Shown here one piece after another: positions 1-46,190 of a stretch of 46,190 nucleotides of DNA. The stretch is from NCBI GenBank assembly GCA_018058135.1, contig JAGPCK010000006.1, positions 35,939-82,128 of the forward strand, written 5' to 3'. Below the pieces are notes generated by a model. It was not told the origin of the DNA. It saw only the letters and a program-made list of their open reading frames with translations, and made no database searches. The position numbers were made by a program, and so were the translations under genes. Positions within the stretch are counted from its first letter, which is position 1, and each line of letters opens with the position of its first letter. The DNA is from Bacteroidia bacterium (lineage in GTDB: Bacteria > Bacteroidota > Bacteroidia > UKL13-3).

Positions 1-542
1 TTCTTTTTGCCGCTTTTAGCAGCTTGAGCACTCAATGCAAAGAAGATGAAAAAGTTCTCCCACAGCCGCAGGCTTCCCTGCCCGCCATAACGAGTGATGG
101 TTACAACACTTTTGGCTGCAAACTCAATGGCACGGTATGGCCCACTTTGCCTGAGAAGGAGTATGAAGAATTTTGGATGGACTACTGGGATGGTATTTGG
201 GCTCTTACTCTTTATATTGACTATGACGATTACGATGGAGTTACTGATGCTACCATGACTCTTGCTACCAACGATATTCATGATACCGGGTATTATGTGA
301 TACCTTATGGAGATAATGTAAATGAGCAATTTTCTATTCGTAATGGTTGGGGTGCCAATCAAATACGTTTTTTTTCGAGCGATAAAATCAATCGTAATGG
401 CAAAGATTCGGCCTACTTCCACATTCTACGCTTCGATACACAAAAAAGAATTATAGCAGGTACGTTTAAGTTCTCTCTTTTTAATAAACAGGGTACGCAG
501 CGTTTACATGTAACTGATGGTCGTTTCGATTGGCACTATTAA
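1..542 (+). CDS. Surface-type lipoprotein, tandem copy 1 (5' truncated by window edge)
   Basis: The frame is open from the first bases of the window and already encodes the end of a signal peptide (LFAAFSSLSTQC) followed by KEDEK, so the true start lies upstream of the window. The mature part is about 165 residues with the family signature NTFGCKLNG near its start and a C-terminal GTFKFSL...RLHVTDGRFDWHY. The cysteine followed by Lys and acidic residues resembles the Bacteroidota lipoprotein export signal, which sends lipoproteins to the cell surface. Three relatives follow directly. I think the family matches what Pfam calls DUF6252, from memory only. Function is unknown. Confidence 0.8.
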   Translation, partial: LFAAFSSLSTQCKEDEKVLPQPQASLPAITSDGYNTFGCKLNGTVWPTLPEKEYEEFWMDYWDGIWALTLYIDYDDYDGVTDATMTLATNDIHDTGYYVIPYGDNVNEQFSIRNGWGANQIRFFSSDKINRNGKDSAYFHILRFDTQKRIIAGTFKFSLFNKQGTQRLHVTDGRFDWHY

Positions 543-555
543 AACTTTGAAAATT

Positions 556-1110
556 GTGAAAACTAACCACCATATATTACTTCTTTTTGCCGCTTTTAGC
601 AGCTTGAACATTCAATGCAAAGAAGATGAAAAAGTTCTCCCACAGCCTCAGGCTACCTTGCCCGCCATAACCAGTGATGGGTACAACACATTTGGCTGCA
701 AACTCAATGGCACAGTATGGCCCACTCTACCTGAAAAGGAGTATGAAGAGTTTTGGATGAACTACTGGAACGGCATTTGGGCAATAAATTTTCATATTGA
801 TTATAACGATTTAGATGGTGTTACCGATGCTACCATGACTTTAAAAACCAACGACATTCATGATACGGGGTATTATGTGATACCGTATGGAGATATTCAG
901 TATGAACAATTTTCTATTTCCAACAACCGGCTTGATTTTTTCTCAGGCTCAAAAAAAAATCGTTATGGAAAAGACTCTGCTTATATCCATATTCTACGCT
1001 TCGATACTCAAAAAAGAATAATTGCGGGTACATTTAAGTTCTCTTTGTTAAACGATAGAGGCACCCAGCGTTTGCATGTAACCGATGGTCGTTTCGATTG
1101 GCACTATTAA
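556..1110 (+). CDS. Surface-type lipoprotein, tandem copy 2
   Basis: This paralogue is about 184 residues. I chose the GTG at 556 because it gives a compact lipoprotein signal peptide (KTNHH, then a hydrophobic core, then LNIQC) that aligns with the ATG start of the distant paralogue at 44852. An in-frame ATG at 517 inside copy 1 would add 13 residues with no membrane character; TTG 547 is also possible. The mature protein begins CKEDEK, an acidic surface-export-like signal, then carries NTFGCKLNG and DIHDTGYYVIPYG. The start lies 13 bases after the stop of copy 1, so the copies are probably co-transcribed. No enzymatic motif is visible. Confidence 0.8.
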   Translation: MKTNHHILLLFAAFSSLNIQCKEDEKVLPQPQATLPAITSDGYNTFGCKLNGTVWPTLPEKEYEEFWMNYWNGIWAINFHIDYNDLDGVTDATMTLKTNDIHDTGYYVIPYGDIQYEQFSISNNRLDFFSGSKKNRYGKDSAYIHILRFDTQKRIIAGTFKFSLLNDRGTQRLHVTDGRFDWHY

Positions 1111-1123
1111 AACTTTGAATATT

Positions 1124-1690
1124 GTGAAAACTAACCACCATATATTACTTCTTTTTGCCGCTTTTAGCAGCTTGAGCACTCAATGCAAAGAAGATGAAAA
1201 AGTTCTCCCACAGCCGCAGGCTTCCCTGCCCGCCATAACGAGTGATGGTTACAACACTTTTGGCTGCAAACTCAACGGGGTGGTATGGCCCACTCTACCT
1301 GAAAAGGAGTATGAGATTTTTTGGATGGACTACTGGAACGGCATTTGGGCGATAAACTTTCATATTGATTATAATCCATTCGATGGTGTTACCGATGCTA
1401 CCATGACTTTAAAAACCAACGACATTCATGATACTGGGTATTATGTGATACCATATGGAGATAATGTAAATGAGCAATTTTCTATTCGTAATGGTTGGGG
1501 CGTCAATCAAATTCGTTTTTTTTCGAGCGATAAAATCAATCGGGATGGCAAAGATTCGGCCTACTTCCACATTCTACGCTTCGATACACAAAAAAGAATT
1601 ATTGCCGGCACGTTTAAGTTCTCTCTTTTTAATAAACAGGGTACGCAGCGTTTGCATGTAACTGATGGTCGTTTCGATTGGCACTATTAA
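1124..1690 (+). CDS. Surface-type lipoprotein, tandem copy 3 (mosaic of copies 1 and 2)
   Basis: The product is about 188 residues, with a GTG start chosen as for copy 2 (ATG 1085 is the longer alternative). Its first part (to about 1280) is nearly base-identical to copy 1. The middle (about 1280-1460, including GIWAINFHIDYN) matches copy 2. The last third (NVNEQFSIRNGWG to the end) matches copy 1 again. This patchwork points to recombination or gene conversion between neighbours. Signal peptide, CKEDEK motif and NTFGCKLNG are conserved, so the gene looks intact. Function unknown. Confidence 0.8.
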   Translation: MKTNHHILLLFAAFSSLSTQCKEDEKVLPQPQASLPAITSDGYNTFGCKLNGVVWPTLPEKEYEIFWMDYWNGIWAINFHIDYNPFDGVTDATMTLKTNDIHDTGYYVIPYGDNVNEQFSIRNGWGVNQIRFFSSDKINRDGKDSAYFHILRFDTQKRIIAGTFKFSLFNKQGTQRLHVTDGRFDWHY

Positions 1691-1703
1691 AAGTTTGAAT
1701 ATT

Positions 1704-2273
1704 TTGAAAACCAACTACTTTATACTACTTCTTTTTGTCGCTTTTAGTAGCTTGAACATTCAATGCAAAGAAGATGAAAAAGGCCCCGTACTTGCTGAAG
1801 AACTGGCTAAACTACCCAAAGCAACAACAGAAGGTTATGAGACATTTGGTTGCTTGCTTAATGGTTGGGCTTGGCCAGCTGAGGAGAAATATCATTTTTT
1901 TAGTTTTGTTGAAATTTTTATTCAAGATGGTAAAAAAATCACCAATATAATGGGTTACACAACTAAGGATAATTCGCCATTTCCTGAATATAAAGACATT
2001 GTTAATATTTCTACCGATGACATTATTTCAGGCCCGGGGGAATATATTACAACCTTAACACCTACAGGTACTGAATTTGTAGCAATATATTACAAAGGAA
2101 TAGACTACCACTCAGAATTTTCAGTAAATAAAGGCCAAAAATTATACTTAAACATAACCCGTTTAGATAGCATCAATAGGATAATATCGGGCAATTTTAG
2201 AATATCACTTTTGGATTATACCGGCACAAAAGCCATGCACCTGGAATATGGCCGTTTTGATAGTTATTATTAA
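1704..2273 (+). CDS. Surface-type lipoprotein, tandem copy 4 (divergent)
   Basis: This copy is about 189 residues and clearly belongs to the same family, but only the signal peptide and CKEDEK are close to the other copies. After residue 25 it diverges (GPVLAEELAKLP, TFGCLLNG, ITRLDSINRIISGNF, YGRFDSYY) and is closer to the protein at 44304-44852, which shares ELAKLP, TFGCL.NG and ITRLDSIN.IISG. The chosen start is TTG at 1704, giving KTNYFILLLFVAF as signal peptide; TTG 1695 and ATG 1665 are in frame. It ends the array and converges on the receptor gene. Function unknown. Confidence 0.75.
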   Translation: MKTNYFILLLFVAFSSLNIQCKEDEKGPVLAEELAKLPKATTEGYETFGCLLNGWAWPAEEKYHFFSFVEIFIQDGKKITNIMGYTTKDNSPFPEYKDIVNISTDDIISGPGEYITTLTPTGTEFVAIYYKGIDYHSEFSVNKGQKLYLNITRLDSINRIISGNFRISLLDYTGTKAMHLEYGRFDSYY

Positions 2274-2341
2274 GTGTTCAACATTCACCTCTGCTATCCT
2301 GAGTTTACACATTAAAGGATGATAATACATTAAAAAAATCA

Positions 2342-4555
2342 CTACTTAATCTTATACCGTATTCCTGCATAAACCATGCGGCCAATTACCGGGCCCCACA
2401 CCATAGAAGCATCAAAACCCGAAGCAAAAGGTTGTTGAGCACCCAATATCAAATCTTTTTGACGGTAGTTAGTCAGGTTTTCTACACCAAGGTAGGCATT
2501 CAATTTTTTCCATTGCTTGCTTATTTGTGCATTCATGGTGGTGTAAGCAGGAGAGTAGTTGCCCATTTGATCTTCTATAGGGTTGCCGGTAGTTTGCGGT
2601 ATACGTTTGGGGCCAAACCACTGTAAAGTATAATCAAAGCTCCACTTCTTTTTGGTAGTGTATTCCATATTCACAAAGTAGCGGTTACGGGCTATAAAAG
2701 GCTGTTGCATGGTGCCACTCAGGTAGCGGGTTTGCATATCTAAAAAGCGGTAAGCAGTTTTAAAATCAAGTCGTTTTACCAGCTCATAATTAAACTCCAA
2801 TTGCCAACTGTTTACGTAAGCGGCATTCTGTCGGTTATAAATTAACAGCGCATTGGTGGAGAAATCACGGTCGGCAATTACCTGGTTCTCAAAATCGGTG
2901 CGGTAATAATCCATGCTTATACTGCCTTTGCGGTAAAACAGTTTAAAGTCATACATCACATTTAAGCCGTAGTTCCAGGCTACTTCAGGCTGCAATCCAA
3001 AACCTTTATTGGTGGAAGGAAGAATAAACAGGTTGCGTGAACTTACAAACAGTGCGGTGTTCTCTGCAAAAATATTGGCCATACGCAAACCTCTTCCGGC
3101 AGATGCACGTAAGGTTAAATGGCTGTTTACAGCATAACGTAAATGCGTGCGTGGAGTTAAGAAGTTGCCAAACAGATTATGCATATCATAGCGCAGGCCG
3201 GCAATCCAGGAGAATCGTGTAGACGGGCTCCAAGTATATTCGCCAAATACTCCCGGTACCATTTCAGCACGGTTGAAAGCGAGAGTATCGTAGCGCTCAC
3301 GGTAATCATCTACCAATAAACTGGCACCTGTTTTAAATCCATGCTTATTATTTACAGTGGTGTAATTGTAAATAAGGTTGCTGTAAAAGCTTTCTTCCAA
3401 CCCTGTATAGTGTTTGGTACCAAAGTAATTGTTCTGGTTGTGGTAAGTGTAGGTGCTGGTAAAGCCAAGGCTCTTGTAGCTTTTGGTGTCCCAAACATAC
3501 CCTATTTTACCAAAGGCTTCATAACGTTTGGTAGTTAATACCACACCATAATCGCGTGTTGTGCCTTTTTCATGAACGTGGTCAAAACTTGTTTCTCCTC
3601 CGTAACGGTTTTCGTTAAGCAGTTTTACACCAAACTCAGATTCCAGTCCTTTAGTGCCCATGTATTTCCACGCATTCATTAAACCCAACTGGTTATTTAC
3701 CGGAATATCCAGAAACTGATCATTATTCATGTCCACTTTGCCATCAAACAAATCAGCATGCAGCAATAAGTTAGTGCTCCATTTGGAGTTGATTTTATGA
3801 GCGAGATTTAGATTTGTTTCATTACGTCCCATCGAATTTATGTATTGATTAAAATACAAACGTTCACTCTTGTGTGGTTTTTGCAACTCCACATTAATTT
3901 GTCCGCCAATGCTCTCGTAACCGTTCACTACGGTTCCTGTTCCTTTACTTAATTGAATAGACTCCACCCAGGTACCGGGAATGTAATTCAATCCCAGATT
4001 AGTGGCCAAACCTCGCATACGGGGTTGATTTTCTATGGTCATTAAGGTGTATTTGCCTTCAAGCCCCAGCAATTGAATCTGTTTTACACCGGTAATGGCA
4101 TCTGCATAGGCTACGTCAACAGAGGTACTGGTTTCAAAACTTTCAGACAAATTGCAACAGGCAGCTTTGCGTAGTTCCTTTTGTGTCATCACCTCCGTTT
4201 TTTGTATGCCCAACGGATTAATGGATATGGAACTTTGTTTATCTTCCACTACCACTTCTCCCAGCTCAACAGTTTTGCGCAAGTAAATAAGCACTGTGCT
4301 TTGACCGCGATAACGGATAGTATCATTCGTGTAACCGGAGTAGGAGAATACCAGTTGCACCGCATTGCTGTCAACCGGCATGGTAAAATTGCCGTTAGCA
4401 TCTGTACTCACTGATTGCATGTTGTGTAACCAGAATACAGTAACACCTGCCAAAGGCTGACGGTCTTTTACATCGTGAACAGTTCCTTTGATGACAGATT
4501 GGGCAGAAGCATTAACCGCTAACAGCAGCGGTAAAAAATACAGCAGACGGTTCAT
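2342..4555 (-). CDS. TonB-dependent outer-membrane receptor, probable metal uptake
   Basis: The product is about 737 residues. A signal peptide ending ...NASAQ is followed by a carboxypeptidase-regulatory-like beta domain (IKGTVHDVKDRQPLAGVTV, DANGNF), then the plug (KAACCNLSESFETSTSVDV, QIQLLGLEGKY, SIGGQINVEL) and a beta-barrel ending in YAGIRYKIK. Receptors of this kind import ligands across the outer membrane using TonB energy. I chose the ATG at 4555 because it overlaps the stop of the upstream HMA gene as ATGA, which implies translational coupling, and because it starts directly before the signal peptide. The neighbouring Cys-rich proteins suggest a copper or other heavy-metal ligand; this is inference. 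The Cys-Cys pair in the plug is a plausible metal contact. Confidence 0.88.
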   Translation of the reverse strand: MNRLLYFLPLLLAVNASAQSVIKGTVHDVKDRQPLAGVTVFWLHNMQSVSTDANGNFTMPVDSNAVQLVFSYSGYTNDTIRYRGQSTVLIYLRKTVELGEVVVEDKQSSISINPLGIQKTEVMTQKELRKAACCNLSESFETSTSVDVAYADAITGVKQIQLLGLEGKYTLMTIENQPRMRGLATNLGLNYIPGTWVESIQLSKGTGTVVNGYESIGGQINVELQKPHKSERLYFNQYINSMGRNETNLNLAHKINSKWSTNLLLHADLFDGKVDMNNDQFLDIPVNNQLGLMNAWKYMGTKGLESEFGVKLLNENRYGGETSFDHVHEKGTTRDYGVVLTTKRYEAFGKIGYVWDTKSYKSLGFTSTYTYHNQNNYFGTKHYTGLEESFYSNLIYNYTTVNNKHGFKTGASLLVDDYRERYDTLAFNRAEMVPGVFGEYTWSPSTRFSWIAGLRYDMHNLFGNFLTPRTHLRYAVNSHLTLRASAGRGLRMANIFAENTALFVSSRNLFILPSTNKGFGLQPEVAWNYGLNVMYDFKLFYRKGSISMDYYRTDFENQVIADRDFSTNALLIYNRQNAAYVNSWQLEFNYELVKRLDFKTAYRFLDMQTRYLSGTMQQPFIARNRYFVNMEYTTKKKWSFDYTLQWFGPKRIPQTTGNPIEDQMGNYSPAYTTMNAQISKQWKKLNAYLGVENLTNYRQKDLILGAQQPFASGFDASMVWGPVIGRMVYAGIRYKIK

Positions 4556-4893
4556 TGTTTTTTCCTTTCGTATTGGCAACAAGGGGTAAGGTTTTTGTAA
4601 ATGGCAGAGTCTGCAGTTTTTTGGTCAGTATCGTAACCTGCTGCTGCAATTAACTCATGAATTTTATCGAGTGTAATTTTTTGTTGCTGATAAGTGAGGG
4701 TGATAAGGCCCGTTTTAATGTTCCAATCTGCAGCTTTTACTCCTTTAACATCTACAGCGTTTTCAATGGTGCTCTTGCACATCTCGCAATTGCCGTAAAC
4801 TTTAAAGGTTACTGTAGTGTCTTTACTTTGACCAAAACTGGTTGAGCCTGTGAACAGGCCAATCAGAAATAAAATTGTTTTTAATGTTCTCAT
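4552..4893 (-). CDS. Secreted heavy-metal-associated (HMA) domain protein
   Basis: The 113-residue protein has an N-terminal signal peptide (to about residue 21, FGQS) and one HMA fold with the metal-binding loop GNCEMCKST (Cys36 and Cys39), the CxxC used by Atx1/CopZ-type copper chaperones. The usual pattern continues with IENAVDVKGVKAADWN and an ITLTYQ strand. A CCQYERKK tail adds two more cysteines. It is exported, so it should act in the periplasm or outside rather than as a cytosolic chaperone. It overlaps the receptor start by four bases (ATGA), making a functional link with that receptor likely. Confidence 0.85.
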   Translation of the reverse strand: MRTLKTILFLIGLFTGSTSFGQSKDTTVTFKVYGNCEMCKSTIENAVDVKGVKAADWNIKTGLITLTYQQQKITLDKIHELIAAAGYDTDQKTADSAIYKNLTPCCQYERKKQ

Positions 4894-4957
4894 GGTAATA
4901 AAATTGAATTAGTGAATAATGAAAAAACGGCTGACAACTTATGTCACACAGCCTTCA

Positions 4958-5362
4958 CTAAATCAAAAATACACCAATGGATAGATACAGGTTATTCCCT
5001 GATAGCGGGGGCGGGTTCACCCACCTGTTTACTTCACTGTTTTTTACACAACAAACCTGCACTATTGTTTTAGTCCTGTAAAATAACTGTTGCAGAGACG
5101 TGGTAAATTTGGGCCACTTCAGTTGTAAAGTCAAGGAGTTGACGTGTGTGTCCTCTATGGTAACCTTTAGCTGTGCATTGCTGCAACAGTTCATTTTTCT
5201 GCGTTTGGCAGGAGCAGAGCAGCAATCGTCTGTATGTTCAGCACTGAAAAAGGATAAATCAGAAAGCTTACTTCCGCAGAAATGTGCTTCCAATGGAATA
5301 CCCGTACTACTCAATACGTACAACAACAGCAGCGGTATGGAAAACAATCTTTTCACGTTCAT
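4958..5362 (-). CDS. HYC_CC_PP-type secreted cysteine-rich protein, copy A
   Basis: This is a protein of about 134 residues starting at an ATG (NVKRLFSIPLLLLY); an upstream TTG would add four residues. After the signal peptide come AHFCGSKL, a DDCC pair, a basic KRRKMNCCSN stretch and, near the end, VNPPPL. The order His-x-Cys, Cys-Cys, Pro-Pro is the hallmark of the family NCBI names HYC_CC_PP (named from memory), which is found next to HMA proteins and TonB receptors in Bacteroidota. Its biochemical role is not established; the Cys/His content suggests metal binding. It lies between the cytochrome peroxidase and HMA genes. Confidence 0.7.
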   Translation of the reverse strand: MNVKRLFSIPLLLLYVLSSTGIPLEAHFCGSKLSDLSFFSAEHTDDCCSAPAKRRKMNCCSNAQLKVTIEDTHVNSLTLQLKWPKFTTSLQQLFYRTKTIVQVCCVKNSEVNRWVNPPPLSGNNLYLSIGVFLI

Positions 5363-5384
5363 GTGTTTTGTCAATAATTGTGCC

Positions 5385-6458
5385 TCAACTAGGGTCTTTA
5401 AAATCAGGATTAGAAATAAAAGAACTATCGGTAAATGTTTTGAGAAACGCCACTAAATCGGCTTTCTCCTGAGTACTTAGATTTAACCCCGCTTTAATTA
5501 GATCCATATTGGTGTCAAGGTTTGGAGAGTTTGTTTTTACTCCGGAGTTGTAATGCTCTACTACTTGTTCCAAAGTGGCAAACCGGGAATCGTGCATGTA
5601 AGGAGCAGTTAAGGCAATATTGCGTAGGGTAGTTACTTTAAACTTTCCGTCATCAGATGCATTACCGGTTACTTTTCCTCTGCCTTTATCCGTAAAAGCA
5701 ACATCTAACCCGTTGTTGCGAAAAGCATCATCAGTTAGTAAAGCATCCGAATGGCAATGGTTACAATCGGCCTTTCCCATAAAAAGAGCTAAGCCACGTT
5801 TTTCCTGTTCATTCAATGCAGTAGTATCACCTTCAAAATAGTATTTATCAAATCTGGAATTAAATGAAACCAACGTGCGTTCAAACTGTGCAATGGCTTT
5901 TACTACCAAGTTACTGTCAATAACTGAAGTGCCGAAAGCATTAAAAAACAGAGAGGGGTAAAGGGGATGATTTTGCAATCGTTGCACTACCACCGGCCAT
6001 TTATTGCGCATTTCAACAGGGTTGGTTACCGGATCGTGCGCCTGTTGTTCGAGAGTGCTTCGCCTGCCGTCCCAAAAGAGTTTGTTGGTCCATGCCAGGT
6101 TAACAATAACCATTGCATTACGGTCACCCAACGCTCCGTTGGTGCCCTCACTAAAGTTGCGGGGGTCAGTAAAGCTGTTTCCTATTTTATGACAACTCGC
6201 ACAGGATTGTGTGCTGTTATCAGACAATAGTTTTTCGTAAAATAGTTTGCGCCCCAGTGCCACACCTTCTTTGGTTAATGGATTATCAGCAGGTAAAGGC
6301 ATAGCACCGGCAAATGTATTTACCCAGGCAGGGTAGTTTACCTGGTACGGGGTAGGGTTGTAAATAGGTGTTGGGGCAGTAGTACTGTCTTTTTGTTTAC
6401 AGGCCAACATCCCCAAAAGTACAAGTGCACAAAACCCCGGCAAATATTTGTTCGTCAT
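5385..6458 (-). CDS. Di-heme cytochrome c peroxidase / MauG family lipoprotein
   Basis: The product is 357 residues. The N-terminus is a lipoprotein signal (LLGMLAC, Cys20), so the enzyme should be membrane anchored in the periplasm. Two CxxCH heme sites are present: CASCHK (Cys86 to His90) and CNHCH (Cys232 to His236). Family landmarks include LGRKLFYEKLLSDN, LFWDGR, NPVEM and TLRNIALTAPYMHDSRF. Members reduce hydrogen peroxide with electrons from small c-type cytochromes, or oxidise protein side chains (MauG branch); sequence alone does not decide which. It starts two bases after the stop of the thioredoxin-fold gene, so they share a transcript. Confidence 0.9.
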   Translation of the reverse strand: MTNKYLPGFCALVLLGMLACKQKDSTTAPTPIYNPTPYQVNYPAWVNTFAGAMPLPADNPLTKEGVALGRKLFYEKLLSDNSTQSCASCHKIGNSFTDPRNFSEGTNGALGDRNAMVIVNLAWTNKLFWDGRRSTLEQQAHDPVTNPVEMRNKWPVVVQRLQNHPLYPSLFFNAFGTSVIDSNLVVKAIAQFERTLVSFNSRFDKYYFEGDTTALNEQEKRGLALFMGKADCNHCHSDALLTDDAFRNNGLDVAFTDKGRGKVTGNASDDGKFKVTTLRNIALTAPYMHDSRFATLEQVVEHYNSGVKTNSPNLDTNMDLIKAGLNLSTQEKADLVAFLKTFTDSSFISNPDFKDPS

Positions 6459-6460
6459 AA

Positions 6461-7213
6461 TTAACGTATGATTAATTTTTGACGTTGTACAGAACCATTG
6501 GAAGTTGAAACCGAAACAAAATATACTCCGGCTTTCAAATCAAGATTAAGGCGATGTTTTCCTTTATTTAATGAGACATAATTTGCAATGGTTTTACCGC
6601 TGAGATTAGTAATACTAATCAGATCCGCAGCTTCGCTTAATTGAAATTCAATATAAAAGCTTGCAGGATTAGGGTACACTTGAAAAGCCTCGTTAGAAGC
6701 AGGAGTTTCAACTGCTGTAGCAACCAAAGCACTATTTATGGCTGTTGTAATGGTGGCATTATCTGAAGGAGAGTAGCCTTGTTTTTTATAAAATACTTTA
6801 TGGAAAGGTCCGCCCACTACCACAATAGTTGGCATACCCATACCACCGTAATAACTTACATCAGATGCTCCTGTAGGGAACATGGTAGTATGAGAGAGGT
6901 TGTTAGTACTTTTCCAGTTTTGCAACTGCGTACATGTGTAGGTATCTGTAAAACCAATGCTGTAACTTTTCACTTTACCCGGATGAGAGCTATTGAACTG
7001 GTTGTATACAGGTTTTAATCCGTTGGCTGCTGTGATACAAGGCGCGCAATCCATCATCACATATTCCAGAATAATTACGTTTCCTGCATTTAACTCAGCA
7101 AACAGGTGATGTGAATTACCATCACAATCATTTTTGGTCCAGTCTTGTGCGGTAGTTTGTGCTTTTGCCAACATGGTAGCGCATACAGCGGCTATGAAGA
7201 TTATTTTTTTCAT
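6461..7213 (-). CDS. Thioredoxin-fold protein with T9SS C-terminal sorting domain
   Basis: The 250-residue protein has a signal peptide (to about residue 19, LAKAQ). A thioredoxin-like region carries the CxxC motif MDCAPC (Cys56, Cys59), with the cis-proline strand MGMPTIVVVGG further on. The last 75 residues are a type A T9SS sorting domain: VYPNPAS, ITNLSGKTI, LKAGVYFVSVS, and a basic end RQKLIIR. It should therefore be secreted or surface-attached through the type 9 system. Its role could be thiol redox or metal delivery outside the cell. It directly precedes the di-heme peroxidase, within a cluster of Cys-rich metal proteins. Confidence 0.85.
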   Translation of the reverse strand: MKKIIFIAAVCATMLAKAQTTAQDWTKNDCDGNSHHLFAELNAGNVIILEYVMMDCAPCITAANGLKPVYNQFNSSHPGKVKSYSIGFTDTYTCTQLQNWKSTNNLSHTTMFPTGASDVSYYGGMGMPTIVVVGGPFHKVFYKKQGYSPSDNATITTAINSALVATAVETPASNEAFQVYPNPASFYIEFQLSEAADLISITNLSGKTIANYVSLNKGKHRLNLDLKAGVYFVSVSTSNGSVQRQKLIIR

Positions 7214-7317
7214 CTATTTTATTGTTGATGAAAGAACGGTGCCTTTGTCTTTCGGTTAATACTAAAAATAAGAAATCTTAAAATGATAGCAGACGGACAA
7301 ACCAAAGTCCGATGAGT

Positions 7318-7707
7318 TTACATCCGGAAATTCTGAAGCAAAAGATAAACGCTTCGAAAAAATAATGGTGGTGCTTTGGTTGCACTAAATGATTCTATCG
7401 GAATGATATGAGTACTGTATAGACAAATCAGTTTATCGGCAAAAAATAATGTGGTATAAAATACTAAGGGTGGTGTACAATTTTCTGAAGCAGTAAAATG
7501 ATCTTTAATTTTGAAATAAGCTGCTGACGAAGAGCAGCAGGATTTGTTTTTAGCCGCTTTTTTCTTACTGCATTTACAAGATTCAGCTTTGCTGCCGAAA
7601 AGCCCTACAGAGGCTACCTTACTTCCGCACCAGTGCGCATTTACGTTCACTCCTGTGGAGAGCAAAGTAAACCAACCTGTAAACAAAAGAAGTAAAAATG
7701 ATTTCAT
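7318..7707 (-). CDS. HYC_CC_PP-type secreted cysteine-rich protein, copy B
   Basis: The product is 129 residues with a hydrophobic signal peptide (LLLLFTGWFTLLSTG) followed by NAHWCGSKV, a Cys/Lys-rich stretch (SCKCSKKKAAKNKSCC) and KAPPLF near the C-terminus. The pattern His-x-Cys, Cys-Cys, Pro-Pro equals that of the protein at 4958-5362, with AH(W/F)CGSK shared exactly, so the cluster holds two paralogues. It is the first gene of the minus-strand cluster, separated by 104 bases from the thioredoxin-fold gene. Metal binding is likely from composition; function is not known. Confidence 0.65.
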   Translation of the reverse strand: MKSFLLLLFTGWFTLLSTGVNVNAHWCGSKVASVGLFGSKAESCKCSKKKAAKNKSCCSSSAAYFKIKDHFTASENCTPPLVFYTTLFFADKLICLYSTHIIPIESFSATKAPPLFFRSVYLLLQNFRM

Positions 7708-7741
7708 CTGTTGTTCAAAGTTAAATCAAATTTGATCAAAT

Positions 7742-7770
7742 AAAAAAAGTCCTGCATTGAGCAGGACTTT
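7742..7770 (-). terminator. Rho-independent terminator after the slyD-type gene
   Basis: A perfect 10-bp stem (AAAGTCCTGC at 7746-7755, GCAGGACTTT at 7761-7770) encloses a 5-base loop. Read on the minus strand it is followed by a run of seven T. It lies just past the stop of the gene at 7793-8272. Confidence 0.88.
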
Positions 7771-7792
7771 TATATTGCTAATCGTGTTTGAA

Positions 7793-8272
7793 TTATTCCT
7801 GAACTTCGCCCAAAGCAATTTCCTGCTCTGATCCGTCACGAACTCCTACTACGGTTCCTGAAAAAATAAGACTTTGTCCGGCTAAAGGGTGGTTAAAATC
7901 CATATGAACGTGTTCATCATGAATCTCAGCAATTACACCATACAATGTATTACCATTCTGGTCTTGCATAGGAATGCTGTTTCCTACATGAAGAATATCA
8001 TCAGGAGCGCCTTCTACCATAAAAATACTGCGTGGAATAGGCACAACCTCTTCAGGGTTATATTCTCCGTAAGCATCAGCAGGTTCAATGGTGAACTTAA
8101 AGGAATCTCCGGTTTTTAAACCGGCCAGGTTACTGTCAAAACCTGCAATGGTATTGCCTGCCCCGTGAACAAATGAAAAAGGACGGCTGTCATCCGCTTT
8201 GTCGGCCATGTCTCCGTTAGTCAGGTGTAGTTCGTAATGTACTGTAACTACTTTGTTGTTTTCTACAATCAT
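7793..8272 (-). CDS. slyD: SlyD-type FKBP peptidyl-prolyl cis-trans isomerase
   Basis: The 159-residue protein opens with a split FKBP domain (VTVHYELHLTNGD, PFSFVHGAG, GFDSNLAGLKTGDSFKFTIEPADAYGEY). It contains the inserted chaperone (IF) flap ending in the very typical DFNHPLAGQSL, then closes the FKBP fold with FSGTVVGVRD. These enzymes speed up prolyl isomerisation and hold unfolded chains in the cytoplasm. The histidine-rich nickel-binding tail of E. coli SlyD is absent, so a role in nickel handling is not indicated. It is transcribed alone, with a -7 box upstream and a strong terminator downstream. Confidence 0.9.
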   Translation of the reverse strand: MIVENNKVVTVHYELHLTNGDMADKADDSRPFSFVHGAGNTIAGFDSNLAGLKTGDSFKFTIEPADAYGEYNPEEVVPIPRSIFMVEGAPDDILHVGNSIPMQDQNGNTLYGVIAEIHDEHVHMDFNHPLAGQSLIFSGTVVGVRDGSEQEIALGEVQE

Positions 8273-8291
8273 GAATTTATAAAATTTCGGG

Positions 8292-8299
8292 CGAAGGTA
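8292..8299 (-). promoter_or_regulatory. Probable -7 promoter box of the slyD-type gene
   Basis: On the minus strand the sequence reads TACCTTCG, one mismatch from the Bacteroidota -7 consensus TAnnTTTG, about 19 bases upstream of the ATG at 8272. No clear -33 element was seen. Confidence 0.4.
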
Positions 8300-8324
8300 C
8301 TTAAATTGATTTACAATACATTAA

Positions 8325-8792
8325 CTACACTCCAAAGCCGGGTGTACTGTTATTCCCAAAGTGAGGTGAACGGGGGTTACGCTCATTGTAGTAAGCTTTA
8401 ACCATGTCTTTATTGGTAATAATACCTTTAATAATGTTATTCTCAGCCACAGGTAGGGCCTGAAATCTTTTCTCAGCCAATATTTCCAGTGCCTCATCAA
8501 TTTCAGCACCTGGTTTTACTGTGGTAGGATTAGCTGTCATCAGTTTGTTCATGTCAAAATCGGCATCAAGATGTTCCTTATCAATACTTTCACCCTTTTC
8601 CAACTTTCTGTAAAGGTAATAAAGGGCATCTTTACTGGAAATAATACCGATAATAAGGTCATTTTCTACTACCGGAAGGTGTTGAATATTGAACTGATTG
8701 AAAAAATCCATAATCTGTGAAAACTTACTGTTCAGATTGGCTACAATCACTTTCTCGGTCATAATTTGTTCAATGCGGATGTCTTTACTCAT
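8325..8792 (-). CDS. CBS-domain pair protein
   Basis: The 155-residue protein consists of two CBS motifs: residues about 5-60 (IEQIMTEKVIVANLNSK, HLPVVENDLIIGIISSKDAL) and about 80-135 (MNKLMTANPTTVKPGAEIDEAL, ALPVAENNIIKGIITNKDMV). Paired CBS motifs form a Bateman module that usually binds adenine nucleotides and acts as an energy sensor. No catalytic domain is fused, so the partner is unknown. The tail PRSPHFGNNSTPGFG is low-complexity. The gene lies between slyD and an unknown gene, all on the minus strand but with separate spacers. Confidence 0.88.
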   Translation of the reverse strand: MSKDIRIEQIMTEKVIVANLNSKFSQIMDFFNQFNIQHLPVVENDLIIGIISSKDALYYLYRKLEKGESIDKEHLDADFDMNKLMTANPTTVKPGAEIDEALEILAEKRFQALPVAENNIIKGIITNKDMVKAYYNERNPRSPHFGNNSTPGFGV

Positions 8793-8858
8793 TTGTATTT
8801 TATTAATGGTTCAAATTTGTTTCAAAATAAACGGATTTACCATGATTTTCATCATGCA

Positions 8859-9464
8859 TTATTTCAACAGGTCAAATAAATTCTGATAGCTTTGTGTTGA
8901 GAAGGGCGGCCATTCAACTGCGTTAGAAAGGTTGATTTTGGTAGCTATTTTGAAAAACCCCTGCTTGTTAATTGTGTCGTAAATCACAGTTTTAGAGAGT
9001 GAAGTTATCGGAACAAAAAGCACAGAATCAACATCTTGTTCCCAAATATTTTCTCCTGTGTACAGTAGCCAATCAGTGCTTAAAGAAGCTGAAAAATCCT
9101 GCAATGATTGGCTAACACGTGCAAATGTTTGACCCTGAACGGTAAAATGCAGGCTCCAGCTATGCCCCCACCAAAAAATAGTTCTGCAAATAACTTCTGT
9201 ATCAGTACTGTAAAGTTTAGGGCAATCCAAAACAATGTAGGGGTAACCTTTAAAATTTTCGCCCTTACTCACCTTTAATCCGGTTTTTTTAATACCCCGA
9301 TCTTGAAAAACAGGAGTAATGATTTCTTGCAACAGTTTGTCACCATACTGCTCCAAAATATTTATTACTTTAGAAGTCAGTTCCCGCTTCACATCAAAGA
9401 AATTTGTATCCGAGGCAATTTGAAGTTCAGTATTTGTTGGTATAATTTTGGTATTTTGCGCCAT
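8859..9464 (-). CDS. Hypothetical protein, 201 aa, divergent from the Lpt permease
   Basis: I do not recognise a named family. The protein is soluble, with no signal peptide or membrane segment. Its N-terminal half is helical and polar (VKRELTSKVINILEQYGDKLLQEI); the middle is Trp-rich and looks beta-structured (ICRTIFWWGHSWSLHFTVQGQ, DWLLYTGENIWEQDV). It may be a small globular cytoplasmic protein. It starts only 17 bases from the divergent TTG start of the LptF/LptG-type gene, so the two promoters must overlap or lie inside the opposite coding regions. A degenerate -7-like GATATTTG lies just upstream. Confidence 0.65.
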   Translation of the reverse strand: MAQNTKIIPTNTELQIASDTNFFDVKRELTSKVINILEQYGDKLLQEIITPVFQDRGIKKTGLKVSKGENFKGYPYIVLDCPKLYSTDTEVICRTIFWWGHSWSLHFTVQGQTFARVSQSLQDFSASLSTDWLLYTGENIWEQDVDSVLFVPITSLSKTVIYDTINKQGFFKIATKINLSNAVEWPPFSTQSYQNLFDLLK

Positions 9465-9481
9465 ATTCCAACAAATATCGT

Positions 9482-10936
9482 TTGAAAAAGCTTCACGTTT
9501 TAGTACTCAAGGCATTTATAGGTCCGTTTTTCGCTACTTTTTTTGTGGCCATTTTTGTTTTGCTCATGCAATTCCTGTGGAAGTATGTGGACGATTTGGT
9601 AGGCAAAGGACTTGATGGGCTGGTAATAGGCGAGTTGTTGCTCTACTCATCAGCCAGTTTGGTACCGATGGCTTTGCCGCTGGCAATTTTGCTTTCTTCC
9701 ATCATGACCTTTGGAAACCTTGGAGAACATTATGAGATGGTGGCTATAAAAGCAGCCGGAGTTCCGTTACGAAAAGTGTTTACCCCCATGTTTATTGTGA
9801 TGGTATTCATTTGTTTGGGTGCATTTTTCACATCCAACATTATTATTCCTAAAGCTAACCTGAAAAGTAAATCATTGCTATATGATGTGCGACAGCAAAA
9901 ACCCTCATTGCTCATTAAGGAAGGCGTTTTTAATAATGACATTGAAGGATACAGCATGCGCATTGGCCGAAAAGGGGAGGATAATGAGACTATTTATGAT
10001 GTAGTAATTTATGACAACAGGGTAACTTCATCAACGGGCCGAAGTGTGATAGTGGCTGAATGGGGCCGCATGACTATGTCGGAAGACAAGCGTTACCTTT
10101 TCCTTAATCTGTTTAAAGGAAAACGTTTTGAGGAAATGCCTCAGCGCGATTTTAGAAGACATAATTATCCGCACAATGTATTGAAGTTCGGGGAAGAATA
10201 TATAACTATTGATTTAAGCTCCTTCAGCTTTAACCGCACTAACGAAGATCTTTTTAAAGACAGCTATCATATGCTCAATGTGGTAGAATTGCGTAATGCC
10301 GCTGACTCGGTATATAAATCAAGAGAGAAATTGATGGCCCTTATACCAGATTACACTAAAATCTATTACCGCCTTTACGATACCTCTTTAACTGCTTTAC
10401 ATATTACATCCACTTTGCCTGGAGATAACATGACCAAAGTATTTAAGCACATTAACAGTGAAACTTTATACAGCAATGCGTTAAGTAGCGCACGTACTGT
10501 GAAGAGTATAACCGACTACGGAAGTCAGGCACTGATAGGTGAAAACAAGACTTGGACACGATACTGGGTTGAGTGGCACAGAAAATATACACTCTCATTT
10601 GCCTGCATGGTATTGTTCTTTATAGGTGCACCACTGGGCACCATTATTCGTAAAGGAGGTTTTGGTACGCCTGTGGTAATATCTGTAATTCTATATGTAG
10701 TTTACCACATAGTTTCAATGATGGGAGAGAAGTTTGCCCGTCAATTGATTCTTACACCATTTATGGGCATGTGGTTTTCTACTTTCGTGCTCACGCCTCT
10801 TGGTGTGTTTCTTACCTACAAAGCTTCTGTTGATTCCAACCTGTTTAATGCTGAAGAATACGTTCGTTTCTTTAATAAAATAAAAAAACTATTTATTAAA
10901 AAATCTACAAATGAAAGTACTGTTCATAGCCAATAA
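9482..10936 (+). CDS. LptF/LptG (YjgP/YjgQ) family permease of LPS export
   Basis: The 484-residue inner-membrane protein has the family layout: two or three N-terminal membrane helices (KAFIGPFFATFFVAIFVLLMQ, SLVPMALPLAILLSSIMTFG), a conserved EMVAIKAAGVPLRKVF stretch, a large periplasmic beta-jellyroll (about residues 130-350), then C-terminal helices with FFIGAPLGTIIRKGGFG. LptF and LptG form the membrane part of the LptB2FG ABC transporter that extracts lipopolysaccharide from the inner membrane. Bacteroidota copies are hard to assign to F or G. The start is TTG, with no in-frame ATG nearby. It overlaps the following glycosyltransferase by 26 bases, fitting an envelope glycan operon. Confidence 0.9.
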   Translation: MKKLHVLVLKAFIGPFFATFFVAIFVLLMQFLWKYVDDLVGKGLDGLVIGELLLYSSASLVPMALPLAILLSSIMTFGNLGEHYEMVAIKAAGVPLRKVFTPMFIVMVFICLGAFFTSNIIIPKANLKSKSLLYDVRQQKPSLLIKEGVFNNDIEGYSMRIGRKGEDNETIYDVVIYDNRVTSSTGRSVIVAEWGRMTMSEDKRYLFLNLFKGKRFEEMPQRDFRRHNYPHNVLKFGEEYITIDLSSFSFNRTNEDLFKDSYHMLNVVELRNAADSVYKSREKLMALIPDYTKIYYRLYDTSLTALHITSTLPGDNMTKVFKHINSETLYSNALSSARTVKSITDYGSQALIGENKTWTRYWVEWHRKYTLSFACMVLFFIGAPLGTIIRKGGFGTPVVISVILYVVYHIVSMMGEKFARQLILTPFMGMWFSTFVLTPLGVFLTYKASVDSNLFNAEEYVRFFNKIKKLFIKKSTNESTVHSQ

Positions 10937-12104
10937 AGTTCCCTTTCCCCCTAAAGATGGTGGTAGTCTGGCTACATACAATCTCATTAAGGGCCTTGAA
11001 GCCAAAGGGGCTGAGATTACTTTCTTTGGTTTAAATACTAACAAACATCATGTTGATGTGAAACGTGTAGCCAAGGAAAATCCGGCTATCCGTTTTATAA
11101 CGTATCCGGTAAAACTTAAAGTAACACCTACAGGAGCATTTTTCAGTTTATTGAAAGGTGATTCGTATAATATATCCCGCTTCAAATTTAACCAGGTAGA
11201 TAAGGGACTAAGTGACCTGTTACAGAATGAAGAGTTCGACATTATACACATCGAAACTCTCTTTATGATGCCCTACTTTGATACCATCAAACAGTACAGC
11301 AAAGCCAAAGTGGTATTACGCACTCAAAATGTAGAACACGTTATATGGGATTTAATGGCTCAAGAAGCCACAGGAGTTCTTAAGAAATGGTACCTTAAAT
11401 TGCTTGCCACCAGACTGATGGAGTACGAAATTCAACAGTTCAATAAGCCGGATATGATGCTGGCTATTTCATCTGAAGATGCTGCGTTGTTCCGTAATTT
11501 GGGCTGTATTATTCCTATGGAAGTACACCCTACAGGATTTGATTTTGATAAACTGGAGACATACAAAAACATTGTACCGGAAAGAGACTTTTTTCATGTA
11601 GGTGCCATGGACTGGAAACCCAATGCAGAAGGGATGAGCTGGTTTCTTACTAAGGTTTGGAGTACTTTTTCAGCTAAATACCCAGAACAAAAAATGCATT
11701 TGGCAGGTCGCAAAATGCCCGCTCGTTTCACTGAAATGGGCAATGATTCACTTGTGGTGCACGGTGAAGTAGAAAGCGCCTATGAATTTATGGCTCAACA
11801 TGAGGTTATGGTTGTTCCCTTGTTCTCCGGCAGTGGGTTACGTATCAAAATTATTGAAGCGATGGCTATGGGAAAATGTATTATTGCTACACCATTAGCT
11901 GCATCAGGAATTGACATTAAAGATGATATTCATATTTTGATAGCTGAAGGAGTTGTTGAATTTATAAAATGTATGGAAACCTGTAAAAACAATCCTGATA
12001 AAGTTAAAAGAATAGCTGAAAAAGCCCAACAATTCGCTATTGATAACTATGACAACAGGACATTAGCCAATAAAGTTTATCAGTACTACAACAATTTGTT
12101 ATGA
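10911..12104 (+). CDS. Glycosyltransferase family 4 (GT-B fold)
   Basis: The 397-residue protein has no membrane segment. The N-terminal Rossmann half begins MKVLFIANKVPFPPKDGGSL, typical of GT4 enzymes that bind the acceptor near the glycine-rich loop. The C-terminal half contains the nucleotide-sugar site around VVPLFSGSGLRIKIIEAMAMGKCIIATPLAASGI, including the E-x7-E-like region. It transfers a sugar from a nucleotide donor to a surface glycan or lipid; the exact sugar cannot be read from sequence. It starts inside the end of the Lpt permease gene and ends in a four-base ATGA overlap with the next glycosyltransferase, so all three are translationally linked. Confidence 0.88.
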   Translation: MKVLFIANKVPFPPKDGGSLATYNLIKGLEAKGAEITFFGLNTNKHHVDVKRVAKENPAIRFITYPVKLKVTPTGAFFSLLKGDSYNISRFKFNQVDKGLSDLLQNEEFDIIHIETLFMMPYFDTIKQYSKAKVVLRTQNVEHVIWDLMAQEATGVLKKWYLKLLATRLMEYEIQQFNKPDMMLAISSEDAALFRNLGCIIPMEVHPTGFDFDKLETYKNIVPERDFFHVGAMDWKPNAEGMSWFLTKVWSTFSAKYPEQKMHLAGRKMPARFTEMGNDSLVVHGEVESAYEFMAQHEVMVVPLFSGSGLRIKIIEAMAMGKCIIATPLAASGIDIKDDIHILIAEGVVEFIKCMETCKNNPDKVKRIAEKAQQFAIDNYDNRTLANKVYQYYNNLL

Positions 12105-13261
12105 TACCGGAGGTTGTATTTTGGCTGCTTATTTTTCTGGTATTTCACTCGTATATGCTTTATCCGTTCTTGTTGCAACAGGCTGCATCAGGAAAAGAGT
12201 TACCCAAAATTGAACCCGTTAAAAATATCCCCGAAGTGTATGTGGTATTATCTGTTTACAACGGGGAGAGAGTAGTAAGCAAAAACCTGTCTTCAGTTGT
12301 TGCTTCAACCTATCCAAAAGAAAAACTATTCGCCCTCACGGGATCTGATGCTTCTGATGACCGTACCAATGAAATCATCAGCGCAATGGCCGTCCAACAC
12401 ACACAAATCAAACCTTTTTGTTTCAACGAACGCAGGGGCAAAATAAAAGTAGTCAATGAACTGCTTTCAAAAGTTCCGAATGATGCAGTGGTGATTATGA
12501 CCGATGTATCGGCCTCTTTTCATCCGTTGTGTTTTGACATTTTAGTACAACGTTTACTGCAAAGTGATTCAACCGGATTAGTAGGTGCAAACATTATTAA
12601 AGGTGAACACCGCAGTGATGGCATCTCGTATCAGGAAAAGGCATATTACGAAAGGGAACTCACAATAAAGCATCAGGAAGGTATTTTATGGGGAGCCAGT
12701 ATGGGAGCCTTTGGTGCCTGCTATGCCATACGTAAAAAAGACATGCAGCCAATACCAGAAAACTTTATGGTAGATGATTTTTTTATGACCATGCAGGTAA
12801 TGCAAAAAGGCAAAAAAGCCATTTACGATATGGATGCGTTAACCTACATGGACTTGCCCAATACTTCGGATGTGGAGTTTAAAAGAAAGGTGCGTATTTC
12901 AACAGGGAATTTTCAGAATTTACAATTGTTTTGGACCATGTTGTTTCGTTTCAATGGGGTTGCCTTTGCCTTTTGGTCACATAAAGCTATCAGGTGGATA
13001 GGGCCTTTTATATTGATAACGCTGTTAGGGCTAAGTTTTTTTCTACAGGACAAGAACAGCATTTATAAACTGGCTTTTTACAGTCAACTAGTGCTTGTTT
13101 GTACACCAATATTCAACTATTTTTCAGAAAAGCTTCAAATCCACCTGAAATTGCTCAAATTTGCTGCTCATTTTTACCTGATGAATCTGGGTGTTTTAGT
13201 CGGTTTCTTCAGGTTTTGTAAAGGAGTAAAGAACAATGTTTGGCAACCAACCCAACGGTGA
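12101..13261 (+). CDS. Membrane-bound glycosyltransferase family 2
   Basis: The 386-residue protein begins with a membrane helix ([16 protein letters not shown]). The GT-A domain follows, with [26 protein letters not shown] as the metal-binding DxD-like site and [15 protein letters not shown] as the catalytic acidic region. [13 protein letters not shown] sits where processive enzymes carry their R-rich motif. Three or more helices close the chain from about residue 290. The layout is that of glycan synthases that work at the inner membrane. It is coupled to the GT4 gene (ATGA) and overlaps ribBA by 26 bases. The product is unknown, probably a surface polysaccharide or lipid-linked sugar. Confidence 0.88.
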
Positions 13262-14465
13262 GAAGTTTCACCTCGATACCATAGAATCAGCCATTGAGGC
13301 CATTCGTAACGGTGAAGTAATTATTGTAGTAGATGATGAGGACCGGGAGAATGAAGGCGATTTTTTGACCGCTGCCCGAAATGTAACCCCCGAAGTAATT
13401 AATTTTATGGCCACCCATGGTCGAGGGTTGATATGTGCCCCTTTGGAAGAAGACCGCTGCACACAACTGGGGTTGGAACTGATGGTGAATGACAATACAG
13501 CTTTGCATGCTACTCCGTTTACAGTTTCAGTTGATTTGATAGGCAAGGGCTGTACAACAGGAATCTCAGCATCCGACAGAGCAAAAACAGTTCAGGCGCT
13601 TATTGACCCGGAAACCAGAGCAGAAGATTTAGGTAAACCAGGACATATTTTCCCATTGCGCGCTCGCAAAGAAGGTGTATTACGCAGAGCAGGACATACG
13701 GAAGCCGCTATAGATTTTGCCCGCCTGGCCGGATTTGAACCTGCCGGTTGCATTGTCGAAATCATGAACGAAGACGGCAGCATGGCACGTTTGCCCGATC
13801 TGGTGAAAATTGCGGAGAAGTTTCAATTGAAACTGGTTACGATAAAAGACCTCATTGAATACCGCCTCAAACATGAAAGCCTCATTCAAAGAGAAATTGT
13901 TGTGCAAATGCCTACACAACATGGAGAATTTGATTTGTATGCCTTCCGTCAAAAAGATACAGGGCAGGAGCATCTGGCACTTGTAAAAGGAAGTTGGGAA
14001 AAGAATGAACCTATCTTGGTGAGAGTACATTCCTCATGCGTTACAGGAGATATTTTCCATTCCATGCGCTGCGATTGTGGTGAGCAGTTACAAAGTGCTA
14101 TGGAAATGATTGAACAGGAAGGAAAAGGAGTGGTGCTTTACATTAACCAGGAGGGCAGAGGTATAGGGTTGCTCAATAAACTAAAAGCATATAAATTACA
14201 GGAACAGGGCAGAGATACAGTTGAAGCTAATCTTGAACTGGGCTTTAAAATGGATGAGCGTGATTATGGTGTAGGGGCACAAATTCTGCGCGATATAGGT
14301 GTACACAAAATGCGCTTAATGACCAATAATCCAACCAAACGCGCAGGCCTTATCGGCTATGGATTGGAAATAGTAGAGAATATTGCTATTCAGATAAAGT
14401 CAAACAAGCACAATGACCTTTATCTCCAAACTAAAAAGAATAAAATGGGGCATGAGTTAAGTTAA
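13236..14465 (+). CDS. ribBA: Bifunctional RibBA: DHBP synthase / GTP cyclohydrolase II
   Basis: The product is 409 residues. Residues about 10-205 are 3,4-dihydroxy-2-butanone-4-phosphate synthase, with [34 protein letters not shown] and MNEDGSMAR. The remainder is GTP cyclohydrolase II, with the zinc cysteines in [20 protein letters not shown] and the catalytic [12 protein letters not shown]. The two halves make the two precursors of the riboflavin pathway from ribulose 5-phosphate and GTP. A good Shine-Dalgarno (AAGGAG at about 13220) precedes the ATG, unusual among genes here. Overlap with the upstream glycosyltransferase indicates a shared transcript even though the pathways differ. All key residues for both activities appear present. 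Confidence 0.96.
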
Positions 14466-14475
14466 GCATCTTGCT

Positions 14476-14940
14476 TTAATACTGCGTTTCCATTAGCCTG
14501 AAATAATCTCTTTCCATTCTACCGTCAGTCAATTCTTGTTTTACATGATCCAGTTTACTGCGGTCTAAAGGTTTGTTCAAAAACTTACACACAAACTTGT
14601 TACTGTTGGCGCGTTCATGGTCTTCTTTAGCCAATGAGGTGGAAAGCATCATAATGATGCAATTTTTCTGAATAACAGCAGGCAATTTGGCGTATTCATC
14701 AAGAAAGTCGAACCCTGAAAGTTCAGGCATGTTGATGTCAAGAAAAATCAATTGTGGTAGCAACTCAGGCGTTTCCTGTAATGATAGCAAATAGTCTAAA
14801 GCAGCCCTGGCTGATATTTTTAATTCCACCTGATCAGCAAAAGCATATTTCTTCATGGATATCTGTGCAATCATTAAATCCATTTTTGAATCATCCACTA
14901 CCAAAACACGCTGCAATAAAGGTTTGTCGGTATTTTCCAT
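14476..14940 (-). CDS. Single-domain response regulator (receiver only)
   Basis: The 154-residue protein is a CheY-like receiver with acidic Asp16-Asp17 (VLVVDDSKMD), phospho-acceptor Asp68 (LIFLDINMPELSGFDFL), a Ser/Thr switch (MLSTSL) and the conserved Lys in CKFLNKPLD. No output domain follows, so it should work through protein contacts or as a phosphorelay step. Its gene starts 13 bases after the histidine kinase stop and is most likely its cognate partner. This arrangement is common for Bacteroidota kinases with stand-alone receivers. Confidence 0.92.
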   Translation of the reverse strand: MENTDKPLLQRVLVVDDSKMDLMIAQISMKKYAFADQVELKISARAALDYLLSLQETPELLPQLIFLDINMPELSGFDFLDEYAKLPAVIQKNCIIMMLSTSLAKEDHERANSNKFVCKFLNKPLDRSKLDHVKQELTDGRMERDYFRLMETQY

Positions 14941-14953
14941 GTTAAGTTGTTTA

Positions 14954-16312
14954 TTATGTACTTGAAATGTAAGAAGAAGGTAAGGTAATTGTAAAAGAAG
15001 TTCCTACTCCGGGAATTGAATCAAGCCTTACAGTACCGTTGAGTTTCTCCACTGTCTCTTTAACCAGATATAAGCCAAGACCCGATCCTACAGATTTCTC
15101 TGATATACGGTAAAACATATCAAATACCTTTTGCTGTAATTCCGGTTTTATTCCTATTCCATTGTCTGAAATAGTAATATTACAACTAACATCTGTTGAC
15201 TTAATTTGTATTTTTACAAACGGAGATTCTACTGTAGGGTTAGAATAACGCATGCCGTTAGACAACAAATTATTGAGTATAATCATCATCCGGCTTTTAT
15301 CTGAAATGAACTTTTCGCTTTGAGTAATCTCTGTAATCAAATTTACCTTCTTCTCCCCACCGTACGCCATATATTTTAAGTTGTCGCACACATCCTCAAG
15401 CATTGTTTTAAAATCAATGGCCTCTTGTTTTATCTCAGCTCGGGTATTACGCGAGTAATCAAGAATATCTTGAATAAAAGTATCCAACTTAAGTACACCT
15501 TGTTTTATAAAACCCAAACTTGTTTTTAGTTCATCATTGAGCTCATCATCCTCCGTTAATTGAACAATACCTAAAATAGAGGAAAGGGGAGCCCGCAAAT
15601 CGTGAGAAACGCTGTATACAAACTTATCAAGTTCTTTATTGGCCTTTTGCAATTCAGTATTGGTAACTTGTAATAATTGGTTGTTCAACTCAAGTTTGTC
15701 GCGCTGTTCAGTTATCTTTTGTATCACAATATTTCTCCCGCTAAACAGGTAGGCACTTTGTGCGGCAACTAAAAAAGAGGTGAAAATACCATTAAACAAA
15801 AAATCTTCTTCAATGTGAGAGTTATCATTATTTAAAAATTCAAAACTGGTTAAATCAGTATAACGACTTACAATGAAAATATACAGTAACTGAAAGAAAA
15901 AAAGTGAGGTAAATAGCACCCCTCCATTACGGCCCAACAACATAAAAGCGGTAAGTATAACCACAGGATAATAGGTTATGCTGGCTGATTTTATTCCACC
16001 CGTGCTGTATGAAACTGTGTGAAGCAACAAAAAAGAAGAAAGCAACACTACCAGATAAGCTTTTTCCAATTGGTCAGTTTTTTTGACACGGTAAAAGTTA
16101 AAAAGCATTATTAATGACAGGATGGGGAGTACCAGGTGAATAGGTTTTACTACCTCAAACATCAAATACATTTTCAGGTAAACACCAAAACTCACCAGAG
16201 CTCCGGTGAAGGAATAGATTCTGAAAAGCGTAAAACGTTGACGCTCGAAAATATTCTCTTCGTCTATACTTCGGTAAACGTCTTCATTTTTCAAAAGGTT
16301 ACTTAATGCCAT
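14954..16312 (-). CDS. Membrane sensor histidine kinase
   Basis: The 452-residue protein has about six hydrophobic segments between residues 30 and 195, a coiled-coil linker (TEQRDKLELNNQLLQVTNTELQKANKEL), an HisKA dimerisation domain with phospho-acceptor His237 (SVSHDLRAPLSSILG), and an HATPase_c domain (NNLLSNGMRYSNP, ISDNGIGIKPELQQKVFDMFYR, GSGLGLYLVKETV). It has no periplasmic sensor loop of size, so it probably senses a signal in or near the membrane. It is the first gene of a two-gene operon with the receiver at 14476-14940. Confidence 0.92.
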   Translation of the reverse strand: MALSNLLKNEDVYRSIDEENIFERQRFTLFRIYSFTGALVSFGVYLKMYLMFEVVKPIHLVLPILSLIMLFNFYRVKKTDQLEKAYLVVLLSSFLLLHTVSYSTGGIKSASITYYPVVILTAFMLLGRNGGVLFTSLFFFQLLYIFIVSRYTDLTSFEFLNNDNSHIEEDFLFNGIFTSFLVAAQSAYLFSGRNIVIQKITEQRDKLELNNQLLQVTNTELQKANKELDKFVYSVSHDLRAPLSSILGIVQLTEDDELNDELKTSLGFIKQGVLKLDTFIQDILDYSRNTRAEIKQEAIDFKTMLEDVCDNLKYMAYGGEKKVNLITEITQSEKFISDKSRMMIILNNLLSNGMRYSNPTVESPFVKIQIKSTDVSCNITISDNGIGIKPELQQKVFDMFYRISEKSVGSGLGLYLVKETVEKLNGTVRLDSIPGVGTSFTITLPSSYISST

Positions 16313-16450
16313 GAATAAGTTGTTTTTCTGTTAATAAATTTTCAGCATGCAAAATGTACATACGTATAAAGCGGCCTTCAAGATTTTAACCGGCAGAAAA
16401 ACAATGGAACTATCTTACAAAAGCTTGAATTACAAAACCTTTTATTACTC

Positions 16451-18718
16451 TTATTCGGTAACGGAAACGGAGTCGGGATTTGTTGTTGACAGAGTGGAAT
16501 CTGCATCAGCCTTTGGAAGAATATTACCGCAACGATAGTTTTTAGTGATTTTAACGGTAGGCTCCGGGAATTTCCCTAATGAAATACCTGTTTCAGTATG
16601 CTGATAAACCAACTCCATAAAACGACCGTAAATGGGCAAGGCGGTTTTAGAGCCTTCACCCAATTCAGAAACACGAAAGTGAATACTGGGGTCGTTGGCT
16701 CCAACCCATACTCCCGTTACTAAATCTTTGGTAAGCCCGATGTACCAGCCATCCGAGTGGTTGGAGGATGTGCCTGTTTTACCGCCCACCTCATTGCCTT
16801 TTTTAAACAAGTCATATTCCCACAAGGCCTGTGAAGTACCTCCGGGTTCCTGCATCCCGCCCCTGAACATCCATACCATCAACCAGGCCGTTTCTTCTGA
16901 AAGCACCTTTCTTGGAGTGGCTTTAAACTCAGCCAGCAACTTGCCGTCCTTGTCACAAATGCGGTGAACGAGCAATGGTTCAGTGTACAAACCTTTATTG
17001 AGAAATGTGCCGTAAGCATTCACCATTTCCTGCAACGTAACTCCGCTGGAACCTAAGGAAATGGAAGGTACAATAGCCAGAGGGGAACGAATGCCACATT
17101 TATGAGCATAACGGGCTACTTTGTCCCAACCTACTTTTTCAGTAATCTGGGCTGTAACCGAGTTACATGATTTGGCCATAGCCCAACGCAAGGTCATGTG
17201 GTAGCCGGTAAAAACCCAGTCGCTGTTTTGTGGCGACCACACTTTCTTTTTCCCTTTTTCTTCGTACCTGATATGTACTGGTTCATCATAAAAACGGTCG
17301 CAAGGACTCATGCCGTTATCTATAGCCGCACAATAAGCAAAAGGTTTAAAAGTGGAACCGGGTTGACGTTTACTTTGGTTCACATGGTCATACTTAAAGT
17401 AGCGGTGATTAATGCCACCTATCCAAACTTTAATGTGCCCGCTGAAGGGGTCCAAAGTCATCATACCGCTTTGCATCAAAGTCAGGTAATACCGCAACGA
17501 GTCAATGGTGGAAAGGGTAGTATCCCGCTCACCGTTCCAGGTAAACACCTGCATAGTCTTCTTAATGTGAAGAGCCGAGTCAATGGCCAGCGTGTCGCTT
17601 TTAAATTGCTGTTTCAGAGATTTATATGCGGGTGTTTTTTTGAGATACGATTCAAAGAAACCTTTTATTTCACGCTTATTTTCATCCGTCCAGGGGTTTT
17701 GACCTCGCCAGTGCACATTAAATCTGCGCTGTATTTCCCGCATCTTTTCGGCATTAGCCTGCTCTGCTAAAGTTTGCAACTTGGAGTCAATGGTGGTATA
17801 AATTTTCAACCCGTCAGCATATACATCGTACCCGTTTTCATCACACCATTTTTGGATGGCCTGCTTGGCTGCTACCCGAATATAAGAATCCTGCTCTTCG
17901 TCATTATCTGAGGCATCCTGATTAATGATAATGGGCAAGGCCATCAGTGAATCAGCTTCTGCGGAGGAAAGTAATTCATATTTTACCAATTGGGCCAACA
18001 CCACATTTCTGCGTTCCAATGCCTTATCGTAGTTATTGAATGGGTTGTATGTGGTGGTGGCTTTTAACATACCTACCAATAATGCACCTTCCTGCCAGTT
18101 GAGTTCTGATGGAAGTTTGTTGAAATACGTTTTGGCCGCTACTTTTATCCCGAATGCATTATTGCCAAAACCAACTGTATTCAGGTACATCTCCAATAGT
18201 TGCGCTTTGGTGTAAAAATGTTCAAGCTTTAGGGCACAGAACCACTCTTTCATTTTGAATGAAATAGTTCGCAGTAAAGGTATTTTGCCCGCCACCCCTT
18301 GATTTTTAGGATGCCGGGTATGATACAGGTTTTTTACCAGCTGTTGTGTAATGGTACTTGCCCCGCGTTTATCGCCTGATGCGGTGGAGAATACTCCGGC
18401 AAATACGGATCGTACATCAATACCGTGATGCTCATAAAAGCGAATGTCTTCAGTGGCTAAAAGTACTTTAATCAGGTTGGTATCTACCTCTTCCAACGTA
18501 ACCGGACTTCTTTTTTCCTTAAAATAGCGACCTATCAGAACGGAATCAGTTGTATACAACTCTGAAGCCACTGACATACGCGGTGTTTTAATATCGGCAG
18601 GAGTGGGCATGTAGCCAAAAAAATGAAAGGGATTTAATTCAAACAGGATAACAAACAGCAAAAGGGCTGCCCCTGCATAACCCGTTACACGTATACTCTT
18701 GCGCAGGTATTGATTCAT
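16451..18718 (-). CDS. Class A penicillin-binding protein (transglycosylase/transpeptidase)
   Basis: The product is about 755 residues from ATG 18718; an upstream TTG would add three residues. After one N-terminal membrane helix comes the GT51 glycosyltransferase domain, with catalytic-glutamate motif ATEDIRFYEHHGID, GASTITQQLVKNLY, and KAQLLEMYLNTVGFGNNAFGI. The transpeptidase domain carries SxxK as GSTFKPF, SxN as SCNS and KTGTSSN. It polymerises and cross-links peptidoglycan outside the inner membrane and is a beta-lactam target. The tail after about residue 725 is Ser/Asp-rich and carries no further domain. The gene appears to be transcribed alone, with a -7-like CATATTTG upstream. Confidence 0.95.
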   Translation of the reverse strand: MNQYLRKSIRVTGYAGAALLLFVILFELNPFHFFGYMPTPADIKTPRMSVASELYTTDSVLIGRYFKEKRSPVTLEEVDTNLIKVLLATEDIRFYEHHGIDVRSVFAGVFSTASGDKRGASTITQQLVKNLYHTRHPKNQGVAGKIPLLRTISFKMKEWFCALKLEHFYTKAQLLEMYLNTVGFGNNAFGIKVAAKTYFNKLPSELNWQEGALLVGMLKATTTYNPFNNYDKALERRNVVLAQLVKYELLSSAEADSLMALPIIINQDASDNDEEQDSYIRVAAKQAIQKWCDENGYDVYADGLKIYTTIDSKLQTLAEQANAEKMREIQRRFNVHWRGQNPWTDENKREIKGFFESYLKKTPAYKSLKQQFKSDTLAIDSALHIKKTMQVFTWNGERDTTLSTIDSLRYYLTLMQSGMMTLDPFSGHIKVWIGGINHRYFKYDHVNQSKRQPGSTFKPFAYCAAIDNGMSPCDRFYDEPVHIRYEEKGKKKVWSPQNSDWVFTGYHMTLRWAMAKSCNSVTAQITEKVGWDKVARYAHKCGIRSPLAIVPSISLGSSGVTLQEMVNAYGTFLNKGLYTEPLLVHRICDKDGKLLAEFKATPRKVLSEETAWLMVWMFRGGMQEPGGTSQALWEYDLFKKGNEVGGKTGTSSNHSDGWYIGLTKDLVTGVWVGANDPSIHFRVSELGEGSKTALPIYGRFMELVYQHTETGISLGKFPEPTVKITKNYRCGNILPKADADSTLSTTNPDSVSVTE

Positions 18719-18724
18719 AAATTG

Positions 18725-18732
18725 CAAATATG
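18725..18732 (-). promoter_or_regulatory. Possible -7 box of the penicillin-binding protein gene
   Basis: The minus strand reads CATATTTG, one mismatch from TAnnTTTG, six bases upstream of the ATG at 18718. If used, the transcript would be almost leaderless. Confidence 0.3.
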
Positions 18733-18761
18733 CGTAAAATGAGGGCGAAAGAGAAGCAGGA

Positions 18762-19622
18762 TTATTTTTTCATCTCTTCGCGTAACTGGGCAGATGTTTT
18801 TGAACTTCCATCATGGCTCCAACCCGGGGGGGCAAACAAGTACCTGAGTTTGTGCGATAGTGAAACGGGCTTCATGATGTCCTTAAAAATATTTCTCCAT
18901 TCATGGAAAATAACTTTAGCCAAATGGTAGGTGTGAACATTCTTGGTAAGTCCGTACACAGGCTTGTCTGTTTCCTCGGCAAAGGTACCAAACAGCTTAT
19001 CCCACAGAATTAACACCTGTCCCATGTTTTTATCAAGGTACTGCAAATTGCTGGCATGATGCACACGGTGATGAGAAGGGGTGACCAGAAATTTTTCCAG
19101 AATACCTAGTTTACCCACCGTTTCTGTATGTACAAAAAAGGCATACGTTTGATTCACCGCATAAATGAACATAATGTCTATACCGTTAAAACCCAATAAG
19201 GCACAGGGAATAAAAAATATCCAGCGATACAGGGGTTGCAAGGCAGAGGAACGCAGGGCCACGGTGAAATTAAACTTTTCTGAAGAGTGGTGATTTACGT
19301 GCACGGCCCAAAAAAAACGGCAATAGTGTTCCGTTCGGTGGAGCCAGTAAAAGCAGAAATCCTGTGCAACAAAAATCCCAATCCAGTAGTAAACTTTTGA
19401 TCCGATGTGTACGAGTGCAAATTCTACTGAAATTTTGTTGAGTATACCAAAGGTTACACCTTTCATGGTTAAATCCATGAGCAAACCACCCAAACCCAGC
19501 CATAAACTGATGCCGCTATCCTTTAAATCATATAGATGTAACTCATCTCTGCGACTCAGGTAACTCTCCAATACAATGAAGAAAATATAAAGAATAGCGG
19601 TCAGGTATACGAAGTAATCCAT
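18762..19622 (-). CDS. Sterol desaturase / fatty acid hydroxylase superfamily protein
   Basis: The 286-residue integral membrane protein has about four hydrophobic stretches and the three histidine clusters of the family: HRTEH (His95 to His99), HVNHHSSEKFN (His108, 111, 112) and HRVHHASN. These bind a di-iron centre that hydroxylates or desaturates lipids using oxygen. The spacing and EKFNFTVALR match bacterial members related to alkylglycerol monooxygenase and carotenoid or sterol modifying enzymes; the actual lipid substrate is unknown. It sits between the penicillin-binding protein gene and the divergent gyrA, with its own -7-like box. Confidence 0.9.
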   Translation of the reverse strand: MDYFVYLTAILYIFFIVLESYLSRRDELHLYDLKDSGISLWLGLGGLLMDLTMKGVTFGILNKISVEFALVHIGSKVYYWIGIFVAQDFCFYWLHRTEHYCRFFWAVHVNHHSSEKFNFTVALRSSALQPLYRWIFFIPCALLGFNGIDIMFIYAVNQTYAFFVHTETVGKLGILEKFLVTPSHHRVHHASNLQYLDKNMGQVLILWDKLFGTFAEETDKPVYGLTKNVHTYHLAKVIFHEWRNIFKDIMKPVSLSHKLRYLFAPPGWSHDGSSKTSAQLREEMKK

Positions 19623-19629
19623 TTTGATG

Positions 19630-19637
19630 CGAAAATA
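19630..19637 (-). promoter_or_regulatory. Possible -7 box of the hydroxylase gene
   Basis: The minus strand reads TATTTTCG, one mismatch from TAnnTTTG, seven bases upstream of the ATG at 19622. The rest of the 237-base spacer before gyrA shows no further element I could identify. Confidence 0.35.
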
Positions 19638-19859
19638 ACGGAAATCTTAAATTTTAACGGCCGATTGTCAGTCTGCTTGAGATGGTGTAACTGAATTCAA
19701 AAATCAACACTGAATTTGTCCTTACTCAAAGTTACTGCCAACCCCATCAGAATAAGGGAGTTTCCCTTATCCACACCCCCATGAAAATATGTGAGTATTT
19801 TACCCCTGAAACCTGCGTTAAATGCTGTATTTTGCGATGTTTATTAAACACAATTTTAC

Positions 19860-22415
19860 ATGTCAGAGAACAACGACCGCATTATTTCCATTAACATTGA
19901 AGATGAGATGAAAACAGCCTACATCGATTATTCGATGTCGGTGATTGTATCACGTGCCTTACCCGATGTGCGCGATGGGTTAAAACCCGTTCACCGCAGG
20001 GTGCTATATGGAATGACTGAACTGGGACTGGCTTCCAACCGTCCGTACAAAAAATCTGCCCGTATTGTGGGAGAGGTGTTGGGTAAATTTCACCCGCACG
20101 GTGATTCCTCGGTTTATGATACTATGGTGCGTATGGCCCAGGACTGGAGCATGCGTTACACTATGGTTGACGGACAAGGAAACTTTGGTTCCGTTGACGG
20201 AGATCCACCGGCAGCTATGCGTTATACCGAAGCCCGTTTGCGCAAGATAGCGGAAGAAATGCTGGTAGATATTGACAAAAACACGGTCGACTACCGCCCC
20301 AACTTTGACGATTCATTAACAGAACCAACCGTTCTGCCTTCTAAAATACCTAACTTGTTGGTGAATGGTGCCTCAGGTATTGCTGTGGGTATGGCCACCA
20401 ACATGGCTCCACACAACCTTACTGAAGTGATTGAAGGTATTATCGCCTATATTGACAACAGAGACATTACCATTGAAGAGCTGATTAAATACATTAAAGC
20501 ACCCGATTTCCCTACCGGTGGTACCATTTACGGTTACGAAGGGGTGCGTGAAGCATTTGAAACAGGGCGTGGTCGCGTAATGATGCGTGCCAAGTCGAAC
20601 TTTGAAACCAGCAAAACAGGTAAAGACCAGATTATTGTTACCGAAATCCCTTACCAAATCAACAAGGCCCAGCTGATTATGAAAACAGCTGAGCTGATTA
20701 ACGAAAAGGTAATTGAAGGTATCAGCGAAATTCGTGACGAGAGCGACCGTGACGGTATGCGTATCGTGTACGACCTTAAACGCGATGCTATTCCCAACAT
20801 TGTACTCAACAAACTTTACAAATACACTTCCCTGCAAACTTCCTTCAGTGTAAACAACATTGCGCTGGTAAAAGGTCGCCCACAAATGCTTAACCTCAAG
20901 CAGTTAATTGTGTATTACGTAGAACACAGGCACGAGGTAGTTATCAGACGTACACAGTTTGAACTGGCTGAAGCCCGCCAACGTGCTCACATACTCGAGG
21001 GTTTGATTATTGCCATCGATAACCTGGATGAAGTAATCAACCTGATACGCTCCTCACGTACCCCTGATGAGGCCAAATCAGGCCTTATGGAACGTTTCAG
21101 CCTGAGTGACATTCAATCTAAAGCAATACTTGACTTAAGATTACAAAAACTTACTGGTCTTGAGCGTGATAAGTTGAAAGAAGAGTACGAAGAAATCATG
21201 AAATTGATTGCGTATTTGGAAAGTGTACTGGCAGACGAATCATTGCGTATGCAAATCATAAAAGATGAACTTCTGGAAATAAAAGAAAAGTACGGAGATG
21301 CCCGCAGAACAGTAATTGAATACTCTGCCAACGATATGCGCATGGAAGACTTCATCGAACAGGAAGATGTGGTGATTACCATTTCGCACATGGGGTACAT
21401 TAAACGTACTTCATTGGATGAATACCGCACCCAAAACCGTGGCGGACGAGGAGGTAAAGGCGTTGCTCACCGTGATGAGGACTTTGTAGAACACCTGTTT
21501 ATAGCCAATACCCACAATTACCTGTTGTTCTTTACTGAACAGGGCCGTTGTTTCTGGATGAAAGCTTATGAAGTACCTGAAGGTGCTAAAAACACCAAGG
21601 GCCGTGCCATTCAAAACCTCATTAACATACCGGTGAGCGACAAAATACGAGCTTACGTTAACGTACACAACCTCAATGATGAGGAGTACCTGAAAAACAA
21701 CTTCATCATCATGTGTACCAAAAACGGTATCATCAAAAAAACATCATTGGAAGCCTACTCACGCCCGCGTCAAGGTGGTATAAATGCCATAACCGTTCGT
21801 GACGGTGACCAACTGCTCGAAGCCTTACTCACCTCAGGAAAAGACGAGATTCTGATGGCCAAAAAGACCGGACGTGCTATTCGTTTCAATGAAGAAGGAG
21901 TTAGACCAATGGGCCGAACCGCTTCAGGTGTAAAGGGTGTTACATTAGAAGGGAAAGGTGATGAGGTTATTGGTATGATTGCCATTAAAGACAAAGCCAC
22001 CACTGTATTGGTAGTATCAGAAAAAGGATACGGTAAACGTTCCTTCCTGGTTGATCCGGAAAGCGGAGAAGATGAATACCGTGTTACCGGACGTGGTGGA
22101 AAAGGTGTAAAAACCCTCAACATCACCGATAAAACAGGCAATCTGGTAGCCATTAAAGACGTTACCGATGAAAACGACCTGATGATTATTACCAAAAACG
22201 GTATCACCATTCGTATTCCGGTTGAAGATTTACGTGTAATGGGCAGAGCAACCCAAGGCGTTAGGTTGATTAAACTGGACGAAGAAGATGCGATTGCCTC
22301 CGTGGGTAAAGTGGAACACGAAAAAGAAATAGATGAAATAGTTGAAGCAGAAGGCGATTCTCCTGAAAGTGGTACAACAATTGAAAACACCACCGAGGAA
22401 AACCCCGAAGCATAA
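19860..22415 (+). CDS. gyrA: DNA gyrase subunit A
   Basis: The 851-residue protein is full length. The breakage-reunion domain keeps E. coli numbering: catalytic Tyr122 in [10 protein letters not shown], and the quinolone pocket [16 protein letters not shown] with Ser83 and Asp87 in the susceptible state. The C-terminal pinwheel has six blade-like repeats and a GyrA-box-type motif ([10 protein letters not shown]), which separates it from topoisomerase IV and allows DNA wrapping. With GyrB it introduces negative supercoils using ATP. The last 40 residues are strongly acidic. GyrB is not in this window. A TPR protein gene follows after 15 bases and may be co-transcribed. Confidence 0.97.
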
Positions 22416-22430
22416 CCGTAATTTAAGTAT

Positions 22431-23822
22431 ATGAAGAAAATTATTTTTAGCGTACTGGCCCTTGTTGCATTAAACGGTTACGCGCAAAAATTCAGAGTGG
22501 AAACGGCTTCCATTGCTATTCGCAATTACGAAAACCCGGCCAGCACCAAAGATGATCGCAAAGCGGCCATGGAAGAGGGGAAAGCAGAGATTGATAAAGC
22601 TGCCGAAAACCCTGAATCTCAATCTGACCCTAAAATGTGGTATAACCGAGGTGTAATTTACCAGTACATCATCTCAGATACAGCTGTTGGAATTAATGTT
22701 CCCAATGGTGGTGTGATTGCAATGGAGGCTTACATCAAGTGCATTAAATTGGATGATAAAAAAGCAAAGTACTCCGTTCCGGCCCGCACCAACCTTACCA
22801 ATTACATTGCTTATGTAATGAACATGAAGGCCAATCAGGCATTTAACAACAAAGACTATGTTGGTTCTTTGAATTATTACAAAAAGATACTTGAAATTAT
22901 TCAGTACGATACAGATAAGAACCTGTCTAAAAACAACATGTCGGATAAGGAGTTGTACTGGAACATGGCCGTTATTGCTATTAACGGGGAGTTGAACAAA
23001 GATGCCAAAGAGTACTTACAGGCTGCTATTGACAAAGGCTATCAGGACCCCAATGCTTTTGTTTACCTCGCTAACATTTACCTTACTGAGGGTGATACAG
23101 CCTCTGGTTTAAAGGTAATTGAACAGGGCAGAAGCAACTTCCCCAACACCAGCAGCCTTATTACCGCTGAGATTAACGTGTACATTGCACAGGGACGGGT
23201 AGATGTGTTGGTAGAAAAAGCCAATGCAGCTATTGAAAACAGCCCCGACAATCCTTTATTGTATTACGTACGTGGTAACTCGTACCAGATTTTGGCTGAA
23301 AGCAACGCCAAACTGGTTAAGCGTACCAACGATACACTGGCTTATTTTGCCAAACAGCTAAAATCAGCAACGGACCCTAAGAAAAAGGCCGTTTTAACAG
23401 CTAAGCAGACTGATTTTAAAGCTCAGTTGGCCAAACAAAGTACTGATTACAGTACGTATTTAAGCAGCAGTGAAAAAGATTACCTCAAAACCATTGAACT
23501 GGATGGCGGTATGTTCGATGCACATTTTAACCTGGGCGCGTTGTACCTGAATCAAACACCTGATTTAACCGAGAAAATGAACAATTTGCCGGTATCAGCT
23601 GAGAAAGAATACAACGATACCAAAGCCAAGCGTGATGCATTGTACAAAAAAGCCATTCCGAGTTTTGAGAAAGCTCTGGAAGTTGTAAAGAATCCGAAAG
23701 ATGAATACGATATCTGCAACACCTTAAAACAAGTATACGGTCAGCTTAATGACATGGCTAAGTTTACCGAGTACAAAAAGAGAGCAGAAGAGATTCTGGC
23801 TAAGAACAAAAAGAAGAAATAA
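22431..23822 (+). CDS. Exported tetratricopeptide-repeat protein
   Basis: The 463-residue protein begins with a clear signal peptide (MKKIIFSVLALVALNGYAQ). The rest is helical with several TPR-like repeats (KMWYNRGVIYQYI, ELYWNMAVIAINGELNKDAKEYLQAAIDKGY, NAFVYLANIYLTEGD, MFDAHFNLGALYLNQTP). No enzyme motif is present, so a scaffolding role in the periplasm or at the outer membrane is likely. It starts 15 bases after gyrA. The Lys-rich C-terminus (EILAKNKKKK) is probably flexible. A weak hairpin follows the stop codon. Confidence 0.88.
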   Translation: MKKIIFSVLALVALNGYAQKFRVETASIAIRNYENPASTKDDRKAAMEEGKAEIDKAAENPESQSDPKMWYNRGVIYQYIISDTAVGINVPNGGVIAMEAYIKCIKLDDKKAKYSVPARTNLTNYIAYVMNMKANQAFNNKDYVGSLNYYKKILEIIQYDTDKNLSKNNMSDKELYWNMAVIAINGELNKDAKEYLQAAIDKGYQDPNAFVYLANIYLTEGDTASGLKVIEQGRSNFPNTSSLITAEINVYIAQGRVDVLVEKANAAIENSPDNPLLYYVRGNSYQILAESNAKLVKRTNDTLAYFAKQLKSATDPKKKAVLTAKQTDFKAQLAKQSTDYSTYLSSSEKDYLKTIELDGGMFDAHFNLGALYLNQTPDLTEKMNNLPVSAEKEYNDTKAKRDALYKKAIPSFEKALEVVKNPKDEYDICNTLKQVYGQLNDMAKFTEYKKRAEEILAKNKKKK

Positions 23823-23831
23823 ATCATCAGG

Positions 23832-23858
23832 TAAGGGTATTTCAAAGTACCCTTATTT
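23832..23858 (+). terminator. Putative terminator after the TPR gene
   Basis: An 8-bp perfect stem (TAAGGGTA / TACCCTTA) with an 8-base loop is followed by a short T stretch. The stem has only three G-C pairs, so it is moderate at best. It ends eight bases before the transposon target duplication. Confidence 0.5.
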
Positions 23859-23865
23859 GTTTCAA

Positions 23866-23886
23866 ATTCTATTGGCACTAACATAC
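23866..23886 (+). repeat. Transposon left end: target duplication plus terminal inverted repeat
   Basis: ATTCTATT (23866-23873) is the 8-bp duplicated target. GGCACTAACATAC (23874-23886) is the terminal inverted repeat. Confidence 0.92.
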
Positions 23887-23917
23887 AATAGAGGACAAAA
23901 TACATCACCTTATCGGT

Positions 23918-24361
23918 TTACTCGTGTGTCGCTGTCGTTTGGGCGGCTTCTTTGTCCATTCGATTCATTTCATTTACCAACCATGTCGGAAGATAATATG
24001 TATTTATGTCGGTCTGCTTTATCTTTTTATAACCTAAATCAACCGCCATTTCAAAAATCAAATCTAAAAGCCTCTGCTCATGCTCCTTCGTTGACACGTC
24101 CTTTAGGGTTGGCAAGTATGAATTCAAGGCGTGTTGAACCTTTGGACTGTTGTAAAAAGCAATCGGAACAAAATTTAGTGCTTTTACCCATTGTTCAGAA
24201 TACCCTTGATGTGCTCTTAACTGAAATAAAGTTGAAAATACATACTTTTTATCATTTCGTTTTCGAGTGGCTCGATTGTGTAAAAATCCTACATAAAAAG
24301 CAATAACAGGGCTGCTAATAATAGCGATTATCTCAATGTGGTCTTTAATAAATTGTAACAT
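23918..24361 (-). CDS. Transposon passenger: membrane-anchored hypothetical, 147 aa
   Basis: The protein opens with one hydrophobic segment (IIAIISSPVIAFYVGFL), then a basic stretch and a helical cytoplasmic domain (YVFSTLFQLRAHQGYSEQWVKALNFVPIAFY). This pattern of anchor followed by a short helical domain resembles the family I remember as DUF6680, but I cannot verify it. It is divergent from the transposase with 32 bases between starts, so both may share a control region; a -7-like TATCTTTA lies at 24381-24388. Being inside the inverted repeats, it travels with the element. Function unknown. Confidence 0.7.
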   Translation of the reverse strand: MLQFIKDHIEIIAIISSPVIAFYVGFLHNRATRKRNDKKYVFSTLFQLRAHQGYSEQWVKALNFVPIAFYNSPKVQHALNSYLPTLKDVSTKEHEQRLLDLIFEMAVDLGYKKIKQTDINTYYLPTWLVNEMNRMDKEAAQTTATHE

Positions 24362-24393
24362 AGTATTTAGGTTTAGCCTGTAAAGATATAAAA

Positions 24394-25311
24394 ATGAAAG
24401 ATTTTAACAACTTGCTCGAACTCCTTACCTACTTTAAAGACGATACCGTTTGTCGGGAGTATTTAGAGGCTATTCGTTGGGCGGACGGTATTGTTTGTCC
24501 TCATTGTGGCTCTGAGCGTTTTTATAAGTTAAAATCGGGAGTTCAATATAAGTGTGCTTCTAATGTTTGTTATAAGAAGTTCACAGTAACAGTAGGAACT
24601 ATCTTTGATTCTGCTAAGATTCCATTGAGAAAGTGGTTTGTAGCCATGTATCTTGTTACCTCCCATAAAAAGGGTATTAGTTCCTATCAGTTGTCGCGGG
24701 ATATTGGGGTAACGCAGAAAAGCGCGTGGTTTATGCTTCACCGCTTGCGGGAACTGTCTGAAAGTGGAAGTATGGAGAAACTAAAGGGACAGGTCGAGGT
24801 CGATGAATGCTACATAGGCGGCCAAGAGAAAAATAAACACAAGCAAAACAAATCTAATAAGGCTGGGCCGCGTGGTATTAAAACACCTGTTTTGGCTATT
24901 GTGGAACGTGGCGGGGCGGCTCGTGTGCTTACCTTACAGAATGTAAAAAGTAAAAGCATTGTTAACCCTGTTTATGAATTGGTAGAGGAAGGTACAACCG
25001 TAATAACTGACCAGTTCAATGCCTACTATATGCTAAAGGGCGGTTTTAAGCATGAAACAGTAAACCACAGCAAAGACGAGTTTGTGCGCGGGGATATTCA
25101 CACTAACACGGTGGAAGGGTTCTTTTCTATTCTGAAACGGGGTATCTATGGTATATATCACCAAGTAAGCCCAAAACACTTACAACGCTATTGCAATGAG
25201 TTTGCCTTTCGCTATTCAACAAGAGATATGGACGAGGGCGAACGCTTTAACGAAGCATTAGGGAATATGAACAAAGTATTGAGGTATAATAAGCTAATTA
25301 ACAGAAAATGA
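24394..25311 (+). CDS. IS1595-family transposase (ISXO2-like DDE domain)
   Basis: The 305-residue protein has an N-terminal zinc ribbon (CPHCGSERFY...CASNVCYKKFTV) and a helix-turn-helix-like region (GISSYQLSRDIGVTQKSAWFMLHRLREL) for end binding. The catalytic core follows with first Asp in VEVDECYIGG, second Asp in VITDQFNAYY and the NTVEGFFSILKRGIYGIYH segment. This architecture is that of IS1595/ISXO2 transposases. The length is normal and no frameshift is seen, so the enzyme looks active. Its stop overlaps the start of a small downstream membrane-protein frame as ATGA. Confidence 0.95.
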   Translation: MKDFNNLLELLTYFKDDTVCREYLEAIRWADGIVCPHCGSERFYKLKSGVQYKCASNVCYKKFTVTVGTIFDSAKIPLRKWFVAMYLVTSHKKGISSYQLSRDIGVTQKSAWFMLHRLRELSESGSMEKLKGQVEVDECYIGGQEKNKHKQNKSNKAGPRGIKTPVLAIVERGGAARVLTLQNVKSKSIVNPVYELVEEGTTVITDQFNAYYMLKGGFKHETVNHSKDEFVRGDIHTNTVEGFFSILKRGIYGIYHQVSPKHLQRYCNEFAFRYSTRDMDEGERFNEALGNMNKVLRYNKLINRK

Positions 25312-25547
25312 GTATTATTTCAACGGTTTGGAATTGGCTGTGTCGCGTTTCTCTGAGGGATTGGTTAATAACAGCCGCATTAATACTGAGTCTTGTTGCA
25401 TCTTTTTTAAACTTCGGATATTCTCAATACTATCGCGCTCGATATGAAGCCGAGTATCGTAAGAATGTAGAACTACGGGAACAGCTATTGCAACGACAGC
25501 AACAACTAATGTCAGTACTGCAACAATTATCTGAAAAACGTAAATAG
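25308..25547 (+). CDS. Small membrane/coiled-coil protein coupled to the transposase (uncertain)
   Basis: The frame encodes 79 residues: one membrane helix (WLITAALILSLVASFLNFGY) and a charged coiled coil (RYEAEYRKNVELREQLLQRQQQLMSVLQQL). It starts in an ATGA overlap with the transposase stop, a typical coupling signal. However, almost all of it lies opposite the C-terminal third of the minus-strand gene at 25315-25938, which also looks protein-like. Both could be translated, or one may be a shadow. I give the minus-strand gene the higher chance. Confidence 0.35.
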   Translation: MSIISTVWNWLCRVSLRDWLITAALILSLVASFLNFGYSQYYRARYEAEYRKNVELREQLLQRQQQLMSVLQQLSEKRK

Positions 25548-25938
25548 AACCCGTTTTTTTGTTTAGGTTTCTTATAGACTCATTTGTTTCAATTATTGAA
25601 AGGTTTGCTTGTAGGGTTGACTCATTAAGTCTTTTCATTAGCCCCTTACCTTCTTTTTGGTCTAATCTGTCTATTTCCTCGTCTTGCCTATTCTTGATTA
25701 GATTTTCAAAGTAAATAGCACCCTTAATAGGCATTTTTACTGACCTTATATTTCTATCGCTTGGCAATAGGTAAATATATCCGTCTTTGTTTAGGTCTTG
25801 AAATGCGTGTACAGCATCAGAATTTGATATATATGGGAACTTGTCTTCGCGTCTTTTGGTAAACTCTTGCCATAAAATTTCATCATCTACTTCAAATAGT
25901 GATAGTAGCTTGATATACAACTCTTCCTTTTCATTCAT
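25315..25938 (-). CDS. Transposon passenger: hypothetical with membrane helix, 207 aa
   Basis: The N-terminal 90 residues are soluble and look like a small winged-helix-type domain (LYIKLLSLFEVDDEILWQEF, AFQDLNKDGYIYLL, KGAIYFENLI). A helical linker rich in Lys/Glu follows, then one strong membrane helix (VFQIIVAVLTLVVAVVAIAVPVVL), then a charged tail (RDSIENIRSLKKMQQDSVLMRLLL). It lies 10 bases after a small co-oriented frame (25949-26068), supporting a two-gene unit. It converges with, and covers, the 79-residue plus-strand frame. I do not recognise the family; a signalling or immunity-type membrane protein is one possibility. Confidence 0.62.
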   Translation of the reverse strand: MNEKEELYIKLLSLFEVDDEILWQEFTKRREDKFPYISNSDAVHAFQDLNKDGYIYLLPSDRNIRSVKMPIKGAIYFENLIKNRQDEEIDRLDQKEGKGLMKRLNESTLQANLSIIETNESIRNLNKKTGSIYVFQIIVAVLTLVVAVVAIAVPVVLHSYDTRLHIERDSIENIRSLKKMQQDSVLMRLLLTNPSEKRDTANSKPLK

Positions 25939-25948
25939 AAAGAAAGAC

Positions 25949-26068
25949 TTAATTATCCTTTTTAGGCTTTTGGGGCGGCTTTGCAGCCAGTTTTAAGAGT
26001 TCATTGAAACTCTTATTCACCTTTATTTTTTTGTGCTTATCGGGCTTTTCCTGCTTCTTTTCTCCCAT
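25949..26068 (-). CDS. Small basic protein, 39 aa, upstream of the 207-aa passenger
   Basis: A short frame from ATG at 26068 encodes MGEKKQEKPDKHKKIK, then VNKSFNELLKLAAKPPQKPKKDN. The Lys-rich start, an FNELLKLA helix and a Pro/Lys tail resemble small proteins I have seen in Bacteroidota accessory regions. It stops 10 bases before the start of the 207-residue gene and may be co-translated with it. Too short for certainty. Function unknown. Confidence 0.45.
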   Translation of the reverse strand: MGEKKQEKPDKHKKIKVNKSFNELLKLAAKPPQKPKKDN

Positions 26069-26130
26069 ATACACGAAGTTAAGAAAATTATAAGACTTTG
26101 CTATATTTACAGCCCTAAATACTTAAAGCT

Positions 26131-26568
26131 ATGCACGAACTACTACAAAACTACAAACCAAGTTTCGATTATGGGCCTATTATCGAAAGGACAATTAGCC
26201 CAGTTATTATGAAGCCAAACACATTTAAATGCGAGTGTACGCTTTCAATACTTAAAAATCAAAACCCCAAATATGTTATTTCACAGATAGTAAAAATATA
26301 TAATAACGAAGGTGGCACAACTTATGAATATAAGAGTGCAGACCCTTTTGATTTTGTATTTAAAGCACCGTATGAATTTAATTCAGACAAAATAAATAAA
26401 ACCGAAATTGATATTTTCAAAGAGGGGCTAAATAACGGCTTTATCCAAATTAAAAATATGGTAATAGCCAGTAAACACCCATTAAGTTTAGACTTTTTTC
26501 AAAAACATATTATCGATATAGCCATTGCCCAGACTCATATACAAAAATATTTTCTTCGAGGTAATTAG
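26131..26568 (+). CDS. Transposon passenger: hypothetical, 145 aa
   Basis: The protein has no signal peptide or membrane segment. Composition is mixed alpha/beta with an AT-rich codon choice (many Ile, Asn, Lys). The central part (CECTLSILKNQNPKYVISQIVKIYNN) looks like a beta-strand pair and helix, and the C-terminus (FFQKHIIDIAIAQTHIQKYFLRGN) is helical. No motif or family is recognised. A -7-like TATATTTA lies about 25 bases upstream of the ATG. It is the last plus-strand gene inside the element, 155 bases from its right end. Confidence 0.6.
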   Translation: MHELLQNYKPSFDYGPIIERTISPVIMKPNTFKCECTLSILKNQNPKYVISQIVKIYNNEGGTTYEYKSADPFDFVFKAPYEFNSDKINKTEIDIFKEGLNNGFIQIKNMVIASKHPLSLDFFQKHIIDIAIAQTHIQKYFLRGN

Positions 26569-26710
26569 GGTATTTGCGAAGCATAGTTTTTATTCCAAGT
26601 CCTTTTAGCTGAAGCCTCGTTCTTAACTTAAACTTTGCCCTTGCTTTAACCTTGCGTTTAAGCATTGCCATTTTACGTTTTCTTTTGGTCACTAACCTTT
26701 GTGCTTTTTA

Positions 26711-26731
26711 GTATGTTAGTGCCATTCTATT
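26711..26731 (-). repeat. Transposon right end: terminal inverted repeat plus target duplication
   Basis: GTATGTTAGTGCC (26711-26723) is the exact complement of the left end. ATTCTATT (26724-26731) repeats the left flank. Confidence 0.92.
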
Positions 26732-26798
26732 TAACATAATATTAATTATAAGACAAATATAAAACGCATATAATTGATTATAAGTCGTATAAATACGG

Positions 26799-28478
26799 CT
26801 ATTCTTTGACAAATCTGAATATGTTCAATTTGCTGTGTGCTATGCTGCTTAGATGTATGATGTATATTCCGGCTGTCCAGTCCTTAACATCTATGCTGAA
26901 ATTACTGCCGTCAATAAACTCTTTATTCATAACCTCTTTGCCTAACAAATTAAATATGCGCACTGAAACAGACGCGGAATTTCCTGTTTGAATAGTAATA
27001 TGTGAACCGCCCGGATTCGGATAAATGCTTTGGGCTGATGGTTTACTCTCTCGTGTTTCTGTAGCTAACGAATCAAATAAGCTACAGTTGTAATTCCAGG
27101 CATTATTTTCCAGATAACCTTGCGGAGTTAATGTTTTGCCGGCAAAAGCGCTGTAATTAACCGGATACTTGTAAGCTCTGAAAACGCTGTTGTTATTGGG
27201 CACAGTTCCCTGACTGATAATTCCACTGTTGGTAGACGGATTCACATAACTCCACACTGTATTTCCTGCTGAGTCTACCTCAAACAAATGACCTGAAGTT
27301 CCTTCGCAAATCAATGTATTGCCGTTGATTAAACGCTGCGTACCTCCAATAAAGGCCGAATAAAAACTATCTGCAGGAGAATCCTGATAGGTCCACAAGG
27401 GATTCGCTGGCCCAAAAGCACTTGCGCCCGGTTGGGTATAAAACCCCGCACTATCTGTAACCGCTTGTATTTCTGTAATGGTGGAAAATGGTAAATTGCC
27501 GTTACGTGGTCCGTTATTGAACGCAATGATATTGCCTGCACCCGGTAATCCGCTTTTTATCCAATTCACATTATGCTGGTAAAACAACTGCTTTGTTGTA
27601 CTGTCGCCACGATTATACGAAGCCGGATTTCCCCAGCGGTACAAAATATCTCCGCCTTTGCCATACCGGCCACCGCTGTGTGAAGCTGCCTGAGCTGAGG
27701 TGGTGCTGTGGTCAATAACATAAAATTCACTAAAAGCCCGCGCACTCAATATAATCTGATCCAACTGAGGATTGTAATCTAACCCATTGCCGTGCATCCA
27801 ATCAGCCGGATTATTGCCATTTCCACCCGATGGCGGATAATTGAGGTGCAACAGTTCAGGGTGTTGGGCAACTACGCCATAATTACTTTTAGTGCTGTCA
27901 AACTCTTGTATGGCATGGTCCCAGGCATGCCATTCCCACACTACTTTGCCGCTATCCGTACCCACAGGTTCAATTTCCACAATATGCTCTGGCCATATTG
28001 CCGAGTTGAATTTTCGGCCTGCAGCCAATGCCTCAGCCTGTGTTTTGTATTCAAAAGCCAGCAACAACACATTGCCATTGGGCATGGGTGCAATATCATG
28101 GTGCTGGTGATAGAGTGGCGAAGTGTAGCGGTAACTCCACAATACATTGCCGTTCCAATCCAGTTTTTGCACCCCACCGCCCCCCTGCCCGTTAAACGTA
28201 GCATTGGGCACCTGAAACGGACGTACCAAAGTGCCGTCTTCCTGCAGGTAACAGCTTAAACCCGGATGGAATTTGCTAACCCAACGGTGAACAACCTCAC
28301 CGCAGTTGTTTAGCAAATAGGTGACACTGTCGCCTAAAGGCGCCATCAGTACATAACCTTTAAGGGCTTGCGGGGTATTTTTAAAAATGCCAACGGTTTG
28401 CTGGGCTGCCACCCCCAAGCCGGTTAGAAAATAGAGTACAAAAACAGACAGCGCTGGTTTAATGTATTTTACCCTCAT
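26799..28478 (-). CDS. Arylsulfotransferase-family protein with T9SS sorting domain
   Basis: The 559-residue protein has a signal peptide (LSVFVLYFLTGLGVAAQ), then a six-bladed beta-propeller with family sequences LMAPLGDSVTYLLNNCGEVVH, VLWSYRY, YHQHHDIAPMPNGNVLLLA, WEWHAWDHA, DWMHGNGLDYNPQLDQIILSAR and LINGNTLICEGTSGHLFEV. The histidines in these blades match the catalytic surroundings of PAPS-independent aryl-sulfate sulfotransferases. The last 80 residues form a type A T9SS domain (SIYPNPGGSHITIQ, NLLGKEVM, WTAGIYIIHL). It should act outside the cell, but activity on aryl sulfates is only inferred. Confidence 0.85.
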   Translation of the reverse strand: MRVKYIKPALSVFVLYFLTGLGVAAQQTVGIFKNTPQALKGYVLMAPLGDSVTYLLNNCGEVVHRWVSKFHPGLSCYLQEDGTLVRPFQVPNATFNGQGGGGVQKLDWNGNVLWSYRYTSPLYHQHHDIAPMPNGNVLLLAFEYKTQAEALAAGRKFNSAIWPEHIVEIEPVGTDSGKVVWEWHAWDHAIQEFDSTKSNYGVVAQHPELLHLNYPPSGGNGNNPADWMHGNGLDYNPQLDQIILSARAFSEFYVIDHSTTSAQAASHSGGRYGKGGDILYRWGNPASYNRGDSTTKQLFYQHNVNWIKSGLPGAGNIIAFNNGPRNGNLPFSTITEIQAVTDSAGFYTQPGASAFGPANPLWTYQDSPADSFYSAFIGGTQRLINGNTLICEGTSGHLFEVDSAGNTVWSYVNPSTNSGIISQGTVPNNNSVFRAYKYPVNYSAFAGKTLTPQGYLENNAWNYNCSLFDSLATETRESKPSAQSIYPNPGGSHITIQTGNSASVSVRIFNLLGKEVMNKEFIDGSNFSIDVKDWTAGIYIIHLSSIAHSKLNIFRFVKE

Positions 28479-28555
28479 GAAAAAAAGTAATGTTTAGCTA
28501 CAGCAAGGTACAAAAAGGAATCAAAATTAGTACTGCCAAATTTTACCTTATTTCA

Positions 28556-28753
28556 TTACTGCTCGTTGGGTAACTGTTGCAGGTAATCCTTCGTTTCTTC
28601 TTCAGCTAGGGCAAACAAATCTGTATCTTTAGCCATTTGGCTGAAAGATTTGGCATCCCGGTACTGATTAAAACTGATCTTTGTATTTAAAGCGGTAATC
28701 TCACAAGGGCCAAAATGCGTGCCCGTTGGTTCCCAGCAATTTTGCCCGTCCAA
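28556..28753 (-). CDS. Short frame, 65 aa, possible gene remnant beside the toxin gene
   Basis: The frame starts at a TTG (DGQNCWEPTGTHFGPCEI) and ends EETKDYLQQLPNEQ. The reading is protein-like, with a Trp/Cys-containing start and a helical acidic C-terminus. I do not recognise it. An in-frame stop lies only seven codons upstream, 18 bases separate it from the AbiEii stop, and no complete domain fits in 65 residues. It may be the 3' end of a gene truncated when the neighbouring island arrived, or a small third gene of that operon. Confidence 0.4.
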   Translation of the reverse strand: MDGQNCWEPTGTHFGPCEITALNTKISFNQYRDAKSFSQMAKDTDLFALAEEETKDYLQQLPNEQ

Positions 28754-28771
28754 CGCGCTCCGGATATGAGA

Positions 28772-29722
28772 TTATAGTTTGTGACAATGTTCAGCTATTC
28801 GTTTAAGCAAAGCTTCAAATTCGGGTTGTCCCTGATAATACAGAGCTGCTGTTAGTTTATACCTTTTAGTGAAATCCGCTCTCAATTCTTCTGATGTCAG
28901 TAAAAAGGCTTCATTTTTTGAAATAGGAATTTCTAAGTCTGCCTTAGGAAATCTTTTTTGTTTGTGGGCAGTATATTCTGCTGTACCTATAAAGCCTAAC
29001 ACATCAGGATGCTCTAGAAGACAATAGACGTCATAATATTGGCGCATAAAATTGCCACTTCGGGCTCCTCCATTCTGCTCTTGACGAAATTTGGTTGCAA
29101 TAGTCTGGAGTTTCTCAACAAATGTATAACCGGGATGATAGCAAACAATATCAACTCCTCTGTTATCAATGATGTCAACGCTGGAATCAATTGCTTTATC
29201 GTATGCCCATGAGCTTATTGTAATTTTTGTATTTGGTGTTACATCATCAAACCCAGTTTCGAGAAGAATACCTTCTTTCATTCCATGTACTTGATCAACG
29301 GTATTATCATAAATCAATCTGATTCCTCCGCTTCGATAAGAGGTTTCATCATCGAACGCAGTATCGCGTACAACTGAGTTTATTCCCGGGATTTTAATTT
29401 CACCGGCTAACCAATCATAAAATTCTTTACGCTTTGCAACATTATTCTTGTTGTTATTTTTAGGATTTTCATTGATGCCAAGCTCATCAGGAGGTTTAAT
29501 ATGAATATCAATGTCTTCAGAGAAACGATGAATAACTTTATAACCCTTAGATAAAGATGTTCCTCCTTTTAATTCAAAAGAGAAACCTTGGCTTTTAAGG
29601 CCATATAAGACATGCATAATCCAGTAGTCTTTTTCTACCAGTCCTGCTTGTATTCCTTTTTCTTCTGCTACAATGTTTAGTAGGGCTGAGAAATCTTTAT
29701 GATTGTGCAAATAATCAGGCAT
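28772..29722 (-). CDS. AbiEii/AbiGii-family nucleotidyltransferase toxin
   Basis: The 316-residue protein has the nucleotidyltransferase signature of the AbiEii group: ELKGGTSLSKGYKVIHRFSEDIDIHI, with GGTSLSK at 53-59 and the metal-binding SEDID at 68-72. The lysine-rich NNKNNVAKRKEFYDW and CYHPGYTFVEKLQTIATKFR segments are also typical. In studied type IV systems the toxin transfers nucleotides to RNA (for example tRNA 3' ends) and arrests growth during phage infection. The start overlaps the upstream antitoxin-type gene by eight bases, the expected layout. All core residues seem intact. Confidence 0.9.
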   Translation of the reverse strand: MPDYLHNHKDFSALLNIVAEEKGIQAGLVEKDYWIMHVLYGLKSQGFSFELKGGTSLSKGYKVIHRFSEDIDIHIKPPDELGINENPKNNNKNNVAKRKEFYDWLAGEIKIPGINSVVRDTAFDDETSYRSGGIRLIYDNTVDQVHGMKEGILLETGFDDVTPNTKITISSWAYDKAIDSSVDIIDNRGVDIVCYHPGYTFVEKLQTIATKFRQEQNGGARSGNFMRQYYDVYCLLEHPDVLGFIGTAEYTAHKQKRFPKADLEIPISKNEAFLLTSEELRADFTKRYKLTAALYYQGQPEFEALLKRIAEHCHKL

Positions 29723-30308
29723 ATTGTTGCTCTGATTTACTTAATAAAGGCTGTAATAGTCTTTTGGTTCTAGTATTTCCATATTCTTCTAATGAAGATT
29801 TGAGCTTTTGAGAATTTAAACCAGATACTTTTGTAAGTACTTTATTTAAAACTTCATTCTGATCCTCTGCCAATTGCTCCAGATTATTGACCAGATCTAC
29901 TAACAAAAACTCTTCTGTAACTTTATTAGGAAAATGATGTTTTACTTGAAAATCAAATGTTCTGTTTCCCAACTTTATTTCACCATGTCGCTTATGATTA
30001 TAAACAACTCGTTTATTATAAAGCTGTGTAGTGCCAACGCCTAAGCTATTGTATGTGTTAGGTGAAGTAATAAGAAATCTTTTGTCTTTTAGAAAACTAG
30101 CTATCAAAACATCTTCTTCAGGAGGAGTTTTCCCAAATGCAGTTTCCTTAGGAAAATAATATAACCCTTGAGAAAGTTTTTCAAGAGTTCCTTCTTCAAC
30201 TAATTGCTCTAAATGTCTATCAACAGATTTAGACCATATAGTTAAGTCCCCTCTCCTATATACTTTACCCCTCTTTAAATGCTTTTTAAGTTCATCTAAC
30301 TGTGCCAT
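29715..30308 (-). CDS. DUF6088 / AbiEi-like antitoxin and repressor
   Basis: The protein is about 197 residues from ATG 30308; a TTG six bases upstream would also fit the strong Shine-Dalgarno AGGAGG. The N-terminus is a winged helix (LKKHLKRGKVYRRGDLTIWSKSVDRHLEQLVEEGTLEKLSQGLYYFPK) of the type that binds DNA. The remainder (LITSPNTYNSLGVGTTQLYNKRVVYNHKRHGEIKLGNRTFDF) matches the Bacteroidota family known as DUF6088 (from memory). AbiEi proteins neutralise the toxin effect and repress their own operon. It is the first gene of the pair, directly behind a perfect -7 box. Confidence 0.85.
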   Translation of the reverse strand: MAQLDELKKHLKRGKVYRRGDLTIWSKSVDRHLEQLVEEGTLEKLSQGLYYFPKETAFGKTPPEEDVLIASFLKDKRFLITSPNTYNSLGVGTTQLYNKRVVYNHKRHGEIKLGNRTFDFQVKHHFPNKVTEEFLLVDLVNNLEQLAEDQNEVLNKVLTKVSGLNSQKLKSSLEEYGNTRTKRLLQPLLSKSEQQYA

Positions 30309-30326
30309 AATCAATTATTCCTCCTT

Positions 30327-30334
30327 CAAAGATA
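30327..30334 (-). promoter_or_regulatory. -7 promoter box of the type IV toxin-antitoxin operon
   Basis: The minus strand reads TATCTTTG, an exact match to TAnnTTTG, 18 bases upstream of the ATG at 30308 and just before the Shine-Dalgarno AGGAGG. The leader must be very short. Confidence 0.6.
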
Positions 30335-30435
30335 ATAATTAAATAGATAAATGCATATATTTTTATTTAAAATTCATGCAAAAATTATACGTAAATAATT
30401 AATTATCAAAACTATAATTACATCCTATTCGCATG

Positions 30436-30534
30436 CTAACTTTCATCTCTGGCAGCATTTGCTCTTGCAACTGCTATCTGATCTTTTACCTCCTTCAGAA
30501 AGTTCTTGTATGTATCTTTTACCGGTTTCTTCAT
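30436..30534 (-). pseudogene. Short remnant resembling the N-terminus of a YhcG/DUF1016 nuclease
   Basis: The 32-residue frame reads MKKPVKDTYKNFLKEVKDQ, then IAVARANAARDES, then a stop. The helix FLKEVKDQIAVARANAA looks like the opening helix of Bacteroidota PDDEXK proteins of the YhcG/DUF1016 group, which usually continues into an LYWxIG segment. Here nothing follows. It lies in a 376-base gap between the antitoxin gene and the three-gene cassette and directly downstream of two perfect palindromes. A decayed nuclease gene is the simplest reading, but the stretch is short and the match is by memory. Confidence 0.35.
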
Positions 30535-30547
30535 TACTTTTATAATT

Positions 30548-30614
30548 CTCCAACAACTGTTGGAGTTTTGTCATTCGCCATTTGTTATGTTAATTTCTCC
30601 AACAACTGTTGGAG
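30548..30614. repeat. Two identical 18-bp palindromes, 49 bp apart
   Basis: CTCCAACAACTGTTGGAG occurs at 30548-30565 and again at 30597-30614. Each has 8-bp perfect arms (CTCCAACA / TGTTGGAG) around a 2-base centre. They could be operators bound by a dimeric regulator. They lie more than 210 bases upstream of the antitoxin -7 box, but just upstream of the remnant at 30436-30534. On the minus strand they translate in one frame as SPTVVGE and TPTVVGE. Confidence 0.85.
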
Positions 30615-30690
30615 AATTAATTACTCTTCCTTACGGCCTTGTAAAAATAACCTTCTTCTTTGTTCTAATAGTTATCAACTATAGTCTCAT

Positions 30691-31092
30691 TTATATAATT
30701 ATACAAATATCAGCTAAGGTTGCCTGTAAATCTTTTCGGCCCATTAAGCCTAAAATAAGAGCATGAGCAAATCCAATATCTTCGAAATTTGCACTTTCTG
30801 GAGCATGCACACAACTTAGCCCAAGACCGTCACATTGATTCTTGGTAACAAAAACACCTAAATGTGATTGTTGATTGTAAAGTAGTTCAATTGATTGGAC
30901 AAGTTGAATGATACTAGTAGATAATCCATTAATATCCCTAACTGGATCTGGCCTGAATGCTAACCTTGTTATGGCTTTTCTGCCGTCAGGGAGAATCTTG
31001 ATGTAATCATTCCCATCTGCATTTTGATTTTTTGTAGGGACTTTTCTTAGCAACTCATCTTCAGGCTGAATTTCATAGGAAGGGTCAATCAT
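30691..31092 (-). CDS. Cassette gene 3: hypothetical, 133 aa
   Basis: I chose ATG 31092 (MIDPSYEIQPEDELLRKVP) because it overlaps the stop of the preceding gene by eight bases (ATGATTGA); an in-frame start at 31122 would add ten residues. The protein has no membrane segment. Features are an N-terminal LLRKVPTKN, a central RLAFRPDPVRDINGLSTSI and a C-terminal SANFEDIGFAHALILGLMGRKDLQATLADI. The R-x-VP, GLS and HA elements in this order recall a widespread family of small unknown proteins, which I cannot name. The gene closes the operon led by the DUF4209 protein. Confidence 0.65.
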   Translation of the reverse strand: MIDPSYEIQPEDELLRKVPTKNQNADGNDYIKILPDGRKAITRLAFRPDPVRDINGLSTSIIQLVQSIELLYNQQSHLGVFVTKNQCDGLGLSCVHAPESANFEDIGFAHALILGLMGRKDLQATLADICIII

Positions 31093-31588
31093 ATTGTAGG
31101 AGATTTTCTTGAATACTGTCAATTAAAAGACCTATTGAACCTATGCTATAATGCTCTTCAGTTACATTATTGTGTTCTCCTTCGTAACGGGTAAAGATGA
31201 TTGATTCATCTTGATTTATTTCAATATCGGCTTTTACATCTTCTCCGTCCAATTCTATTTGGAAACCACCATTGGGCATTGGGAATACATGAATAGCAAC
31301 ATTATGTTCGATAAGTTCTTCATCTTTAAGCTTGTCAATTATAACATGGCCTATTTCTATTGCATTTGAAGAATACATCGCGTTTGCAATTTCCTCATCG
31401 ATTATTTGATCTCTGAATGCTTCTAACTTTTTATGCAGTGAAATGTATTTTAAATCCTTAGAAGTACTGTTACGCTTTCTATGCATATCTTTCGTTTCAA
31501 CTAAAGATATTATTATAAAGTGTTTATTTAGCTCAATTATTCTGTCGCTAATCGCAGATTTATTTAATTCAACAGCTTTAATACTCAT
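31085..31588 (-). CDS. Cassette gene 2: hypothetical, 167 aa
   Basis: The protein is soluble. Residues about 1-85 are helical and charged (AVELNKSAISDRIIELNKHF, LHKKLEAFRDQIIDEEIANA). The rest is beta-rich with a striking FPMPNGGFQIELDGEDVKADIEINQDESIIFTRY pattern (P-x-GG-x-Q-x-E, then two strands), and ends in a helix (IGLLIDSIQENLLQYD). The GG-Q-E strand pattern appears in small proteins encoded beside toxins or defence genes, though I cannot assign a family. It begins one base after the DUF4209 stop and overlaps gene 3 by eight bases, so all three products are probably made together. Confidence 0.7.
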   Translation of the reverse strand: MSIKAVELNKSAISDRIIELNKHFIIISLVETKDMHRKRNSTSKDLKYISLHKKLEAFRDQIIDEEIANAMYSSNAIEIGHVIIDKLKDEELIEHNVAIHVFPMPNGGFQIELDGEDVKADIEINQDESIIFTRYEGEHNNVTEEHYSIGSIGLLIDSIQENLLQYD

Positions 31589-31589
31589 T

Positions 31590-33470
31590 TTATTCCGGTT
31601 GCTGAAATTTATAATGTGCTAATTTAAGAATAATCGATAAGATTAAAAAGGGAGCATCGATTCCATATTCAATATCATCTCTTAATCCATGCGCAATTTT
31701 ATTCCTTAGGTTTAACCCCATTTTATTAACCATTACATAGGTTATAAAATAATATTCTTCCTCACGGAGATATGGCTTTAAATCTCTTATTAAATCATCA
31801 AACAATTTCTCCATCACAATCCGCATGTCCCTTTCATTCGGCTTAAAGGTTACAATACCTGCCTTGTAGCACATTTCCCTTAATAGATATTCAATCTTCA
31901 TAGCCAATGAATCAGTAGCACAAATGAAGTTAGGTGTATATGAATTATCTTCTGTCCATTTTTCCAATTCATGAAATAACAATTCAATACCCGGTTTAAT
32001 CAACTCAAGATGGCTTACTGAATAATCCCTACCATGCGTTCTGCGTACACTTGGCTGACCTATCCAAGTTTTAGATAGGAAATCTAATAATCCACTTGCA
32101 GATAATTTGTCGGCTTTTATTGCTTCAATAGCAAGAGAGATAAGAATTTGACTGCCTATTTGAAAATTAAACTCATAAGTCTGTAAGAAATTGAATTCTT
32201 TTTTTTCCTCAGCTGTACTATATACATCAACAGTATTTCCAAATTTATCCTGAATACTTGTTGGGAATAAATTCGTTAAAACAGTCTGTTTAGCCTGCTC
32301 TTCACTCCATGCTCGTAGCTCTACGATTGATCTGAACATGGTAGTTATTGATAGTTCATTTATTATATCTGCTTCTGAGCCATCTGTTACTACACGCTTA
32401 ATGTTCTCAAATATTTCTACAGAAGCTTCATCTGGTAAGGATTGTCGTATTTCTGATAACCTAATATCCTCCCTATTCTTTTGATATAATTGAGAAAGGC
32501 GATCAACATCTCCTTGGCTTTTTATTTCCTTATAGATTCTGATAGCTTTTTCAATGAAAGTTACATGAGCAAGGTTACTGTTTTTATCTGCATTCTCTGC
32601 TAAAGCTTCATATTGTTGGGCTGAAAGCCTTTGCCACTCGTATTTAGTGTTACTAATCTTTTTAGCAAGCTTATAGCTAACGTCAGCAATATATATCGCC
32701 CCCCAGGTATTTCTTTTTGCTTCTTCAAGATAAGCTATATAATTTTTATCCAAAACTGCTGAAAGATCATGGCTTTGAAATAAGAGCAAATAATCGATTA
32801 TCAAATTTGTAGAGTCTAAAATAAAACGCATAGAACCGTTATTATTAAGAGACCACTCTAAATGTCTCTTATATGATTTAGCCGCAACTGTATCTATAAA
32901 TGCACTAATTTTTTCATCAGATTTCCTTCTTGAATTTCCTATAAAGAAAACGTGCTTAATAGAATTATAGTAATGTAATGCTGCGTAGTTCTTATCATCA
33001 GGAGAAATTTTACTTATATGCTGTTCCGCAAGTGTATCTATTTGTTTAAGAAGTTCTATAACGTCATTATTATTCTTTAAGTGATTAGCATAAAAAAGAA
33101 ACAATCCAAATTCAGTTTTTAAAAAGATATTCTTTGTTTCTTTATATCTTTTTAACACATGTTCATAATCGTCTTTGTAAAAATATCTTTTATCAGGCCA
33201 CTCTACATCTACTTCTTCTCCATCCTCATTTTTTCCTTTACCAGACATCTTAGGCTTTAAGCCCTCCTCAGTAGTTTTAACAAATTGTATTGCTTCTCGT
33301 TCAATATTTAATAAACGTAGAATATTACTGTCTTTGAGAGGTTCCTTTTCATTAATCTTTGAAAGTGTATCGAGGATATCTATGTAAGCCTTGTTAACGT
33401 CAATTTCTGGATGACCTTCGGAAAAGTCCTTTTTTTCTAATTCTGTATAAAAGCCTTCGACTTCTTTCAT
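31590..33470 (-). CDS. Cassette gene 1: DUF4209 protein with HEPN-like RNxxxHG motif
   Basis: The 626-residue protein is almost entirely helical and soluble. The N-terminal 450 residues are repeats of charged helices without a named motif. The C-terminus (about 510-626) contains FICATDSLAMKIEYLLREMCYKAGIVTF and NKMGLNLRNKIAHGLRDDIEYG. The RNKIAHG (Arg589 to Gly595) is the RNxxxHG signature of the DUF4209 domain and fits the R-x4-H motif of HEPN ribonucleases, so RNA cleavage is a reasonable guess. It leads a three-gene operon, has an exact -7 box 20 bases upstream, and borders a type IV toxin-antitoxin system. No direct evidence of activity. Confidence 0.8.
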   Translation of the reverse strand: MKEVEGFYTELEKKDFSEGHPEIDVNKAYIDILDTLSKINEKEPLKDSNILRLLNIEREAIQFVKTTEEGLKPKMSGKGKNEDGEEVDVEWPDKRYFYKDDYEHVLKRYKETKNIFLKTEFGLFLFYANHLKNNNDVIELLKQIDTLAEQHISKISPDDKNYAALHYYNSIKHVFFIGNSRRKSDEKISAFIDTVAAKSYKRHLEWSLNNNGSMRFILDSTNLIIDYLLLFQSHDLSAVLDKNYIAYLEEAKRNTWGAIYIADVSYKLAKKISNTKYEWQRLSAQQYEALAENADKNSNLAHVTFIEKAIRIYKEIKSQGDVDRLSQLYQKNREDIRLSEIRQSLPDEASVEIFENIKRVVTDGSEADIINELSITTMFRSIVELRAWSEEQAKQTVLTNLFPTSIQDKFGNTVDVYSTAEEKKEFNFLQTYEFNFQIGSQILISLAIEAIKADKLSASGLLDFLSKTWIGQPSVRRTHGRDYSVSHLELIKPGIELLFHELEKWTEDNSYTPNFICATDSLAMKIEYLLREMCYKAGIVTFKPNERDMRIVMEKLFDDLIRDLKPYLREEEYYFITYVMVNKMGLNLRNKIAHGLRDDIEYGIDAPFLILSIILKLAHYKFQQPE

Positions 33471-33490
33471 TATTATAATTCAGATTATTA

Positions 33491-33498
33491 CAAATATA
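33491..33498 (-). promoter_or_regulatory. -7 promoter box of the DUF4209 operon
   Basis: The minus strand reads TATATTTG, an exact TAnnTTTG match, 20 bases upstream of the ATG at 33470. A TTTC about 17 bases further upstream could serve as a poor -33 element. Confidence 0.55.
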
Positions 33499-33668
33499 AT
33501 GATTTATTTTCGTTCGAAATACTTAAGAAAATCTTTTGAAGTGTTTTGAGAATACTCATTCATACTTCTTTAAAAGTGAACAATAAATTGTTATCCAAAC
33601 GTATTTATCTTATATTTATTTCATCATCAGTTTAGGTGGTAAATCAGTAAATTCAACCCCACATCCCT

Positions 33669-33676
33669 TAGCTTTG
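33669..33676 (+). promoter_or_regulatory. -7 promoter box directly before the hrpB GTG
   Basis: TAGCTTTG matches TAnnTTTG exactly and ends four bases before the GTG at 33681. If it is used, the mRNA would start at or next to the start codon, making it leaderless. Confidence 0.45.
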
Positions 33677-33680
33677 CACC

Positions 33681-36164
33681 GTGTCTTTCAGCTACCTTCA
33701 CTCCGACCTCCCCATCGTTGATATCATTCCTCAGGTAAAGCAACACCTGAGCGAACAAAATACCCTTATTGTGAATGCTCCGCCCGGTGCGGGTAAAAGT
33801 ACTTTGCTACCCCTAACCTTATTGGATGAGCCCTGGCTGGCAGGTAAAAAAATCATTATGCTGGAGCCCCGCAGGCTGGCGGCCAAAACCATTGCGGCCC
33901 GCATGGCACAACTGTGGGGCGATGAACCCGGCCAAAGCATAGGGTACCGCATCCGTTTTGAAAACCGTGTTTCAGCCCACACGCGATTGGAGGTAGTAAC
34001 CGAGGGCATACTTACCCGCATGTTGCACAGCGATAACGCCTTGGAAGGTGTGGGTTTGGTGATATTTGACGAGTTTCATGAACGCAGCATCCACGCTGAT
34101 GTGGCCCTGGCTTTGTGTCGCGAGGCCCAGCAAATTTTACGTCCCGATTTACGGATTATGGTGATGTCGGCCACGTTGAATATGCCGCAACTTACCGCTT
34201 TGCTCAAAGCTCCGGTAGCCGTGAGTGACGGCAAACAATACCCCGTAGAAATTATTTACAGCGGCCCTACGGATATGACCATGTTGCCTGAACTCACCGC
34301 GCGGCAGGTGTTACAGGCCACCCGCGAAAATGAGGGAGACACACTGGTATTTTTACCCGGTGAGGGCGAAATACGAAAATGTGCCGAGGTACTGAAAAAA
34401 GAACTTTCTGATTTTGCCATTCACCCTTTGTACGGTATGTTGCCCTGGGGCGAACAGCAGGCCGCTATATTGCCCAACAAATACGGCAGGCGAAAAGTAG
34501 TTTTGGCCACCTCCATTGCCGAGACCAGTTTAACTATTGAAGGCATACGCATTGTGGTAGATACCGGTTTCGGGCGAATTTCCCGTTTCGATCCCAAATC
34601 AGGGTTATCGCGATTGGAAACCGTACAAATATCCAAAGACTCAGCCGACCAACGAGCCGGCAGAGCGGGTCGTTTAAGTGCCGGTGTCTGTTACCGCATG
34701 TGGACAAGCGCCACACAAGATCGCATGGCAGAACACCGCATTCCTGAAATTATGGAGGCCGACCTTACCTCCCTGATATTAGACATGGCCCAATGGGGAA
34801 TTACCAATATAGAACAACTTACCTGGCTAAGTGCACCGCCCAAAGCGGCTGTTGCACAAGGCACCGAGTTGCTGCACCACCTCAACGCATTGGAAAACGG
34901 CCGAATCACTGAACACGGCAAACAAATACACCAACTGGCCTGTCACCCGCGTATAGCCCACATGTTGCTCAAAGCCAAAGACGACCGTGCCGTGCCGCTG
35001 GCTACTGATTTGGCGGCTGTTTTAGAAGAACGCGACCCCTTGCCCAAAGACTCGGGCATTGACATTAACCTGCGTATTGAAGCTCTGCGCAGAGGGCGCA
35101 AAAACAACGGATTGGGCAACCGGTTTGTACGTATTGAAAAGGTAGCCGAATCATACCGCAAAATGTTGGGTGCCGAAGTTGACAACGGTGCGGTAGACGT
35201 ATTCGAAACAGGCTTATTGCTGGCCTATGTGTATCCGGAAAGAATTGCTTTTGCCCGCCCGGGCAACAACGCACAGTTTCAACTAGCCAACGGAAAATAT
35301 GCCGCAGCCGGACATAAAGATGATTTAGCACACGAGCCTTGGCTGGCCGTGGCACACATGGATGCCCGTGATGGTTTGGGCAAAATATTTCTGGCTGCAC
35401 CACTCAACCCCAAAGACCTTTTGCCTATGGTAAAAGAGCGGGAAGTAATTACCTGGGATACCCGCAAAGGTGGTTTAATAGCAACAAAAGACCTGCGCAT
35501 AGGCAGCATTGTGTTGCGCTCCCAACCCTTATCCAACCCGGATGAAAAACACCTGCAAACAGCCATAAGTGAAGCATTAAAAAGTGAAGGGGAAGCCCTG
35601 CTGAACATGGACGAAACGTTTGTTCAACTGCAAAACCGCCTGTTGAGTTTACGCAAATGGAACCCGCAGGAAGCCTGGCCGGATGTGAGCACCCCTACCC
35701 TTTTAATGACCAACCCTGAGTGGCTGGGCGCTTACCTCGGCTCTGTTAAAAAGCCCGATGATTTGAAAAAGATCAATCTCTCACAAGCGCTGTTGCAACA
35801 CTTGGGTTGGGAAAAACAACAGACCTTAGACAGCCTTGCTCCTGCGCGAATTAAAGTTCCTACAGGGTCACAAATAGCCATTCAGTATTTTGCAAACGGA
35901 GAAACACCTGTGCTGGCTGTTCGTTTGCAGGAAGTATTCGGTCTGGCCGATACACCAAACATCAACAACGGAAAAACCCCACTGGTGCTGCATTTGCTTT
36001 CGCCCGGCTATAAGCCCGTACAGGTTACCTCCGACTTGCGTAGCTTTTGGAACAACACCTATTTCGAGGTAAAGAAAGAACTGAAAAGACGCTACCCTAA
36101 ACATGCCTGGCCCGATGACCCGTGGACAGCCCCACCGGTAGCTAAAGGGCGAAGTGCGAAATAA
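33681..36164 (+). CDS. hrpB: ATP-dependent helicase HrpB
   Basis: The 827-residue protein is a DEAH-type helicase. It has Walker A NAPPGAGKST (33-41), DEFHERS (Walker B, near residue 130), SATLN, then the second RecA domain (LVFLPGEGEIRKC, ATSIAETSLTIEGIRIVVDTG, QRAGRAGR), followed by the HA2 and HrpB-specific C-terminal domains ending PKHAWPDDPWTAPP. The biological role of HrpB is poorly defined; RNA is the likely substrate. The start is GTG, needed to include LPIVDIIPQV, the usual beginning of the family. GC content is visibly higher than in the flanking genes. A second, decayed copy of its 3' end lies 1.9 kb downstream. Confidence 0.94.
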   Translation: MSFSYLHSDLPIVDIIPQVKQHLSEQNTLIVNAPPGAGKSTLLPLTLLDEPWLAGKKIIMLEPRRLAAKTIAARMAQLWGDEPGQSIGYRIRFENRVSAHTRLEVVTEGILTRMLHSDNALEGVGLVIFDEFHERSIHADVALALCREAQQILRPDLRIMVMSATLNMPQLTALLKAPVAVSDGKQYPVEIIYSGPTDMTMLPELTARQVLQATRENEGDTLVFLPGEGEIRKCAEVLKKELSDFAIHPLYGMLPWGEQQAAILPNKYGRRKVVLATSIAETSLTIEGIRIVVDTGFGRISRFDPKSGLSRLETVQISKDSADQRAGRAGRLSAGVCYRMWTSATQDRMAEHRIPEIMEADLTSLILDMAQWGITNIEQLTWLSAPPKAAVAQGTELLHHLNALENGRITEHGKQIHQLACHPRIAHMLLKAKDDRAVPLATDLAAVLEERDPLPKDSGIDINLRIEALRRGRKNNGLGNRFVRIEKVAESYRKMLGAEVDNGAVDVFETGLLLAYVYPERIAFARPGNNAQFQLANGKYAAAGHKDDLAHEPWLAVAHMDARDGLGKIFLAAPLNPKDLLPMVKEREVITWDTRKGGLIATKDLRIGSIVLRSQPLSNPDEKHLQTAISEALKSEGEALLNMDETFVQLQNRLLSLRKWNPQEAWPDVSTPTLLMTNPEWLGAYLGSVKKPDDLKKINLSQALLQHLGWEKQQTLDSLAPARIKVPTGSQIAIQYFANGETPVLAVRLQEVFGLADTPNINNGKTPLVLHLLSPGYKPVQVTSDLRSFWNNTYFEVKKELKRRYPKHAWPDDPWTAPPVAKGRSAK

Positions 36165-36173
36165 GATTTATGC

Positions 36174-36181
36174 TATATTTG
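36174..36181 (+). promoter_or_regulatory. -7 promoter box of the AT-rich secreted-protein gene
   Basis: TATATTTG is an exact TAnnTTTG match, 15 bases upstream of the ATG at 36197. It rules against the alternative ATG at 36170, which lies upstream of the box. Confidence 0.55.
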
Positions 36182-36196
36182 AGTAAAAATAAACAA

Positions 36197-37822
36197 ATGA
36201 ATACAACTGCCATTTTCAAAGCATCTCTATTGCTTTTAATCGCATTTTTTTGCATAAACTACAGTTCAGCTCAAAATATTCGTATTGCTTGGGGGGATGG
36301 TGTAAAAGACAAAAGGCACACAAATATTTACAAATTAATATACGCATCCTCAGAAGAATCTTTTATTCTACGAAATATCTATCCAACCTTTGTTAGTGGC
36401 GTAATTTATCCAAAAGATAAATTAGTCCTTGAAAAATTTGATGCGCAACAAAACAAGGTTTTTGAAAAATTATTTGAATTTAATGATAAGACTCATTTTT
36501 ATGACATTGTACTAGTAGAAAATAAACTATACCTTTTTTACAAGACATATGATGAACAAAAAAAGAAAAGCTATTTTATAGTTAAGTTATTGAATACTGA
36601 AAACGGAGAAGAAGCAGGCCAAGAAAAAACTATTGACAGTGTCGATTTTTCTAAAAAAGACAACATTAATGGTTACATTCAAAAAGTCCGTGTAGTTCCA
36701 GGAAATAATGGAATAATGGTTTATTCGTATACTCAGACTGAGTATATTGTGAAGTGGCTAAATAATGATTTAAGTAAAAGAGCTGAATTTCACATGAAAA
36801 ATAGTGAAAAAAATAAACTCTCACTTTCAGAACCTCTAATCGATAAAAACAAAAACCTATACTTTTTATGTTCAAAAGGAAATGAATTGGTATTTGATTG
36901 GGAAAAAGAATTTATATCTTCCTATGATAACTTTGCATTAGCTTGTATTCGTTGGAGAGAGAGATTTCAATTTTCTACAATCAAACTAGATTCTACAATG
37001 CATACCATTGAACAATTAGATTTATTGCTAGAAGATCCTAAAAAAGGAATAACCCAACTTAAACAAGTATTCTATCCAGACTCGTCAAAGATTATTATTT
37101 CCGGATTTTATTCAGAAAAAAATGTAGTAAGTGCTGCTGGGCACTGTAGCTTTATTATGGATTTATCGAAAAAGTTAATTTATGCATGTAAAATATATGG
37201 ATTTTCAGACCAGTTAAAATCAGAATTCAGATTAAAAGAAAATCAATACGGGAGAAAAGAAATTGAAAAATTGGTTATATCAAACATCATTTTTAATTCA
37301 AATGACAGTTCTTTTATAACTCTTGCTGAAATCAAAAAATTCGAATATGATCCATTTACTAAATATTCAATGTACGCGTCTAATTTTTATTTCGGAAACA
37401 TTCTGGTTATATGTTCTGAAGTTGATGGTCAAATTAAGTGGATACAAAATATCTCAAAAAACCAGAAATCTTCTTTTGATGAAGGTTGTCACTTATCCTT
37501 TTGCTTATTGCAAAATGAAAATGATTTGGGTTTCATTTTCATGGATAATTATAAAAATAAAGATAAAACTAAAGGTGAGACGAAAACTATAACTATGGGG
37601 CCTTATATCGATAAAGATGCCACTTTAATGTTATGTAAAATATCGTTAAATGATGGCAATATTACGTCAGAAGAAATTGAGTCCTTAAAACCTGGCAATG
37701 ACAACAGCTCTTTTTGTGTAATGCCAAAGTTTTGTTACTTCATTAGCCCAAATAAGGCGATAATACTCAGTCATTACGGTTCAGTGCATAAAGTCGGTCT
37801 TTTGCAAATTGACAGAGAATAG
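36197..37822 (+). CDS. Secreted hypothetical protein, 541 aa, AT-rich insert gene
   Basis: The start at ATG 36197 gives a clean signal peptide (FKASLLLLIAFFCINYSSAQ) and sits behind an exact -7 box. The mature protein is rich in beta strands and Lys/Asn, with repeated aromatic blade-like segments (FYDIVLVENKLYLFYKTYDE, GIMVYSYTQTEYIVKWLNN, KNLYFLCSKGNELVFDWE, SFITLAEIKKFEY), suggesting a beta-propeller. No family name is recognised. Base composition is far more AT-rich than hrpB upstream. It lies between the intact 3' end of hrpB and a decayed second copy of that 3' end, so it was probably acquired. Function unknown. Confidence 0.75.
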   Translation: MNTTAIFKASLLLLIAFFCINYSSAQNIRIAWGDGVKDKRHTNIYKLIYASSEESFILRNIYPTFVSGVIYPKDKLVLEKFDAQQNKVFEKLFEFNDKTHFYDIVLVENKLYLFYKTYDEQKKKSYFIVKLLNTENGEEAGQEKTIDSVDFSKKDNINGYIQKVRVVPGNNGIMVYSYTQTEYIVKWLNNDLSKRAEFHMKNSEKNKLSLSEPLIDKNKNLYFLCSKGNELVFDWEKEFISSYDNFALACIRWRERFQFSTIKLDSTMHTIEQLDLLLEDPKKGITQLKQVFYPDSSKIIISGFYSEKNVVSAAGHCSFIMDLSKKLIYACKIYGFSDQLKSEFRLKENQYGRKEIEKLVISNIIFNSNDSSFITLAEIKKFEYDPFTKYSMYASNFYFGNILVICSEVDGQIKWIQNISKNQKSSFDEGCHLSFCLLQNENDLGFIFMDNYKNKDKTKGETKTITMGPYIDKDATLMLCKISLNDGNITSEEIESLKPGNDNSSFCVMPKFCYFISPNKAIILSHYGSVHKVGLLQIDRE

Positions 37823-37874
37823 CATTTGGAAGATTTTTAGGGAGTACTAAGTTCCCTTTTATCGCCCGGATAGT

Positions 37875-38028
37875 AAGCCCGTGCAGGTAACCAGCTCTTT
37901 GCGTAGTTTTTGGAACAACACCTATTTCGAGGTAAAGAAAGAATTGAAAAGGCGCTACCCAAAACATGCCTGGCCTGATGATCCGTAGACAGCCCCACCG
38001 GTGGCTAAAGGGCGAAGTGCGAAATAAG
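37875..38028 (+). pseudogene. Decayed second copy of the hrpB 3' end, 154 bp
   Basis: It aligns without gaps to 36012-36165, the last 51 codons of hrpB plus one base. I count 15 differences (about 90 percent identity). Twelve codons differ: ten are synonymous, one changes Asp to Ser, and one turns the Trp codon TGG into a TAG stop. Upstream of it the similarity fades within about a dozen bases. With the remaining spacer this accounts for the 322-base gap between the secreted-protein gene and the ATPase gene. Confidence 0.92.
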
Positions 38029-38081
38029 CAATCGGTGGCATTCAAGCCCGTTAATAATTACAGAATAGTTTATTTTTACAA

Positions 38082-38124
38082 AATATACTTTTGTATATTA
38101 TTAAAATATACTTTTGTATATTTG
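38082..38124 (+). promoter_or_regulatory. Paired palindromic operators over the ATPase-gene promoter
   Basis: Two identical 18-bp palindromes AATATACTTTTGTATATT (7-bp arms AATATAC / GTATATT) lie at 38082-38099 and 38105-38122, with a 23-bp period. The second overlaps an exact -7 box TATATTTG at 38117-38124, and the first contains a TTG about 23 bases upstream, usable as a -33 element. A dimeric protein bound here would block the promoter. The gene start is ATG 38145. Confidence 0.65.
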
Positions 38125-38144
38125 TATCATAAACAATTGATTAT

Positions 38145-39347
38145 ATGATACTCAAATCGGAGTTAAAAGAAGCATTTGAAAGCCAAAAAAAATATATAAC
38201 AGATGTTAAGTTCGATTATGTGCGCAGGCTGTATTTAGATCAAATAACCAAAGATAGCCGGCAGGTAGAAGTTATATCAGGCATAAGGCGATGTGGAAAA
38301 AGCACTTTAATGAAACTGCTTATGAACGAGCATAAAGAGCCCATTGCCTATTTCAATTTTGAAGATCCGCGCATATATGGTTTTGATGTAAAAGATTTCA
38401 GCAAGCTGGATGAAGTAATGGGCATAGGTTATTCAGCATATTATTTTGATGAAATACAGAACGTCCCCTCCTGGGAGTTGTATGTAAGGCAACTTCATGA
38501 TCGTGGCGAAAAAGTATTCATTACAGGTTCAAATGCATCGTTACTAAGTAAAGAATTAGGCACCCGGCTTACAGGGCGACATATACGACACGAGTTGTTC
38601 CCTTTCTCCTATTTTGAATTTTTAAGTTATTGCAAACTTCAGGATAATGACGATGCTGTTTCGGCATACCTGCAATGGGGTGGTTTTCCGGAGTACCTGC
38701 GCGATAAAAATCCTGAAGTATTACAGGTACTGTTGAAAGACATTGTTTTACGTGATATCGCGGTACGATACGGAATAAAAAATACCCGAACTTTGATGGA
38801 CGTAACCTTGTTTTTATTAAGCAATGCGGGTAAACCGGTCACCTATAACAGCCTTCGTAAAACCTTTGGAATTGGCTCTACCAATTCTGTTGTTGATTAC
38901 ATGAACTGGCTCGAAGACAGTTACCTGTTTTTCTTTCTGCCAAAATTTAGTTGGTCGGCCAAAAATTCTGCTGTAAATGCACGTAAAGTGTACGCTATAG
39001 ACAACGGCATGATAAGCGTAAATACCCTCAGTTTTTCATCTGATACAGGACGATTACTGGAAAACATGGTTTACATCCACCTGCGCCAATTATATGATCA
39101 ATTGTTTTACTTTAAAGAAACCAGTGAATGTGATTTTGTGGTAATGGAAAAAAAGAAGGCTAAACAAGTGATACAGGTTTGTGCTGAAGTAAACAGCGAC
39201 AACATGGAGCGTGAACTTAAAGGATTGACTGAAGCCATGAAGTTCTTTAAATTGAAAGAAGGAACAATTATCACATTAAACCAGGAAGATACTTTGGAAA
39301 CAGAAGCCGGTTTAGTGAAACTCACTCCTGTAAGAACGTTCCTGTAA
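38145..39347 (+). CDS. AAA-type ATPase with DUF4143 C-terminal domain
   Basis: The 400-residue protein has Walker A GIRRCGKSTLMK (about 46-57), Walker B AYYFDEIQNVPSWE, sensor ITGSNASLLSKELGTRLTGR and FPFSYFEFLSY, the run typical of AAA_14 ATPases. The C-terminal DUF4143 domain contains NTRTLMDVTLFLLSNAGKPVTYNSLRKTFGIGS and the nuclease-like SECDFVVMEKKKAKQVIQVCAE. These proteins are common in accessory regions and their role is not settled. It follows the hrpB remnant, has two operator-like palindromes on its promoter and converges on the RhlE-type gene with only 12 bases between. Confidence 0.88.
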   Translation: MILKSELKEAFESQKKYITDVKFDYVRRLYLDQITKDSRQVEVISGIRRCGKSTLMKLLMNEHKEPIAYFNFEDPRIYGFDVKDFSKLDEVMGIGYSAYYFDEIQNVPSWELYVRQLHDRGEKVFITGSNASLLSKELGTRLTGRHIRHELFPFSYFEFLSYCKLQDNDDAVSAYLQWGGFPEYLRDKNPEVLQVLLKDIVLRDIAVRYGIKNTRTLMDVTLFLLSNAGKPVTYNSLRKTFGIGSTNSVVDYMNWLEDSYLFFFLPKFSWSAKNSAVNARKVYAIDNGMISVNTLSFSSDTGRLLENMVYIHLRQLYDQLFYFKETSECDFVVMEKKKAKQVIQVCAEVNSDNMERELKGLTEAMKFFKLKEGTIITLNQEDTLETEAGLVKLTPVRTFL

Positions 39348-39359
39348 AGTGTTAAACAA

Positions 39360-40592
39360 TTACTTGTTTGCCCCGCCCGGTTTTCCTTTTCCGGATGGTT
39401 TTCTGAAAGGCTTTTTGAAAGCAGGGCGTTCACGTTTAGCATCCGGGTTATATTTCGGAGCTTCTCCCAATCCCTCAGGCAAAGGCAGTTTGGTAACAGG
39501 GTAACCAATTAACTCTTCAATATCATGGAACCTGCGTTGATCCTTCGGGTTAATGAAGGTAATGGCTGTTCCGGTACTCTCTGCACGTGCAGTACGGCCA
39601 ATGCGGTGTACATAATCCTCCGGATCTGGCGGCACATCGTAGTTAATCACTAAACCTATTCCGTCTACATCAATACCGCGGGAAAGAATATCGGTACCAA
39701 TCAGAATTTCTACCTTATTATTACGAAAATCAAGCATGATAGCCTCGCGTTCCGGTTGTTCCAAATCACTGTGAAAAGCTTTGATGGACAGGTTGGAGCG
39801 CTTGAATTCACGGTCGAGTTCCTTTACTTTATCTTTGGTAGAGGCAAATATGATAATGCTTTTGTGTTCCTTTTTCTCCAGAATACTTTTGAGTAAGCGC
39901 AACTTTTGTTCATCATACGCCATGTAGGCCTGTTGCAGTATACCTTCGGCAGGTTTGCTGATGGCAATGTTAATTTGTTTGGGGCTTTGTAAAATTTTAT
40001 TGGCTAATGCCCTTATTTTGGGGGGCATAGTCGCTGAAAACAACAGCGTTTGGCGGCTCTCAGGCAAATAATTACTGATACGGATAATGTCTTCATAAAA
40101 GCCCATGTCCAGCATACGGTCGGCCTCATCCAGAATGAGGTGTTGCAAATTACTCATATCAGCCGAGCCGGAAGACGTGAGCAAAGAAATGAGCCTTCCG
40201 GGTGTGGCAATGATAATATCGGCTCCTTGCCTGAGGGCGCGTTGTTGCTGAATAAAGATGTTACCGTCTCCTCCACCGTAAACCGCAATAGAACTGATGC
40301 CCGTAAAATAAGAAAGTCCCTGCACCTGCTGGTCAATTTGTTGAGCCAGTTCACGGGTTGGGGCCAATATCAAAGTGTTAAGGCGGCTGTGGCCTGATTG
40401 TACAATTTTATTCATTACCGGCAGCAGGTAAGCAGCTGTTTTTCCGGTACCTGTTTGTGCACAGGCAATCAAATCATGTCCATCCAGTATCTCGGGTATA
40501 GCTTGTTCCTGAATGGGTGTTGGGGTATCGAATCCCATAGCGTCCAATCCGTCAAGCAGCTCATCTTCAAAGTAAAAGTCGTAAAATTTCAA
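39360..40592 (-). CDS. rhlE: DEAD-box RNA helicase, RhlE-type
   Basis: The 410-residue protein has the complete motif set: Q motif (FDTPTPIQEQAIP), motif I AQTGTGKTAA, PTRELAQQ, TPGRL, DEADRMLDMGF, SAT, then TDILSRGIDVDGIGLVINYDVP and HRIGRTARAE. The C-terminal 40 residues are basic and Pro/Gly/Lys-rich (PAFKKPFRKPSGKGKPGG), a common RNA-binding tail. It unwinds short RNA duplexes, probably in ribosome assembly or mRNA decay. The start is TTG, with no in-frame ATG close by. It lies 36 bases downstream of the hydrolase gene in an operon with topoisomerase IV. Confidence 0.92.
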   Translation of the reverse strand: MKFYDFYFEDELLDGLDAMGFDTPTPIQEQAIPEILDGHDLIACAQTGTGKTAAYLLPVMNKIVQSGHSRLNTLILAPTRELAQQIDQQVQGLSYFTGISSIAVYGGGDGNIFIQQQRALRQGADIIIATPGRLISLLTSSGSADMSNLQHLILDEADRMLDMGFYEDIIRISNYLPESRQTLLFSATMPPKIRALANKILQSPKQINIAISKPAEGILQQAYMAYDEQKLRLLKSILEKKEHKSIIIFASTKDKVKELDREFKRSNLSIKAFHSDLEQPEREAIMLDFRNNKVEILIGTDILSRGIDVDGIGLVINYDVPPDPEDYVHRIGRTARAESTGTAITFINPKDQRRFHDIEELIGYPVTKLPLPEGLGEAPKYNPDAKRERPAFKKPFRKPSGKGKPGGANK

Positions 40593-40628
40593 TGTGTGCT
40601 AAAATATTTGCTGCAAGATACGGCTAAA

Positions 40629-41318
40629 CTATGCAAAAAACGCATTCACCAGTTGGGCTACCTTGCTCATATTCATTTGTTCAAACGGATGAGGTGTATC
40701 AGGCAAAACAGCCAACTGGGCATCAGGTAAGGCTTTGAATACCTGAAGGGTTTCATCCAAGGTAACCATTTTATCCCTGTCTCCCACCGCTATACAAGAT
40801 TTCACGGATTGTCGGCTCAGCCTATCGGGATGCAAATAATCCATTTGTCCCAAATCTTTCATGAATGCTGCTGTTTGGTTCAGCAATAATTCCCAATCAG
40901 TATGTGGGTGTAGAGTTTGCAACTGAGCCACAAAAGCCGGTGCCTTTTCTGCCAACACCTCAGGATTTAAACGGGCTGTTTCCTTCAAAGCAATTTCGGG
41001 GTTCCAACGGTATTTAGTAGCTAAAGTAAGTATTCCGGTAAATCTATCAGGATATTTGTTAACCAAATACATAGCCACATAACCACCCATGCTGTACCCC
41101 ATCAAATCCGCCTGCTGAATTCCGTTTGTATCCATCACCGATAACACGTATTCAGCCAATACAGGAAGGTTGAAAACGGTATTGTTTGTTAAGGGCAAAT
41201 CCCCGTGACCGGGAAAGTCTAAGGGCAATACCTCACCACAATGGAGCAAGGGCAATAAATCATCAAACTGGTGTTTTTGAGCCAAGGCCCCGTGCAACAG
41301 AACTAAATGTTTAGACAT
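40629..41318 (-). CDS. Alpha/beta hydrolase
   Basis: The 229-residue protein has the oxyanion region LVLLHGALAQ, the nucleophile elbow MGYSMGGYVAMYL (Ser), a late acid in AVGDRDKMVT and the catalytic His in DTPHPFEQMN. The chain is short, with a small cap region. The substrate cannot be read from sequence; esterase or MenH-like activity would fit the size. Its gene begins eight bases after parC and is followed by the helicase gene, but no functional link among these is evident. Confidence 0.88.
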   Translation of the reverse strand: MSKHLVLLHGALAQKHQFDDLLPLLHCGEVLPLDFPGHGDLPLTNNTVFNLPVLAEYVLSVMDTNGIQQADLMGYSMGGYVAMYLVNKYPDRFTGILTLATKYRWNPEIALKETARLNPEVLAEKAPAFVAQLQTLHPHTDWELLLNQTAAFMKDLGQMDYLHPDRLSRQSVKSCIAVGDRDKMVTLDETLQVFKALPDAQLAVLPDTPHPFEQMNMSKVAQLVNAFFA

Positions 41319-41326
41319 GGCGAGTG

Positions 41327-44047
41327 CTAAAACAGTTTTGATTGATCCTTTTTACTGGGTTTTTTAAAGTTTTTCAATCCGCTTTTATCAGCCTTTTCCA
41401 CTGCTTCGGGGTTGGTTACCGTTACCTCTATCAATGGTTTTATTTCCTTTTTCTCTTTGCTCAACGGTACATCCATTAATGGAATAGTGGTAGCTGTAGG
41501 TGGTGCTATGCGTGTTTCATCCTCCTCCATATTGTCTTCAGTATTCAATAAGGTAACACTGAACAAATCTTTATCAGCCAGCTTATTACCAATTGACTTC
41601 CACCCTTTCACTTCAATGAACTCATGCAACTTAATATCCTGCACTTTGGCGTCAGCCTTTTTCTTACCAATGAGTACTTTTACCAAAGGTTCTTTGTAGG
41701 TAGTGGCGAAAATGAGCTTACATCCTCTTTCCTCTCCAATAAAGATAAATTTCTTGTTGAGTGTGGTAGTTTCAATCATGAAACGCTTTACATAGTGTAC
41801 TTTACCATCAGTATGTACCGCTGAAATTGGTCGTGAAGGTTTAAATTTCTCCAGCAGGTAAATCTCATTGGGTTCATAACGGTTGGTGAGGTCAAAGTTG
41901 GTGAGCTCATAGGAACCGTCTCTGTAAATCACCAGAATAGCATCGTCTCCGTCAAAAGTTCCCAGGAAGATGCCCCGCTCATCTGTGTTGAGCCTGCCGG
42001 TAATTTCATCGTACCATATCTTGCGGCCACCCAACGTAGAGCTTCCTTTTTCTTTCAGCTTAACCGTTTTTACCAGGTACTTGCACAACAAATTGCCCTG
42101 CACACTGCGGCTCTTAATGGCCAGTGCCCCAAAGTCGAAGTCAAATACCTGTTTACGGGCCTTACTGCTGGGGTGCAAAGTAACCGTAACAATCTCTGAT
42201 TCAGAATTCTGGTTGGCAGTAAAGTAGACTATTTTGCTGTTTTTGTTGCCTTGAGTAAGGTCGTATTCCTTATCGCGGGTTACACCCAGCACATTAAATC
42301 GTTTGGCAAAGCAGTAACGGGTTTTACCATCATCGTAAATCACGTTGTAGGCCATGCGTTCATCGCTTTTATGGAACACTCCCGCGTGAATAATGTCTTT
42401 ACCTACAAAGGTTTTCTCGGCCACCTTAGTTACCATGTATTTACCGTCTCTGCGGAAGATGATAATATCGTCCAGGTCAGAGCAATCACAAAGGAACTCG
42501 TCTTTCTTCAAGGTGGTGCCTATAAAACCTTCTGCACGGTTTACGTACAACTTAACGTTGGCAGCAGCTACCTGCTTGGCCTGTATAGCGTCAAACGTAC
42601 GAATTTCTGTATGGCGCTCGCGGCCTTTACCGTATTTCTTAATCAGGTTTTCAAAGTAGGCAATGGTATAATCGGTAAGGTACTCAATGTTGTAGTGTAC
42701 CTCTTCCATTTCCTTCTCCACCCCTTTGATGTGTTCATCGGCCTTAAAAGCATCAAACTTAGAAATGCGTTTAATCTTGATTTCAGTGAGCCCGATTACA
42801 TCATCGCGGGTAATTTCCCTGCGGAATAGCTTCTTATATGGTTTCAGCCCTTTGTCAATGGTTTCCAAAACAGCTTCCCAGGTTTCACATTCTTCAATAT
42901 CGCGGTAAATACGCTTCTCAATAAAGAGCTTCTCCAATGAGCTGAAATGCCATTCTTCTTCCAGTTCATTTAACCGAATAAGCAACTCCCGTTTAAGCAA
43001 CTGACGCGTTTGTTCAGTATTGATTTTAAGAATTTCACTTACCCCGATAAAGTGTGGTTTATCGCTGATAATCAAACAAGCATTGGGCGAAATGGATACC
43101 TCACAATCCGTAAAGGCATACAGGGCATCGATGGTAATATCAGGTGAAACACCGGGAGCCAATTGAATTTGAATCTCCACGTGCTTGGCGGTATTGTCCA
43201 CCACCTTTTTGATTTTTATTTTACCACTATCGTTGGCTTTGATAATGGAATCAATCAACTGAGTGGTAGTTGTTCCGTAAGGAATATCTTTAATCAACAG
43301 GGTCTTTTTGTCGAACTCTTCAATTTTGGCCCTCACCCGCACTTTACCACCACGCAAACCATCGTTGTAGTTGCTCACGTCAATCATACCTCCCATCATA
43401 AAATCGGGGTACAGACGTATTTTTTTCTCTTTCAGAATATCAATGGAAGCCTTACACAACTCAATAAAGTTGTGGGGCAAAATTTTAGTAGCCAAACCCA
43501 CCGCAATACCCTCTACTCCCTGAGCTAACAGCAATGGGAACTTCATGGGCAGATTTACCGGTTCGCGTTTACGGCCATCGTAAGAAGTTTGCCAAACGGT
43601 AGTTTGTGGGTTAAAAGCCACCTCCAAGGCGAACTTAGACAAACGGGCCTCAATGTAACGGGGTGCAGCGGCTGAGTCACCAGTGCGTACATCGCCCCAG
43701 TTTCCCTGCGTTTCAATCAACAGTTCTTTTTGCCCCAGGTTAACCATGGCCTCACCAATAGCGGCATCACCGTGCGGGTGGTACTGCATGGTTTGACCGA
43801 TAACGTTGGCCACCTTGTTAAAACGGCCGTCATCAATCTCGCGCATGGCATGCAAAATTCTGCGCTGTACCGGCTTTAAACCATCTTCAATGGCGGGCAC
43901 GGCTCGTTCCAGAATTACATACGATGCATAATCCAGAAACCAATCCTGATACATGCCTGAAACCGACTTCACATCGTGCAGATGGCTGTCGTTATCATGT
44001 GTTTCTGATCCGTTGTCGTTAGGAATGTTGTCTAACTCGTCACTCAT
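41327..44047 (-). CDS. parC: DNA topoisomerase IV subunit A
   Basis: The 906-residue protein has the type IIA breakage domain with catalytic Tyr131 (APRYIEARL), YVILERAVPAIEDGLKPVQRRIL, and the quinolone pocket QYHPHGDAAIGEAM. Where E. coli ParC has Ser80 and Glu84 this protein has Ala95 and Glu99. The C-terminal domain lacks a GyrA box, which marks it as ParC rather than GyrA, and is long with a Lys-rich tail (LKNFKKPSKKDQSKLF). With ParE it unlinks daughter chromosomes. ParE is not adjacent here. It is the first gene of the operon with the hydrolase and the RhlE-type helicase. Confidence 0.94.
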   Translation of the reverse strand: MSDELDNIPNDNGSETHDNDSHLHDVKSVSGMYQDWFLDYASYVILERAVPAIEDGLKPVQRRILHAMREIDDGRFNKVANVIGQTMQYHPHGDAAIGEAMVNLGQKELLIETQGNWGDVRTGDSAAAPRYIEARLSKFALEVAFNPQTTVWQTSYDGRKREPVNLPMKFPLLLAQGVEGIAVGLATKILPHNFIELCKASIDILKEKKIRLYPDFMMGGMIDVSNYNDGLRGGKVRVRAKIEEFDKKTLLIKDIPYGTTTTQLIDSIIKANDSGKIKIKKVVDNTAKHVEIQIQLAPGVSPDITIDALYAFTDCEVSISPNACLIISDKPHFIGVSEILKINTEQTRQLLKRELLIRLNELEEEWHFSSLEKLFIEKRIYRDIEECETWEAVLETIDKGLKPYKKLFRREITRDDVIGLTEIKIKRISKFDAFKADEHIKGVEKEMEEVHYNIEYLTDYTIAYFENLIKKYGKGRERHTEIRTFDAIQAKQVAAANVKLYVNRAEGFIGTTLKKDEFLCDCSDLDDIIIFRRDGKYMVTKVAEKTFVGKDIIHAGVFHKSDERMAYNVIYDDGKTRYCFAKRFNVLGVTRDKEYDLTQGNKNSKIVYFTANQNSESEIVTVTLHPSSKARKQVFDFDFGALAIKSRSVQGNLLCKYLVKTVKLKEKGSSTLGGRKIWYDEITGRLNTDERGIFLGTFDGDDAILVIYRDGSYELTNFDLTNRYEPNEIYLLEKFKPSRPISAVHTDGKVHYVKRFMIETTTLNKKFIFIGEERGCKLIFATTYKEPLVKVLIGKKKADAKVQDIKLHEFIEVKGWKSIGNKLADKDLFSVTLLNTEDNMEEDETRIAPPTATTIPLMDVPLSKEKKEIKPLIEVTVTNPEAVEKADKSGLKNFKKPSKKDQSKLF

Positions 44048-44070
44048 AAAATAGGGCTCCTCTAACTTTG

Positions 44071-44078
44071 CGAAAGTA
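44071..44078 (-). promoter_or_regulatory. Probable -7 box of parC
   Basis: The minus strand reads TACTTTCG, one mismatch from TAnnTTTG, 23 bases upstream of the ATG at 44047. The rest of the 256-base spacer to the lipoprotein gene shows no other feature. Confidence 0.4.
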
Positions 44079-44303
44079 CAGTTTAACCCTTGCTGAGCCT
44101 AAAAACCGACCTAAAACTTATGTACAAAAAGGTGTGCAGAAGTTTCTTTACATCCATTTTTAATATTGAATGTAAAAATCACCAGTCAGTTGTAGCAATT
44201 GACAGCACTTTCAACAATTTCTTGTGCGCGTGTGTCAAAAGTATACAGCAGTAGCAATGCTGCACAAAGAAGTTTGGTTCAGGTTTTAGTAATAAAATTA
44301 ATA

Positions 44304-44852
44304 TTATTGGTAAAAAAGATCAAAGCGACCTTGTTCAACAGATACTTCTTTGTCGCTTTGGATTGCTCTTGCCTTAAAGGCAAATGTACCTGAGATAATA
44401 TGATTTATACTGTCTAAGCGAGTTATGGTAATTGCAGCGCGTCTTTCTAGTGGATTTTGGAACAAGATAGATGAATAGAATCTATCTTCTCCTCCTGTTA
44501 TAACTGTAAATTGATCTTCCCCTAAAACGGGGTCAATCAAAAAAGTGCCTTCCGCATGTATTTTGTTTGTTCTTATCGTTATAGATTGGTTAACATCGAA
44601 TGTATTGAATTGAGTTGAGTAGTTAATAAATAAATCTCCATTGTAATAATACCACTGTGTCTGATGATACCCCTCACTATTTTGTGGGAATGCTTTTCCA
44701 TTAATAAGGCAACCAAATGTGTTGTAGCCTTTTTTGGTATAGGGTGGCAGCTTGGCTAATTCTTTTGCATAACTGTCATCATCTTTTTTGCATTGTATGC
44801 CAAGGCAAATTATTGCGGCAAGCAGGAGTAAAAGCGTGTAATTGTTTTTCAT
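44304..44852 (-). CDS. Surface-type lipoprotein, dispersed member of the tandem family
   Basis: The 182-residue protein starts at ATG 44852 with a lipoprotein signal (LLLLLAAIICLGIQC). The mature start CKKDDDS fits the surface-export pattern C-x-K-(D/E)2 exactly. NTFGCLINGKAFPQ, HAEGTFLIDP, ITRLDSINHIISGTFAF and a C-terminal GRFDLFYQ show that it belongs to the same family as the array at 1-2273, closest to copy 4. It lies alone between parC and arginase on the minus strand. Its simple ATG start supports the short signal-peptide starts chosen for the array members. Function unknown. Confidence 0.85.
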   Translation of the reverse strand: MKNNYTLLLLLAAIICLGIQCKKDDDSYAKELAKLPPYTKKGYNTFGCLINGKAFPQNSEGYHQTQWYYYNGDLFINYSTQFNTFDVNQSITIRTNKIHAEGTFLIDPVLGEDQFTVITGGEDRFYSSILFQNPLERRAAITITRLDSINHIISGTFAFKARAIQSDKEVSVEQGRFDLFYQ

Positions 44853-44903
44853 GAGCCAAAGGTTTTAGTTATTCGAGTAAAGCGAAGTAACCTTTTAAAA
44901 TTA

Positions 44904-45848
44904 TCAATAAATCGCCTGCCGTATAATCTCCAGCACTGATTCAGCCATCATGTTCTCGCGGTCGAGCAACGGGTTAATTTCTGTTACCTCAAAGGCAATG
45001 GTTTTTTCCCAATTGAACAGGAATTTCCATATGTACATGGCATCATCCACACTTAAACCGCCCGGTACCGGAGTGCCTGTACCTTTAGATACATTGATGT
45101 CAAGCGAATCAGCATCAAAGCTTACATACACGTAATCGTGGTCTTTGAAATAACGCATGGTTTCTTCCACCACATTGGCTATGCCCAGTTCTTTGCGCTT
45201 GGGTGGCGAGAAGTGTTTAATACCCATGCGTTGCATCACGTTCCACTCCTGCTGTTCCAAATCGCGAATGTCAATAAACACTAAATCCTGGGGCATTATT
45301 TTGGGGCATATGCCCTTGCTGCCTGCATGTTTTAACTTTTCCCAGGCATCAATTTCAAATTGTGATGGGTTGTTTACCCTGTCTTCCTGGTTATCTATAC
45401 CCAAAGCTGTGGCTAAAGGCATACCGTGCAAATTGCCAGATGGTGTGGTGTACGGAGTATGCAAATCAGCATGGGCATCAATCCAGATGACTCCTATTTT
45501 TTTATTGGGATAAGCATTGCGTATACCTGCGATGGTGCCACCGGCACTGGAGTGATCACCCGAAAGAATAAACGGATGATGGCCCTCCAGCAATACTTTC
45601 TCTACAGTACCGGCTACGTTCTCGTAGATTCTGGCAATAGTAGTGATGTGTTTGGCATAACTAAACATTAGCTTGCCGGTTAAAAACTGATTATACACTT
45701 CCACATCAACAGATGGCAATTGCCACAAATCACTGCTGGCTTGTGTTACGTCTGCAATCAGAAGTGCATCGGGCCCCAAACTCGCTCCTCGCGTACCTGC
45801 TCCTAACTCAGATTTTATCTTGACAATTTTTAACTTATCTACTTTCAT
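44904..45848 (-). CDS. rocF: Arginase family protein, probably arginase
   Basis: The 314-residue protein shows the ureohydrolase metal motifs: SGDHSSAGG, WIDAHADLHTP, SFDADSLD and the typical GTGTPVPGGLS, plus EVTEINPLLDRENMMAE. Together these bind the two manganese ions that hydrolyse the guanidinium group. GTGTPVPGGL and the closing E-x-NP-x-LD favour arginase (arginine to ornithine and urea) over agmatinase, although the divergent neighbour is arginine decarboxylase and agmatinase would also make sense there. An exact -7 box lies upstream of the ATG. Confidence 0.85.
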   Translation of the reverse strand: MKVDKLKIVKIKSELGAGTRGASLGPDALLIADVTQASSDLWQLPSVDVEVYNQFLTGKLMFSYAKHITTIARIYENVAGTVEKVLLEGHHPFILSGDHSSAGGTIAGIRNAYPNKKIGVIWIDAHADLHTPYTTPSGNLHGMPLATALGIDNQEDRVNNPSQFEIDAWEKLKHAGSKGICPKIMPQDLVFIDIRDLEQQEWNVMQRMGIKHFSPPKRKELGIANVVEETMRYFKDHDYVYVSFDADSLDINVSKGTGTPVPGGLSVDDAMYIWKFLFNWEKTIAFEVTEINPLLDRENMMAESVLEIIRQAIY

Positions 45849-45875
45849 GAGAATGTTTTAATCTTTAGAATTGTG

Positions 45876-45883
45876 CAAAGATA
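45876..45883 (-). promoter_or_regulatory. -7 promoter box of the arginase gene
   Basis: The minus strand reads TATCTTTG, an exact TAnnTTTG match, 27 bases upstream of the ATG at 45848. It lies within the 61-base spacer shared with the divergent decarboxylase gene. Confidence 0.5.
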
Positions 45884-45909
45884 AGGGGATTCCTTGAATC
45901 GTATTTAAC

Positions 45910-46190
45910 ATGCTGAAAAACAAATACATTGACCTCATTGAGCAAACATTCTACTTTCCCCGCCACGGATTTGAAGTAGATAAAGAAAGCGGAGTCCTCA
46001 GTTTTCAGGGTATCAACTTAGTGGAACTGATAGAGACTTACGGTACTCCGTTAAAGTTCACTTACCTGCCCAAAATTGACAGCCAGATTGCCAAAGCGCG
46101 CGATTGTTTCAGCAAAGCCATTCAAAAACATGAATACAAAGGTTCATACAAATACTTGTATTGCACCAAAAGTTCGCACTTCTCTTTTAT
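45910..46190 (+). CDS. speA: Arginine decarboxylase, 5' part (cut by window end)
   Basis: From ATG 45910 the frame is open to the window end (93 codons). It encodes KYIDLIEQTFYFPRHGFEV, then LVELIETYGTPLKFTYLPKI and YKYLYCTKSSHFSF. The YGTPLKFTYLP and YCTKSSHF runs match the N-terminus of the PLP-dependent biosynthetic arginine decarboxylase of Bacteroidota, where the conserved lysine of the CTKSSHF run would be the PLP-binding residue. The enzyme makes agmatine, the first step of polyamine synthesis. It is divergent from arginase with 61 bases between starts. The assignment rests on the first tenth to fifth of the protein only. Confidence 0.78.
   Translation, partial: MLKNKYIDLIEQTFYFPRHGFEVDKESGVLSFQGINLVELIETYGTPLKFTYLPKIDSQIAKARDCFSKAIQKHEYKGSYKYLYCTKSSHFSF

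Follow-up and report, generated by a model that had tools for sequence, protein, structure and literature searches.

The window analyzed here, a stretch of 46,190 nucleotides from a Bacteroidia genome (contig JAGPCK010000006.1), contains a complete IS1595-family insertion sequence that carries passenger genes (a tIS). We consider it likely, with a probability of about 0.7, that the sublineage to which this element belongs inserts beside dif, the chromosome-dimer resolution site. The element spans positions 23874–26723 (2,850 bp), and its right end lies 5 bp short of the XerD arm in a dif that has been left whole; a sister element (L027) found in a congeneric MAG is at the same distance from dif. 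We infer the targeting from these two insertions, both in MAGs of one genus.

Structure of the Element

The terminal inverted repeats match at 13 of 13 positions and are flanked by a perfect 8-bp target-site duplication (Table 1). No further exact copies of GGCACTAACATAC occur in the window, and the extended terminal arms are 85% complementary over 27 nt. When 10 kb were scanned for inverted ends combined with an 8-bp duplication, these ends formed by far the best pair (13/14), the runner-up (10/14) being chance-like. Both the ends, which start with GG, and the 8-bp duplication are those of the IS1595 family. The transposase, likewise, has the ISXO2-like DDE domain and N-terminal zinc ribbon of this family, with matches to PF12762 (E 3.8e-42) and PF12760 (E 2.6e-13), and reaches 203 bits against NF033547 (cut-off 75). 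Its zinc-ribbon cysteines and the residues D137/D206/E241/K248 are kept in at least 15 of 16 aligned sequences. Since non-transposase genes lie between the ends, the element is a tIS; a single copy is present in its own genome (3.02-Mb assembly, 127 contigs). The first-pass annotation had described a complete, base-exact IS1595-family transposon with an intact transposase and ORFs of 147, 207, 39, and 145 aa, all of which we confirm, while the 79-aa transmembrane ORF had been overlooked.

Table 1. Features of the element and of its flanks, in window coordinates
Feature	Position	Strand	Basis or remark
Hairpin, probable terminator of the gyrA-TPR operon, left flank	23828..23859	+	predicted fold -17 kcal/mol
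Left 8-bp target-site duplication ATTCTATT	23866..23873	.	direct reading and TSD scan
Left terminal inverted repeat GGCACTAACATAC	23874..23886	+	exact match
DUF6680 protein, 147 aa, N-terminal hydrophobic helix	23918..24361	-	PF20385, E 2.8e-25
IS1595-family transposase, 305 aa, intact	24394..25311	+	PF12762, PF12760, NF033547
Predicted single-pass transmembrane ORF, 79 aa	25308..25547	+	ORF list
Predicted 207-aa ORF, one strongly hydrophobic helix at about residues 137-155	25315..25938	-	ORF list
Small basic peptide, 41 aa (39 aa from the inner ATG at 26068)	25949..26074	-	64% identical in L027
145-aa passenger protein, variable cargo	26131..26568	+	sub-threshold PF11243
Right terminal inverted repeat GGCACTAACATAC	26711..26723	-	exact match
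Right 8-bp target-site duplication ATTCTATT	26724..26731	.	final 3 bp overlap the start of dif
Chromosomal dif, intact: XerD arm ATTTAACATAA (26729-26739), spacer TATTAA (6 bp), XerC arm TTATAAGACAA	26729..26756	+	unique in the window, 0/100 shuffles

Insertion Beside dif

Sites of the ATTTAACATAATATTAATTAT type are found in many Bacteroidia families, usually once per genome, and a reversed-pattern control gave counts near zero. PMC10132070 lists the same XerD arm, written as TTATGTTAAAT (the reverse of ATTTAACATAA), for dif and pdif sites. The GC skew of the window flips from positive to negative at about 26 kb, at dif. This adjacency to dif, the most telling fact about the element, is absent from the earlier reading.

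The sister element (L027:3339-6178, 2,840 bp, duplication AATAACTA) was reached by two routes, through G046 in the genome set and JAIBAK010000006.1 in the contig set, and was the only close relative found when genome contigs were scanned with the transposase. Both elements are located just past the gyrA-TPR operon. Read from the gyrA-TPR side, the junction is ...CAAATTCTATT–element–ATTCTATTTAACATAATATTAATTATAAG in the window and ...TGATAGTTATT–element–TAGTTATTTAACATAATATTAATTATAGG in L027; in a third congener (G047) the dif site is element-free, reads ...AAACATTATTTAACATAATATTAATTATAAG, and has no leftover duplication. The two elements thus occupy the identical insertion base pair, in opposite orientations. 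Their duplications are identical at 8/8 positions within each genome and differ at 4/8 positions between the genomes.

When the flanks were joined, the window and L027 showed 0 and 1 mismatch to the dif core, against at least 8 for 16 other delimited IS1595-type elements (L038, L039, L042, L043, L045, L047, L113, and L160-L168), none of which has dif at its junctions. Because these 16 lie away from dif, the preference would belong to this sublineage. No further dif-side insertion of the same geometry appeared in a 395-genome sample of the class, at sites up to 2 mismatches from the pattern; the class-wide dif pattern was one base off, and the 2 allowed mismatches still admitted the true spacing. 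The functional mark of dif hunting, namely that independent insertions keep a constant distance to dif, is seen here with n = 2, each 5 bp from the XerD arm.

Conserved Core and Exchangeable Genes

Identity to the sister is 72% for the transposase, 56% for the DUF6680 protein, and 64% for the small peptide. These three genes appear, from their codon substitutions, to be under purifying selection between the sisters, with dN/dS of ∼0.13, ∼0.18, and ∼0.17, respectively; because dS is saturated (for DUF6680, dN is 0.38 and dS ∼2), these ratios are rough. In L027, a 205-aa and a 97-aa protein replace the 145-aa and 207-aa proteins of the window. Since the transposase, DUF6680, and small peptide are kept and the other cargo differs, we distinguish a conserved core from exchangeable cargo. 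The core would comprise these three genes, and the remaining ones are probably exchangeable cargo of a host- or element-benefit type. The first-pass annotation is therefore right about a complete IS1595 carrier but had treated its passengers as alike, whereas at least the 147-aa and 39/41-aa products look like an element-maintained core. The check that it proposed, for the same kind of ends around variable cargo, was positive: the sister and other relatives bounded by terminal repeats and duplications differ in cargo.

The DUF6680 gene is divergent from the transposase gene, with start codons 32 bp apart. The predicted model of its product is all-helical (pLDDT 67) and gave no match to PDB structures at E < 1. 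DUF6680 is not exclusive to these IS1595 elements, because loci in two other genomes (G520, G162) have no IS1595 transposase among the neighboring ORFs read; a search in plasmids gave no match.

The start of the 79-aa ORF overlaps the transposase stop (ATGA). Nearly all of this ORF lies antisense to the 207-aa ORF, whose 3′ third it covers, and a 53-aa hydrophobic ORF occupies its position in the sister element. The 207-aa ORF has no counterpart in the sister, where the 97-aa membrane ORF found instead is unrelated. Its product gave only weak PHROG matches, including a transcription regulator (E 0.01), and no match in plasmids or viral contigs; a relationship to a 233-aa protein of L163 was not supported by BLASTP. 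The 145-aa protein scored below the cut-off of 27 against PF11243 (22.5 bits, E 1.3e-4) and showed no relative in plasmids or viral contigs. Its AlphaFold model (pLDDT 37) was not used, and BLASTP did not support a relationship to PD-T4-9_C. A search of solved structures returned nothing useful.

The Small Basic Peptide

The 39-aa peptide had been presented as a companion of the 207-aa protein. It is instead a member of a family that recurs in IS1595 elements across Bacteroidia, with the approximate consensus KKKRAxKYExKLxIxGTFxDVIKAxVxxxxKKKK and no Pfam or NCBIfam name by profile search. A two-row profile recovered only itself and chance-level matches, so that a six-row profile was needed. 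A profile made from six peptides matched a held-out member beside the L030 transposase at E 2.7e-12, with the best shuffled control at 0.03. Searching 237 Bacteroidia genomes with a six-row alignment located the peptide at 15 places, spread over 14 genomes, of which 11 places are new after subtraction of the 3 queries and 1 locus seen previously. In 8/11 new loci, an IS1595 transposase lies within 4 kb, together with a perfect 8-bp duplication and inverted ends, which match at 12-14/14 positions in seven loci and at 10/14 in L163. Another locus, L167, looks non-autonomous because it has ends and a duplication and no transposase, and the remaining two (L169, L170) have neither a transposase nor bounded ends with a duplication. 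The peptide could serve as a transposition helper or regulator.

Origin of the Two Insertions and Role of the Cargo

Both copies might be ordinary IS1595 carriers that lack a special target and came to lie next to dif by chance or through a tolerated intergenic insertion near the terminus. Passenger-carrying ISs are indeed known, and the 16 other IS1595-type elements are located elsewhere. However, the same base pair is used in two species of ∼3 Mb each, with single copies of the sublineage. Tolerance alone leaves this identity unexplained, and chance would not be expected to place two independent insertions at a single base pair, making such an origin improbable. The shared site in two congeners could also go back to a single insertion at dif in an ancestor of both species, followed in one lineage by an inversion of the element between its ends, and the saturated synonymous divergence is compatible with such an old age. 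This scenario needs an exact inversion within the 13-bp ends, the site in G047 is empty with no leftover duplication, and the duplications, perfect within and half different between genomes, contradict it, since one shared insertion predicts within-genome divergence equal to that between genomes. In a rough model, the duplication pattern has a likelihood of at most 3e-9 for one insertion and 4e-3 for two recent insertions, a crude preference of about a million-fold for the latter. We thus consider common inheritance unlikely and read the window and L027 elements as two independent dif-directed insertions. Placement at dif by XerCD recombination, as for IMEX phages and islands, with an incidental duplication, would agree with the element adjoining dif but is very hard to reconcile with transposase-type ends, an 8-bp duplication, and one dif only, the opposite end lacking both a further dif and a half-site.

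It is possible, although we rate it at somewhat less than even odds, that the passengers constitute a defense or toxin-immunity module that explains the persistence of the element; this would be compatible with dif targeting. Cargo of this type is plausible for the IS1595 family. Other relatives bounded by terminal repeats and duplications differ in their cargo, which in some cases comprises PD-T4-9-like or type I R-M-like genes: L160 encodes PD-T4-9 A-like (E 2.1e-9) and C-like (E 3.3e-35) proteins, and an HsdM/HsdS-like pair is present in L168. The peptide locus L169, which is unbounded, has an AbiLi/AbiLii-like pair. The RX4H motif, which occurs in HEPN RNases and is typical of HEPN proteins, was noted by eye, without profile support, in the 205-aa cargo protein of the sister (RDIAAH) and in a 198-aa protein of L164 (RNVFAH). 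Conversely, the window passengers gave no match to PADLOC models of anti-phage systems at E up to 1 and no structural match, and the 147-aa and 39/41-aa genes are kept with the transposase, not exchanged like cargo.

Returning to dif targeting, we propose that the transposase may recognize dif-bound XerD or the dif DNA itself, perhaps assisted in target recognition by DUF6680 or the small basic peptide. The enzyme would make two cuts staggered by 8 bp, one 5 bp outside and the other 3 bp inside the XerD arm, and repair would leave dif whole. Since essentially all hosts possess dif, and the site is intergenic, insertion there would be both available and harmless, and the presence of a single target on each chromosome would account for the element occurring once per genome. 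We lean slightly toward viewing the element as a second, independently evolved dif hunter, in which an IS1595 transposase would read the XerD side from either orientation with element-encoded helpers, the DUF6680 membrane protein and the small basic peptide.

Relation to Known Elements

IS1595-family ISs with passenger genes (tIS) were reportedly described by Siguier, Gagnevin and Chandler in 2009 (cited in PMC7986276). The element shares with them its transposase domains, GG-starting inverted ends, 8-bp duplication, and passenger genes; it differs in belonging to a sublineage located at dif that carries DUF6680 and a conserved small basic peptide. IMEX, which are Xer-integrating phages and islands, integrate by XerCD and duplicate dif. 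The window element has the location at dif in common with them, but its transposon ends, 8-bp duplication, and single dif exclude it from this group. Tn5053 and Tn402 use a tni system of several proteins to target res sites on plasmids and other transposons. As proposed for the window element, their transposition is aimed at a site-specific recombination site; the transposase of the window element is unrelated. The abstract of PMC7765201 calls Tn5053/Tn402 res site hunters, and PMC7986276 treats passenger-carrying ISs as a known class.

A parallel in targeting is provided by the ISAjo2-type dif hunters, which belong to the IS1202 family and have TGT/ACA ends and a TnsB-like transposase of 441-457 aa (PMC10132070). 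Their insertions, always oriented the same way, lie 5 bp away from the XerC arm and are flanked by 5-bp duplications. Both types lie 5 bp from a Xer arm, leave dif intact, and have no recognizable dedicated targeting protein. In contrast, the window element has a 305-aa IS1595 transposase, not one like Tn7 TnsB, and GG ends; it uses the XerD side in either orientation and makes an 8-bp duplication, and both it and its sister carry passenger genes. By transposase, ends, duplication, dif side, and orientation, it falls outside the ISAjo2/IS1202 type. A fixed orientation, the hallmark of ISAjo2-type dif hunters, is absent in the two insertions, a point against dif targeting.

A search of open-access papers turned up no description of IS1595 elements that target dif. 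Dif hunting itself is already known from ISAjo2/IS1202; against that set of papers, its occurrence in an IS1595 sublineage would be new. Few transposons settle on a single safe site that is nearly universal. Under our reading, an otherwise ordinary single-transposase family would have evolved XerD-side dif targeting in parallel to ISAjo2, and how a DDE transposase reads XerCD-dif would become testable. Additionally, the peptide family offers a handle on compact IS1595 carriers in Bacteroidota, some with anti-phage-type cargo, which now read as hypothetical genes in the genomes of this phylum.

Passengers of related elements

The passengers of other IS1595 elements include restriction-like genes: the L168 element encodes a methylase resembling HsdM and a protein resembling HsdS. 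In the L160 element, the proteins resembling PD-T4-9 A (E 2.1e-9) and C (E 3.3e-35) are encoded on either side of a 117-aa ORF. The L167 element has no transposase and is probably non-autonomous. Passengers of 132-144 aa were found repeatedly, in the elements at L038, L161 and L166, with a coiled-coil at the start and a winged-helix-like end, as judged by eye.

Features of the compared elements and of the window
Feature	Location	Strand	Details
IS1595 element, 3,951 bp	L168:4154-8104		ends 20/20; duplication ATATTTTA
IS1595-type element	L160:796-4537		bounded by TIR/TSD; PD-T4-9 A- and C-like cargo
Element with IS1595-like ends	L167:1613-5159		perfect 8-bp duplication; small peptide present
60-aa ORF, very basic	26510-26692	-	close to element right end
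AbiEi/AbiEii-like pair	28772-30314	-	PADLOC E 1.6e-90 and 1.4e-71; PF08843 E 4.7e-26
626-aa protein, DUF4209	31085-33470	-	candidate defence family PDC-S39, E 1.4e-18

Surroundings of dif and small peptides

The AbiEi/AbiEii-like pair lies 2 kb past dif, outside the IS1595 element, and small ORFs adjoin the gene of the PDC-S39-matching protein. Together, the pair and this protein suggest that the dif-side stretch of the window is rich in defence genes.

The 60-aa basic ORF of the window element gave no matches in the libraries searched, and no counterpart was seen in the sister element, its closest relative. On a Methylocystis plasmid, a 60-aa peptide (L064:4412-4594) located close behind an IS1595 transposase is similar to the small peptide of Bacteroidia, whose family may, from this case, be spread more widely.
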